DNA from: Candidatus Tectimicrobiota bacterium
GTDB taxonomy: Bacteria; JACPSX01
DNA: 46,969 nucleotides
Direction of reading: 5' to 3'
NCBI GenBank assembly: GCA_016193065.1
Contig: JACPSX010000094.1
Location: 1-46,969 of the forward strand
Shown here: positions 1 to 46,969 of the stretch, piece after piece
Layout: each line of letters opens with the position of its first letter
Numbering within the stretch: position 1 is the first letter of the stretch
Notes under the pieces: model-generated
What the model saw: only the letters and a program-made list of their open reading frames with translations
What the model was told of the DNA's origin: nothing
Databases searched by the model: none
Position numbers and translations under genes: made by a program

Positions 1-388
1 TCAGATCGTTAAAGGATTTGATGGCAGGATCGACGACAAAGCGGATCGTGGTCCCGCCGACCCCCATGAACAAGAAGAAGTCCGTCCCGTCGTTGACGTT
101 GTAGGCGATCACGTTGTCAGGGGAGGTGCTTCCCAAATCCCACTTCCCGTCCCGGATCCCGGTCATCTGCTCCTTGGAGGATCGGGTGAAGGAGAGCTGC
201 AGCTTGATGTTGTTCTTGGCGAAAACCCCCTTTTCTTCGGCCACCATCAGGGGGAGGTTCGCCGTCCCCGGGAAGACGTGGACTTTGACCGTTTCGGCGC
301 CCCGGGCCACCGGCAGCGCCACGACCCATCCTGCCATTGTAGTAACCCAAAGCCCGAAGACAACTCCAGATAGCAAACGGGATTTCAT
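1..388 (-). CDS. NMT1/SsuA-type ABC substrate-binding protein, N-terminal part (runs off the window)
   Basis: The 129 visible residues begin with a signal peptide: MKSR, a hydrophobic stretch, then ALPVARGA as a likely cleavage region. A periplasmic-binding start follows (ETVKVHVFPGTANLPLMVAEEKGVFAKNNI), containing the 'P-L-x-V-A-x-E-K-G-x-F' element typical of NMT1/SsuA-like binding proteins for small organic ligands. The start is the ATG at 388-386, preceded by a strong GGAGGGG ribosome site. The C-terminal two thirds lie outside the window. No permease or ATPase is visible next to it; the E1 genes lie upstream on the same strand. The ligand cannot be told from the sequence. Confidence 0.8.
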   Translation of the reverse strand, partial: MKSRLLSGVVFGLWVTTMAGWVVALPVARGAETVKVHVFPGTANLPLMVAEEKGVFAKNNIKLQLSFTRSSKEQMTGIRDGKWDLGSTSPDNVIAYNVNDGTDFFLFMGVGGTTIRFVVDPAIKSFNDL

Positions 389-412
389 CTTTGCCCCTCC
401 GTTCCCTCTTCG

Positions 413-426
413 ACCGGGTACCCGGT
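413..426. repeat. 14-bp perfect palindrome in a repeat-rich gap
   Basis: ACCGGGTACCCGGT is a perfect palindrome sharing the GGGTACCC core of the dispersed repeats near 1.6, 10.4 and 19.0 kb. It lies in the gap between the binding-protein start and the E1 beta stop, upstream of the binding-protein gene, so it could be a relic of that repeat family or an operator. Confidence 0.5.
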
Positions 427-468
427 TTCCGGGTGAGCACGAACGGAGGAAGAACAATCGATGATTTC

Positions 469-498
469 CCGTTCATGCTGAGCTTGTCGAAGCATGAG
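469..498. repeat. Dispersed stem-loop repeat (TGAGCTTGTCGAA family)
   Basis: CCGTTCATGCT and AGCATGA form the arms around GAGCTTGTCGA. Related stem-loops with CCGTTC(G/A)TG arms and a TCGACAAG or CTTGTCGA loop occur at 12,325-12,425 and 18,875-18,907, so this is a dispersed non-coding family rather than a gene-specific site. Confidence 0.6.
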
Positions 499-520
499 AG
501 TTACCTTTTCACGTGACCCG

Positions 521-1495
521 TTAAGAAACCAATGAGCGCACAGCCGCCTCGATCTTGTCCTCCGTGGGGGCGATGGCATTCTCCAGAACTCTGCTGAATG
601 GGACAGGAACATCCGCCCGCGTCACCCGCTTGATGGGCTTCTTCAGGGAACTGAAACCCTCCTCGGCGATGATGGCTGAGATCTCGGCAGCCACCCCGCA
701 GCTCCTGTGACATTCATCGACGACGACCACCCGCCCCGTCTTTGCCACCGAGGCCAGTATGGTCTCCTTGTCCAGAGGGACGAGCGTTCTGGGGTCCACG
801 ACTTCGACCTGGATCCCCTCGGCGGAAAGCTTCGCTGCCACCTGAAGAGAGCGCTGCACCATATAAGAAGTCGCCACCAGCGTGACGTCGCTCCCCACGC
901 GCTTGACGTCCCCCTGGCCGAAGGGGACCCGGTAATCCCCGTCGGGAACCGGCCCCTTGACCTCGAAGAGCAGGGAGTGATCCACGAACACAGTGGGGTT
1001 ATCACTGTGGATGGCGGTCCTGAGCAGTCCTTTGGCATCCGCCGGGCTCGTTGGAAGCATGATCTGGAGGCCCGGCGCGTTCCACAGCATGGCCTGCGGG
1101 CTGTGGGAGTGCTGGGCGGCCCCGCCCCCGCGCAGGCCGTGGAGAATGTGGAAAATCACCGGGACCCGGGTTTGTCCCCCGGACATGTAGAAAGCGTTGG
1201 CTGCCTCGTTTACAACCTGAGGCCAGGCCTGAAAGATGAAGCTTGCCGTGGCGATGTCCACGATCGGGCGAAGTCCGGCCATGGCAGCCCCGGTTCCAAT
1301 CCCCGCGATGCCGATTTCCGAAATGGGAGTGTCCTGAATGCGGGAAGGACCGAATTTCTCTTTAAGCTCATCCATGAGAACGCGCCGGGGGCTCAGGCCG
1401 AAAAAGTAGCTTCCCAGCAAGCAAACCCTCGGGTCGTTTTCCATGGCTTCTGAAAGCGCTTCTGCAACTGCCTCCGCGTAGCTGATCTCTCTCAT
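521..1495 (-). CDS. Thiamine-dependent 2-oxoacid dehydrogenase E1 component, beta subunit
   Basis: 324 residues, full length for an E1 beta subunit (pyruvate, acetoin or branched-chain type). The beta-subunit signatures are present: DTPISEIGIAGIGTGAAMAGLRP, whose ISE glutamate normally contacts the thiamine ring, then QVVNEAANAFYMSGGQ, and the C-terminal transketolase domain with VVDPRTLVPLD and VVVVDECHRSCGVAAEI. One oddity is near residue 28: the usual 'GED/GEEV' segment reads LLGSYFFGLSPRR, so an acidic residue conserved in most relatives is replaced. It pairs with the alpha gene upstream. No E2 or E3 gene is in the window, so the 2-oxoacid substrate is open. The ATG at 1495 has a modest ribosome site. 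Confidence 0.88.
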   Translation of the reverse strand: MREISYAEAVAEALSEAMENDPRVCLLGSYFFGLSPRRVLMDELKEKFGPSRIQDTPISEIGIAGIGTGAAMAGLRPIVDIATASFIFQAWPQVVNEAANAFYMSGGQTRVPVIFHILHGLRGGGAAQHSHSPQAMLWNAPGLQIMLPTSPADAKGLLRTAIHSDNPTVFVDHSLLFEVKGPVPDGDYRVPFGQGDVKRVGSDVTLVATSYMVQRSLQVAAKLSAEGIQVEVVDPRTLVPLDKETILASVAKTGRVVVVDECHRSCGVAAEISAIIAEEGFSSLKKPIKRVTRADVPVPFSRVLENAIAPTEDKIEAAVRSLVS

Positions 1496-1544
1496 CGTAT
1501 CCCCCGATTCATGTACAATGTCCCATCAACGCGCTTAAGTGCCC

Positions 1545-1630
1545 CCTCTCCCACCCTCTCCGCACGCCCCGGGTACCCTCTGGGTGCCACCCGGGGTACC
1601 CGAGGGGGAGAGGACGAAGGTGAGGGGGTA
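1545..1630. repeat. REP-like dispersed palindromic repeat (GGGTACCC/CCCTCTCC family)
   Basis: Most of the 151-bp E1 alpha-beta gap is one imperfect palindrome: CCCTCTCCCACCCTCTCC on the left, CCCCGGGTACC and GGGGTACCC near the middle, and GGGGGAGAGGACGAAGGTGAGGGGG on the right. The CCGCACCC, GGGTACCC and GGTGAGGGGG modules recur near 10.38, 12.3-12.5, 18.97 and 35.6 kb. It separates two genes normally adjacent in one operon. Confidence 0.7.
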
Positions 1631-1646
1631 TGATTTGGGAATCCTC

Positions 1647-2669
1647 TCAGGCAAAAATGTTTTCAAAAGCCGACTGTGGATCGGGCAGGGGGCTCTCCTT
1701 AGCAAACAGGACGCCTTTGCCGATCTCGGAGCGTACCTCGCTGTCCAGCTCGAGGATCTGCTCCCGGCTCAGGTGGCCGGCCTCCAGGATTTCTCTGCTG
1801 ATCCTCAGGACCGGGTCCTGCTTTTCATGCCACTGCCGGTGTTCCTGCGGGATCTTGCCCTTGTCCCAGGCCATGGTGAGGTCTGTAATTCCGGTGAGCA
1901 AGTCAGGCCACAGGGGCTTGCTGCCGGCCCAGCGGTACGTCTGGGCCTCGATGAAGGCCGGCCCCTTTCCCGCTCTGGCCCGGTTCAAGGCTTCGGACAT
2001 GGCTTGATGGACTGCTGCGGCATCCGTGCCGTCAATCACGCGGCTGGGAATTCCGTAGGGCGTTACGAGTTCGTTCAGGTGCCGGGCTGCGTTGGTGGAA
2101 CCGGAGTAATCGCTCGATTTGCGCTCGCCCAGGCCCAGGCTGTTGTTTTCGCACAGGAAGATGACCGGCAAAGACCACAGAGCGGCAATGTTGAAGGTTT
2201 CCGGGGCTGCCCCTTCCTCCAGGGCTCCATCGCCGAACAAGCAGATGCTCACGAAGTCTTTTTTCATCTGCTTGGAGGCATAAGCTGCCCCGGCGGCCAG
2301 GGGGATGACCCCGCCCACGACGGCCGAAGTCTGCAGGAAGCCCAATTCCCCGGGCAGAGCATGCAGGGTGCCTCCCTTCCCCTTGTTGTAGCCGGTGGCC
2401 TTCCCCATGATTTCGGCCAGCAGCCGCCCCGGGTCGGCCCCCCGGGCTAGAAGGTGTCCGTGATTGCGGTGGGTGGTGAAGGCCTTGTCGTCCGGCTGCA
2501 GCATCCTCATGGCCACAGCTCCGGTCACCTCTTCGCCGATATAGACATGGAAGTGTCCGAAGGATCCCCCCTCCCGGTGGAGCCCGATCAAGGATTCCTC
2601 AAAGCGGCGGATCAGGAGGCACCTGCGGAAAATATCCTTGATCTCGTCGCGGGGCAAGTTGGGTAGCAT
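1647..2669 (-). CDS. Thiamine-dependent 2-oxoacid dehydrogenase E1 component, alpha subunit
   Basis: 340 residues, normal for E1 alpha of the pyruvate/acetoin family. The ThDP/Mg2+ motif is clear: FGDGALEEGAAPETFNIAAL then SLPVIFLCENN (GDG to NN spacing about 30). HVYIGEEVTGAVAMRML and TTHRNHGHLLARGAD are the alpha-subunit N-terminal signatures. The reading frame stays open far upstream, antisense to pckA, but the family starts at MLPNLPRDEI. That ATG (2669-2667) has GGAGGAG about nine bases upstream, so I chose it. The protein should form a heterotetramer with the beta subunit encoded downstream and decarboxylate a 2-oxoacid onto an E2 lipoyl domain. Acetoin or pyruvate are both possible. 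Confidence 0.9.
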   Translation of the reverse strand: MLPNLPRDEIKDIFRRCLLIRRFEESLIGLHREGGSFGHFHVYIGEEVTGAVAMRMLQPDDKAFTTHRNHGHLLARGADPGRLLAEIMGKATGYNKGKGGTLHALPGELGFLQTSAVVGGVIPLAAGAAYASKQMKKDFVSICLFGDGALEEGAAPETFNIAALWSLPVIFLCENNSLGLGERKSSDYSGSTNAARHLNELVTPYGIPSRVIDGTDAAAVHQAMSEALNRARAGKGPAFIEAQTYRWAGSKPLWPDLLTGITDLTMAWDKGKIPQEHRQWHEKQDPVLRISREILEAGHLSREQILELDSEVRSEIGKGVLFAKESPLPDPQSAFENIFA

Positions 2670-2854
2670 GGGCACATCTCCTCCGTTGCAGTATAAAGAA
2701 CAGGCACCTTCCTTGAGATCAGACCTCTCGACATCCTCGGGACTCGAAGCGCTGAGAATGGGGCCAGTATATCGATTTTCCGGCCGGATCAAAAGGAAAA
2801 ATTGTCGTGGGCGCCGCCCTTCGGTTGCCGGGAGAATCCGCCGGACATAAATTG

Positions 2855-2860
2855 TATAAT
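2855..2860 (+). promoter_or_regulatory. Probable -10 box for pckA
   Basis: A perfect TATAAT lies 65 bases before the pckA start in the divergent gap between the E1 genes and pckA. I see no good -35 hexamer 16-18 bases upstream, so the promoter is only partly supported. Confidence 0.45.
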
Positions 2861-2924
2861 AGTCAATTACAGATTCCATCGGGAACCGTGGAAACCCCTG
2901 AATCCGGGCAAAAAGGAGGGAGTC

Positions 2925-4538
2925 ATGGAAGCCGTTGCCGATCGCGAGGGCCATTCTCTTGATCGTCATGGGATCAAGAACGTCAGCAATGTTTACTGGA
3001 ATCTCTCCACACCGGCCCTTTATGAGCAGATCGTGCGCCGGCGGGAGGGGATCCTGGCTCACCTGGGGCCCATCGTGGTCCGCACGGGGCACCACACGGG
3101 GCGCTCGCCCCGGGACAAGTTCATCGTGGACGAACCGACCAGCCGGGAGCACATCTGGTGGGGAAACGTAAACCGGCCTTTTGAGCGCAGCCGCTTTGAC
3201 GCCCTTTACCACCGGCTGCTTGCTTATCTCCAGGGTAAGGACGTTTTCGTACAGGATTGCTACGCCGGGGCTGATGAGCGCTACCGGGTCCCCATTCGTA
3301 TCATTACCGAGACGGCCTGGCACAGCCTATTTGCCCGCACCCTGCTGCTCAAGCCCGAAAGGGAAGAGCTGGCCGCATTCGAACCCGAGTTTACCATCAT
3401 GAACACCCCGCGCTTTCACGCTTTCCCCGAGGTGGATGGCACCAATTCGGAGGTCTTCATCATCGTCAACTTCGAGAAGAAGCTGGTGATCATCGGGGGC
3501 ACGAGCTATGCCGGGGAAATCAAGAAGTCCGCGTTCACGATCCTGAATTACGTCTACCCACAACAGGGAGTTTTCTCGATGCACTGCTCGGCCAACGTGG
3601 GTGCGGCCGGAGACGTGGCCATCTTCTTCGGTCTGTCGGGAACCGGCAAGACTACCCTGTCCGCCGACCCGCGCCGGGCCCTCATTGGCGATGACGAGCA
3701 CGGCTGGAGCGACCGGGGCGTGTTTAACTTCGAGGGAGGATGCTACGCCAAGGTGATTCACCTCTCCAAAGAGTCCGAGCCCGAGATATACCAATGCACC
3801 CGCCGGTTCGGTACGGTCCTGGAGAACGTGGCGATCGACGCAGTGACCCGGCACTTGAACCTGGACGACGATTCCCTGACGGAAAACACCCGGGCCGCCT
3901 ACCCGATCACCCATCTGGAGAATATCGTGCACTCGGGGACGGGAGATCACCCGAAAAACATCATTATGCTCACCTGCGATGCCTTCGGGGTCATGCCGCC
4001 CATCGCCCGCCTGACTCCGGAGCAGGCCATGTATCATTTCCTGTCCGGCTATACGGCTCGCGTGGCGGGGACTGAGAAGGGCCTGGGCAAGGAACCCGAG
4101 GCCACCTTCAGCACCTGTTTCGGGGCTCCTTTCCTGGTTCTGAGACCTTCCGTTTACGCCAATCTCCTCAGGGAAAACATTGCCAAACACGAGGTGAATT
4201 GCTGGCTGGTCAACACAGGGTGGACGGGAGGGTCCGTGGGGGAAGGCAGCCGGATCAAGATTGCCTATACACGCGCCATTGTGAACGCTGCCCTGGAGGG
4301 CAAGCTGGAAAACGTGCGTTACGAAACGGATCCCGTGATGGGGCTCAAGGTGCCGGTGGAATGTCCTGATGTGCCCTCAGAGTTGTTAAAGCCCCGCGAC
4401 ACGTGGAGGGACGGTCGGGCCTACGATGCCAAGGCCAATGAGCTGGCGGCCCGATTTGAGGAGAACTTCAGCCAGTACCAGGGGGACGTCTCCGAGGAAG
4501 TGAGAGCGGCTGGTCCCCGCGTCTTGGCTGTCCCCTGA
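2925..4538 (+). CDS. pckA: Phosphoenolpyruvate carboxykinase (ATP)
   Basis: 537 residues, the usual length of the ATP-dependent enzyme, which interconverts oxaloacetate plus ATP with PEP, CO2 and ADP in gluconeogenesis. Motifs in order: RTGHHTGRSPRDKFIVDEP (substrate-binding arginine, about residue 50); the kinase-1a P-loop FGLSGTGKTTLSADP; the metal-binding kinase-2 element LIGDDEHGWSD; and NFEGGCYAKVI. The start is ATG 2925 with AAGGAGGG nine bases upstream; the frame is open for 41 more codons upstream without family similarity. Divergent from the E1 genes and 82 bases ahead of galT. Nothing looks damaged. Confidence 0.97.
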   Translation: MEAVADREGHSLDRHGIKNVSNVYWNLSTPALYEQIVRRREGILAHLGPIVVRTGHHTGRSPRDKFIVDEPTSREHIWWGNVNRPFERSRFDALYHRLLAYLQGKDVFVQDCYAGADERYRVPIRIITETAWHSLFARTLLLKPEREELAAFEPEFTIMNTPRFHAFPEVDGTNSEVFIIVNFEKKLVIIGGTSYAGEIKKSAFTILNYVYPQQGVFSMHCSANVGAAGDVAIFFGLSGTGKTTLSADPRRALIGDDEHGWSDRGVFNFEGGCYAKVIHLSKESEPEIYQCTRRFGTVLENVAIDAVTRHLNLDDDSLTENTRAAYPITHLENIVHSGTGDHPKNIIMLTCDAFGVMPPIARLTPEQAMYHFLSGYTARVAGTEKGLGKEPEATFSTCFGAPFLVLRPSVYANLLRENIAKHEVNCWLVNTGWTGGSVGEGSRIKIAYTRAIVNAALEGKLENVRYETDPVMGLKVPVECPDVPSELLKPRDTWRDGRAYDAKANELAARFEENFSQYQGDVSEEVRAAGPRVLAVP

Positions 4539-4620
4539 GCATTGTGTTGCACAAGTCTAGAGAATTGCGGCAACAAGAGAGCGCGGGGAAGAGTCCTCTG
4601 GGAAGCCGGGGAGGAAAATC

Positions 4621-5634
4621 ATGCCGGAGATTCGCCTGAACCCCATTACGGGAGACTGGGTCATCATTGCCACAGAGAGAGCCCGCAGGCCGGAGGAATT
4701 CGTCAAGAAGGAGGAAAAGAAGACTCTGCCGGCTTACAGCCCCGAGTGTCCTTTTTGCCCGGGAAACGAAGAGAAAACTCCCGGGGAGACCTTCCGCATC
4801 CATGATGGCACAAGCTGGCAGGTTCGGGTGGTTCCGAATAAATTTGCAGCGCTTTCCCGAGACGGAGAGCCGGATCACAAGGCGGTGGGACTCCGCAAAT
4901 CCCTCAACGGCGTTGGAGTCCACGAAGTCATCGTTGAAACTCCGCAGCACCATATGACCACTGCTTTGCTTCCCCCGGATCAGGTGCGGCGGATCCTCCA
5001 GGCCAGCCTGGATCGCTACCGGACCATTTATCAGGACCCACGCGTACAACAGGTGATCCTGTTTAAGAATCACGGAGAAGGTGCCGGGACGTCCCTGGAG
5101 CATCCCCACTCCCAGATCGTCGGCACTCCGGTTATTTCCTCAGAGATCCGCTTGCGCTTCGACCGCGCTCTCCGCTACATGGACGAGATGGGGGAATGCT
5201 TGTTTTGCCGGGTTCTCACGGATGAGCTGGAAGAGGAAACGAGAATCGTCGCGCAAAACTCGGGCTACGTGGCCTTCGTCCCCTACGCGGCGCTCTCCCC
5301 GTTTCATCTCTGGATCTTTCCACGGCGCCATCGCTCCTTTTTTGGAGGCCTCGAGGACTTGGAACTGGAACCGCTGGCCGAGTTGCTCCGCCTCACCCTG
5401 GCCAAGCTCTATTACGGTCTGAACAACCCGGACTATAACTACGTGGTGCGCTCAGTCCCCGCCGTGGATCCGAAGCGGGAATATTTTCACTGGTACATGA
5501 GCATCGTTCCCCGGCTCTCCAAAGCGGCGGGTTTTGAGCTCGGCTCAGGGATGTTCATCAACACGGCTCTGCCGGAGCAAAGTGCCAGGCTTCTCCGGGA
5601 AACCCAGATCCCCGCTCAGGAATCAGGCTTCTAG
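4621..5634 (+). CDS. galT: Galactose-1-phosphate uridylyltransferase
   Basis: 337 residues of the HIT-superfamily GalT family, which exchanges UMP between UDP-glucose and galactose-1-phosphate. The N-terminus LNPITGDWVIIATERARRP is typical. Two CxxC pairs (CPFC near residue 42, CLFC near 196) fit the structural zinc sites. The catalytic HPH triad lies in the segment ending LEHPHSQIVGTP, where the first His of HPHSQ is not the nucleophile but the second is. A second HIT-like half carries FHLWIFPRRHRSFF. GGGGAGG lies just ahead of the ATG. No other Leloir gene is here; some bacterial homologues act on other sugar phosphates, so the substrate is less sure than the fold. Confidence 0.9.
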   Translation: MPEIRLNPITGDWVIIATERARRPEEFVKKEEKKTLPAYSPECPFCPGNEEKTPGETFRIHDGTSWQVRVVPNKFAALSRDGEPDHKAVGLRKSLNGVGVHEVIVETPQHHMTTALLPPDQVRRILQASLDRYRTIYQDPRVQQVILFKNHGEGAGTSLEHPHSQIVGTPVISSEIRLRFDRALRYMDEMGECLFCRVLTDELEEETRIVAQNSGYVAFVPYAALSPFHLWIFPRRHRSFFGGLEDLELEPLAELLRLTLAKLYYGLNNPDYNYVVRSVPAVDPKREYFHWYMSIVPRLSKAAGFELGSGMFINTALPEQSARLLRETQIPAQESGF

Positions 5635-5836
5635 CCTGCTCACGTAAGATCCTGTCCCGGTTACGACGGCTTTTCGGGTTTTTTGCTCTCCCCAGATAAG
5701 CTCCTCCGTACCCTTTCCGTTTCTTCAGGTGACCATTTGAAAGTCCCGAGAAAGGGTAGTTTCCTGTCTCGTAAGCTAATTTCATTAGGCTGATAGGTAA
5801 CTCACCTCATTTTTGTTAGGAAATAGCAAAGAATTG

Positions 5837-5870
5837 TTGACATTTGTTCGTCCGTTGGCAAAATGCCAAC
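5837..5870 (+). promoter_or_regulatory. Promoter -35 and palindromic operator ahead of the HTH-PAS gene
   Basis: TTGACA at 5837-5842 is a consensus -35. A CAAAAT -10 would start 16 bases later, inside the perfect palindrome GTTGGCA-AAA-TGCCAAC (5854-5870). An outer inverted pair, ATTGTTG (5833-5839) and CAACAAT (5867-5873), brackets it. The site ends 24 bases before the start of the HTH-PAS gene, so autoregulation by that HTH is a natural guess. Confidence 0.6.
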
Positions 5871-5894
5871 AATAGGGTTTTTCAGGGATGGGCG

Positions 5895-6629
5895 ATGGAA
5901 AACAAGATTCACGACAACTCCTTGCAGCTCTACCGCTTTATCCGGCTGGTTCTGGGAGAGGAAATCTCGGACAACCAGATTGCCCGCCTGTGGCACATGG
6001 ACGTGAAGAATTTCAACGACTTCAAAAAGGGGCGTCTCCCCGTGCCGCGAATCGAGCGCCTGGAAGCCCTGGCCGAGGTGCTGGGCGTCCCAAAAAGCCT
6101 TGTCTTCGAAGTGGCCGGCGGGGGGGATGCCGAAAAGGCCCTGGCGCTGGCCCGCAGCAACGATTTTCGGATGCTCTCCGAGGTGCTCTCGGAGAGCTTG
6201 GCCCGCTCCTTGCGGGAGCTGCGCGCCGCCGAGGAGCGCTTTCGCGCCATCATGGATGATTTTCCGGAGATGATTCAGCAAATCTCCCTGAGCCGGCGCC
6301 TGGAATTTGTGAACAAGCGCGCGCTTTGCCGTCTTAAGTATTCCCACGACTCCATCCTCTCCAAGAATCTGGAAGACCTCTGCCCTCCCGAGGAGGCAGG
6401 CCGGGTTGTTCATCATACCGACCAGGTCATCCGGGAGGGGGAGCACGTGTTGAAGACCTCGATGCTCACGGCCCAGGGAGAGCCCATCCCGGTTCTGCTC
6501 CACAGCACCCTGCTCCGGGATGGGAGCGGGCTTCCCTCGGGCATCCTGGGGTACTGGAAAGAGGTTGATGCGGAGGCCGGCAGGGAAGTTCTCCAGTGCT
6601 TCGCCTGCGTGACACCGCACGGTTCCTGA
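5895..6629 (+). CDS. XRE-like HTH plus PAS-domain transcriptional regulator
   Basis: 244 residues from the ATG at 5895 (the frame also opens at 5844, inside the palindromic operator, so the later start is preferred). Residues ~5-70 look like a lambda-repressor-type HTH: QLYRFIRLVLGEEISDNQIARLW, then a turn and RIERLEALAEVLGVPKSLVFEV. A helical linker (about 75-110, ending RSLRELRAAEERFRAIMDDF) leads into one PAS domain (about 112-220) containing EMIQQISLSRRLEFVNKRAL and ending GSGLPSGILGYWKEV. No kinase or effector domain is present, so it is probably a one-component sensor. It lies 16 bases ahead of a small protein and then the glutamate synthase genes. The PAS ligand is unknown. Confidence 0.75.
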   Translation: MENKIHDNSLQLYRFIRLVLGEEISDNQIARLWHMDVKNFNDFKKGRLPVPRIERLEALAEVLGVPKSLVFEVAGGGDAEKALALARSNDFRMLSEVLSESLARSLRELRAAEERFRAIMDDFPEMIQQISLSRRLEFVNKRALCRLKYSHDSILSKNLEDLCPPEEAGRVVHHTDQVIREGEHVLKTSMLTAQGEPIPVLLHSTLLRDGSGLPSGILGYWKEVDAEAGREVLQCFACVTPHGS

Positions 6630-6645
6630 CAAGAAGGATCCAAGC

Positions 6646-6870
6646 ATGCCACTCTCAGAGAATTGGCGGCAGCAAGTTGAGGGTTCGAAGGTCCTGCAGC
6701 ACGTGCCGGGAAATGTGGAGCGTATCCTCTTCCGGCAGGAGGGGGTTCATCATTCCTGCCCGGCCTGCCGCTACGACGGGGCCTTGCAGCGTTGGGCCAT
6801 CTTCCCCAGCATTTGCCCCGGAGTGAGGGCCCGGGATGCTGATTACTGCCGGGGATGCCCGATTCTTTAA
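6646..6870 (+). CDS. Small two-CxxC (zinc-ribbon-like) protein of unknown function
   Basis: 74 residues with two CxxC knuckles, CPAC (about 38-41) and CRGC near the C-terminus (DYCRGCPIL), plus a lone ICPG between them. This is consistent with a zinc ribbon or a small Fe-S site, but I do not recognise a family. AAGGA lies ahead of the ATG. It sits between the HTH-PAS gene and the glutamate synthase genes on the same strand with 14-16 base gaps, so co-transcription is likely. A partner role (regulator cofactor or electron carrier accessory) is only inference from position. Confidence 0.6.
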   Translation: MPLSENWRQQVEGSKVLQHVPGNVERILFRQEGVHHSCPACRYDGALQRWAIFPSICPGVRARDADYCRGCPIL

Positions 6871-6884
6871 AAGAGGACTGGTCC

Positions 6885-8510
6885 ATGGGGAATACCACAA
6901 CGCTTTCGGACAACCCGCGGGTTTCTAACCCGGCAAACACCAACGGATCGAAGTCCGGTCTCCCGCCGGCGACTTCCCCCAAATCCGATCTCATGGGGCT
7001 GCAGAGCCTGCGCCCGGACGATCACTTTCACTCGTACCCGGAGTATTTTGTGGAGCGGCGCCACGAGGAGTGCATTCGCTGCCTGGTCTGCGTGCGTCAG
7101 TGCCCGTACGACTGCACCTACTACGATCCCGACCGGGACGTGGTGTACAACGTCCATCAGAATTGCGTGAACTGTAAGCGCTGCGTCGCCATGTGCCCGA
7201 CCCATTGCATCCGCATCGAGCGCTTCGACTCCGGATTCCGGGACAACGGCCATTGGGGAACCCACCTGGTCAGGGGGCTGCGCAAGCAGGCGGACACCGG
7301 AGGGGTCCTGCTCACCGGTTTGGGAAACGATCTGCCGTACCCGAGCTACTTCGACCGCATTGTTCTGGATGCCTCTCAGGTTACCAACCCTTCCATCGAT
7401 CCGCTGCGGGAGCCCATGGAGCTCAGGACGTACCTGGGCCGGAAGCCCGAATCCTACCGACCGGGCAGCCCGGGAGAAGTTTTCCCGAACATCCTATGCG
7501 AAATTCCCGTCCTCTTTGCTCCCATGTCCTTCGGAGCCATCAGCTACAACTTCCAGCATGGCCTGGCCCTGGCGGCCCAGGAGATGGGGACCTATTTCAA
7601 CACCGGTGAGGGGGGGCTCCACCCCGACTTCCGGAAGTTTCGCGATTCTGTGATCGTCCAGGTGGCCTCGGGGCGCTTCGGGGTCGATCCGGACTACCTC
7701 CTCAGCTCCGCGGCCTGCGAGATCAAGATCGGCCAGGGGGCCAAGCCCGGCATCGGCGGCCACTTGCCCGGGGAGAAGGTCAACGCGGAAATTTCCCGCA
7801 CCCGGATGATCCCCGTGGGGACCGACGCTCTGTCTCCCGCTCCCCAGCACGACATTTACTCCATCGAGGATCTTCGCCTGCTGATCTACGCCATCAAGGA
7901 AGCCACGGAATACACGCGCCCCGTGTCCGTAAAGATCGCCGCCGTCCACAACACGGCCGCCATCGTGAGCGGGATCGTGCGGGCGGGGGCGGATATCGTG
8001 GTGATCGACGGGTTCCGGGGAGGCACCGGGGCGGCCCCCATGATTATCCGGGATCACGTGGGGATCCCCGTCGAGGTAGCCCTGGCGCAAGCGGACCAGC
8101 GCCTTCGCGAAGAGGGGATCCGGCACCAGGCCTCTATTATCGCCGCGGGGGGGATCCGCAACAGCGCTGACGTGGTGAAAGCCATCGCCCTGGGGGCGGA
8201 CGCGGTCTACATCGCCACCTCGGCCATGATCGCCGTGGGCTGCACCCTGTGCCAGCAGTGCCACCGGGGGCTGTGCGCCTGGGGGATCACGACGAACCGG
8301 CCGGACCTGCTGCCGCGGCTGCCGGCCGATCAGGCCGCCGGCCGGCTGACCGGACTGCTGCGGGGCTGGCAGCACGAGATTCAGGAGATGTTGGGGCTCA
8401 TGGGTCTAAATTCCATCGAGAGCCTGCGGGGCAATCGTCTAAAGCTCAGGGGCGTGGGGCTCACCCAGCTCGAGCTGCAGACGCTGGGCATCCGGCAGGC
8501 GGGGTTGTAA
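6885..8510 (+). CDS. Glutamate synthase-type FMN subunit with N-terminal 2x[4Fe-4S] ferredoxin domain
   Basis: 541 residues from ATG 6885 (AGAGGA upstream; an ATG at 6855 overlapping the previous stop is the alternative). After a low-complexity leader, residues about 60-110 carry two ferredoxin motifs, CIRCLVCVRQCPYDC and CVNCKRCVAMCPTHC. The FMN/2-oxoglutarate-binding TIM barrel of the GltB central domain follows: SFGAISYNFQHGLALAA, NTGEGGLHPDF, KIGQGAKPGIGGHLPGEKV, and VVIDGFRGGTGAAP. The 3Fe-4S ligands are in CTLCQQCHRGLCAWGI. It catalyses the reductive half (2-oxoglutarate plus ammonia to glutamate) in a split glutamate synthase; N-methylglutamate synthase uses related subunits and is the main alternative. 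Confidence 0.85.
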   Translation: MGNTTTLSDNPRVSNPANTNGSKSGLPPATSPKSDLMGLQSLRPDDHFHSYPEYFVERRHEECIRCLVCVRQCPYDCTYYDPDRDVVYNVHQNCVNCKRCVAMCPTHCIRIERFDSGFRDNGHWGTHLVRGLRKQADTGGVLLTGLGNDLPYPSYFDRIVLDASQVTNPSIDPLREPMELRTYLGRKPESYRPGSPGEVFPNILCEIPVLFAPMSFGAISYNFQHGLALAAQEMGTYFNTGEGGLHPDFRKFRDSVIVQVASGRFGVDPDYLLSSAACEIKIGQGAKPGIGGHLPGEKVNAEISRTRMIPVGTDALSPAPQHDIYSIEDLRLLIYAIKEATEYTRPVSVKIAAVHNTAAIVSGIVRAGADIVVIDGFRGGTGAAPMIIRDHVGIPVEVALAQADQRLREEGIRHQASIIAAGGIRNSADVVKAIALGADAVYIATSAMIAVGCTLCQQCHRGLCAWGITTNRPDLLPRLPADQAAGRLTGLLRGWQHEIQEMLGLMGLNSIESLRGNRLKLRGVGLTQLELQTLGIRQAGL

Positions 8511-8513
8511 ACC

Positions 8514-9047
8514 ATGAAGCGGGTCTATCCGGTTGAAGAGCGCTGCATCAATTGCCATCTCTGCGAGGTGGCCTGCATCGTGAGCCACTCGCGCACGAAG
8601 ACAGCCCTGGGAGCCTACCAGGTGGAGAAGCTTTCTTTCAATTGGGTGCGGCCCCACGCCCTTGATCCGGCGGTGGCTCTGGCGGAGGGAACTCCTCTCC
8701 CCCTAAACCGCTGCCGCGTTGATGTGCAGGGCAGCGTCTTCATCTCCACCTCCTGCCGGCACTGCCAGGAGCCCGATTGCGTCAAGGCTTGCAAGAACGG
8801 CTCCCTCTACCTGGACGAGGTGGGCCGGGTGCTCCTGCGGGAGGATCACTGCGTGGGCTGCTGGATGTGCCTGATGGCCTGCCGCTACGGTGCCATCGAG
8901 CGCAACCCGTACGTGAAGAACGTCCCGGGGCAGGAAAGCAACGGCATCAACCATCACTGCGACCTGTGCCGCGACCGTTCCCATCCCGCCTGCGTCAGCA
9001 TTTGTCCCACCCAGGCCCTGGTGTATGAGGAGAGAGGGTCTTCATGA
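8514..9047 (+). CDS. Polyferredoxin electron-transfer subunit (HycB/DmsB-like)
   Basis: 177 residues with sixteen cysteines arranged as four 4Fe-4S motifs: CINCHLCEVAC near the N-terminus, CRHCQEPDCVKAC, CVGCWMCLMAC and CDLCRDRSHPACVSICP. This is the layout of the four-cluster beta subunits that feed electrons between a flavin subunit and a catalytic subunit. The start lies four bases after the FMN-subunit stop, and its stop overlaps the next ATG by four bases (ATGA), so translation is likely coupled. In context it should bridge the FAD oxidoreductase and the FMN/Fe-S subunit. Confidence 0.87.
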   Translation: MKRVYPVEERCINCHLCEVACIVSHSRTKTALGAYQVEKLSFNWVRPHALDPAVALAEGTPLPLNRCRVDVQGSVFISTSCRHCQEPDCVKACKNGSLYLDEVGRVLLREDHCVGCWMCLMACRYGAIERNPYVKNVPGQESNGINHHCDLCRDRSHPACVSICPTQALVYEERGSS

Positions 9048-10306
9048 AGTACGTCATCGTCGGCAACTCGTTTGCCGCGGTCTTTGCGGTGGAAGCCATC
9101 CGCAAGGTGGACAATCAGGGTTCCATCCTGATCATCAGCGATGAGGCGCGGCATACCTACAGCCGGGCCATGATCCACGAATACCTGGCCGATCTCGTGG
9201 ACGACCGCTTCCTGGACCTGAGAAACCGGGACTTCTACGAACGTCTGGGGGTGGAGACCCTGCTGGGACAGGCGGTCACCCGGATCGAACCCGAGAAGAA
9301 ACTCGTGTGGACCGACGGCCGTTCGACCTCCTATGAAAAACTCCTGCTGGCTGTCGGGGGCAGTCCCATAGTCCCTCCGGGGATCGAAGGGCTCGATCAC
9401 TACGCGGACGTGTACCGCTTTACGACTTTCCGGGATTGTATTGAACTGCGCAAGGCGGCCGACCGGACCGACAGCGTCGTGGTTCTGGGGGGAGGGCTCA
9501 TCGGGCTGCAGTGTGCCGAGGGGTTGGCCCGGCTGGGGAAGAAAGTCCATGTGGTGGAGCTCATGTCTCACATCCTGCCCCTGGCCCTGGACGGGACTGC
9601 GGCGGCCATGGTGCGCCGGGAGATGGAAGCCGTTGGAGTTCGGTTCTATACCGAAGACACCGTGGCGGCCCTCAAGGGGAACCGGCGACAGATCCAGGGG
9701 GTGGTTCTCAAGAGCGGCAGCGAGATCGACTGCGGCGCCTTCGTTCTGGCCATCGGAGTCCGCCCCAACATGACCCTGACGAAAGGGACCTCGATCCGGG
9801 GGGACCGCGGAATCCTGGTCGACGAGCACATGGAGACCTCCGTTCCCGGCGTCTATGCCGCCGGCGACTGTGCCCAGGCCGTCGAGCGTCTGAGCGGCAA
9901 ACCCATGCCCATCCCGATCATCCCCGTGGCCTCCGAGCAGGGGGAAGTGGCGGGCTACAACATGGCGGGGGTGAGGCGCGCGTATCCAGGCGGGCTCAGT
10001 TTGAACGCCCTGCAGTTCGGAAGCCTGCCGATCATCTCCTACGGACAGGTCGGCAACGGGGACGGGGCCGAGGTAGTGCGCCTCCTGGATGAGCGCCGGG
10101 AGGTTTACAAGAAGGTGATCCTCAAGGGGGGGAAGATCGTGGGTGCCCTCTTTGTCCGGGACATTGGACGGGCCGGCTTGTTCCGCCACCTGATTCAAGA
10201 AGGGATCTCCGTGGAGCCCTTCAAAGACGTGCTGCTCGCGGAGGACTTCGGCTATGCCCACCTGCCCCGGGACCTGCGGGACCGGCTTTTCACAGTTCCC
10301 CAGTAG
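9044..10306 (+). CDS. FAD/NAD(P)-dependent oxidoreductase (rubredoxin/nitrite reductase type)
   Basis: 420 residues, a pyridine nucleotide-disulphide oxidoreductase fold without redox-active cysteines. The FAD fingerprint is MKYVIVGNSFAAVFAVEAIR; the NAD(P) fingerprint VVLGGGLIGLQCAEGLARLGKKVHVVE lies near residue 145-170. GVYAAGDCAQAVE (about 270) is the second FAD motif. The N-terminal GNSFAA variant of GxGxxG occurs in the NirB/Fd-reductase group. Its ATG overlaps the polyferredoxin stop. It is the likely NAD(P)H entry point that passes electrons to the polyferredoxin and on to the FMN subunit. Confidence 0.87.
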   Translation: MKYVIVGNSFAAVFAVEAIRKVDNQGSILIISDEARHTYSRAMIHEYLADLVDDRFLDLRNRDFYERLGVETLLGQAVTRIEPEKKLVWTDGRSTSYEKLLLAVGGSPIVPPGIEGLDHYADVYRFTTFRDCIELRKAADRTDSVVVLGGGLIGLQCAEGLARLGKKVHVVELMSHILPLALDGTAAAMVRREMEAVGVRFYTEDTVAALKGNRRQIQGVVLKSGSEIDCGAFVLAIGVRPNMTLTKGTSIRGDRGILVDEHMETSVPGVYAAGDCAQAVERLSGKPMPIPIIPVASEQGEVAGYNMAGVRRAYPGGLSLNALQFGSLPIISYGQVGNGDGAEVVRLLDERREVYKKVILKGGKIVGALFVRDIGRAGLFRHLIQEGISVEPFKDVLLAEDFGYAHLPRDLRDRLFTVPQ

Positions 10307-10316
10307 GGAGAAGATC

Positions 10317-11576
10317 ATGAACAGTGGATCACGGACATTTCCGCACGCCAGCATGATCAATACTTCCCTCTCCGCACCCAGAGGGTACCCGGGGGGAGAG
10401 AGTCAGGGTGAGGGGGAAGTCCCGCGCCGGAAATCCTTCGTCCGCAGCCCCTACGACGAAAAGGACCTCTCGGCCTGCGGTCTCATCGGATTCGTGAACC
10501 GGGACCGCAGACGGGAGAGCGGCGAGCGCATCATCCGCGCCATCGCCAACATGCACGACCGGGGAAACGGTCTGGGAGGAGGGTTTGCCGCCTACGGGAT
10601 CTACCCGGAGCGGGCGGATCTCTATGCCCTCCATGTAATGTACGATGATCCTCACGATGCCAAGCAGGTGGAAGAGTATTTGAAGCGGCAGGTTGTCGTG
10701 GAAGCTGCCGAGGAAATCCCCCTGTTCGAGAGTCGCCGCTTTTCCGATCACCCCTATTTCAAGCGCTACTTCGTCGACTTGAGGGAGCGCCTGAACGGCC
10801 ACGACAACGAGGGGGACTACCTGGTCGACACGGTCATGCACATCAACGTGAACTTCGAGCACGCCTTCGTCATGTCCAGCGGCAAGAACATGGGGACTTT
10901 CAAGGGGGTCGGCTTCCCGGAGGATCTGGGGGAGTTCTTCCGGCTCCCCGAGTACGAGGGGTATATCTGGACGGGCCACAGCCGTTTCCCCACGAATAGC
11001 CCGGGGTGGTGGGGCGGGGCTCATCCGTTCGCTCTCCTGGACTGGACCATCGTACACAACGGTGAGATTTCCTCCTACGGGATCAACATGCGCTACGTGA
11101 AGATGTTCGGCTACGAGTGCACGTTGATGACCGACACCGAGGTGGTCGCCTACCTCTTCGATCTCCTGGTGCGCCGGCACGGCTTGAGCTTCGAGGATGC
11201 CTGCAAGGTGCTGGCGCCCCCCTTCTGGAAGGACATCGATGTTCTTGAGGAGGAGGAACGCTTCACCCTGACTCATTTGCGTTCGGTCTATGCCTCGGCG
11301 GCTTTGAACGGTCCCTTCGCTTTCCTGTTGGGGTTTAGCGGGGGGATCATCGGCTTGAACGATCGGGTGAAGCTGAGGCCCCTGGTCGTGGGCCGGGGCG
11401 GAGAGAGCGTTTACCTGTCGAGCGAGGAGGCCGCCATTCGCACCATCTGCCCTGAGGTGGAAGAGATCTGGGCTCCGGTGGCAGGGGAGCCCGTCATTGT
11501 GCTTCTGGAATCCGTTGGAGAATCCCGGGATGGAAGAGGTAATCAGCGCCAAAGACCTGTACTACAGGGAGCTTAA
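10317..11576 (+). CDS. Class II glutamine amidotransferase subunit of split glutamate synthase
   Basis: 419 residues from the ATG at 10317 (AGGGAGAAG just upstream). The Ntn-hydrolase core begins at the likely nucleophile Cys54 in SACGLIGFVNRDRR, so residues 1-53 would be a cleaved propeptide. Downstream, WTGHSRFPTNSPG, HPFALLDWTIVHNGEISSYG and TLMTDTEVVAY are the glutamine-binding signatures of class II enzymes. Residues about 17-37 (SLSAPRGYPGGESQ onward) are encoded by a copy of the dispersed repeat, unlike any family propeptide I know. The protein hydrolyses glutamine and passes ammonia to the FMN subunit. Its end overlaps the next gene by 47 bases. Confidence 0.85.
   Translation: MNSGSRTFPHASMINTSLSAPRGYPGGESQGEGEVPRRKSFVRSPYDEKDLSACGLIGFVNRDRRRESGERIIRAIANMHDRGNGLGGGFAAYGIYPERADLYALHVMYDDPHDAKQVEEYLKRQVVVEAAEEIPLFESRRFSDHPYFKRYFVDLRERLNGHDNEGDYLVDTVMHINVNFEHAFVMSSGKNMGTFKGVGFPEDLGEFFRLPEYEGYIWTGHSRFPTNSPGWWGGAHPFALLDWTIVHNGEISSYGINMRYVKMFGYECTLMTDTEVVAYLFDLLVRRHGLSFEDACKVLAPPFWKDIDVLEEEERFTLTHLRSVYASAALNGPFAFLLGFSGGIIGLNDRVKLRPLVVGRGGESVYLSSEEAAIRTICPEVEEIWAPVAGEPVIVLLESVGESRDGRGNQRQRPVLQGA
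10366..10416. repeat. Dispersed repeat copy inside the amidotransferase coding region
   Basis: CCGCACCCAGAGGGTACCCG and its GGGGGAG continuation (10372-10398) are identical over 27 bases to 18968-18994, which is non-coding. The flanks, CCCTCT on the left and GGTGAGGGGG on the right, match the other family members. Here it is read in frame as roughly 17 residues upstream of the catalytic cysteine. Confidence 0.75.
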
Positions 11577-12273
11577 CGCCCGGATCCGTCAGAAGGCCCG
11601 CGCCGGGGTTGAGCACATCCGCCTGACGGACGTGCAGGGGCACCGGTACATCGCCTGCGGGCTGCAGTTTAAGAACTTGCAACTGAGGGTGAGCGGCGTT
11701 CCCGGCGAGGACCTGGGGGCCTTCATGGACGGCCCCACGGTGGTGGTGGAAAACAACGCCCAGAACGGCGTCGGCAACACCATGAACGACGGCCGCATCC
11801 TGGTCCACGGCATGGCCGGAGATGTGGTGGGGTACGGCATGCGCGGCGGGCGCATCTACATCCGCGACGGCGCCGGCTACCGGGTCGGAATCCACATGAA
11901 GGGGTTCAAGGAAAAGCAGCCCATGCTGGTGATCGGCGGCCGGGCGGGAAAGTTCTTCGGGGAGTACATGGCCGGCGGCTACTTGATCCTGCTGGGCGCC
12001 ACGGGCGGGTCTACAGGCCCGGTGGTCGGGGACTATTGCGCCACCGGCATGCACGGCGGGACGATCTTTATTCGCGGTAAGGTGGAGGAGTACAAGCTCG
12101 GAAAGGAAGTGAAGGCCTTCCCTCTGACCCCGGAGGATGAGAGCTTCCTGCGCCCCATCCTGGTGGATTTTCTGGAAAGCTTCGCTCTGGACGTGAATAT
12201 CTTTGACTTTGATTCCTACCAAAAGATCGTCCCGGTCTCGACCCGCCCTTACGGCAAGCTCTACGCCTATTGA
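11530..12273 (+). CDS. Glutamate synthase GXGXG-domain subunit
   Basis: 247 residues dominated by a right-handed beta-helix of the GXGXG type: NGVGNTMNDGRILVHGMAGDVVGYGMRGGRIYI, GYRVGIHMKG, GGRAGKFFGEYMAGGYLILLG and GDYCATGMHGGTIFIRG. In canonical GltB this is the C-terminal domain that supports the ammonia channel; here it is a free-standing subunit, as in archaeal-type split enzymes and N-methylglutamate synthase. I chose ATG 11530 (GGAG about nine bases upstream) over 11497, because MEEVISAKDLYYRELN matches the family start. It overlaps the amidotransferase by 47 bases and ends the operon. Confidence 0.87.
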   Translation: MEEVISAKDLYYRELNARIRQKARAGVEHIRLTDVQGHRYIACGLQFKNLQLRVSGVPGEDLGAFMDGPTVVVENNAQNGVGNTMNDGRILVHGMAGDVVGYGMRGGRIYIRDGAGYRVGIHMKGFKEKQPMLVIGGRAGKFFGEYMAGGYLILLGATGGSTGPVVGDYCATGMHGGTIFIRGKVEEYKLGKEVKAFPLTPEDESFLRPILVDFLESFALDVNIFDFDSYQKIVPVSTRPYGKLYAY

Positions 12274-12284
12274 TCCCGACCCGA

Positions 12285-12470
12285 CTCCCTTTCCTCTCCC
12301 CCTCAGGAGACTGTGTCGCAATCCGCCGTTCGCCCTTCGACAAGTCTCAGGACGAACGGGTAAGTGGTTGGATTTCCGTGTGTCGTCGTCCGTTCGTGGT
12401 GAGCCTGTCGAACCATGAACGGACTTATGACACAGTCTCCTCAGGAGGAGAGGATGAAGGTGAGGGGGAT
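12285..12470. mobile_element. MITE-like insertion nested inside a REP-like repeat
   Basis: GGAGACTGTGTC (12308-12319) and GACACAGTCTCC (about 12429-12440) are perfect 12-bp terminal inverted repeats around some 110 bases. TCA lies on both outer edges, a possible 3-bp target duplication. The interior holds two stem-loops of the CCGTTCG/TCGACAAG family. Outside the element, CCTCTCCCCCTCA on the left and GGAGGAGAGGATGAAGGTGA followed by GGGGG on the right rejoin into a copy of the REP-like repeat also seen at 1601-1629. There is no coding capacity. Confidence 0.65.
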
Positions 12471-12533
12471 GTCGAGCGTGTCAAAGTGCTTAGGGCTTTA
12501 GTTTCGTAGTTCTCAATAGTTGGAAATAGCGCG

Positions 12534-13728
12534 TCAGGAGACAAGACCGCTACCGGTCATCTCCTCGGGTGGATCGCCGCCTGCCATCTGCTGCGCCTCG
12601 ATGAGACGGCGCGCCTCGTCGCGCAGCGCGGGTAACCGAACGGCGAACAGCACCCCGCGAGTACACGGCCATCACCCTGCCGCGAAGCTGATCGGGCACC
12701 ATGACTTGGATGAGCGTGTTGGAGGCCGCCATCTCCACGATCATCGAGAAGCCGACCGGCAGAAGCAGCAGGGCGGAGAGCCAGAACGACCGCGACAGGG
12801 AGAACAAAATGAGGCTCACCCCGAAGCCTGCGCACGAGTACCCGACCCAGCTCCCGAGCCCGCGCACGCCCAGGCGGGCGGCCAGAGCCAGCGCGCCGAT
12901 GAGCGCTCCGATCCCTGAGGAGCCCATCAGGAGCCCGAGCCCTCTGGGGCCAGCGTGCAGGATCTTGTCGGCGAAAATCGGCATCAGGACCGTGTGGGGC
13001 ATTCCCATCAGGCTGACGAGGCCCAGGAGGAGAAGTAGATCGCGGATCGGGGCGGTCTTTCCGGTGAAGCGGAAGCCCTCGATGACGTTGGCAAGCGCCG
13101 ATCCGAGGCGGGGTCGAGCCACCGGAGGCCTGACCTTCATGAGCAAGAACCCGGCGATTACGGCGATGTAGCACACCGCGTTGGCGAGGAAGCACCACCC
13201 CTCCCCGACGGTAGCGACGAGTACCCCCGCCACCGCCGGTCCGACGGTGCGCGCGCCGTTGAACATCGCGGAGTTCAGGGCAATGGCGTTCATCAGGTCG
13301 TCTCTGCTCACAATTTCGGCAATGAAGACCTGCCGGGCAGGAATGTCAAATGCACTGATGACTCCGAAGAGAGCCGCGAGCACGAAGACGTGCCAGACCT
13401 GGACGGTCCCTGCCAGAGTCAGCCCGGCCAGCAGAAAGGCGAGTACCATTCCCGCCGCCTGCATGGTGACGAGAATTCGGTGTGGACTGTATCTGTCGGC
13501 AACCATCCCGCCCAGCGGTGCCAGCAGGAAGACCGGAAACTGGCTCGTGAACCCGACCAAACCCAGGAGCGTCGGGGAGTCCGTAAGACGGTAGACCAGC
13601 CAGGACTGCGCGACCAATTGCATCCAGACCCCGGTCATTGAGATCAACTGGCCGCCGAAGAAGAGCCGGAAGTTGCGGTGCCTGAACGCCCGCAAGATGG
13701 GAGAAAACTTGGATCCTAGCGGACCCAC
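12534..13728 (-). pseudogene. MFS exporter (EntS/MFS_3 type) with C-terminal deletion and frameshift
   Basis: The first ~355 codons encode a normal MFS_3 transporter: RAFRHRNFRLFFGGQLISMTG, ten hydrophobic segments, GGMVADRYSPHRIL (motif A), FDIPARQVFIAE, and a late DQLRGRVMAVYS. Right after VYS the frame runs into arginine-rich nonsense. The expected C-terminal tail is present in another frame of the same strand: VLFAVRLPALRDEARRLIEA then QQMAGG, ending at the TGA at 12534. About 40 family residues (TM11 and part of TM12) are missing between, so a deletion that is not a multiple of three has joined the ends near 12,655. The start is GTG 13728. A biological deletion is likelier than a single-base read error because whole residues are absent. 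Confidence 0.8.
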
Positions 13729-13905
13729 GGTTCAGCAGCCTGTGTCATTTCGCCTGACCCTTATCCGCAAATAAAAATGGTGCCCAATCCCGCCTTTGCC
13801 ACGGCTGAAGCTAGCAACCCTGCGCTAGGCCGTCAAGGGCAATCTCTCCTCCCTTCATTCCCCGGTGAGTTTCTCCCTGCAGCGTGCCCCCTGTCCCCCT
13901 TTGCA

Positions 13906-13935
13906 TTGACAATCAGAGCAGCCCGGGACTATGAT
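13906..13935 (+). promoter_or_regulatory. Sigma-70-type promoter for the methyltransferase gene
   Basis: TTGACA (13906-13911), an 18-base spacer and TATGAT (13930-13935). The -10 covers an in-frame ATG at 13931, which argues that the true start is the next one at 14000. Confidence 0.6.
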
Positions 13936-13999
13936 CTGGCTGCGCTATCCCGTGTTCACATCTCGGACAAATTCTCCGACCGCAGGGCAGGTCCGTACC

Positions 14000-14647
14000 A
14001 TGACAGAGCGCGAGCATTACATTCCGGCATTCGGCCACAGGCTGTTGACACCGTTCTATGATCGCTTCATCCGGTTGGCGATCCGGGAAGAAAAGGTCAA
14101 ACGCGCGTTTCTCCGCGCGGCGCGAATCGAGTCCGGCCACAAGGTCCTCGATCTGGGGTGTGGGACGGGCACCTTGGCGATCATGCTCAAGCAACTCCAC
14201 CCGAATGCGCAGGTAACCGGCCTGGATGGAGATCGCGGAGTTCTGGAGATCGCAAGGAAGAAAGGGGCCCGTGCCGGCGTAGACATCCAGTGGGAGGAAG
14301 GCGTCGCCTACAGTCTCCCCTACGTCGGGGGAACCTTCGACAGAGTTCTTTCGACCTTCGTCTTTCATCACATGGGGACCCCCCAGAAGATGGATGCCAT
14401 AAAGGAAGTTCATCGGGTTCTGCGTGCCGGAGGGGAATTTCATCTGCTGGACCTCGGCAAGCCGAAAGGACTGTATGCGAAGCTTGTTTCCCTCCTCCTA
14501 TCCCGTCTGGAACGAGCGGCAGATCACATCAAGGGCCGTCTCCCTGACTACGTGCGGGAGGGGGGCTTTGCGGAAGTCCACGAACCGATGTTCTTTCAGG
14601 TGCTGGTCGGCACCGTCCGGGGCATTGCCGGCACCAAACCGATGTGA
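14000..14647 (+). CDS. Class I SAM-dependent methyltransferase
   Basis: 215 residues from ATG 14000. The Rossmann-fold motifs are complete: motif I VLDLGCGTGTLAIMLKQLHP (about 49), the acidic end of strand 2 in VTGLDGD, motif II/III in GGTFDRVLSTFVFHHM, and motif post III HRVLRAGGEFHLLDLGKPKG. The order matches the UbiE/Methyltransf_11/25 group acting on small molecules or lipids; the substrate is unknown. The last 14 codons plus 12 bases after the stop are repeated exactly at 15466-15519, beyond the adjacent toxin-antitoxin pair. Own promoter; divergent from the damaged MFS gene. Confidence 0.87.
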   Translation: MTEREHYIPAFGHRLLTPFYDRFIRLAIREEKVKRAFLRAARIESGHKVLDLGCGTGTLAIMLKQLHPNAQVTGLDGDRGVLEIARKKGARAGVDIQWEEGVAYSLPYVGGTFDRVLSTFVFHHMGTPQKMDAIKEVHRVLRAGGEFHLLDLGKPKGLYAKLVSLLLSRLERAADHIKGRLPDYVREGGFAEVHEPMFFQVLVGTVRGIAGTKPM

Positions 14648-14659
14648 ATGGGGCTGCCC
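14606..14659 (+). repeat. 54-bp direct repeat, copy 1 (3' end of methyltransferase gene)
   Basis: The 54 bases starting GTCGGCACCGTCCGGGGCAT and ending GGGGCTGCCC contain the methyltransferase stop codon and are identical to 15466-15519. Similarity fades over about 40 more bases downstream (both reach TCCCACCC). The two copies bracket the ParE-type TA genes. Confidence 0.9.
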
Positions 14660-14924
14660 GAAGGCCCGCTGGGACGGACACGCCGTTGTCCCACCCCATC
14701 ACCATGCAGCATCCCTTTCCAACGACTTGGGCGTTCCGCCACTGACCACGGACAAACAATGCAGTGAAGGCCGCAAAACATTGGAACTTGCGCGTCTTTT
14801 GAGGGAAAATGGAAACCGCGTGTCTTTTGGCACGGGGAGGCAAAGCCAGGGAACTTCCTATATAATCCATAGTTGGAGGGTGGGGGGGCCAGTGGCGTAC
14901 TCAGATGGGAGGGAGTAAACGATC

Positions 14925-15170
14925 ATGGCCACATCGGCAGAAGATTTGTACCAGAAAGCATTGGGCCTTAGCGAGGAGGAAAGAGCAGCTCTTGCGGCGC
15001 GACTCATCGAAAGCCTTGATACGGAGGCTGAGGAAGGCGTTGAGGCCGCATGGTTGGCCGAGGTCGAACGTCGCATGGAGGAGCTCGATTCCGGCAAGGT
15101 TCAGAGCATTCCCTGGGAAGATGTGCGAGCACGTCTTTTTGGGAAACTGAATGCCCCCGATCAAGGTTAG
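14925..15170 (+). CDS. Addiction-module antitoxin (TIGR02574-like)
   Basis: 81 residues: MATSAEDLYQKALGLSEEERAALAARLIESL is the hallmark start of the small 'addiction module component' antitoxins that pair with RelE/ParE toxins. The acidic C-terminal half (EVERRMEELDSGKVQSIPWEDVRARLF) is the part that wraps the toxin in this family. GGGAGGGAG lies nine bases before the ATG. The toxin gene starts inside its last 20 bases. TATAAT at 14861-14866 may be the -10, though no clear -35 goes with it. Confidence 0.87.
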   Translation: MATSAEDLYQKALGLSEEERAALAARLIESLDTEAEEGVEAAWLAEVERRMEELDSGKVQSIPWEDVRARLFGKLNAPDQG

Positions 15171-15447
15171 GTTTCATCCGGCTGCGGCTGCGGAGGTGGA
15201 GACCGCCCGGCAATGGTATGCCGAGCGCAGTCCCTTGGCCGCGCGGGCTTTTCTTGCTGAGATGGATCTCTCTGTTGAACGGGTTCGGGGTGCACCGCAG
15301 CGATGGCCGCGTTATGTCAAAAGGACGCGTCGATATATGTTACCTCGGTTTCCCTTCAGTGTGATTTATCGGGTGCAAGGGCAGATGATCGAAGTGGTTG
15401 CGGTGGCTCATCAACGACGGAAACCTGGCTATTGGCAATCGCGTTGA
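15151..15447 (+). CDS. RelE/ParE-family toxin
   Basis: 98 residues with the ParE-toxin pattern: VRFHPAAAAEVETARQWYAERSPLAARAFLAEMD (two N-terminal helices), then RYVKRTRRYMLPRFPFSVIYRV and IEVVAVAHQRRKPGYW, where the terminal beta-strand and HQRRxPxYW motif are strongly conserved. ParE relatives poison gyrase and RelE relatives cleave mRNA; the HxxRxPxYW ending fits the ParE-like group, but the target is not proven. It overlaps the antitoxin gene by 20 bases. Confidence 0.87.
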   Translation: MPPIKVRFHPAAAAEVETARQWYAERSPLAARAFLAEMDLSVERVRGAPQRWPRYVKRTRRYMLPRFPFSVIYRVQGQMIEVVAVAHQRRKPGYWQSR

Positions 15448-15465
15448 ATTGAATGAACTCAGGTC

Positions 15466-15519
15466 GTCGGCACCGTCCGGGGCATTGCCGGCACCAAACC
15501 GATGTGAATGGGGCTGCCC
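15466..15519 (+). repeat. 54-bp direct repeat, copy 2
   Basis: Exact copy of 14606-14659, here without the rest of the methyltransferase gene. It begins 19 bases after the toxin stop and ends some 115 bases before the BrnTA promoter. Confidence 0.9.
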
Positions 15520-15633
15520 AAAAATTCGCCGGGTCGGATGTGGCTGTCCTCCCACCCTGCCGCCATTTTTCTTGACGCTCGCACCATTCCGGGTTGCGGC
15601 CTTGGCATCCTCCCACCGCACTGCACAATTTTC

Positions 15634-15662
15634 TTGAATGTATGCACAGGTATGCATATACT
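15634..15662 (+). promoter_or_regulatory. BrnTA promoter with direct repeats in the spacer; start appears leaderless
   Basis: TTGAAT (15634-15639), exactly 17 bases, then TATACT (15657-15662). The spacer holds two TATGCA direct repeats ten bases apart (15641 and 15651), a plausible BrnA operator. The brnT ATG is at 15669, seven bases after the -10, so transcription would start at or next to the initiation codon; no ribosome site is seen. Confidence 0.65.
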
Positions 15663-15668
15663 TGACTT

Positions 15669-15932
15669 ATGGGATTCGAATGGGACATCCGGAAGGCTGC
15701 CTCGAATCTGAGAAAACACGGTGTAGATTTCGCAGATGCAGCGGCAGCGTTCAGCGACGAGTCGGCTGTCACCATTCCGGACGAGTACCCGGAAGAGGAA
15801 CACTTCGTCACTATGGGGATGGACGCCTTGGGTCGACTTCTTGTTGTGACCTATACCTGGCGTGAAGACCGCATACGGATCATCTCTGCCCGGAGAGCCA
15901 CCCCAAGAGAGCGCAAGCAATATGAGGACTAG
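15669..15932 (+). CDS. brnT: BrnT-family ribonuclease toxin
   Basis: 87 residues matching BrnT throughout: FEWDIRKAASNLRKHGVDFADAAAAF, then a short acidic stretch, HFVTMGMDALGRLLVVTYTWRED and RIRIISARRATPRERKQYE. In the characterised Brucella toxin the RelE-like fold uses conserved basic residues in the C-terminal IISARRAT segment to cut RNA, and that segment is intact. The family starts exactly at MGFEWD, fixing the ATG despite the missing ribosome site. Its stop is three bases before the antitoxin start; toxin first is the usual order for this module. Confidence 0.9.
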   Translation: MGFEWDIRKAASNLRKHGVDFADAAAAFSDESAVTIPDEYPEEEHFVTMGMDALGRLLVVTYTWREDRIRIISARRATPRERKQYED

Positions 15933-15935
15933 CCC

Positions 15936-16205
15936 ATGAAGAAGGAATACGATTTCAGCAAGGGAAAGAGAGGCCCGGTCATTAAAGTTCCTCCTGGAAA
16001 GACGCGGATCACGATCCGGATTGATGAGGATATTCTCGAGTGGTTCCGGGAGCAGGTCCATGCTGCCGGTGGGGGCAACTATCAGACCTTGATCAACAGG
16101 GCACTGCGGGATTACATGACGACGCGGAGTGAGGCTCTGGAGGAAACTCTGAGAAGGGTGATACGGGAAGAGGTGCCGAGGTACGGCAAGAAAGCTAGTC
16201 GATAG
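15936..16205 (+). CDS. brnA: BrnA-family antitoxin
   Basis: 89 residues. The middle, KTRITIRIDEDILEWFREQVHAAGGGNYQTLINRALRDYM, is the ribbon-helix-helix DNA-binding domain of BrnA (TRITIR strand, then two helices). The C-terminal tail rich in E and R (EETLRRVIREEVPR) is longer than in many relatives. BrnA neutralises BrnT and represses its own operon; the TATGCA repeats in the promoter spacer are the likely target. Confidence 0.88.
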   Translation: MKKEYDFSKGKRGPVIKVPPGKTRITIRIDEDILEWFREQVHAAGGGNYQTLINRALRDYMTTRSEALEETLRRVIREEVPRYGKKASR

Positions 16206-16215
16206 TAGCCGGCCG

Positions 16216-16395
16216 CTATGCAGCCGGAAGGGGCCGAAGGTCTGATTTCTTGAGAGGGGGGAGGCCGAGTTCTCGAAGAACACGGTTGAATGCGGCGATG
16301 GTTAGCTTGCTTGGTGCTGTAATCTCAATGCCGATGGGCTTCCCGCTCCGGCTGAATTCAATCACTGGGGGGCAACGCCCCGGGTTCTGAAACTT
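16216..16395 (-). pseudogene. DUF2283-like protein, 3' remnant
   Basis: The open frame gives PPVIEFSRSGKPIGIEITAP, SKLTIAAFNRVLRELGLPPL and KKSDLRPLPAA before a TAG. That matches the second half of DUF2283-type small proteins (VIEF..G.PIGIEI..P..LT...N..L...GLPPL). The first half is missing; a stop lies just upstream and no credible start is seen (GTG at the second VIEF residue is the only one). It overlaps the end of the DUF2281-like gene on the same strand in another frame. Reads as a decayed neighbour in a TA-rich zone. Confidence 0.6.
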
Positions 16396-16639
16396 TTATG
16401 CCCGGGTCGCGGAACCATTCACTCAAATTCACCTTTTCGCAACCTTCCTCGATCGCTTGCATCATTGTCCGCAAATCATCCGCGTCGATGGCTCCTGCGA
16501 AGGGCAGAAGCTCCTTGCCAGGTTTGCCAGGGGGGAGTGGTGTTGTGAGGCTGCGGGCAAAATCCAAAACTTGCTTTTGTTGCTCGGAAGCCAGCCTGTC
16601 AAGCTGATCGAGAATCTCTTTCTTAAGCAATGGATTCAT
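16358..16639 (-). CDS. DUF2281-like/VapB-type small protein (putative antitoxin)
   Basis: 93 residues. The first 32, NPLLKKEILDQLDRLASEQQ then KQVLDFARSLTTP, have the pattern of DUF2281 proteins, small antitoxin-like partners of PIN or other toxins. KELLPFAGAIDADDLRTMMQAIEEGCEKVNLSEW then follows, as in several relatives. The first bases overlap (ATGA) the end of a frame reading KPANFIAGPNEQLGQEK, perhaps the tail of a lost partner gene. No toxin is next to it, so it may be an orphan. Confidence in the family is moderate. Confidence 0.55.
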   Translation of the reverse strand: MNPLLKKEILDQLDRLASEQQKQVLDFARSLTTPLPPGKPGKELLPFAGAIDADDLRTMMQAIEEGCEKVNLSEWFRDPGIKVSEPGALPPSD

Positions 16640-16800
16640 TGCACGATCTCCCTGGCAAGTTTTTCCTGGCCCAATTGCTCGTTGGGTCCGGCTATGAAAT
16701 TCGCTGGTTTGCCAGTACAGCTGAGCTAAATGTTACACTAATCGGGGGTGGATATCCACCCGGCGCGTGCCCAGGGTACGGTCTCGACCCCACAGTTCGG

Positions 16801-16984
16801 TTATCCCAGGGTCTCCAGGAGCTTGCCGTAGCCGGTGATCTTCTCGGGGATGCCTAGGGTCTTCAGACCCCACCAGGCCATGGACTGGATGCTGGCGGCG
16901 CAGGCGCCCGTGTCCTCCTTGATGGCCCGCAGGTTTTCCCAACACGGCCCAGCGCCCGCAGGGGAGGTAGATTCCCTGAAACAT
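16801..16984 (-). pseudogene. Frameshifted 3' fragment of an Asp/Glu racemase-family gene
   Basis: The fragment encodes FQGIYLPCGRWAVLG, then after a +1 shift (an extra T in the TTTTCCC run near 16,940) ENLRAIKEDTGACAASIQSM and AWWGLKTLGIPEKITGYGKLLETLG followed by TAA. It parallels the last 60 codons of the intact gene at 17559-18287, with many substitutions and one missing codon, so it is an old partial copy rather than a fresh duplication. It lies on the same strand, about 600 bases beyond the intact gene's stop, with the HTH/VapC remnant between. Confidence 0.85.
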
Positions 16985-17069
16985 CTGAAAAACTCGGAGA
17001 AACCCATAATCAGTCTTGATTTCGCGATCTTCCTGGAATAGATTTCAAACAATGAGGGAGGTTGCACCC

Positions 17070-17462
17070 ATGGGGAAGGTTCTATCGGTAGAAGAAGTGG
17101 CCGAGTACCTGGGGCTGGCGAAGGACACGGTTTACCGCAAGACAAAAGCGGGTGAAATTCCCGGGGTGAGGATTGGAGGGAGCTGGCGATTTCCCCAAGA
17201 CGTGATTGATGAGTGGTTGCGGGCAAAGGCGGCTGGAACGGAGGGGGCGAACAGAGCCAAGCTGCAATCCGACAGGAAGAGGCAAGGAGCAGGAGGTCAG
17301 GGGGCGGAAAAGCTTCCTTCCGAGGAGCTCAGCCGTCGCCGCAGACTGCTCAAAAGGATCGCAAAAACGCGGGAAGCGTTTACGCAGCTTCCAATTACTG
17401 CCCAGGAGGCCTATAGAGCATCTCGCCGGGAGCTTGAGCGGAGATCCGCGAGGTGGAAATAG
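17070..17462 (+). CDS. Excisionase-type helix-turn-helix protein (probable antitoxin)
   Basis: 130 residues from ATG 17070 (GGGAGG eight bases upstream; ATG 17052 is the alternative). Residues 3-50 are an HTH_17/excisionase domain: VLSVEEVAEYLGLAKDTVYR, KTKAGEIPGVRIGGSWRF, PQDVIDEWLR. The tail is basic and disordered, then RRRRLLKRIAKTREAFTQLP with a helical end. Such proteins can be antitoxins or DNA-binding adaptors. The last ten bases overlap the start of a truncated PIN-domain frame, which supports an antitoxin role and suggests its toxin has been lost. Confidence 0.7.
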   Translation: MGKVLSVEEVAEYLGLAKDTVYRKTKAGEIPGVRIGGSWRFPQDVIDEWLRAKAAGTEGANRAKLQSDRKRQGAGGQGAEKLPSEELSRRRRLLKRIAKTREAFTQLPITAQEAYRASRRELERRSARWK

Positions 17463-17548
17463 TCGGGTCTCGGCTTGTTGTTGATGCGAGCGTTTGCCTC
17501 AAGTGGTATCTTCTCCTCAGTAGACCAGGCGCAGATCGACTCCTCTGA
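17453..17548 (+). pseudogene. VapC (PIN-domain toxin) N-terminal stub
   Basis: A GTG-started frame of 31 codons gives VEIVGSRLVVDASVCLKWYL then LLSRPGADRLL and TGA. VVDASVxxKW is the first catalytic-acid strand of PIN-domain toxins (D of VVD). The remaining ~100 residues are missing: only ten bases separate its stop from the end of the racemase-family gene on the other strand. The start overlaps the HTH gene by ten bases in normal antitoxin-toxin fashion. Confidence 0.75.
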
Positions 17549-17558
17549 GCACTTATGC

Positions 17559-18287
17559 TCAGGACCCCAGGGTCTCAAGCAGCTTCCCGTAGCCCGTGAT
17601 CTTCTCGCGGATCCCCAGGGTCTTTAGACCCCACCAGGCCATAGATTGGATGCTGGAGATGGCGCAGGCGCCGGTGTCTTCCTCGATGGCCTTCAAGTTT
17701 CCCACCACGGCCCAGCGGCCGCAGGGGAGGTAGATCCCCTCAATACCGGGCGCGGCGCGGAATGCCTCCAGCGCGAGCTTGTAGGAGGCGTGGAAGGGGA
17801 TGCGGGTGAGGTCCACGTTCTTCACGACCCCGAGGCTTTTCACGACCGGCACCTCGAAACCGTTGCCCTCCAGGAATTTCTTCGTGACCAGGTTGCGCTC
17901 CTCGGTGTAGGGGCTGGCGATAGCGATGCGCTTGGCCCCCACGGCGCGCAGCCCGTCCATGGCGGTCGTGATGGAGGTGCTGGCGGGCTTCCCGGTGAGC
18001 TCGCGGATCTCGGCGATGATCTTCTGGTCGCCGCCTACTCCCTTCATGGTGATGATGGGGTCGCCCCCCGAGATGATCACGCCCGCGTCCTCTTCGGCGA
18101 GTTTCTTGGCGCCCTCGATCATGATGCCCGCGGCTCTCTCGAACTCGGAGGCCACCAGTTGCTGCACGTTGAGGGTTAGGGTCACGGTGATGACCCCCTT
18201 GGGCAAGATCTGGTCGAACTCATAGGCACCCGTGTCGTAGATGGCGGGGCACACGTGACCGATTTTTCCGCGCCAGCCGTAGTACAT
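17559..18287 (-). CDS. Asp/Glu racemase superfamily protein (arylmalonate decarboxylase/maleate isomerase type)
   Basis: 242 residues, full length for the AMDase/maleate isomerase branch: GWRGKIGHVCPAIYDTGAYEF at the start, the mid segment GVIISGGDPIITMKG, ALEAFRAAPGIEGIYLPCGRWAV, and TGACAISSIQSMAWWGLKTLG. Racemases and maleate isomerase use two active-site cysteines. Here the site normally holding the first has GGDP, while the second is kept in YLPCGRW. One cysteine is the arrangement of arylmalonate decarboxylase, so a decarboxylase-like activity is possible but untested. AAGGAGG precedes the ATG. A decayed partial copy lies at 16801-16984. Confidence 0.8.
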   Translation of the reverse strand: MYYGWRGKIGHVCPAIYDTGAYEFDQILPKGVITVTLTLNVQQLVASEFERAAGIMIEGAKKLAEEDAGVIISGGDPIITMKGVGGDQKIIAEIRELTGKPASTSITTAMDGLRAVGAKRIAIASPYTEERNLVTKKFLEGNGFEVPVVKSLGVVKNVDLTRIPFHASYKLALEAFRAAPGIEGIYLPCGRWAVVGNLKAIEEDTGACAISSIQSMAWWGLKTLGIREKITGYGKLLETLGS

Positions 18288-18343
18288 GAAGATCCTCCTT
18301 TTCGTAAGTTGAAGATGGGCTGTTCACCCCCACCCTTGCCCTT

Positions 18344-18762
18344 CCCCTTCAAGGGCATAAGCGCTAACTTAGAGTTTCTTCCCTATCATTCCCCCTTTTT
18401 CAAAGGGGGGTGAGGGGGGATTTCTGCGCTAAATACTCATCACGACACGTGTCTTTTGTAACCTGATCGCTTTGTACATGCTGAGACCCATCCACTTCGA
18501 CCACCCATTTTGCCCCTGGCGCGTATAAATCCACAAGGTATTCACCGCTTGGTTTCTGCCGATAAAACTGGATGCCTGGAAGCTGTTTATTTCGCCAACG
18601 TGACCACAGAGCGCTTTCGCTGTCTGTCAAATTCTTGCGCACCTCCCGCGCTTTATCTTTGAGGTTCGAATTGTACCTCAACATCTCTCGATCCTCTCAA
18701 AATCCCCCCTGCCCCCCCTTTTTCAAAGGGGAGTTATGTTAGCGCTTATGCCCTTCAAGGGG
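18344..18762. mobile_element. 419-bp element with 25-bp terminal inverted repeats carrying a DUF559 gene
   Basis: CCCCTTCAAGGGCATAAGCG plus CTAAC at 18344-18368 is mirrored by GTTAGCGCTTATGCCCTTCA plus AGGGG at 18738-18762; the arms differ at one base of 25. Inner inverted C-tract/TTTTTCAAAGGGG blocks sit on both sides of the DUF559 gene (about 18390-18420 and 18703-18731). No transposase is encoded. It interrupts a REP-like segment: CACCCTTGCCC on the left also occurs at 18954 on. Confidence 0.65.
18400..18684 (-). CDS. DUF559 (Vsr-like endonuclease fold) protein, C-terminally truncated
   Basis: 94 residues. The DUF559 core is present: REVRKNLTDSESALWSRWRN, KQLPGIQFYRQKPSGEYLVDLY, and the metal-binding strand KWVVEVDGSQH (D and ExD typical of restriction-like nucleases). 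Family members then end with a G-x-x-V-L-R-F-x-N strand and helix of about 30 residues. Here the frame instead runs from CRDEYLAQK into SPLTPL, encoded by the inner inverted repeat, so the C-terminus has been cut away. Activity is doubtful. It lies inside the element bounded by 25-bp inverted repeats. Confidence 0.75.
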   Translation of the reverse strand: MLRYNSNLKDKAREVRKNLTDSESALWSRWRNKQLPGIQFYRQKPSGEYLVDLYAPGAKWVVEVDGSQHVQSDQVTKDTCRDEYLAQKSPLTPL

Positions 18763-19037
18763 GAGGGATTTTTAATTTTCCTTTTCTCCGCGCAGCGGGA
18801 GGGATACGAATTGTTCCCTCCTCTGTCCAGGGAGAGGGGTTTTAAGTTTCCATCCAGCAATGTGCTGAATGAATCCGTTCGTGGTTCGACAAGATCACCA
18901 CGAACGGAAGATGGTCCATAGGTTCACGTCTTTGACGATGTGGTGTTCACCCCCACCCTTGCCCTCCCCGCACCCAGAGGGTACCCGGGGGGAGGGGTTT
19001 AAGTTTTCTTTTTCCCTCCGCAAGGGGAAGGGATTCT
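18763..19037. repeat. Repeat-filled gap
   Basis: No gene. It holds a perfect 11-bp inverted repeat, CCGTTCGTGGT (18875-18885) and ACCACGAACGG (18897-18907), around TCGACAAGATC. It also holds a copy of the GGGTACCC family (18968-18994, identical over 27 bases to 10372-10398) and short purine/pyrimidine tracts. It lies just past the 3' end of the next binding-protein gene. Confidence 0.7.
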
Positions 19038-20045
19038 TCAGTTGTAGAGACTTTGGATATAGCCGCTGTCTTCCAGTTCCTTCACAAACTTGGGTTCGAT
19101 GAAGCGGGCGGGGTCCGCCTGCCGCGCCTTGGGGTCGCGCTCTCCCAGGTTCTCCAAGATGGGGCGGATCGCCGCCACGCTGGGGACAGGTACCCGAGGC
19201 ACGTACTTCTGCGCGTACACCTCGTAGGCGTACTGGGCCTGCTCCGTGTCCGTAAGCCGGGCGTATTTCTTGATCACCTCGACGCTGAACGGGCGGTTGC
19301 GCTTGAAGGTGGCGATCCCTTCCACGTGAGCCTTGATGAATCTGCGCACGGCTTCGGCCTGCTTTTCCACGTAAGAGCGGGAGGCCGCCACCCCGTTGTA
19401 GCAGAACTCGAGCCCCGTGTCTCCCAGGTCGATGAGCTCCGTGAGACCCAGCTTGCGGGCCTGGTAGGCCTGCAGGTCCGTGACGATGCCGCTCTCGATG
19501 CTCCCCTTGGCGAGGGCCGCGAAGGTTTCCGGCGTGCCCCCGAGCTGGAGGAGCGAGACGTCCCGCTCGGGCTTGAGCCCCCACTTTTCCAGAATGAAGC
19601 GGGCAGCAAAGTCGGCCAGGGAGCCGAAGCGAGTGATGCCCATTCGTTTCCCTTTCAGCCCTTCGGGTCCCTTGATCTGAGCAGAGGCGACCACGCGGAA
19701 GGCGAGGGCGTTCACGGTGCAGGTGAGCATGACCTGATCGGCGCCGGCCAGGGTGGCCTGGACCACCGACGGCCCGCCCGTGATGGCCAGGTCCAGATCC
19801 CCCGAGATCATGGCCTGGGCCACCGTGGTGCCGCTGCGGATAAAGATCAGTTGCCCATTGAGTCCGTTCGTCTCGAAGTGCCCGGCTTCCTTGGCGACCC
19901 AGAAGGCGGATTGGGGTCCTCCGGCGGCGCTGTAGGCTACCTTGAGCGGACGCAACGACTGGGCGCGCGCGTCGGAGGCGAAAAGAGCGAACAGAACCGT
20001 GAGGAATAGGAGACATGCCGCTCCCGTGCGCCTTCGTCCGTTCAT
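19038..20045 (-). CDS. NMT1/SsuA-type ABC substrate-binding protein
   Basis: 335 residues. A signal peptide (MNGRRR, hydrophobic core LLFLTVLFALFASDARA) is followed by a type 2 periplasmic-binding fold: LKVAYSAAGGPQSAFWVAKE, SGDLDLAITGGPSVVQATLAGAD, LKGKRMGITRFGSLADFAARF and a C-terminal helix pair ending SGYIQSLYN. The family supplies small organics to an inner-membrane transporter, but no permease or ATPase is adjacent. Its ATG overlaps the stop of the truncated paralogue upstream by four bases, so the two may be co-translated. The ligand is not predictable from sequence. Confidence 0.85.
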   Translation of the reverse strand: MNGRRRTGAACLLFLTVLFALFASDARAQSLRPLKVAYSAAGGPQSAFWVAKEAGHFETNGLNGQLIFIRSGTTVAQAMISGDLDLAITGGPSVVQATLAGADQVMLTCTVNALAFRVVASAQIKGPEGLKGKRMGITRFGSLADFAARFILEKWGLKPERDVSLLQLGGTPETFAALAKGSIESGIVTDLQAYQARKLGLTELIDLGDTGLEFCYNGVAASRSYVEKQAEAVRRFIKAHVEGIATFKRNRPFSVEVIKKYARLTDTEQAQYAYEVYAQKYVPRVPVPSVAAIRPILENLGERDPKARQADPARFIEPKFVKELEDSGYIQSLYN

Positions 20046-20587
20046 GGCTTTCCTCCCGTCACCTCGTCAAGGTATTTCAGGAACACGAAGTCTTCAGGCT
20101 TCGAGCCGGACGCTTTGGGACTCTTTTTAGCGATGGAATCCAGGACCAGTTTAATGCCGGCCATGGAAGGGTAGGGCTTGGGGGTCTGGAACTTGCCGGT
20201 GAACTCCCGGTAGGTTTCTTCCAGCATCTCGGGGTCATCGAGCTTCATGTATTTGGCCAGAGCGCGGAGGGCTGCTTCCCGGTTGCTCCGGTACAGCGCA
20301 TAGCCTTCCGCGTACGCTTTCAGAAAGCGCTTGCTCACCTCCGGCTCCCGCTCCAGGAAACCCCGCGTTGAAGCAAGGAGGTCCACCTGCAGGCCCTGCT
20401 TTTCAAAAAGCTTTTCCTGCTTGGTCAACCAAAGTGGAGCCGTTGTGCCGCTCACTCCTCCGTAGGCGACCAGAAACTTCCGGGTCTGGGAGTATGTGTC
20501 CTGAGAGGAGAAGACCGAGAACAGGAGAAGTGCGGCCAGAACAAACACTCTGCAAGAAAATCCATGAGACTGCTGGGTATGCTTCAT
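20042..20587 (-). pseudogene. NMT1-type substrate-binding protein with large internal in-frame deletion
   Basis: 181 residues instead of about 330. The N-terminus is intact: signal peptide (VFVLAALLLFSVFSSQDTYS) and first strand-helix RKFLVAYGGVSGTTAPLWLT then KQEKLFEKQGLQVDLLAS. It then jumps directly to the last third of the family, TRGFLEREPEVSKRFLKAYA, EGYALYRSNREAALRALAKYM and DDPEMLEETYREF. Roughly 150 residues, including most of the ligand cleft and the hinge, are absent, yet the frame is preserved. It may still be secreted but should not bind ligand normally. It overlaps the intact paralogue start by four bases. Confidence 0.75.
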
Positions 20588-20603
20588 TTCCTTTCCCCTC
20601 CTA

Positions 20604-22022
20604 TCACGACGGTGTTGTGCCAGTGGGGCTCGCAGCGATCGTGCTCAAGATTTCGAAGATCCCGCTCAGGCTTTCTCCCTGAGCCAGGCCAAGAGCCTTG
20701 TTCAGCAAGTGGCTTACCTGAGATGGAGGAAGCACACGGCTGGCCATTGAGTGGAATTTTTCCTCCAGTTCTTGCCTTCTCATGGGAGCGTCCGGATCCC
20801 CTTTGGGTGCATCCACACGGTGGGTTAATTCGATTCCCCCCTTCAAGTGGACGGTGACCTGAGTAGGCCGGAACTTGGGGTAGAGCGGGTCCAGTGAAGG
20901 ATCCCCCAGGAGCCGGACTTTGCGGACCAGGTCGTGCACGGCGGGATCTGCAATGCGAGAAGACGTGAGCTGCTCCAAGCCCAGCTTTCCGTCCATAAGG
21001 GTCACGGCCATAAGGAAGGGCAGGCTGAACTGGCATTCAATCGGGTTGCTGGCCGGAGAGGTCTCCAGATGACCGACAAAAGCAGCCGCCCGGGTGGTGG
21101 TTCTCACCTCCACCGCTTCGATCTCCGCGGCGTTGAGCTTGTGGCGGCGGGAAATTTCCAGAAGCGCGTCAATAGCCCCGTGAGCGTGACGGCAAACCGG
21201 GTAGGGTTTGTAGTAGACCTGGCTCGTCGTGTATTCCTCTCCCAAACCGAGGGTTACCAGCGAGAGGTCCGCTTCTCCTCCCAGGAAGCAAAAACCCGGG
21301 TCGTCGGATCCTGTGCCCTCGAGAATTGCGGGGCTGCCTCCAAATCCTCTGCCCGTAAGCAAGGCCGCTTCAACTCCTGCCCGGGCGCCATAGCCCGCGT
21401 GCAGGGGTTTGCCCGGGTGTCCTCCCCAGAGATTTGTTTTGTGTGAAAGGGGGGCCAGAAGCGCCGCCAGCCCCAGGGCTTGCGCCGTTTGTTCGGGATT
21501 GAAGCCCAGGATCTTGGCGCAAGCCGCGGCGGCTCCGAGAGCGCCCGCGGTCCCCGTGGCCAGGCAAGGATCGAGCTGACCGGGTCGGTACATGGCCCGG
21601 GCCACGCGGTTCGCAACTTCGTAGCCCACGAGGACCGCGGTGAGGAAGAGATCGCCCGTGCTGCCGGCATCTCTTGCTACCGCCAGGGCCGCGGGGATCA
21701 CGGTGCAGGAGGCGTGGATTCCGCCCGCCGAGTAACCGTCGGCAAACTCCCACAGATCCGCCATGGTGCCGTGAATGAGGGCGAAGAGAGGTGGCGGAGA
21801 CGAAGCAAAGGGAGCCGGGAGAGGCTGCCGGTTCTCCTGATACGTTTCGCTCAGAACCCGCAGGACCTTTTCTCCCTCAGGGGTCCCGACGGCTCCCAGG
21901 ACGATTCCCAGGGTATCGGCCCAGCACCAGGTAATCTTTTCCCGGATGGTCGCAGGAACGTGAGCCCACTGAAGGCCGGCACAGAACTCCGCAAGTTTTT
22001 GGGTGCAAGAATCCATTTTCAT
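20604..22022 (-). CDS. MmgE/PrpD family protein
   Basis: 472 residues, full length for the family of 2-methylcitrate dehydratases and related enzymes, including iminodisuccinate epimerase and cis-aconitate decarboxylase. Signatures: DTLGIVLGAVGTPEGEKV, a GYSAGGIHASCTVIPAALAV helix, TGTAGALGAAAACAKILGFN, HKTNLWGGHPGKPLHAGYGA and YKPYPVCRHAHGAIDALLEI. The gene is upstream of the binding-protein pair on the same strand, a layout often seen for catabolic clusters with NMT1 proteins, and sits near the racemase-family gene, so an organic acid substrate is plausible. Which acid is not determined. Confidence 0.88.
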   Translation of the reverse strand: MKMDSCTQKLAEFCAGLQWAHVPATIREKITWCWADTLGIVLGAVGTPEGEKVLRVLSETYQENRQPLPAPFASSPPPLFALIHGTMADLWEFADGYSAGGIHASCTVIPAALAVARDAGSTGDLFLTAVLVGYEVANRVARAMYRPGQLDPCLATGTAGALGAAAACAKILGFNPEQTAQALGLAALLAPLSHKTNLWGGHPGKPLHAGYGARAGVEAALLTGRGFGGSPAILEGTGSDDPGFCFLGGEADLSLVTLGLGEEYTTSQVYYKPYPVCRHAHGAIDALLEISRRHKLNAAEIEAVEVRTTTRAAAFVGHLETSPASNPIECQFSLPFLMAVTLMDGKLGLEQLTSSRIADPAVHDLVRKVRLLGDPSLDPLYPKFRPTQVTVHLKGGIELTHRVDAPKGDPDAPMRRQELEEKFHSMASRVLPPSQVSHLLNKALGLAQGESLSGIFEILSTIAASPTGTTPS

Positions 22023-22139
22023 TATCGAACGTCACGTGATGGGAAAACGATGATGTTATTCCTCTTGTAACAAAACTACTGAAGGAAAGACAAGCAGTAT
22101 TTCCCTGCTCTTATGCCGGCCCAGCAGAAACGCTTCGCA

Positions 22140-23567
22140 TCACGAAACGCGGGTGGAATTTCTGACTTCCGTACACCCCAGGAGTTCTGCCCAGCGAGTC
22201 TGGGGAATTTTCAGGGCAGCCTCCACAACCCTCGGGTCGAACTGTTTTCCTGCCTCCTGCCTTAGCTCCTCCAGCGCCTCGGCTAACGGGCGAGCGGACC
22301 GGTAGGGCCGGTCATGGGTCATGGCGTCCAGCGCGTCCACCATGGCGAAGATACGAGCCGTGAGCGGGATTGCCTCTGCGTGCAACCGGTTCGGGTAGCC
22401 GCTCCCGTCGTAGCGCTCGTGGTGCCCTCCCACGACGTCCAGGGCGGGCGTCAGCAGGGGGACCGTCTCCAGGATATCCACGCCCGACGCCGGATGCTGC
22501 TCGACGATCCGGCGCTCCTCGATTGTCAAGGGGCCGGGCTTCTGTAGAATCGCCTCAGGGGTCCGGATCTCGCCGATATCGTGGAGGAGTGCACCGAGTT
22601 CCAGGGCCTCCCGCTGGGTCGGGGAAATTTCCAAATGCTCCGCTACAGCAAGCGCCGCCTGCGCCACTCGCGAGAGCGACCCGGTCTCGCCCCCCCGCGC
22701 CTCCAGAGCCCGGACCAGGACGTCGGTCATGCTGCGGTGAGAGACCCGAAGGCGCTCGACCATGAGGTAAAACACGTTCCCGAGCATACCGATCTCGTCC
22801 CGGGCGGTGATATGCACCCGGGCGCTCAGGTCCCCCTCGACTACCCTGCGGGCCAGGGCCGAGATCTGCGCCAGCGGGCGGGTGATGTGCCGGGCAAGAA
22901 AGATCCCGGCGGCCAGGGCCAGCACCGCCGCAGCCAGCGAGTGAAGGTAGAGCCGGCGGCGCACCCCCGCCAGCTCCGCGAGGTAGACGTCCGCTCGGAA
23001 GTCCACATCCAGCGCCGCAACCGTATGTCCCCCCGCATTCTTGATCGGGGCAAAAGCGGTGATCCAGGTGCCGTGCTCGTTCCGGTAGATGTCCGTGTAA
23101 GCCGCAGTTCCCTCTGCCAGCACGCGATTTAGAATGGGCTGGATCTCCCGGGCCAGCCGGTACTCCTTGCCCACCGGCTCCTGCCCGTGGCTGATCACGG
23201 CGAACCGGGCCCGATCTTTTCCAACGTGTGACAGCGTATAGACAGGATCCCCCAGCCGGTTCGTCTCCTGGATCCGCAGCAGTTGCGCCCGGATCGTCTT
23301 GTAGGCCGCCGTGTCGTTCTGTCCCGCTTGCACGACCGCCTGGTGCAGGTCCCCGTTCACCAGCAAGGCGCCGGTGCGGGCGATGTTCAGGAGCAGGGAC
23401 CCGAGGGACTGGCGCAGCAACCGATCCTGGACCCGGTATTGCAGAAGGCCGCTCAGCAGGATTCCGAGGGCAGTCAGCAGCAGGAGGCTGGCGCCTAATC
23501 GCCACCCCAACCGGCGCCAGACCGGTAAGCGAATTTGCCTGGCGGTTCCCGCAGCTCGTTCCTGCAT
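22140..23567 (-). CDS. Membrane sensor with HAMP and HD-GYP domain
   Basis: 475 residues from ATG 23567, just past the NDH-2 stop (ATG 23588 overlaps it and is the alternative). A TM helix near residue 25-45 (LGASLLLLTALGILLSGLL) precedes a periplasmic sensor region, then a second TM (LHSLAAAVLALAAGIFLA), a HAMP segment (RHITRPLAQISALARRVVEG), and an HD-GYP domain: ALELGALLHDIGEIRTPEAI, HPASGVDILE, GGHHERYDGSGYP and DALDAMTHDRPYR. HD-GYP proteins hydrolyse cyclic di-GMP. The lysine of HD-x-GK is replaced by glutamate here, so activity is uncertain. It is transcribed with NDH-2. Confidence 0.85.
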   Translation of the reverse strand: MQERAAGTARQIRLPVWRRLGWRLGASLLLLTALGILLSGLLQYRVQDRLLRQSLGSLLLNIARTGALLVNGDLHQAVVQAGQNDTAAYKTIRAQLLRIQETNRLGDPVYTLSHVGKDRARFAVISHGQEPVGKEYRLAREIQPILNRVLAEGTAAYTDIYRNEHGTWITAFAPIKNAGGHTVAALDVDFRADVYLAELAGVRRRLYLHSLAAAVLALAAGIFLARHITRPLAQISALARRVVEGDLSARVHITARDEIGMLGNVFYLMVERLRVSHRSMTDVLVRALEARGGETGSLSRVAQAALAVAEHLEISPTQREALELGALLHDIGEIRTPEAILQKPGPLTIEERRIVEQHPASGVDILETVPLLTPALDVVGGHHERYDGSGYPNRLHAEAIPLTARIFAMVDALDAMTHDRPYRSARPLAEALEELRQEAGKQFDPRVVEAALKIPQTRWAELLGCTEVRNSTRVS

Positions 23568-23568
23568 C

Positions 23569-24912
23569 TCAGGCCCCCCTTTCCTCATCGACTGTCAGCT
23601 CCGACACATCACGTTCGAAGAACAGCTCCACTGTCCAGTCCAGTACCACGCGGACCCGGGCTGCCAGTGTGGGCAGCTTGAGCATGTAGACTGTCTTCCA
23701 GCAGAACCAGGCGGGGAACCCGATCAGCTTGATCCCCCGCAAATCAGCCACCGCGGTCCGCCGGCTGAGGGGCACCATCTCCCCCAGTACTCGAAACCGG
23801 AAAGGCCGTCTCTCTCGGCCCGTCAACTCCGCTTCCAGTTGTCTGGCCAGCGCCCGCGCCTGGCGGATCGCTACTTGGGCCGTGGCGACATAAGATGAGT
23901 TGGTGTGCGGGTCGGTCTGGGCCGCGTTATCGCCCAGCGCGTAAACGTGGGGGGCTTCTTTGACCTCGAAGAACTCGTTGACCAGCAGTCGCCCGTCCGG
24001 CGCCTTGGGGAGGGGTAAATCGGCGACTACCGGGCTCACCCGGTTCCCGGCCGTCCAGATGACGCAGTCGCTCGGGATGACCCGTCCATCCTGCAGCACC
24101 AGCCCCTCGGGCAATACCCTGGCGGCCCGGTTCGTCTCCAGTTCGATCCCTCGCTCCAGGATCTGCTCCCGGGCGTAGGCAGCGAGGTTCGTCGCGGTCT
24201 GGGGGAGGACGGCGCTGCCGACGAGGACGAGACGGACACTGTTTCGGGCAAGGGAGGGGTAGTGGCGCAGTAAGATTGCCCGCGTCAGTTCTTCCAGAGC
24301 GGCCATCAGTTCCGTGCCCGCGTGGCCCGCCCCCACCACGACGAAGGTCAGGAGGCGCTGCCGTGCCCACGGATCTTCGGTCAGGGCGGCCGCCTCGAAT
24401 AGGTCAATCACCCGGTTGCGGATCCGCACCGCGTCGCCCACTCCCTTGAAGGGCAGGGCGTGTTCGGCCGCGCCAGGCACCATGGCCACGTTCGGGGTTG
24501 CGCCCAGGGCTAACACCAGCTTGTCGTAGTGCACGTGCTGACGCATCTGGGACCGGCGATGGCGTGCGACCACCCGGCGCCGGTGGAGGTCAACGGCTTC
24601 CACGCACATCTCGCCAAACTCGATACCCCAGGCGCCGCACAGGGGTCGGATCGGATAGAGGACATGGCGGCTCTCCACGGCTCCGGTGGCAGCCTCGGCC
24701 AGCATCGGAGTGAAGAGGAAAAAGTTCTGTTCGCTCAGGAGGGTTATGTGAACCGGCAGAACCCCGGCACAACGCTTGGCCAGTTCCATCGCGGTGGTGA
24801 CGCCGGCAAACCCGCCCCCCAGAATCAGGATGCGGGGCGCCAGCGAGGTTGACGGCCGGGCCAACACACGGCCGATGGCCAGCCCGGCCTCTTTTTGGGA
24901 CGTCATGATCAT
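23569..24912 (-). CDS. ndh: Type II NADH:quinone oxidoreductase (NDH-2)
   Basis: 447 residues. The FAD fingerprint RILILGGGFAGVTTAMELAK is near residue 27, and the NADH fingerprint FVVVGAGHAGTELMAALEEL near 185. VYALGDNAAQTD (about 320) is the second FAD-binding motif, and the C-terminus has the amphipathic membrane-binding helices (IKLIGFPAWFCWKTVYMLKLP). NDH-2 oxidises NADH with quinone without pumping protons. GAGGGATAGGGAA precedes the ATG. It lies downstream of the carbohydrate operon on the same strand, where it may reoxidise NADH; regulation is not visible. Confidence 0.9.
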   Translation of the reverse strand: MIMTSQKEAGLAIGRVLARPSTSLAPRILILGGGFAGVTTAMELAKRCAGVLPVHITLLSEQNFFLFTPMLAEAATGAVESRHVLYPIRPLCGAWGIEFGEMCVEAVDLHRRRVVARHRRSQMRQHVHYDKLVLALGATPNVAMVPGAAEHALPFKGVGDAVRIRNRVIDLFEAAALTEDPWARQRLLTFVVVGAGHAGTELMAALEELTRAILLRHYPSLARNSVRLVLVGSAVLPQTATNLAAYAREQILERGIELETNRAARVLPEGLVLQDGRVIPSDCVIWTAGNRVSPVVADLPLPKAPDGRLLVNEFFEVKEAPHVYALGDNAAQTDPHTNSSYVATAQVAIRQARALARQLEAELTGRERRPFRFRVLGEMVPLSRRTAVADLRGIKLIGFPAWFCWKTVYMLKLPTLAARVRVVLDWTVELFFERDVSELTVDEERGA

Positions 24913-24978
24913 TTCCCTATCCCTCGCATTTTCTCTCCTGTTTCCGCGCGGACCCCTGAGGTGTCCGGGGAGGCCGGC

Positions 24979-26976
24979 TTACCCGAAGGACGGAGACCCG
25001 GCGGTGATCAGATACCAGGCCCGCAGGATTTCCGCGACGGTCCAGGCCTGTGCAATACAGCCGCGCGGAGTAAATGGCGGGTCCCCATCGAAGATCTCCG
25101 CGAGACTGCCCACGCCATAGTCGTTCAGGTGATGGGCCATGGGGGTGAGGAATGCCAGGGCAGTCGCGGGATCGCCGTACACGCGGTAATGGGCGAGCGC
25201 AAAAGGTCCCAGGAGCCACCCCCACACGGTTCCCTCGTGATAGGCACCGTCGCGCTCCCACGGCCCGCCCTTGTAGTGTCCCCGGTAGTGGGGGTGGCCC
25301 GGCGCCAGGCTCCTGAGTCCGTGGGAAGTCAGAAGGTGACGGGCGCAGATATCTACGACCTGCTTCTGTCGCTCCGGAGACAGGGGGCTTGCAGGAAGCG
25401 AGACCGCGAGAATCTGGTTCGGGCGAAGGGAGTCGTCGTGTCCGCTGGGACCGTCCAGCACGTCGTAGCAACAGCCGCTTTTTTCATTCCAGAAGCGCTC
25501 GAATCCTGCCCGCACGCGGCCGGCCATGGGTTCCCACCGATCAGCCGGCTGCTTCAATTTGCGGGCGAAGATGGTCATTGTGGACAGGGCATTGTACCAG
25601 AGCGCGTTGATCTCCACCGGCTTTCCCATTCGGGTCGTGACGATCCAATCGCCCACCTTGGCGTCCATCCAAGTGAGCTGGATGCCCGGCTGTCCGGACC
25701 GGAGCAGTCCATCGGATGGGTCCTCGATGATTCCATACCGGGTGCCCTCCCGATACCGCTGAATGATCTCTTCCAGCAGGGGGAAAAGCCGGGCGAGAAA
25801 CGCGTTGTCGCGCGTCGCCGCATGGTAGGAGCGGATCGCTTCAAAGTACCACAGGGCAGCGTCCACGGTGTTGTACTCGGGTTCCTCGCCGGAATCAGGA
25901 AAGCGGTTCGGAAGCATGCCCTGATCCACGAAGCGGGCGAAGGTTGTCAGGATGCGGCGGGCCACCTCGGGGCGCCCGGTGCAGAGGGCGAGCCCGGGGA
26001 GGCTGATCATCGTGTCTCGCCCCCAGTCGCCGAACCAATGATAGCCTGCAATAACCGACATGCCTTCCGGGTCGTCGGGAAAAGGGCGGCGGACGACGAA
26101 CTGGTCAGCGGCCAGCACCAAGTGCTTGATCCAGGCGGGAGCCTTTCGCGCGGACGGCCGGCTTTTTCTCCAAGATTGGAGAAGTCGCGCCTCGTGCCGC
26201 TGCCGTCTCACCCATACTGCCTTTTCATCCACTAACGGGGCTTCCGCAATGGTGAGGATGACCGTCAGTGCCTTGCCCGGCCGGAGGGTGAACCGAAAAG
26301 TGCCTGCGTGCAGATGGTCGTCGAGATGGTCGAGCCCGCGCTCTCTCTCGCGCAACAGCTCGAACCCTTCGTACCAGATGTGGACCGGAACCGCTTCGGC
26401 GTGGGGAGCCAGGATCCGTACCGGCTGGGCTCCTGCGAAGGCCACAACCCGAAGGCCGTTCGGGATGGCCTCCACATCCATCTGCCAGTCGAGACCCCGC
26501 GTGCTGGCATGGTAGTCGCGGTAATTAAGCAGAGCCTTGAGTTCAAGACTAACCGGCGCCGCGGCTCTGAGCAGGTAATACCGGACGTTGGTGGTGTTGG
26601 CGCCGGGCTCCATCCAGACGCGCTTCTCAAGCAAGGCATCTGCGCCAGCGTAGGTCCAAACCGGGGTCGTGCCTTCCAAACGGAACTCCTGGATCTGCCG
26701 GTACCCGTGAGGATCCACTGTGCCGTCGGCCCAGCGGTTGGTGAAGAGAGGACGGCGCAGGCCGTCGTGCTCCATGGTTTCGTCCAGCTTGGCAACGAGG
26801 AGCGTCCGCCCGAGAGGAGGTTGTAGAGCCGCCACCAAAAGGCCGTGGTAGCGCCGGGTGAGTGTCCCCGCCACCGTGCCCGAGGCATAGCCCCCGAGGC
26901 CGTTCGTGCACAGCCACTCGCGGGACTCCGCTGCCGCCAGATTCCCGCAGATCTCCCGTCCCCAGTTGATGATCAT
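24979..26976 (-). CDS. Amylo-alpha-1,6-glucosidase / glycogen debranching-type enzyme
   Basis: 665 residues. The N-terminal GDE_N-like half contains EWLCTNGLGGYASGTVAGTL then TRRYHGLLVAALQPP, the family hallmark. The catalytic (alpha/alpha)6 barrel follows: AGYHWFGDWGRDTMISLPGL (acidic residue in GRD), EEPEYNTVDAALWYFEAI, and WMDAKVGDWIVTTRMGKPVE with INALWYNAL. The archaeal/bacterial type cleaves alpha-1,6-linked glucose left after phosphorylase action. Its ATG overlaps the pgl stop by four bases, so it is likely co-translated with the pentose phosphate genes, giving glucose to glucokinase. Confidence 0.9.
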   Translation of the reverse strand: MIINWGREICGNLAAAESREWLCTNGLGGYASGTVAGTLTRRYHGLLVAALQPPLGRTLLVAKLDETMEHDGLRRPLFTNRWADGTVDPHGYRQIQEFRLEGTTPVWTYAGADALLEKRVWMEPGANTTNVRYYLLRAAAPVSLELKALLNYRDYHASTRGLDWQMDVEAIPNGLRVVAFAGAQPVRILAPHAEAVPVHIWYEGFELLRERERGLDHLDDHLHAGTFRFTLRPGKALTVILTIAEAPLVDEKAVWVRRQRHEARLLQSWRKSRPSARKAPAWIKHLVLAADQFVVRRPFPDDPEGMSVIAGYHWFGDWGRDTMISLPGLALCTGRPEVARRILTTFARFVDQGMLPNRFPDSGEEPEYNTVDAALWYFEAIRSYHAATRDNAFLARLFPLLEEIIQRYREGTRYGIIEDPSDGLLRSGQPGIQLTWMDAKVGDWIVTTRMGKPVEINALWYNALSTMTIFARKLKQPADRWEPMAGRVRAGFERFWNEKSGCCYDVLDGPSGHDDSLRPNQILAVSLPASPLSPERQKQVVDICARHLLTSHGLRSLAPGHPHYRGHYKGGPWERDGAYHEGTVWGWLLGPFALAHYRVYGDPATALAFLTPMAHHLNDYGVGSLAEIFDGDPPFTPRGCIAQAWTVAEILRAWYLITAGSPSFG

Positions 26977-27746
26977 TGGAGATGCAGAAGCCGGGCCGCT
27001 GCGGAGTCCACCAGCCAGAGGAGGCTTCCGTGCGCGGGGCGGATAAGCTGTGCTGGGAACCGTTCAGGGCGATACTCGCCTTGGAGAACTTCCCGCAGTG
27101 TTTCCGCCTTTTCCTCCCCGCTGACGAGGAAGATGATCCGGGCGGCGTTGTTCAGCAGCGGGGCTGTCATGGTAATCCGATAGGCGCGGAACCGTTCGAT
27201 CCACTGGGACACGACCAGGCGCGCCTGCTCGTGGAGAGCCTCTGTCCCTGGAAAAAGGGAAGCCGTGTGCCCATCCGCACCCATTCCCAGGAGCACCAGA
27301 TCGAAGCGCGGCAACTGCCCAGCAGTCCGGCCGGATGGGAAAAAGAACTTGCAGATCTCTTCCTCGTACTCTTTCGCCGCTTGCCAGGCGTCGGGGTTTT
27401 CCGTCCGGACCCGGTGCACATTTTCTGATGGCACCGGCACAGAGGACAGCAACGCCTCGCAGGCCATGCGGTAGTTGCTGTCGGGGTGGTCGAGGGGAAC
27501 GTGGCGCTCGTCGCCCCAGAAAAAGTGAATCTTGTGCCAGGGCAGGCGGGCTCGAAAGGAGGGTTCCTCCTCCCCCGCGAGCAGCCTGTACAACGCCTTG
27601 GGCGTCGAGCCGCCGGCAAGAACCACAGTGAAAATCCCCTGCGCCTTCACCGCTTCCTCCGCACGGCGGACGTACTCCTCTGCTGCCGCCCGGGCCAGCT
27701 CTTCCGGATTTGCTGCGATCTGGATGTCGGGTTGCCGCAGGTTCAT
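26973..27746 (-). CDS. pgl: 6-phosphogluconolactonase
   Basis: 257 residues of the DevB/SOL type. Motifs in order: FTVVLAGGSTPKALYRLLAG, IHFFWGDERHVPLDHPDSNY, and VLLGMGADGHTASLFPGTEAL (which holds the catalytic histidine). It hydrolyses 6-phosphogluconolactone to 6-phosphogluconate, the step between zwf and gnd. Both ends overlap neighbours by four bases (glk stop, debrancher start), so it belongs to one coupled translation unit. Confidence 0.95.
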   Translation of the reverse strand: MNLRQPDIQIAANPEELARAAAEEYVRRAEEAVKAQGIFTVVLAGGSTPKALYRLLAGEEEPSFRARLPWHKIHFFWGDERHVPLDHPDSNYRMACEALLSSVPVPSENVHRVRTENPDAWQAAKEYEEEICKFFFPSGRTAGQLPRFDLVLLGMGADGHTASLFPGTEALHEQARLVVSQWIERFRAYRITMTAPLLNNAARIIFLVSGEEKAETLREVLQGEYRPERFPAQLIRPAHGSLLWLVDSAAARLLHLQ

Positions 27747-28732
27747 GGATCTCTCGTGACTGAAAGGACGGCGCAGCGGGCGGCGCCCAGTAAAGCAGTC
27801 TTATCATTTAAAATGACGCGGACCGGGATGGCTTCCAGCAAGGGTTTCATCCGGCCCTTGGCGGTGAACGACTCCAGAAACGTAGAGTCCGTGAGCTTCT
27901 GGATGATCTTGGGGCCGATTCCACCCCCCACAAACAGGCCTCCCGTAGCCATCACTTTCAGGGCCAGGTTGCCGGCTTCCGCGCCGTACAGCGACACGAA
28001 GAGCTCCAGCGCCTGGACGCAGAGCGGGCTCGTAGCCTCAAGGGCCTCCTGGGTGATCACCGCGGCAGGGTCGTGCCGGCGCATCTTGTCGGAGAGCCAC
28101 GCCGGCTCCTCGGCGCCCCCGCTATCTCGAAAGAATTGGTAAATATTAAGCAAGCCCGGTCCGGAGAGAACGCGCTCACAACTGACGCGCTTGAATTTCG
28201 TGAGCAAGTATCGGAGCAGCTCCATTTCCAGCGGATTGCGCGGTGCAAAATCGGCGTGACCGCCCTCCGAGGCGAAGACCCGGTGCCGGCGGCCGTCCCA
28301 ATAAAGACCCGCCTCACCGAGGCCTGTCCCGGCGGAAATAACGGCCTGGTTTCCTCCCGCATCGGCGGCACCTTCATTTAGAACTGCGAAGTCCCTCTCT
28401 TCCAATGCGGCGATGCCGTAGGCGTTGGCCTCGAGGTCATTGATCAGCCCCACCTTCTCGATGCGCAACTGCTCGGCCAGTTGGCGGGAGTCGACCACCC
28501 AGGGCAGGTTGGTCGCCTCACACCGGCCGTGCTTGACGGGTCCTGCGGCGCCGAAGCAGGCCTGTTGGACGGAGAAGAGGTGCGACGAGATGAAGCGGTC
28601 GAGAACTGCCTCCATGTTGGCATATTCCCGGCTGGGATAGACGGCTTCCGCAGCGAGCTCAAGGCGATTGCCGGCTACCGTAACGAAAGCGAGCCTCGTG
28701 TTTGTGCCGCCGATGTCGCCCGCCAGGATCAT
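27743..28732 (-). CDS. glk: Glucokinase (bacterial ROK-independent Glk type)
   Basis: 329 residues. The phosphate-1 loop [16 protein letters not shown] opens the protein, [14 protein letters not shown] is the adenosine/phosphate-2 region, and [20 protein letters not shown] the C-terminal glycine-rich element. It phosphorylates glucose with ATP, linking glucan breakdown to zwf. The frame is open 38 codons upstream, but the family begins at [11 protein letters not shown]. That ATG (28732) overlaps the zwf stop, giving the ATGA arrangement. Confidence 0.93.
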
Positions 28733-30267
28733 TTTTCCATCTCCCTCCACTGCCGGCCGCCGCGCTCCATTAATTCTTCCGCTTCCCTGGGTCCCCAGGA
28801 ACCCGCCGGGTAATTGGGGAAGCTCCGGGGGGGCAACGCCTTCCACACGTCAAGGATCGGCGCCACCACGCTCCAGCCGGCCTCGACCATGTCGGCCCGC
28901 TGGAAAAGGGTGGCGTCCCCCATCATGCAGTCGTAGAGCAGGCGCTCGTAGCCGGTGCTGGGCGTGCTTCCGAAGTAGTCCTTGTACTGAAACGCCATGT
29001 TCACGGAGCCCAGACGCAAGATGGGTCCGGGAACCTTGGCGCCGAAGCGCATGGAGATCCCCTCGTCGGGCTGGATGGTCAGGACGAGGAGGTTCGGGGT
29101 CAGGCGATCCACCGGGGTCTTGCGGAACAGGATGAAGGGGGCGCGCTTGAACTGGATCGCGATTTCCGTGACGCGCTTCGGCAGACGCTTGCCGGTGCGC
29201 AAGTAGAACGGCACGTCGGCCCAGCGCCAGTTGTCTACGGACAGCTTGAGGGCCACGAAGGTCTCGGTCGTGGAATCCGGGGCGACGTTGAGCTCGAAGC
29301 GGTAGGCGGGCACCCGCTTGCCTGCGATCGTCCCTTCGCCATACTGGCCGCGCACCGTTCGGGTCAGGACTTCTTCCGGAGTCAAAGGCTGGATGGCGCG
29401 CAGGACCTTGGCCTGCTCATCTCGCACCGCGTTCGCTTCAAATGAGATCGGGGGCTCCATGGCCGTGAGGGTCAGCAACTGAAACATGTGGTTCGGCACC
29501 ATATCGCGCAGCGTTCCCGCTTCCTCATAGTAACCGCCGCGCTGCTCCACGCCGATGCCCTCCGCCACGCTGATCTGCACGTGATCGATGTAACGGCGGT
29601 TCCAGATGGGCTCGAAGATGCCGTTGGCGAATCGAAAAACCAAGATGTTCTGGACCGTCTCCTTGCCGAGATAATGGTCGATCCGGTAAATCTGGCTCTC
29701 GGTCAGGACCTTGCTGATCTCTCGATTGAGGGCGCGGGCCGAATCCAGGTCCCGCCCGAAGGGTTTTTCGATGATGACCCGGCGCCAGCGCCCGTTTTCT
29801 TCCTGGGCGAGTCCCGCCTCGCCGAGCTGCCGGACGATCTCGGAAAAGTAGCTGGGGCTGGTGGCCAGGTAGTAGAAATAATTTCCCCGCGTTCCGTGCT
29901 CCTTGTCCACCTGGGCCAGCAGGTTGCCAAGCTTCCGGTAGGCGTTGGGGTCGTTGAAATCACCCTTCATGTAGTGCAGCCTCTGGGTAAACCACTCCCA
30001 GAGACCGGGTTCGACTTGATCGGTGGCAAACTCGCGTATCTCCCGGCTCATCTTCTCGCGAAACTCCTCGGTGCTCATGCCGGCGCGGGCAAAGCCCACC
30101 ACAGCAAACTCTTTGGACAGGAGGTTGCTTTTCGCCAGGTTGTACAATGCCGGAATCAGCTTGCGCTTGGTTAAATCTCCGGCGGCCCCAAAAATGACCA
30201 TCACGCAAGGGTCGCCGGGTTGACCGGGCTGTTCATCGGTTGCGTTCTTCGCCTCAACTGAAACCAT
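28729..30267 (-). CDS. zwf: Glucose-6-phosphate 1-dehydrogenase
   Basis: 512 residues, normal length. The nucleotide-binding start [20 protein letters not shown] is near residue 22; the substrate-binding catalytic segment [21 protein letters not shown] holds the catalytic His/Lys set. [20 protein letters not shown] and [16 protein letters not shown] close the family signatures. It oxidises glucose-6-phosphate to the lactone and reduces NADP or NAD. AGAGGA lies ahead of the ATG at 30267; the frame continues upstream into non-family sequence. Ends in ATGA overlap with glk; gnd lies about 100 bases upstream. Confidence 0.96.
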
Positions 30268-30325
30268 GGCTCGTCCTCTTATGATGCCCACCCTGGGGCG
30301 GTGAGCCGGAAAGAAGTTTTTTCCA

Positions 30326-30349
30326 CCCTCTCCCTGGTGAGGGAGAGGG
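30326..30349. repeat. 10-bp stem REP-like hairpin between gnd and zwf
   Basis: CCCTCTCCCT, GGTG, AGGGAGAGGG: a perfect 10-bp stem with a 4-base loop. No T-run follows on the transcribed strand, so it is not a classic intrinsic terminator; it may modulate or process the mRNA. Confidence 0.6.
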
Positions 30350-30367
30350 GATGTTATTGTACTGCCG

Positions 30368-31351
30368 CTAACCGCCGGCAGGGCGCTCGACGTGCCCGCC
30401 GAACTTCTGCCGCATGGCCGACAGCAACTTCTCGGCAAAGGTGTGGGTCTGCCGGGACCGGAAGCGCGCGTACAGAGAAGCCGAGAGCACCTCGGCCGGG
30501 ACCGCTTCTTCAACGGCGGCCATAATGGTCCAGCGCCCTTCGCCCGAGTCCTGCACAAAGCCGGTGTACTCCGACAGTGTGGGGTTTTCCAGGAGCGCCA
30601 TGGCCGTCAGGTCCAGAAGCCAGGATCCCACCACGCTCCCCCTGCGCCACACCTCCGCAATGTCCGCCACGTTGAGGTCGTAGCGGTGCTCTTGGGATAG
30701 TTCCTGGGAGCCGGCGTTTTGCAGGATGTCGAAGCCCTCGGCATAGGCTTGCATCAGACCATACTCGATGCCGTTGTGGACCATCTTGACGAAGTGCCCG
30801 GCGCCCGCCGCACCGCAGTGCAGGTAGCCCTCCTCGGCCGTGCCTCTGGCCTGCTCGCGACCCGGAGTGCGCGGGATTTCACCGCGTCCGGGCGCCAGCG
30901 TCTTAAAGATGAGGGTGAGACGCTCGACGATCTCGGACTCTCCCCCGATCATCAGGCAATAGCCGTGCTCCAAACCCCAGATGCCGCCGCTCGTGCCCAC
31001 GTCCAGGTAGTGAATGTTCCGGTCTTTCAGCATCCGGGCCCGGCGCACGTCGTCTTTGAAGTAGGAATTGCCCCCGTCCAGGATCACATCGTCCGGCTCC
31101 ATTCGTCGGGCCAGCGCCAGAACGGTCTGCTCCGTGGGATCTCCGGCCGGCACCATGACCCACGCCACCCGCGGCTTGGTCAACCGCTTGACGAACTCGT
31201 CGAGATTCGCGGTGCCCACGGCGCCCTCGGCGGCAAGCTTCCCCACGCTTTCAGGGTCGCGGTCGTAGACGACGCACTCGTGGCCGCCTCGCATCAAACG
31301 CCGGACCATGTTGGCCCCCATGCGGCCGAGCCCCACCATTCCCAGTTGCAT
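30368..31351 (-). CDS. gnd: 6-phosphogluconate dehydrogenase, decarboxylating (short, GndA type)
   Basis: 327 residues, the length of the short NAD-preferring YqeC/GndA type rather than the ~470-residue form. [20 protein letters not shown] is the nucleotide-binding fold, [20 protein letters not shown] the substrate site, and [20 protein letters not shown] includes the catalytic lysine. It converts 6-phosphogluconate to ribulose 5-phosphate. ATG 31351 has AAGGAG upstream; the frame is open further but without family similarity. Upstream of zwf by about 100 bases. Confidence 0.93.
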
Positions 31352-31481
31352 GTCATGGACTCCTTCTAAGATTGTAGCTTCGTTTGGTTGAGCTAGAGCC
31401 TGTATGAATCTCCGCGACCATTCTTTTCTCGGCCGTCCCCGCGTCCGGCCGGGGAAAACACTGGGCACTGTTTAGTCTCCG

Positions 31482-34139
<2,658 letters not shown>

Positions 34140-34144
34140 GCCGT

Positions 34145-34951
34145 TCAGCCTCCATGGGAGAATGCGGGATACAGCGTCATTCCGCCGTCCACGAAAAGGG
34201 TCTGGCCGTGCACGTAGTCAGAGTCGTCGGAGGCAAGCCACACGGCCGCCCGGGCGACGTCTTCGGGAAGACCGATGCGTCCGTAAGGGATCAGGCGCAG
34301 CAGGGCCGCCAGGGCTTCCGGAGTCTCCCAGGCGCCGCGGTTGATGGAGGTCTGGATGGCGCCGGGGGCGATGGAGTTGACCCGGATGCGATGAGGCGCC
34401 AGCTCCTGGGCCAGGGATTCCATGAAGAGCTTCACGCCGCCCTTGGAGGCTGCGTAGTTCACGTGACCGGCCCAGGGAATCCTCTCGTGGACCGAGGAGA
34501 TGCAGATGATCTTTCCGGCCGCCCGGGAGATCTCCGGCCGGATGCCCCGGCGGATCATCTCGCGGGCCGCCTCGCGAGCGCACAGGAACATGCCGGTGAG
34601 GTTCACGCCCAGGACCAGATTCCACTCTTCCAGCGTCATTTCCGGAAAGGGCGCGTCGCGCTGCAGCCCCGCGTTGTTCACCAGGATGTCAATGGTCCCC
34701 CAGGACTTGAACATCTCCTGAAACATGGCCCGGACCTCATTTTCCCGGGAGACATCGGCCCGGAGGGTCATGGCCTGGACACCGCAGGCCCGAATCCTGT
34801 CCGCGATCTCCTGTGCCGCCTCGGGCTTGTTGTTGTAGTTGACCACCACGTCGGCGCCCGCGGCGCCTAGGGCCAGCGCCACCCCCTCTCCGATTCCCGA
34901 ACTGGCCCCCGTGACCAACGCCTTCTGACCTTTCAAAGGCTGGCAGGACAC
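34145..34951 (-). CDS. Short-chain dehydrogenase, glucose 1-dehydrogenase-like
   Basis: 268 residues of a classical [22 protein letters not shown] is the TGxxxGxG cofactor motif, [15 protein letters not shown] carries NNAG, and YAASKGG the YxxxK site with ICISSVHER upstream. [12 protein letters not shown] and [16 protein letters not shown] match glucose 1-dehydrogenase (GdhIII-like) relatives. Context with glucokinase and zwf supports a sugar substrate, but SDR specificity is hard to read. Start is GTG 34951 with GGAGG seven bases upstream; first gene of the carbohydrate run. Confidence 0.75.
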
Positions 34952-35005
34952 GAGACCTCCCGGATCTAGCCCCAGGTTACCTTAGGGGGTGGTTTCTCAT
35001 GGGGC

Positions 35006-35452
35006 CTATGACTCCCACACCAGGGGTTTCAGGGCAGATATGGCCTTGGGATTGTCGCGCCAAACTTCGGGATTGGCGTCCACGTAAAGCTCGATCTCGT
35101 TGCCGTCGGGGTCTTCCACGTAAAGGGACTGGCTGACGGTGTGGTCCGACTCTCCCAGGATCGCGACCCCGTTGCCTTCCAGCCACTGCTTTGCAGCGCG
35201 CAGCTCTTCCAGGGAATCGCCGATTTTGAAGGCCAGGTGGTAGAGGCCCACGCTGTTGGCAGGCGGATTCACGGCTCCCGGCCCGATGGCCATCACGGCC
35301 AGGTCGTGATGGTTTTCCCCAGCGGAAAAAAAGGCCATGCGCCCTGAGCGGACGACTTCCTTAAGGCCCAGAATATCGCGATAAAAGTGGATCGAGCGTT
35401 CCAGATCCCTGACCCGCAGGACCGCATGCCCCAAAGTCTTAATTCGTATCAT
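35006..35452 (-). CDS. VOC-family (glyoxalase/extradiol dioxygenase-like) protein
   Basis: 148 residues: one domain with two beta-alpha-beta-beta-beta modules. Metal-ligand positions are LGHAVLRVRDLERSIHFYRD (His near residue 8), GLYHLAFKI (His), and DPDGNEIELYVD (Glu). The pattern is close to catechol 2,3-dioxygenase-like lactoylglutathione lyases. I chose the ATG at 35452 (GAGGGGG upstream) over 35494. It lies just before the carbohydrate cluster on the same strand; its own substrate is unknown. Confidence 0.82.
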   Translation of the reverse strand: MIRIKTLGHAVLRVRDLERSIHFYRDILGLKEVVRSGRMAFFSAGENHHDLAVMAIGPGAVNPPANSVGLYHLAFKIGDSLEELRAAKQWLEGNGVAILGESDHTVSQSLYVEDPDGNEIELYVDANPEVWRDNPKAISALKPLVWES

Positions 35453-35817
35453 GGCGGATTCCCCCTCAGCGAAGGCTTTGTAAGAAATAATCATACCAGC
35501 CGGACTCGCCCACGGCTACCCTTTGATTTGCTGCTATCGAGGACTGCAAAACGAAAGTCCCATGCACTCCGGGACGCTCAAGGACACCCCCTCACCTTTA
35601 TCCTCTCCCTCTTGTAAGGGGAGAGGAAGGATTTAAATTCCCTCTCTTGGGGGAGAGGGCAGGGTGAGGGGGAAGCACTGAAGTGCATGGATGGGACATT
35701 ACAAATGCAGCAATATCTCCCTTACTTGTTGTCAGTTCTGATCCGTAGCGAGATAGGATGTCAGTTCTGATCCGTAGCGAGATAGGATGGGTTATCGTTC
35801 TTCCCCAACGGATGCTC
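35453..35817. repeat. 365-bp gap with REP-like inverted repeat and 29-bp tandem repeat
   Basis: No gene seen. CCCCCTCACC (35587-35596) and GGTGAGGGGG (35663-35672) bracket a purine/pyrimidine segment with further CTCTCCC/GGGAGAG pairs, another copy of the dispersed family. Then TCAGTTCTGATCCGTAGCGA followed by GATAGGATG (29 bases) is repeated exactly twice in tandem, 35732-35760 and 35761-35789, ending 28 bases beyond the TPR gene's stop. Confidence 0.75.
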
Positions 35818-37869
35818 TCATCGCCGGGCCTTGCCTCGTGTGGCTTTCTTCCGTTGCAGCCCGCGCTGTCTTTGTTGTGGCAAAGCTTTCCGGGCTCTTT
35901 CTGTTGAAGGGGGATGAGTGGGAGGAGCGATACCCATGGCTCTGAAAAGGCGCTCTGCTTCGGCTCTGTACCTGTTCGCTTCGTCCTCGCGTTTCAGATC
36001 ACGCGCCACGAGAGCAAGGGCGTCGAGGGTGCGAGCTTCATTTAAGACGTCGCCGAATTGACGGAAAGCGACTAATGCCTCATGAAAGAGGGCCTCGGCC
36101 TGGGCGACCTCTCCCAGGTCACGTTGGAGGTCTGCAAGCAGCAAGAGTGCTACGGCCTCACTCCGAACGTCGCCCATGCGGCGGAAGATAGTCAAGACTT
36201 TGCGAAAAGCGGTTTCGGCACTGGAGAGATTTCCCCGGTCGTGGTCAAGAGCAGCGATCTCTCCCATAGTGATTGCTTCACTCCGGGTGTCACCAAGGCG
36301 GCGGTACATGTTCAGGGAATCTCGGAGTGCTTCTTCAGCTTCTGCAAAATCTCCTTGCTCGCGGAAGAGGGTCCCAAGCTGTACGAGTGTGCTGGCCTCA
36401 GCTTGAAGATCGGTGATCCGGCGGGAGCCTATGAGGGCCTTCTGGAGGGAATCCTTCGCTTTTGCCAGGTCTCCTCGGGTTCGGTAGAGGGAGCCCAGGT
36501 CGTTCAGGGTGAGCGCTTCGCTCGGAGCATCATGAAGATGGCGGAAGGTAGCAAGAGCTTCTTGGAGAGCAGTTTCAGCGCGTGAGAAGTCTCCGCGGTC
36601 GCGGTAGAGCAAGCCAAGAAAATGCAGAGTGCTCGCTTCATTGCGGGGATCGTGGATCACTCGGAAGATCGCAAGAGCTTCCTGGAGGGCGGTCTCTGCT
36701 CGGGACAGATCCCCTTGGATGCGATAGAGAGAGCCGAGGTCTTGGAGGGAAATCGCTTCATTTCGGGGATCGTAGATTTCTCGAAAGACCGCAAGAGCTT
36801 CTTGTAGGGTGGTCTCTGCGCGGGACAAATCTCCGCGGAGCCGATAGAAGCGACTGAGTTCGGTCAAAGTGGTCGCCTGACCGTGGCGATTATGGAGATG
36901 GCGGAAGATAGTGAGTGCATCCTGCAAGGCGGATTCGGCCTGTGAGGGACCGCCCTTGTCTTGATAAATGGTGCCAAGGTCCCGGAGAGCAGTGGCCTTC
37001 TTCAGGGCATCTCCAATGCGCTCGAAATTGCTAAGAGCCTCCCGGAGCGCAGTTTTGCTCTCTTCCGGCCGCCCCGCCAAATAATGAAGATGACCGAGGT
37101 TCAGGAGGAGTTCTCCTTGAACCGATAACCACTCTGGACCGACTTTGTCTCTAGTCTCGTCGAGAGCTTTTGCGAGGATATTACTGGCCTCCTCTATTTC
37201 ACCCCGCTCAAGCAAGCCCGCGGCTAAATTAATTCTGGCTATGGCGATCCCCAAATGGTCGTCAGGTCGAAGCTGCTCGTAGCGTTGAAGCACCTCACGC
37301 CGCTCCTGGACGAGACGATCGAGGTTCTGGGCATCCAAGAGAGCCTCCCGTCCTGCCATCTCCTTGGCGATCCTTGCCTGAAGATCGGCTTCATGGCGAA
37401 AGGTCCAGTGGCCGCTTCGGACTGCCCAGAAGTCTCCTGCTTTCCAGAACAGTTCCTGCTCGACAATTTCATCGAGCCAGAAGAGCAGCCGGAGACGGTT
37501 TGTAGTGAAGAAGTCTCTGCTCAAGTTGAGTTGTAGGAGAGAGTGGGATAGTCCTTCGTGATCGCCGGCTTTCTCCTCTGAAACGATCTCGGATAGGCCG
37601 TCGATGAAGTAGATCGGCGGGGAAGCGCTGAGAGTGGCCAGATGTTCTCGGAGTCTCGCGGCCAGGTCTCGCTCCCCCTCGGTCAGGTTGATTGTCGTTA
37701 CCGGATGATCCCGGCCGAGTTGCTCCTGAATTCCCTTCTCGACTGATTCGCGGGCGTGAGGACCGGAGCAGTCCACGAAGAGAACGCAGCCCATACCCGC
37801 AGTATGTTTGAGGAGCATTGCAATCTCCTCGATCTGCAACTGGTCTTTCACCGTCAAGGAAAGAATCAT
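35818..37869 (-). CDS. TPR-repeat protein with P-loop-less NTPase-like head and basic tail
   Basis: 683 residues from ATG 37869. Residues 1-165 look like an NTPase-type alpha/beta domain without a P-loop: MGCVLFVDCSGPHARESVEK, PPIYFIDGLSEIV (Walker-B-like strand), then FFTTNRLRLLFWLDEIVEQELF and FWAVRSGHWTF. About eleven 40-residue TPR units follow to ~640, the best being SLYRTRGDLAKAKDSLQKAL and LYRDRGDFSRAETALQEALA; units 3-5 are nearly identical, suggesting recent expansion. The last 30 residues are strongly basic (QQRQRGLQRKKATRGKARR). ATG overlaps the ATPase stop by four bases. A STAND-like signalling or defence role is inference only. Confidence 0.75.
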   Translation of the reverse strand: MILSLTVKDQLQIEEIAMLLKHTAGMGCVLFVDCSGPHARESVEKGIQEQLGRDHPVTTINLTEGERDLAARLREHLATLSASPPIYFIDGLSEIVSEEKAGDHEGLSHSLLQLNLSRDFFTTNRLRLLFWLDEIVEQELFWKAGDFWAVRSGHWTFRHEADLQARIAKEMAGREALLDAQNLDRLVQERREVLQRYEQLRPDDHLGIAIARINLAAGLLERGEIEEASNILAKALDETRDKVGPEWLSVQGELLLNLGHLHYLAGRPEESKTALREALSNFERIGDALKKATALRDLGTIYQDKGGPSQAESALQDALTIFRHLHNRHGQATTLTELSRFYRLRGDLSRAETTLQEALAVFREIYDPRNEAISLQDLGSLYRIQGDLSRAETALQEALAIFRVIHDPRNEASTLHFLGLLYRDRGDFSRAETALQEALATFRHLHDAPSEALTLNDLGSLYRTRGDLAKAKDSLQKALIGSRRITDLQAEASTLVQLGTLFREQGDFAEAEEALRDSLNMYRRLGDTRSEAITMGEIAALDHDRGNLSSAETAFRKVLTIFRRMGDVRSEAVALLLLADLQRDLGEVAQAEALFHEALVAFRQFGDVLNEARTLDALALVARDLKREDEANRYRAEAERLFRAMGIAPPTHPPSTERARKALPQQRQRGLQRKKATRGKARR

Positions 37870-39104
37870 CGGCGCTTCCGCCCTGTCCTGACCCCCCGCG
37901 CGGTCTTGTGGGTTGGTTTCCGAAGCTTCTTGAGCTTGGCGTCGAGAAGGGGTTTCACCAGCGGGTGAACGGCGACCCACTGTTCGTCGTTCAGGTATTC
38001 CAGGATCGCGAGGGCGTGAATCAGGTCCAGTTCAACCTGAGTGCTTCCTGCGGCCTTCCTTTCTGCGACCTTTGCGAGGGTCTCGAAGTGCTCATTGGTG
38101 AGGAAGCGGTTGTACTGGTTCCTGATCTCCGCCAGGCTCTGGTCCACGTCAGGTCCCAGGATGCGGTTGCCACCTCTGGTGAGCGCTATGGTGCAGGCTG
38201 ACCGCATGACTCGCATGAGATCCCGCGTGACGCCGCCCGAGTTCACAATGGCCTTCTCAAGATGGGCGGAGTCGATGAGAGCCGGGTCAATTCGTTTTGC
38301 GACCGTCTCCGACAGGTGGCGGATCGTTCTTGTGTGCTTCTGGCCTTCACGGGTGAGCACGTGAAAGTTTGGAAGAGTATAAGAGGTTCCGATGGAGGCA
38401 ATTGTCCCAGGGAACTCGTGGGAGCAGTACAGGGCGATCGGCAAGGTATAGATGATCTTACATCTTGGCTGGGTGAGGACCGAAGCGTTCTCGACGAAGA
38501 GATTTCGGCCTGTGGAAAATGGCGCCTTCTCGATGTCGTCAATGATGATCAGGATATCTTTCTCGGGGAGCGCCAGGCGAATCTCGTCCAGGATGGTGTT
38601 GGTGATTTCCATGAGGTCGGTGAGGCGGGGCTCCAGAACCTCGCGCGCCTCTTTTTTGCTCTCTACTCCTCGCTGGAGTCGCCCCAAAACTCCGAGGAAG
38701 AAGGCGCTGAGCTTACCCTTGACCTCGACCTCCGCTTCCTCTTTGTCGATCTTTGTGATCTGGATCGTGTTTCGCCAGGTATTGAGACGGTCGATGAGGT
38801 TTTCGGAGGGGTGGATTCCTTCATCGAAGGCCCGTGTGTACGTCTGGGCGGCGACGGAAAATAGGAGGTCGATGAACCTGACATCGTTCGGGTCGAGGAC
38901 TTCAAAGACCGAGTATTTCACAACGAGGAACTTGTTCAGGATCTCGGGATCAGCGGCCAAACGGTTTAGCTCGGTGGACTTCCCACACCCCCTGTGGCCT
39001 GTGAAGAGGATCTTCTCCCTGGCCTGGCTGGTGAGAAATTCGATCTTGATGCGCTGGAAGGGGTTTCCCTCCCGGTCGGTGTAAAAGCTCGGGTCCCGGC
39101 CCAC
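37866..39104 (-). CDS. P-loop ATPase coupled to TPR partner
   Basis: 412 residues from GTG 39104 (GGAGG nine bases upstream; TTG 39131 is the alternative). The Walker A motif GHRGCGKSTELNRL is near residue 36, and a Walker B ILIIIDDIEKA near 190, followed by an arginine-rich sensor-like part and RDLMRVMRSACTIA. The C-terminal half is helical, and the last 25 residues are basic (KLKKLRKPTHKTARGVRTGR). An N-terminal SFYTDREGNPFQRIKIEFLT precedes the P-loop. It resembles AAA/STAND-type ATPases that pair with sensor proteins. Overlap ATGA with the TPR gene suggests a two-protein complex. Biological role unknown. Confidence 0.75.
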   Translation of the reverse strand: MGRDPSFYTDREGNPFQRIKIEFLTSQAREKILFTGHRGCGKSTELNRLAADPEILNKFLVVKYSVFEVLDPNDVRFIDLLFSVAAQTYTRAFDEGIHPSENLIDRLNTWRNTIQITKIDKEEAEVEVKGKLSAFFLGVLGRLQRGVESKKEAREVLEPRLTDLMEITNTILDEIRLALPEKDILIIIDDIEKAPFSTGRNLFVENASVLTQPRCKIIYTLPIALYCSHEFPGTIASIGTSYTLPNFHVLTREGQKHTRTIRHLSETVAKRIDPALIDSAHLEKAIVNSGGVTRDLMRVMRSACTIALTRGGNRILGPDVDQSLAEIRNQYNRFLTNEHFETLAKVAERKAAGSTQVELDLIHALAILEYLNDEQWVAVHPLVKPLLDAKLKKLRKPTHKTARGVRTGRKRR

Positions 39105-39215
39105 TCCTGATGTCCTCCGGGCTTGAAGCAATTACAGTATATCATGGTTCCCCAAGCGCCCAGGAGGAAGGAAATTGTTTTTGGCTGCGTTCAGGGATTC
39201 GGCCCTTGTGGAGAG

Positions 39216-40211
39216 CTACTCGAGCCAGCCGATGGTCTTGCTGCTGCTCCCCACGAACCAGACGCGGCCGCCGGCGTCGGCGGCCATCTTGCGGATGGCG
39301 GTATTGGCGGAGGGGAGGGCGAGAGTCTCGAACCGCTCGGTGCGCGGGTCGAACCGGATCACGGTGTTGGCGGAAATCTCGTTGTAGACGATCCGCCCCT
39401 GCCCGTCCACGGCGATGGCATACGGTCCGCTGTCCGGTCCCGACACCGGAGGATATTCGGTGATCTTTCCCGTCGCCGGGTCCAGCTTTCCCAGCCCGCC
39501 GCGGCGGTACTGGGTGAACCAGACCGTGCCGTCCGGGCCGATGGCGACGCGGCGGGGCCCGGAGCGCCGGGTGGGCGGTGCATACTCTGTGATTTTCCCC
39601 GTGGCTGGGTCCAGACGGCCGACCTTGTGTCCGGACAGTTCGGCGAACCAAACCGTTCCCCCCTGGTCAACGGCGATCCCGTACGGTCCCGAGCCTCGGG
39701 TTGGGATGGGGTACTCGGTCACTTTGCCGGTCCGGCGCTCCACCTTGCCGATCTTCCCGCTTCGTTGCATTGTGAACCACAGGTTGTCCTGCGGGTCGAG
39801 GACGGGCGTGTGGGGACCGTTGCCGGGGGAGGGGATCGGGTAGCTGCTGAGATCTCCCGTCTTGGGGTTCAGCCGGCTGATCCGGTTGCCGCCCATCGCC
39901 GTGATCCAGAGGTTTCCGTCCCGATCGGCGACGATGCCGTGCGGCTGGGAGCCTTCGGGCAGATTGTAGGAACGGAAGCTCTTGGTCGTGGGGTCCATGC
40001 GAACAACCAGGTCGCTGTTCATGGCCACAAAATACACGGCCCCGTCGGCGGAGGGAGCCGGGTCCCGAGGATACGAGACGGAGATACTGATAGGAAACTC
40101 CCGAACCTGGAAAGCCGCCGTCTGAGGGAGAGGACTCACGGAAAGAATGAGGACCAAAAAGCTCAGTACTGTTCCGACTTTTCGATACACTGAAATCATC
40201 AACTTACCCAT
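39216..40211 (-). CDS. Secreted beta-propeller, Vgb/SMP-30-like (virginiamycin B lyase family)
   Basis: 331 residues from ATG 40211. The signal peptide is MGKLMISVYRKVGTVLSFLV then LILSVSPLPQTAAFQV. The rest is six to seven repeats of a blade pattern: GTVWFAELSGHKVGRLDPAT, GKITEYAPPTRRSGPRRVAI, and GTVWFTQYRRGGLGKLDPAT, typical of NHL-like Vgb propellers. Named after a streptogramin-inactivating lyase, but most family members are of unknown function and no resistance should be read from this. An upstream ATG at 40310 overlaps the HEPN stop (TGATG), so a longer, coupled form is possible. Confidence 0.75.
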   Translation of the reverse strand: MGKLMISVYRKVGTVLSFLVLILSVSPLPQTAAFQVREFPISISVSYPRDPAPSADGAVYFVAMNSDLVVRMDPTTKSFRSYNLPEGSQPHGIVADRDGNLWITAMGGNRISRLNPKTGDLSSYPIPSPGNGPHTPVLDPQDNLWFTMQRSGKIGKVERRTGKVTEYPIPTRGSGPYGIAVDQGGTVWFAELSGHKVGRLDPATGKITEYAPPTRRSGPRRVAIGPDGTVWFTQYRRGGLGKLDPATGKITEYPPVSGPDSGPYAIAVDGQGRIVYNEISANTVIRFDPRTERFETLALPSANTAIRKMAADAGGRVWFVGSSSKTIGWLE

Positions 40212-40309
40212 CCGGGCCGAGAGGACAGACGGGTAGATTTTCCGTTCTTCCTCGATCGAAGGGACAGACAGGCGGGAGTTGACGATGTGTTGGTTGATCG
40301 TCGGCATCA

Positions 40310-40657
40310 TCAGGCTTCCTTTGGTGGGACAACTCGCTCCAGTTCGGTGATGATTTCTGGGAGTTCCTTGGTTACAGTCTGCCACAGGATGTCGAAGTCC
40401 ACGAAGTCGTACCCGTGGATGAGTCGGTTCCTCATGCCTACAATTTGTGCCCAGGGGATTTGTGGGTGCTGAACCTGTGCCTTTTTTGATATGCGACTGG
40501 CTGCCTCGCCCACGATCTCGATGAGCCGAACCAATGCCAGTTGAAGAAGCCGCGATGTGTCCAGGTCGGGGCGGGTCTTGCCCTGTATAAGAGAGACGGC
40601 CTCCCGGGCATGATCAAGCATGTGGCGCATACGGATCAGGTCTTCATGACTCGACAT
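40310..40657 (-). CDS. HEPN-family (DUF86) toxin
   Basis: 115 residues from ATG 40657. It is an all-helical HEPN domain of the DUF86 type: MRHMLDHAREAVSLIQGKTR, RLLQLALVRLIEIVGEAASR, and the nuclease motif Rx4H in GMRNRLIHGYDFVDFDILWQ. HEPN toxins of this kind cut RNA and are silenced by a partner nucleotidyltransferase that can modify the tyrosine after the motif (here HGYD). The gene starts inside the last 14 bases of the nucleotidyltransferase gene, the usual MNT-HEPN order. Both motifs are intact. Confidence 0.87.
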   Translation of the reverse strand: MSSHEDLIRMRHMLDHAREAVSLIQGKTRPDLDTSRLLQLALVRLIEIVGEAASRISKKAQVQHPQIPWAQIVGMRNRLIHGYDFVDFDILWQTVTKELPEIITELERVVPPKEA

Positions 40658-40955
40658 ATTGCACCTGAGCTTGCGACAGAACATCGTCTCGGAAATACCG
40701 GCCGAGGCACTTGGGAGTGTTTATGTCTACGTTCCGCCCGCCGAGGAGACCGGACAGTTCGATTTCCATGCCCGCCAGGCGAATCAGCCCTGGCACATGT
40801 TCGGATTCAAACTCCACTAGCACATCCACGTCGCTGTCCGGCCGGAAATCGTCGCGCAGGACCGAGCCGAAGAACGACAGCTTGCGGATATGGTTGCGAC
40901 GGCAAAACTCAGCGATCTTTTCAGTGGGAATTTCGATCTGAACCTTGCCGTTCAT
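40644..40955 (-). CDS. MNT-family minimal nucleotidyltransferase (antitoxin of HEPN pair)
   Basis: 103 residues. The polymerase-beta-type active site is FFGSVLRDDFRPDSDVDVLV: the GSxxR motif, then SDxD with two metal-binding aspartates. The C-terminus (MEIELSGLLGGRNVDINTPK) includes the third acidic strand. In characterised pairs MNT adds AMP to the HEPN toxin at the conserved tyrosine and so blocks it. It lies upstream of, and overlaps, the HEPN gene. Confidence 0.88.
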   Translation of the reverse strand: MNGKVQIEIPTEKIAEFCRRNHIRKLSFFGSVLRDDFRPDSDVDVLVEFESEHVPGLIRLAGMEIELSGLLGGRNVDINTPKCLGRYFRDDVLSQAQVQYVES

Positions 40956-41064
40956 ACTTTCACCTGCCTACTCTTGCCAGTCAGGCTCGGGGGAATCGGG
41001 TCATTCCTAGAACGCAATGAGTCCCCTCCTCATGGTCTTATTCTCAAAGAGGCTATTGGGCGTG

Positions 41065-41466
41065 TCAAGGGGTTTCGGAACCTATTTTCGTGAGGGAGAC
41101 AATCTCGTAAAGGCGCTGCCGTCCTTCTTTGCCGCGAATGGCCACGCTCATCTTCTTCCCCACCTGAACCAGGTCCCGGACCTGCTCGTAAGCTTCCTGG
41201 CAAGCCAGGCGGATGTAGGGGTCGAAGTGGCGCCGATCCGCCAGGGTCTTCTCCTTTTCGTTTCTGGGGGCGCAGTTCTCCAGGCCCTGGAGGATGAAAA
41301 CCCGGCACGTGGAGCAGCGGGCGTTGCCCCCGCACACGTGGGTGTGGGCGATTCCCGCTCTGAGGGAGGTCTCGAGGATCGAGGTGCGGACGTCCGTCTC
41401 GACCTTTTTTTCGCCAAAATAATCGATGACCGGCATGGCGTTCCCCTGCTGGAAAACAAGCTTCAT
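41065..41466 (-). CDS. 2Fe-2S ferredoxin (adrenodoxin-type, adenylate-cyclase-like N-domain)
   Basis: 133 residues from ATG 41466; the frame opens upstream but that part is repeat sequence. The cluster ligands are CGGNARCSTCRV (C-x5-C-x2-C) and the final LACQ, the vertebrate/bacterial [2Fe-2S] layout. Relatives are often the N-terminal domain of class III adenylate cyclases; here the protein ends after about 40 more residues (SVAIRGKEGRQRLYEIVSLT) with no cyclase domain. It stands alone on the minus strand between the MNT-HEPN pair and the mod operon. An electron-transfer role is likely but the partner is unknown. Confidence 0.75.
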   Translation of the reverse strand: MKLVFQQGNAMPVIDYFGEKKVETDVRTSILETSLRAGIAHTHVCGGNARCSTCRVFILQGLENCAPRNEKEKTLADRRHFDPYIRLACQEAYEQVRDLVQVGKKMSVAIRGKEGRQRLYEIVSLTKIGSETP

Positions 41467-41881
41467 GATACCAGAGGGGCGGGCGATCAGCCATTCTTCC
41501 CTACCCTGGGCTTCTCGTGAGGTATCAGTACGCGGCCGAGTCCTTGGGGCAGCCCCCTTGGGCTCCCGGAGAGCTTTCGACAAGAGGAAGGGGAGGGACC
41601 GGGGTGCCCCTTGGGGCTCCAGTAAACTTTTGCACGGGAGGGCGATTTGAGTTCGGAGATGTTTGGACTGGAGGGAGGTTTCACCATTCGGGAGGGCGGC
41701 GCCTGCAAAACTTTAAGTCGCCCTACGGGACACACCCGGTCCCTTTCCACGAGAGCAATATAAGGTCGCCTGTGGAGGCTGCCCCCTCGGACGGAAGAGT
41801 ACTTATGTAGGGGCACCCTGCGCCTGCCTGTGCGTGTCCGCACGCGGACAGGCGGGGGCCCTCTGTCGCGTCGATCCCGGC
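41467..41881. repeat. Gap with large imperfect inverted repeat
   Basis: No gene I can support. Within about 41527-41812 two arms of roughly 130 bases are imperfect inverted copies: GGGACCGGGGTGCCCCTTGG and AAACTTTTGCACGGGAGGGC on the left, against GAAAGGGACCGGGTGTGTCC and AAAGTTTTGCAGGCGCC on the complement of the right. Identity is perhaps two thirds. A GCGTGTCCGCACGCGGACAGG hairpin lies at about 41,830-41,850. Confidence 0.45.
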
Positions 41882-41910
41882 TTGACGGACCCCGCCCCGT
41901 GCGTTATATT
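41882..41910 (+). promoter_or_regulatory. Sigma-70-type promoter of the mod operon
   Basis: TTGACG (41882-41887), exactly 17 bases, TATATT (41905-41910): close to consensus with ideal spacing. The predicted transcript start is about 41917, followed by GGGGAGAGG and the modE ATG at 41940. Confidence 0.75.
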
Positions 41911-41925
41911 AACTTGGGAATAACG
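41902..41925. promoter_or_regulatory. Putative ModE operator overlapping the -10 box
   Basis: CGTTAT, 12 bases, ATAACG is a perfect inverted repeat with the outer halves and spacing of the known ModE box (CGTTATATA-N6-TATATAACG type). The inner TATATA parts are only half kept (ATT...GGA). It covers the -10 and the likely transcript start, so ModE binding would block transcription. The neighbouring modE-like gene supports autoregulation. Confidence 0.7.
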
Positions 41926-41939
41926 AACGGGGAGAGGCA

Positions 41940-42338
41940 ATGAAGGATTCCGTTTCCCGTCCGGCGGCACACAGTCGCGACAGGGCTCTGGGCACCGGCC
42001 CCAGCGTCAAGAGCTATCAGGTGACCGGGCGCCTCTGGATTGAAAAGAGCGGTGAGACGTACCTGAGCTGGGGACGGGTGGTTCTCCTGGAGCGGATCCG
42101 GGAGCACGGATCGATCTCCTCGGCGGCACGCTCCATGGGGATGGGCTACCGCCATGCCTGGGATCTGGTGGAGGAGATGAACCGGTTGGCGCCACGTCCT
42201 CTGGTGGAGAGGGCGGCGGGAGGATCGCACGGAGGAGGGACCCGCCTTACCCCCACAGGGGAGGAAGCGATCGAGGGGTTCTGGAAACTGGTCGCCGATT
42301 TCCGCAGGTTCCTGGCCCGTCAGCGGCCTCAGGTGTGA
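41940..42338 (+). CDS. modE: Molybdate-responsive regulator, ModE-like DNA-binding protein
   Basis: 132 residues: only the winged-helix part of ModE, with no C-terminal molybdate-binding (TOBE/DiMOP) domain. The core is YQVTGRLWIEKSGETYLSWG, VVLLERIREHGSISSAARSM, MGYRHAWDLVEEMNRLAPRP and GGGTRLTPTGEEAIEGF, the LysR-like ModE N-domain. Such short forms are common in other bacteria, where molybdate may be sensed by a separate Mop protein or through partner contact. GGGGAGAGG precedes the ATG. First gene of the operon, three bases ahead of modA. Confidence 0.88.
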   Translation: MKDSVSRPAAHSRDRALGTGPSVKSYQVTGRLWIEKSGETYLSWGRVVLLERIREHGSISSAARSMGMGYRHAWDLVEEMNRLAPRPLVERAAGGSHGGGTRLTPTGEEAIEGFWKLVADFRRFLARQRPQV

Positions 42339-42341
42339 GGC

Positions 42342-43112
42342 ATGACCATGAGGTTTCTGGCAGCAGGTCTGGTGGTGGCGGCCCTGGCCTGCGCGGCTCC
42401 TTGGGAATCCGTTGCCGCCCCTGCTGAAGTCACGGTCTTTGCCGCGGCCAGTCTGACGGATGCTTTGGAAACAATCGCCTCGGTTTATAGAAAACAGTCC
42501 CGAGTGAAGATCGTCTTTAACTTTGCCGGCTCCAACGTCCTGGCCCGCCAGATTGAACAGGGGGCTCCGGCGGATATCTTCTTTTCTGCAAACCTCGAGC
42601 AGATGGAGACTGTGGAAGGAAAGAATCTCGTGGACAGGTCCTCCCGGAAAAACCTCCTCTCGAACCAGCTCGTGATCGTGGTCCCCGCTGACCGCGGTCT
42701 CCGGATCCAGAGTCCCGCGGATCTGCTTTCGGGGCGCTTCCGGCGCGTCGTGCTGGCTGACCCTGCCGCGGTGCCCGCGGGAATTTACGCCCGGCAGTAT
42801 CTCGAAAAGCAGGGATTATGGGAGCGGCTGCGGGAACGTATCGTCCCCACTCTGGACGTGCGGGCCGCTCTGGCAGCCGTTGGGTCGGGAAATGTGGACG
42901 CCGGTTTCGTGTATCGCACTGATGCGGCCACCTCCCGCCAGGTGAAGATTGCCTATGCCCTGCCTCTGGAGGCGGGTCCCAGGATCGTCTATCCTGTGGC
43001 GCCTGTCAGGCAAGCAAGAAATTTCGGGGAAGCCGTCCAGTTTCTCAAATTTCTCCAGGGGCCCCAGGCGGCTGAAATCTTCCATCGCTACGGATTTCTG
43101 ACTTTGGAATAA
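42342..43112 (+). CDS. modA: Molybdate ABC transporter, periplasmic binding protein
   Basis: 256 residues. A signal peptide (MRFLAAGLVVAALACAAPWE then SVAAPAEV) leads into the ModA core: VTVFAAASLTDALETIASVY, FNFAGSNVLARQIEQGAPAD, DIFFSANLEQMETV, LSNQLVIVVPADRG, and VDAGFVYRTDAATS. The loops with AASLTDA and GSNVLARQI are the oxyanion-binding segments that hold molybdate or tungstate. ATG 42342 lies three bases past the modE stop. Second gene of modE-A-B-C. Confidence 0.95.
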   Translation: MTMRFLAAGLVVAALACAAPWESVAAPAEVTVFAAASLTDALETIASVYRKQSRVKIVFNFAGSNVLARQIEQGAPADIFFSANLEQMETVEGKNLVDRSSRKNLLSNQLVIVVPADRGLRIQSPADLLSGRFRRVVLADPAAVPAGIYARQYLEKQGLWERLRERIVPTLDVRAALAAVGSGNVDAGFVYRTDAATSRQVKIAYALPLEAGPRIVYPVAPVRQARNFGEAVQFLKFLQGPQAAEIFHRYGFLTLE

Positions 43113-43123
43113 GGGGTTCTCCT

Positions 43124-43804
43124 ATGGACGGTGCGCAATTGGGTATCGTCGCTTTCACGGTTAAAACGGCTCTCCTGAGCACCCTGGTCATCTTGCCACC
43201 GGGAATCGGTCTCGCCTGGCTGCTGGCCAAGAGGCAATGGCCGGGGAAAAGCGTTGTTGAGACCCTGGTCTCTTTGCCTCTGGTCATGCCGCCCGTGGCG
43301 ACGGGGCTCATCTTGCTTATGCTCCTGGGCCGTCGGGGTCCCCTGGGGGGATGGTTATACGAGCGGGGAATTGAAGTAGCCTTCACCGCGGCGGCAGTGG
43401 TCGTCGCCCTTGGCGTCATGTCGTTTCCCCTGCTGGTGCGGGCCGCGCGAGTCGCTTTCGAGGAAGTAAGCCCCCGGCTCGAGCAGATTGCCGCCACCCT
43501 GGGAAGTGGAAACCTCCGCATCTTCTTTACGGTTACTTTGCCCCTGGCCGCTCGAGGCGTACTGGCGGGGACCGTGCTGGCCTTTTCCCGCGCCCTGGGA
43601 GAATTCGGGGCCACAATCATCATAGCCGGAAATATTCCAGGGAAGACTCAGACTCTCTCGCTGGCGATCTTCCAGTTCGTCCAGGTGGGCCGCGACCGGG
43701 AGGCGATGAGCCTGCTGCTCGTGACCGTGATCATCGCCTTTCTCACGCTGTTGTCCGCCGAATGGCTCGCCCGCAGGGGGAAGAAGAAGACGGAGGCCGG
43801 ATGA
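43124..43804 (+). CDS. modB: Molybdate ABC transporter, permease
   Basis: 226 residues with five to six membrane segments, starting VKTALLSTLVILPPGIGLAW. The coupling helix 'EAA' motif is seen in AFEEVSPRLEQIAATLGSGN then RIFFTVTLPLAARGVLAGTV, and FSRALGEFGATIIIAGNIPG is the strongly conserved C-terminal element. Eleven bases after modA, its stop overlaps the modC ATG (GGATGA). Forms the inner-membrane channel with ModC as the energising ATPase. Confidence 0.95.
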   Translation: MDGAQLGIVAFTVKTALLSTLVILPPGIGLAWLLAKRQWPGKSVVETLVSLPLVMPPVATGLILLMLLGRRGPLGGWLYERGIEVAFTAAAVVVALGVMSFPLLVRAARVAFEEVSPRLEQIAATLGSGNLRIFFTVTLPLAARGVLAGTVLAFSRALGEFGATIIIAGNIPGKTQTLSLAIFQFVQVGRDREAMSLLLVTVIIAFLTLLSAEWLARRGKKKTEAG

Positions 43805-44877
43805 ATGGGTTCCTGAAGGTTCAAGCGACCCTCCCGTTGAGCCAGTTCCGGCTGCAAGTGGATCTCTCGCTGGCCTCACCCGTCACCGCGCTGTTCGGGC
43901 CCTCGGGCGCGGGCAAGACCACCTTGCTGGAGATCATCGCAGGATTGAGGACTCCGCAGCAGGGGCTCGTGGAAATGAACGGCACCGTTTTGTTTTCCTC
44001 CGAGAAGAGGATTCACCTGCCGCCTCAGGCGAGGGGCATCGGTTATGTACCCCAAGAGGGGGCGCTCTTCCCCCATCGCTCCGTGCGCGGCAATATTCTC
44101 TACGGAAGGAAACGATCTCCGCATGGAGCTCCGATCCCGATGGAACACGTGATCGAGGTTCTGGAGATGGACTCGCTTCTGGAGCGGAGGGTCTCGCAGA
44201 TCTCGGGAGGAGAGCGCCAGCGAGTGGCGCTGGCCCGCGCCCTGCTATCCAACCCGAGGTTATTGCTTCTGGACGAACCTCTGGCCGCACTGGACATCTC
44301 CCTCAAGGAGCGGATCCTCCCCTACCTGCTGCGTGTCCGCGATGAATTCCGGGTCCCGATGCTTTACGTCACCCACAATACGACCGAGGTCCTCTCCATG
44401 GCCCAGTGGGTGGTTTTTCTAAGACGGGGAACCGTGATTGCCCAGGGTTTTCCCCGGGACGTGCTTAGCTCCCGAGAAGTCCTGCCCCAGGTGGAGAACG
44501 GCCAGCTCGAGAACGTCATCCAGGGCTCGGTGCTGGATGCCAACAGAGAGTTGGGGATCACCACTCTTTCCCTGACCGATGCCACCACTCTCTCGGTCCC
44601 CTTTGCGGAAAAGGTGCGGGGCGAGAAAATCCAGGTTTCCATCCCGGCCCACGAGATTCTCGTGGCCACCGAAGAGCCGCGCGGGCTCTCGGCTCGAAAC
44701 GTGCTGCCGGGGAGAATTACTTCCGTGCAGTGTGTGCGGGAGTCCTGTTTCCTCAAGGTGGACGCGGGTTTTCCCTTCCTGGTCCGGATTACCCCTTCGG
44801 CGGTGGAAAAGCTCGGACTCCGTGAGGGGGTTCCCGTCTTCCTGATCATGAAGACCCACTCCTTCCGCATTCTCTAA
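43801..44877 (+). CDS. modC: Molybdate ABC transporter, ATPase
   Basis: 358 residues from ATG 43801 (overlapping the modB stop). Walker A LFGPSGAGKTTLLEIIAGL, Q-loop YVPQEGALFPH, signature RVSQISGGERQRVALARALL, Walker B LLLLDEPLAALD and the switch HNTTEV are all intact. After about residue 220 comes a TOBE/Mop-like domain in two halves (SVLDANRELGITTLSLTDAT and ARNVLPGRITSVQCVRESCF), which in homologues can bind molybdate and slow transport when it is plentiful. Confidence 0.95.
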   Translation: MNGFLKVQATLPLSQFRLQVDLSLASPVTALFGPSGAGKTTLLEIIAGLRTPQQGLVEMNGTVLFSSEKRIHLPPQARGIGYVPQEGALFPHRSVRGNILYGRKRSPHGAPIPMEHVIEVLEMDSLLERRVSQISGGERQRVALARALLSNPRLLLLDEPLAALDISLKERILPYLLRVRDEFRVPMLYVTHNTTEVLSMAQWVVFLRRGTVIAQGFPRDVLSSREVLPQVENGQLENVIQGSVLDANRELGITTLSLTDATTLSVPFAEKVRGEKIQVSIPAHEILVATEEPRGLSARNVLPGRITSVQCVRESCFLKVDAGFPFLVRITPSAVEKLGLREGVPVFLIMKTHSFRIL

Positions 44878-45097
44878 AATCACCCGCTGCAGACCTTGCA
44901 ATTCCTGCCCCAAGCGGTGATAAACTGGCCTTGACGTCTGAATGGGCCGCGCCTAGAATTGCTTTCATCTACCGAAAGGACAAGCGACTCAGACATCACA
45001 GGAATCCGTTGATGGCTGGGAAAGGAGTCTATGGTTCCGGAAACCATGGATTGAGGTCTTTAGCTATCCTTAAGGTATCTACAGGGAGGGGATATCC
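44878..45097. other. Intergenic region before the binding-protein gene
   Basis: 220 bases, no gene seen. An imperfect hairpin ATCACCCGCT...AGCGGTGAT just past modC could end the mRNA but has no T-run. ATGGTTCCGGAAACCAT at 45031-45047 is a near-palindrome about 50 bases before the next gene and might be an operator. Confidence 0.3.
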
Positions 45098-46090
45098 ATG
45101 AGGAGCACAGCCAAGGGCCGGGTGTTCGGAATTCTGCTTGCGATCTGGGTCCTGAATCTATCCGCCTCGCAGGCTTTCGGGGCGGAAAAGATCACGGTGG
45201 GAACGGTGGGAAAAAACCAGGGCTTTCTCCCCATCTGGGTCGGGCAGCACAAGGGGTTTTTCAAGGAAAAAGGGCTCGATGTGGTCACCGCACCGGTGCT
45301 GAACCTGGATGTGGAGACCAAGGCCTTGCTGGCGGGCACGTTCCAGTTCTCCACCGGTGCTGCCCCGGGAGTGGTCCTCGTCGTCGAGCAGGGCCAGGAC
45401 CTGAAGATCATCGCTGCCCTGAACAACGCCCCGGGACTCAGTCTCGTGGGCCGGAAGGAGTACAAGACCCTGGAGGATCTGAAGGGGACAACCCTGGGGG
45501 TTGCAGGACTCAGAGGAGCGGTGACTGTCCTCATGCAGGAGATTTTGCGGTCCAAAGGTTTTGAGTCGCCTCGGGACTACAAGATGGTGCCGATGGGTAC
45601 CACTCAGGAACGCATGCTCGCTCTGGAAACGGGCAATGTCTCAGCAGTGATGCTCCTGATTCCCACCAACTATATGGCTATGGACAAGGGGTATCCTGAG
45701 TTGGTCAGTTTTCACCAATACGTTAAGGATTACCATTTCGCGGGCGTCAACGTGGTGGGGAAGTGGGCGCGGGAGAATCCAGGCAAAGTGGTTGACTTCC
45801 TGGAAGGTGTTTTGCGGGCCAACCGCTGGATTCGCGAGAGTCGCAAGGAGGCCGTCGAGATTGCTGCTCGGGAGGCCGGCGTCCCCGTGGAATACGCGGA
45901 TCGCACCTACGATTACTACATTACCAACAAGATCCAGCCTCTGGATGGAACCGTCTCCGAAAAGGGGGTGCAGAAGGCGATTGAAAACCTGGGAGAGCTT
46001 GGTGATCTTAAAAGGCCCTATCCACCGGCTTCCAAGTACATCGACATGAGCTATCTACGGGAAGCCCAAAAGAGAGTATTTGGCCGTTAA
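45098..46090 (+). CDS. NMT1/SsuA-type ABC substrate-binding protein
   Basis: 330 residues. Signal peptide: GRVFGILLAIWVLNLSASQA then FGAEKITV. Core pattern ITVGTVGKNQGFLPIWVGQH, KGFFKEKGLDVVTAPVLNLD, GTFQFSTGAAPGVVLVVEQG, and TLEDLKGTTLGVAGLRGAVT, all typical of NMT1-like proteins. C-terminal helices include FLEGVLRANRWIRESRKEAV and EAGVPVEYADRTYDYYITNK. Again without permease or ATPase nearby. It starts a plus-strand run with an SDR and a deacetylase-like gene, so a small organic ligand handled by those enzymes is plausible. Confidence 0.87.
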   Translation: MRSTAKGRVFGILLAIWVLNLSASQAFGAEKITVGTVGKNQGFLPIWVGQHKGFFKEKGLDVVTAPVLNLDVETKALLAGTFQFSTGAAPGVVLVVEQGQDLKIIAALNNAPGLSLVGRKEYKTLEDLKGTTLGVAGLRGAVTVLMQEILRSKGFESPRDYKMVPMGTTQERMLALETGNVSAVMLLIPTNYMAMDKGYPELVSFHQYVKDYHFAGVNVVGKWARENPGKVVDFLEGVLRANRWIRESRKEAVEIAAREAGVPVEYADRTYDYYITNKIQPLDGTVSEKGVQKAIENLGELGDLKRPYPPASKYIDMSYLREAQKRVFGR

Positions 46091-46110
46091 CCATCGGGAG
46101 GGGATGACTC

Positions 46111-46833
46111 ATGTCGCAAGTAGTAATCATCACCGGGGGTGCAGGAGGGATCGGTTCGACTATTTGTCGGGGGCTGGCTCATGACGGACATAAGGTCGCC
46201 ATCGCCGACTTTGACATTGCGGGCTCCGAACATCTGGCCAAGGAAGTCGGAGATGGGGCTCTACCCGTTCATGTGGATGTTGGGAATGCGGAAAGCGTTG
46301 GTAAGATGGTCGAGGAGACGATTAGCAAATTTGGCCAGATTGATGTCCTTCTCAACGGCGCCGGGATCATGCCGCGGACCTATGTCATGACCATGCCTGA
46401 AGAGGAGTGGGACAGGGTGCTGAGAGTTAACCTCAAGGGAGTCTTTCTTTGCTCTCAGGCGGTTGCCCGGCACATGGTTGAAAGAAGACAGGGTCGCATC
46501 ATCAGCATAGCCTCGGGTCTGGGACTCGCCGGGGCGCCGCGCGCAGCCCATTACGCCGCCTCGAAAGCTGGAGTCATCTCCTTTACGAAGTCTTTAGCCG
46601 TTGAACTCGCCCCTCACAATGTCTTGGTGAACGCGATTGGCCCCGGGGTGACAGATACCCCCATGTCCCGGGCGGGATTCTCTGAGGAGGAAAGGAAGAG
46701 ACGGCAATCCCTGGCGCCTATTCTCGGCGGCTATACCCGGGTTGAGGACATCCTCGGTCTCATCCGCTATTTGATGTCCGAGGCTACCAGGAGTGTGACG
46801 GGGCCGATATTTTTCCTTACAGGCCCCGGATGA
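46111..46833 (+). CDS. Short-chain dehydrogenase/reductase (FabG-like)
   Basis: 240 residues. VIITGGAGGIGSTICRGLA is the TGGxGGIG cofactor motif, VLLNGAGIMPRTYVMTMPEE the NAG equivalent (NGAG), and YAASKAGVISFTKSLAVELA the YxxxK site preceded by SIASG. The end (VTGPIFFLTGPG) is the usual SDR C-terminus, with FLTGPG in place of VDGG. Its substrate cannot be told; it follows the binding-protein gene by 20 bases on the same strand and precedes the deacetylase-like gene, suggesting a joint pathway. Confidence 0.85.
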   Translation: MSQVVIITGGAGGIGSTICRGLAHDGHKVAIADFDIAGSEHLAKEVGDGALPVHVDVGNAESVGKMVEETISKFGQIDVLLNGAGIMPRTYVMTMPEEEWDRVLRVNLKGVFLCSQAVARHMVERRQGRIISIASGLGLAGAPRAAHYAASKAGVISFTKSLAVELAPHNVLVNAIGPGVTDTPMSRAGFSEEERKRRQSLAPILGGYTRVEDILGLIRYLMSEATRSVTGPIFFLTGPG

Positions 46834-46894
46834 GCTTTGGGGAAGGAAAAGCCGTTCCTCAAGGATCGAGTGTCTTAAAAAAAGGGAGGAGCCG

Positions 46895-46969
46895 ATGATT
46901 GGAAAGAGAACCCCGATTAAGTGGCCGGACGGTGCAAGGATTGCCATTACTCCGTGCGTGGCTTACGAG
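46895..46969 (+). CDS. Polysaccharide deacetylase/allantoinase-like protein, N-terminus (runs off the window)
   Basis: Only 25 codons are visible: MIGKRTPIKWPDGARIAITP then CVAYE. The PxKWPxGARxAxxxxxxYE pattern is the usual beginning of the NodB-type polysaccharide deacetylase group that includes PuuE-like allantoinases. GGGAGGAG lies just before the ATG. The metal-binding and catalytic residues fall outside the window, so the activity is a guess. Confidence 0.5.
   Translation, partial: MIGKRTPIKWPDGARIAITPCVAYE

Follow-up and report, generated by a model that had tools for sequence, protein, structure and literature searches.

The closest described systems are nSTAND2, the inactive STAND of BREX and the iSTAND of the MoxR-vWA ternary systems. 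nSTAND2 (Kaur et al. 2021, PMC8195603), the nearest of them in concept, is a mobile two-gene operon whose products, both STAND NTPases, are relatives of CR-ATPases, Dap3 and RNA12. One of the two NTPases has eroded NTP motifs and is fused to variable modules, mostly GT4 or HEPN, while an arginine finger is reported in both proteins. The operon, called bacterial, is predicted to be a counter-invader system, and its products are proposed to form a hetero-oligomer (PMC8195603). The inactive STAND of BREX (BrxB/BrxF) is a compact AAA+ core of five strands that has neither Walker motifs nor a helical bundle (PMC12839542). The iSTAND (PF19995) is a dead STAND that lies next to an active AAA+ ATPase and is proposed to act as the sensor (Kaur et al. 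2020, PMC7159879). In BREX and in the ternary conflict systems, the role of the inactive STAND has so far only been proposed.

The window, which is the whole stretch of 46,969 nucleotides analysed here, contains a pair of adjacent minus-strand genes that can be compared with these systems. Gene 1 (37866-39104) encodes a protein of 412 aa that starts at a GTG codon, preceded at about 9 nt by GGAGG; an alternative longer start is the TTG at 39131, nine codons earlier. Gene 2 (35818-37869, minus strand) encodes 683 aa, consisting of a P-loop-less head with a predicted AAA+ fold and eleven TPRs. The ATG of gene 2 lies on the TGA of gene 1 in an ATGA overlap at 37866-37869 (minus strand), through which the two genes are likely to be translationally coupled. 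This layout had been described in the earlier note, together with a P-loop ATPase carrying the motifs GHRGCGKST and IIIDDIEK. Both motifs were located in gene 1, as Walker A (38973-38999, minus strand) and Walker B (38526-38549, minus strand). The window neighbours of the pair are mostly metabolic genes, and scans for promoters and terminators gave signals at or below chance.

The product of gene 1 is predicted to be an active AAA+ ATPase that belongs to the ORC/Cdc6-TnsC-STAND superclade and has sensor 1 and sensor 2 as well as a C-terminal winged helix. GCGKSTEL is identical in 64/64 ATPase relatives, a set chosen by this same peptide; the acidic residues of Walker B are found at D189 and E192 in all 64. 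In the AlphaFold model, made like that of the head from a single chain (pLDDT 92.8), an AAA+ core, a helical lid and a winged helix are present, the C-terminal strands 367-370 and 376-379 following the helices. Compared with known structures, this model gives Z values of 14-16 to TnsC, Cdc6, CED-4 and NRC4, and its residues 1-396 align to Cdc6/Orc1, CED-4 and NRC4 (Z 14-15). A direct sequence search of the PDB with the ATPase and the head returned no meaningful match; one match at 6.8e-06, to a designed repeat protein, looks spurious.

No curated family model matched the window ATPase above cut-off, AAA_22, AAA_14, KAP, AAA_16 and similar models being sub-threshold. The NCBIfam model NF047389 (P-loop ATPase Sll1717 family) weakly matches 36 of the 64 ATPases (best 5e-11) and gives 23.8 bits, for a cut-off of 75, with the window ATPase. 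Weak matches to DefensePredictor DS-41 (NCBIfam) are found in four ATPases; according to its source paper, DS-41 occurs in Halobacteria. For gene 2, the PADLOC and curated models that matched are generic TPR and TPR-containing models only.

The head of gene 2 comprises residues 1-165 (37375-37869, minus strand). No P-loop was found in any of 70 heads. The AlphaFold model (pLDDT 88.4) predicts a compact AAA+ core of five strands, lacking both Walker motifs and lid, with Z values of 13.0 to TnsC and 11.8 to ORC2, and all of the best 50 matches listed are AAA+. The head had been read from the letters as NTPase-like and P-loop-less, with a Walker-B-like strand YFIDGLSE. The model agrees with the first part; as to the second, YFIDGLSE does lie on the strand of Walker B but resembles it by position only, since the acidic residue is not conserved (11/70 heads). 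The top Foldseek match is the delta chain of a clamp-loader delta-beta complex. The clamp-loader subunits delta and delta' are also P-loop-less AAA+ cores beside active ATPases, and delta' supplies an arginine finger. Function and sequence are unrelated, so the analogy holds for the mechanism only.

Among profiles, the best candidate relative of the head is BrxB. With hhalign, a full-length alignment was obtained at 63% (pairwise P 7e-5), unrelated control families reaching 1.5% at most; when the correlation weight was altered the value was 96%, and this uncalibrated run was set aside. Like BrxB, the head would be a lidless five-stranded core without Walker motifs, and its partner would come from the ORC/Cdc6 clade, as does BrxC. 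Unlike BrxB, it is fused to TPR, WD40 or STAND arms, and its partner is an ATPase of 410 aa, compared with 1200 aa for BrxC. The BrxB model PF08747 matched 0/70 heads by hmmscan at E 0.01, while the same model, as positive control, gave matches in 8 of 145 genomes, and no BREX genes (PglZ, methylase, BrxC, BrxL) were found among the scanned genes beside the pair. The pair also resembles the iSTAND systems by a catalytically dead module beside an active AAA+ ATPase. Those systems require MoxR and vWA genes, and neither was found beside the window pair. PF19995 matched none of the 70 heads (the PF19995 matches of genome G046 sit away from heads), and the identity of the head as iSTAND was rejected on this basis. 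MoxR adjoins one distant cyanobacterial homolog (Nostoc C057).

One could consider that the operon is shared for expression only, without any complex, and that gene 2 encodes a TPR scaffold with an unrelated, Rossmann-like head domain. The profiles of the head and of the ATPase indeed align weakly in hhalign (9.6%), and no Pfam family matched the 70 heads at E 0.01. The structural matches and the BrxB alignment point the other way, and the copy numbers and distances of the two proteins, described below, vary together; we regard this explanation as very improbable. An unrelated fold had been put forward in the earlier note as one outcome that would speak against its reading, and what was found at the top of the structural matches is AAA+.

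The head has an arginine, R151 (37417-37419, minus strand), at the AAA+ arginine-finger position, a position assigned by topology. This residue is R/K in 55/70 heads and R118 is R/K in 63/70, more conserved than R151. In the ATPases, the best column for R/K between strands 4 and 5 reaches 29/64. As the head, and not the ATPase, appears to keep an arginine at this position, a composite, sensor-gated ATPase is proposed. Gene 1 would be the engine, an AAA+ ATPase of ORC/Cdc6-TnsC-STAND type, and gene 2 would combine a sensor arm with an adaptor. The adaptor would be the head, that is an AAA+ core stripped of ATP binding and of the lid and distantly related to BrxB. It would dock on the nucleotide face of the ATPase as a neighbouring ring subunit would, and would offer R151, perhaps also R118, an arginine that the ATPase lacks there. 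ATP turnover or ring assembly would then hinge on the ligand of the TPR superhelix. We give this gating by an arginine in trans an even chance. It would not be universal at R151, which is missing from the cyanobacterial WD40 branch, where WGTS replaces WxxR. If true, the composite site would explain cleanly and testably how inactive STAND modules act, and the pair would offer a small system, of two proteins, for studying the control of an ATPase by a repeat sensor.

Behind the head, exactly eleven 40-residue TPR units (35950-37254, minus strand) start at about residue 206, in a register read by eye, which makes precise the "about eleven" first counted. Pfam TPR_12 matches gene 2 at 1e-65, and the DNA still shows 2.6 copies of a 120-bp repeat. 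The C-terminal arms are exchangeable among relatives: TPR, WD40, NB-ARC, NACHT, cNMP-binding and nucleotidyl cyclase domains are found behind the head. The coupling of a winged-helix ATPase to TPR or WD40 arms, some members also having TIR or another output, is shared with STAND and NLR-like anti-phage ATPases (Avs, bacterial NACHT) and with MalT-type regulators. Unlike the single chains of Avs and NLRs, the ATPase and the sensor are on separate polypeptides, which a dead AAA+ adaptor would join, and the N-terminal effector is absent.

These arms bear on whether the pair is a member of the published nSTAND2 conflict system, and thus an anti-invader system already on record. The nSTAND2 operon also consists of two adjacent genes, for one active STAND-type NTPase and one with eroded NTP-binding motifs and variable fused modules (PMC8195603), and five ATPases of our set have a weak DAP3 match in Pfam. 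Nevertheless, the inactive partner of nSTAND2 mostly carries GT4 or HEPN, whereas TPR_12 matches 63 of the 68 second genes here and neither GT4 nor HEPN is present among their 25 commonest families. The arginine finger of nSTAND2 is in both proteins, whereas here, by a position assigned from topology, it appears conserved in the head only; nSTAND2 is described as bacterial, whereas many members here are archaeal; and the head, as a lidless core, appears closer to BrxB. No nSTAND2 model was among the Pfam matches of the ATPases and heads. Membership in nSTAND2 is considered unlikely. The pair had been called undescribed: this holds for its name, as no family name for the two-gene pair was found, but the nSTAND2 operon (PMC8195603) and BrxB-type STANDs (PMC12839542) are published.

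The adjacency of the two genes is more than chance. A head-bearing gene lies immediately downstream of the ATPase in 84 of 90 fetched loci with room for it, mostly with an overlap of 4 nt or 8 nt, 4 nt being the commonest. In a broad set of 241 genomes, the ATPase was detected in three, all of which also have the head, and the head alone in one other. Among 59 cyanobacterial genomes, heads are present in 16/16 ATPase-positive genomes and alone in one (Fisher p 1.5e-13). There, a head follows within 1.2 kb for 49 of 54 ATPases, and 27 of 76 head matches are orphans without an adjacent ATPase. ATPases and heads are duplicated in matched numbers; Calothrix and G261 each have two tandem ATPases beside one gene with two tandem heads. 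The distance matrices of ATPases and heads correlate (Mantel r 0.75, for a maximum of 0.13 in 2000 permutations), and in 50 of 64 cases, where 3 are expected, the nearest ATPase neighbour also ranks first to third among the head neighbours.

The conserved adjacency that had been proposed as a check was thus observed, and co-occurrence and co-variation accompany it. Given these results and the AAA+ fold without P-loop predicted for the head, it is very likely that an active ATPase is paired with a degenerate NTPase partner, as the earlier note had claimed. We infer that the two products very probably form a physical complex. As a whole, the data are probably best explained by a split switch of STAND/ORC type in which both gene products belong to one complex.

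At least 554 relatives were confirmed in the genome scan, and the pair occurs across roughly a dozen phyla, methane-oxidising and methanogenic archaea among them. Since the pair is adjacent in hundreds of bacteria and archaea and no family name was found for it, it probably represents a sensing or defence module that is widespread and uncharacterised. The pair is common, yet Pfam has no model for the head, and neither protein is in a specific curated family. A more general proposal, which we make tentatively, is that of an unnamed bacterial and archaeal switch, a "split NLR", where a dead, BrxB-like AAA+ adaptor bearing an arginine finger would complete the ATPase in trans and any sensor or output arm, such as TPR, WD40, NACHT or cyclase, could be plugged in.

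No output domain was found in the window, and the output would be encoded outside the locus. The absence of a known effector, as first reported, applies to the window locus but not to the relatives, in which TIR, NACHT, cNMP-binding and cyclase domains occur as candidate outputs. A paralogue of the ATPase is fused to TIR in two cyanobacteria (TIR_2, 1.5e-33), and NB-ARC, TIR, NACHT or toxin-antitoxin genes are neighbours of the pair in some relatives. As the outputs in relatives can be TIR or nucleotidyl cyclase, the most likely role of the module is to drive signalling of an immune or stress type.

A defence role is plausible, and a mainly anti-invader role is possible at somewhat less than even chances. 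The pair might instead be a housekeeping-type signal-transduction or transcription-coupled switch that passes a cellular signal to a regulator, with no role in defence, a possibility we hold with slightly more doubt. In Anaerolineae, the only group with a recurrent third gene beside the pair, the operon includes a 7TM-PAS histidine kinase (13 loci), LuxR-type response regulators (up to 18 loci) and an MraZ-like protein (15 loci). Before these genes were identified, a eukaryotic-like secretion or eCIS operon had been suspected from gene sizes, and this reading was dropped because the genes are a kinase, response regulators and MraZ-like. Arms with nucleotidyl cyclase or cNMP-binding domains, present behind the head in other Chloroflexi, also suit signalling, cyanobacterial genomes have up to seven ATPase copies, and the window ATPase matches no PADLOC model at E <= 0.001 (mad8 at 0.002). 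Accessory conflict systems are nevertheless a better fit for the patchy distribution (3/241 genomes of the broad set), for the carriage on plasmids, for the TIR fusion and for the neighbours listed above. The GC content of the window pair (about 0.57), below that of its flanks (0.60-0.65), also stands against a housekeeping switch. Phage records and viral contigs yielded no homologs, which leaves a phage-borne origin unsupported.

Finally, both proteins end in a basic tail (gene 1, 37869-37943; gene 2, 35821-35895; minus strand). These twin tails had been presented as a defining part of the system. They are real, but not conserved among relatives: a tail charge of at least +9 is found in 1/87 ATPases and 1/68 second genes, and the ATPase of G136, the nearest relative searched, has no basic tail. 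As a family trait they were rejected, being private to this genome, where both reach a net charge of +11 across the last 25 residues and the other window genes checked reach +4 at most.

The two minus-strand genes were recovered as the earlier note had read them: P-loop and Walker B strand, a head lacking a P-loop, and a basic tail on each protein. Gene 1, encoding the ATPase, extends from 39104 to 37866 with a GTG start and a GGAGG Shine-Dalgarno sequence (an in-frame TTG at 39131 is a possible alternative start). Gene 2, encoding the head and the TPR arm, extends from 37869 to 35818 and starts within the stop codon of gene 1 (ATGA). Its 40-residue TPR units, previously put at about eleven, are exactly eleven (register read by eye). 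A 120-bp DNA repeat inside this region still matches at 75%, which suggests that the TPR repeats were duplicated recently. The GC content of the pair is lower (about 0.57) than that of its flanks (0.60-0.65).

The curated families barely matched the ATPase. In its structural model (pLDDT 92.8), residues 1-396 can be aligned at Z 14-16 to TnsC, archaeal Cdc6/Orc1, CED-4 and the NRC4 resistosome. Among the relatives, Walker A and Walker B are conserved (overestimated for Walker A, since the peptide GCGKSTEL had served to choose the loci), as are the sensor-1 threonine (62 of 64), the sensor-2 arginine R294 (59 of 64) and the winged-helix signature Y370, W376 and P381 (each 64 of 64).

The head, modelled as a single chain (pLDDT 88.4), displays an AAA+ fold with a five-stranded core and a single long helix at the place where a lid would start. 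The best 50 structural matches listed are all AAA+, including TnsC (Z 13.0), ORC2 (Z 11.8), RFC and NSF. In all 70 heads aligned, the P-loop is missing from its expected position; the acidic residue of Walker B has been lost as well, and no Pfam family was recurrently matched among these heads. In profile-profile comparison, the head profile reached a probability of 63% with seven BrxB proteins (cleaned set), aligned over the full head length, against 9.6% with the partner ATPase and 0.25% with the NACHT region of relatives. Unrelated neighbouring families gave at most 1.5%, and a value of 94% in this control comparison belongs to a TPR-gene cluster containing head-bearing paralogues. PF08747 (BrxB) and PF19995 (iSTAND) matched no head at E 0.01, so the head would not belong to the family and would be a distant relation at most. 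Its anatomy is the one described for BrxB, an inactive STAND of compact form that has neither Walker motifs nor a helical bundle (PMC12839542).

A profile scan with one genome per species confirmed at least 554 relatives, from which 80 loci were fetched. These come from Chloroflexi, Cyanobacteria, Sericytochromatia, Bacteroidota, Chlorobi, Proteobacteria, Acidobacteria, Aminicenantes, Latescibacterota, Armatimonadetes, Planctomycetes and Lachnospiraceae, and from methanogenic and methanotrophic archaea and Altarchaeota. The adjacency is conserved, a head-bearing gene lying immediately downstream of the ATPase in 84 of the 90 loci with enough sequence, and the two profiles also co-occur in unselected genomes: among 241 broadly sampled ones, the ATPase profile was found in 3 and the head profile in the same 3 plus one more. 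Of 59 cyanobacteria, 17 carry heads, among them all 16 that carry the ATPase (Fisher p 1.5e-13, without correction for phylogeny), and a head lies within 1.2 kb after the ATPase in 49 of 54 cases. The distance matrices of ATPase and head are correlated (r 0.75; largest of 2000 permutations 0.13), with nearest neighbours agreeing in 50 of 64 cases against 3 expected. Eight cyanobacterial homologs of the ATPase detected by tblastn are carried on plasmids; behind most of them comes a large TPR or WD40 gene that bears a head, and the 4-nt overlap of the window was found twice.

In AAA+ rings, the helix lying between strands 4 and 5 ends with the arginine finger. At this place, assigned by topology, 55 of 70 heads have R or K (R151, signature APDFWxxR); R118 (signature LNxxRD) is conserved even more (63 of 70). 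In the equivalent stretch of the ATPase, no column exceeds 29 of 64. In the simplest reading, the head would be the neighbour subunit completing the ATPase site, in the manner of delta' in clamp loaders, and the arm behind it would gate this composite site. The reading is weaker for the cyanobacterial WD40 branch because R151 is absent there. In two cyanobacteria, Calothrix and G261, two tandem ATPases, the second with a C-terminal TIR (a Pfam match in Calothrix, recognised by eye in G261), precede one gene with two tandem heads (L010:5869-13146; L123:1871-9171). Because ATPases and heads are doubled together, their copy numbers shifting jointly, these loci offer the most direct indication from sequence that each ATPase may be served by one head. 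Heads without an adjoining ATPase occur in the genome G046 (L110:5167-5805, L111:4856-6874) and may use an ATPase in trans; one of them adjoins genes resembling RuBisCO genes.

The arms are mostly TPR (63 of 68 shorter second genes); other second genes carry WD40 with nSTAND1, NB-ARC (L040, L059, L086) or NACHT (L078). In a Chloroflexi branch, second genes combine head, NACHT, TPR, cyclic-nucleotide-binding and class III nucleotidyl cyclase domains (L043, L045, L057, L076, L079, L080; truncated in L056), and the cyclase is a possible output of the family. In Anaerolineae, an operon comprises a head-TPR gene, a 7TM-PAS histidine kinase, LuxR-type response regulators, an MraZ-like protein, the ATPase, a second head-TPR gene and more TPR genes, with content varying by locus (L025-L028, L030, L032-L034, L036-L038, L073); a literature search turned up no published description of it. 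From this variety of arms, outputs and operon partners we therefore conclude that the constant core is the ATPase plus the head, all other parts being exchangeable, which is compatible with conflict systems and with general signalling alike. Among published concepts, the nSTAND2 two-gene operon comes closest, with two STAND modules, one of them eroded, and variable arms (PMC8195603). Set against that description, the pair is probably a variant: among the commonest families listed it has TPR and other arms in place of GT4/HEPN, it occurs also in archaea, has a lidless head and seems to conserve the arginine finger on one side only. On a Nostoc C057 plasmid, a protein annotated as SAV_2336 N-terminal-related (L009:4288-7212), whose C-terminal half is the ATPase, adjoins a MoxR ATPase, which ties the ATPase to MoxR-type conflict neighbourhoods.

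The twin basic tails are present in both window proteins (net charge +11 over 25 residues each, against at most +4 for the other window genes listed) but rare in relatives: a charge of +5 or more occurs in 3 of 87 ATPases and in 4 of 68 second genes, window pair included, and the ATPase of the genome G136 stops before the tail start. Speculatively, such matching tails on two independent genes might, in this lineage alone, serve as a common tether to a polyanion.

No output domain was found in the window, where the neighbours are mostly metabolic except for an MntA/HepT-like toxin-antitoxin pair (nucleotidyltransferase and HepT-like; 40310-40955, minus strand), two genes upstream of the ATPase, that exceeds the Pfam cut-offs and falls under the NCBIfam equivalog cut-offs. 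Directly upstream of the ATPase lies a beta-propeller gene of the Virginiamycin B lyase family (39216-40385, minus strand; Vgb_lyase 1.4e-101), under the cut-offs of resistance-enzyme models. Just downstream of gene 2, a perfect 29-bp tandem repeat (35730-35789, 2.1 copies) is followed around 35590-35675 by an imperfect palindromic element, CCCCTCACCCTG...AGGTGAGGGG; together they are possibly a repeat or mobile-element scar.
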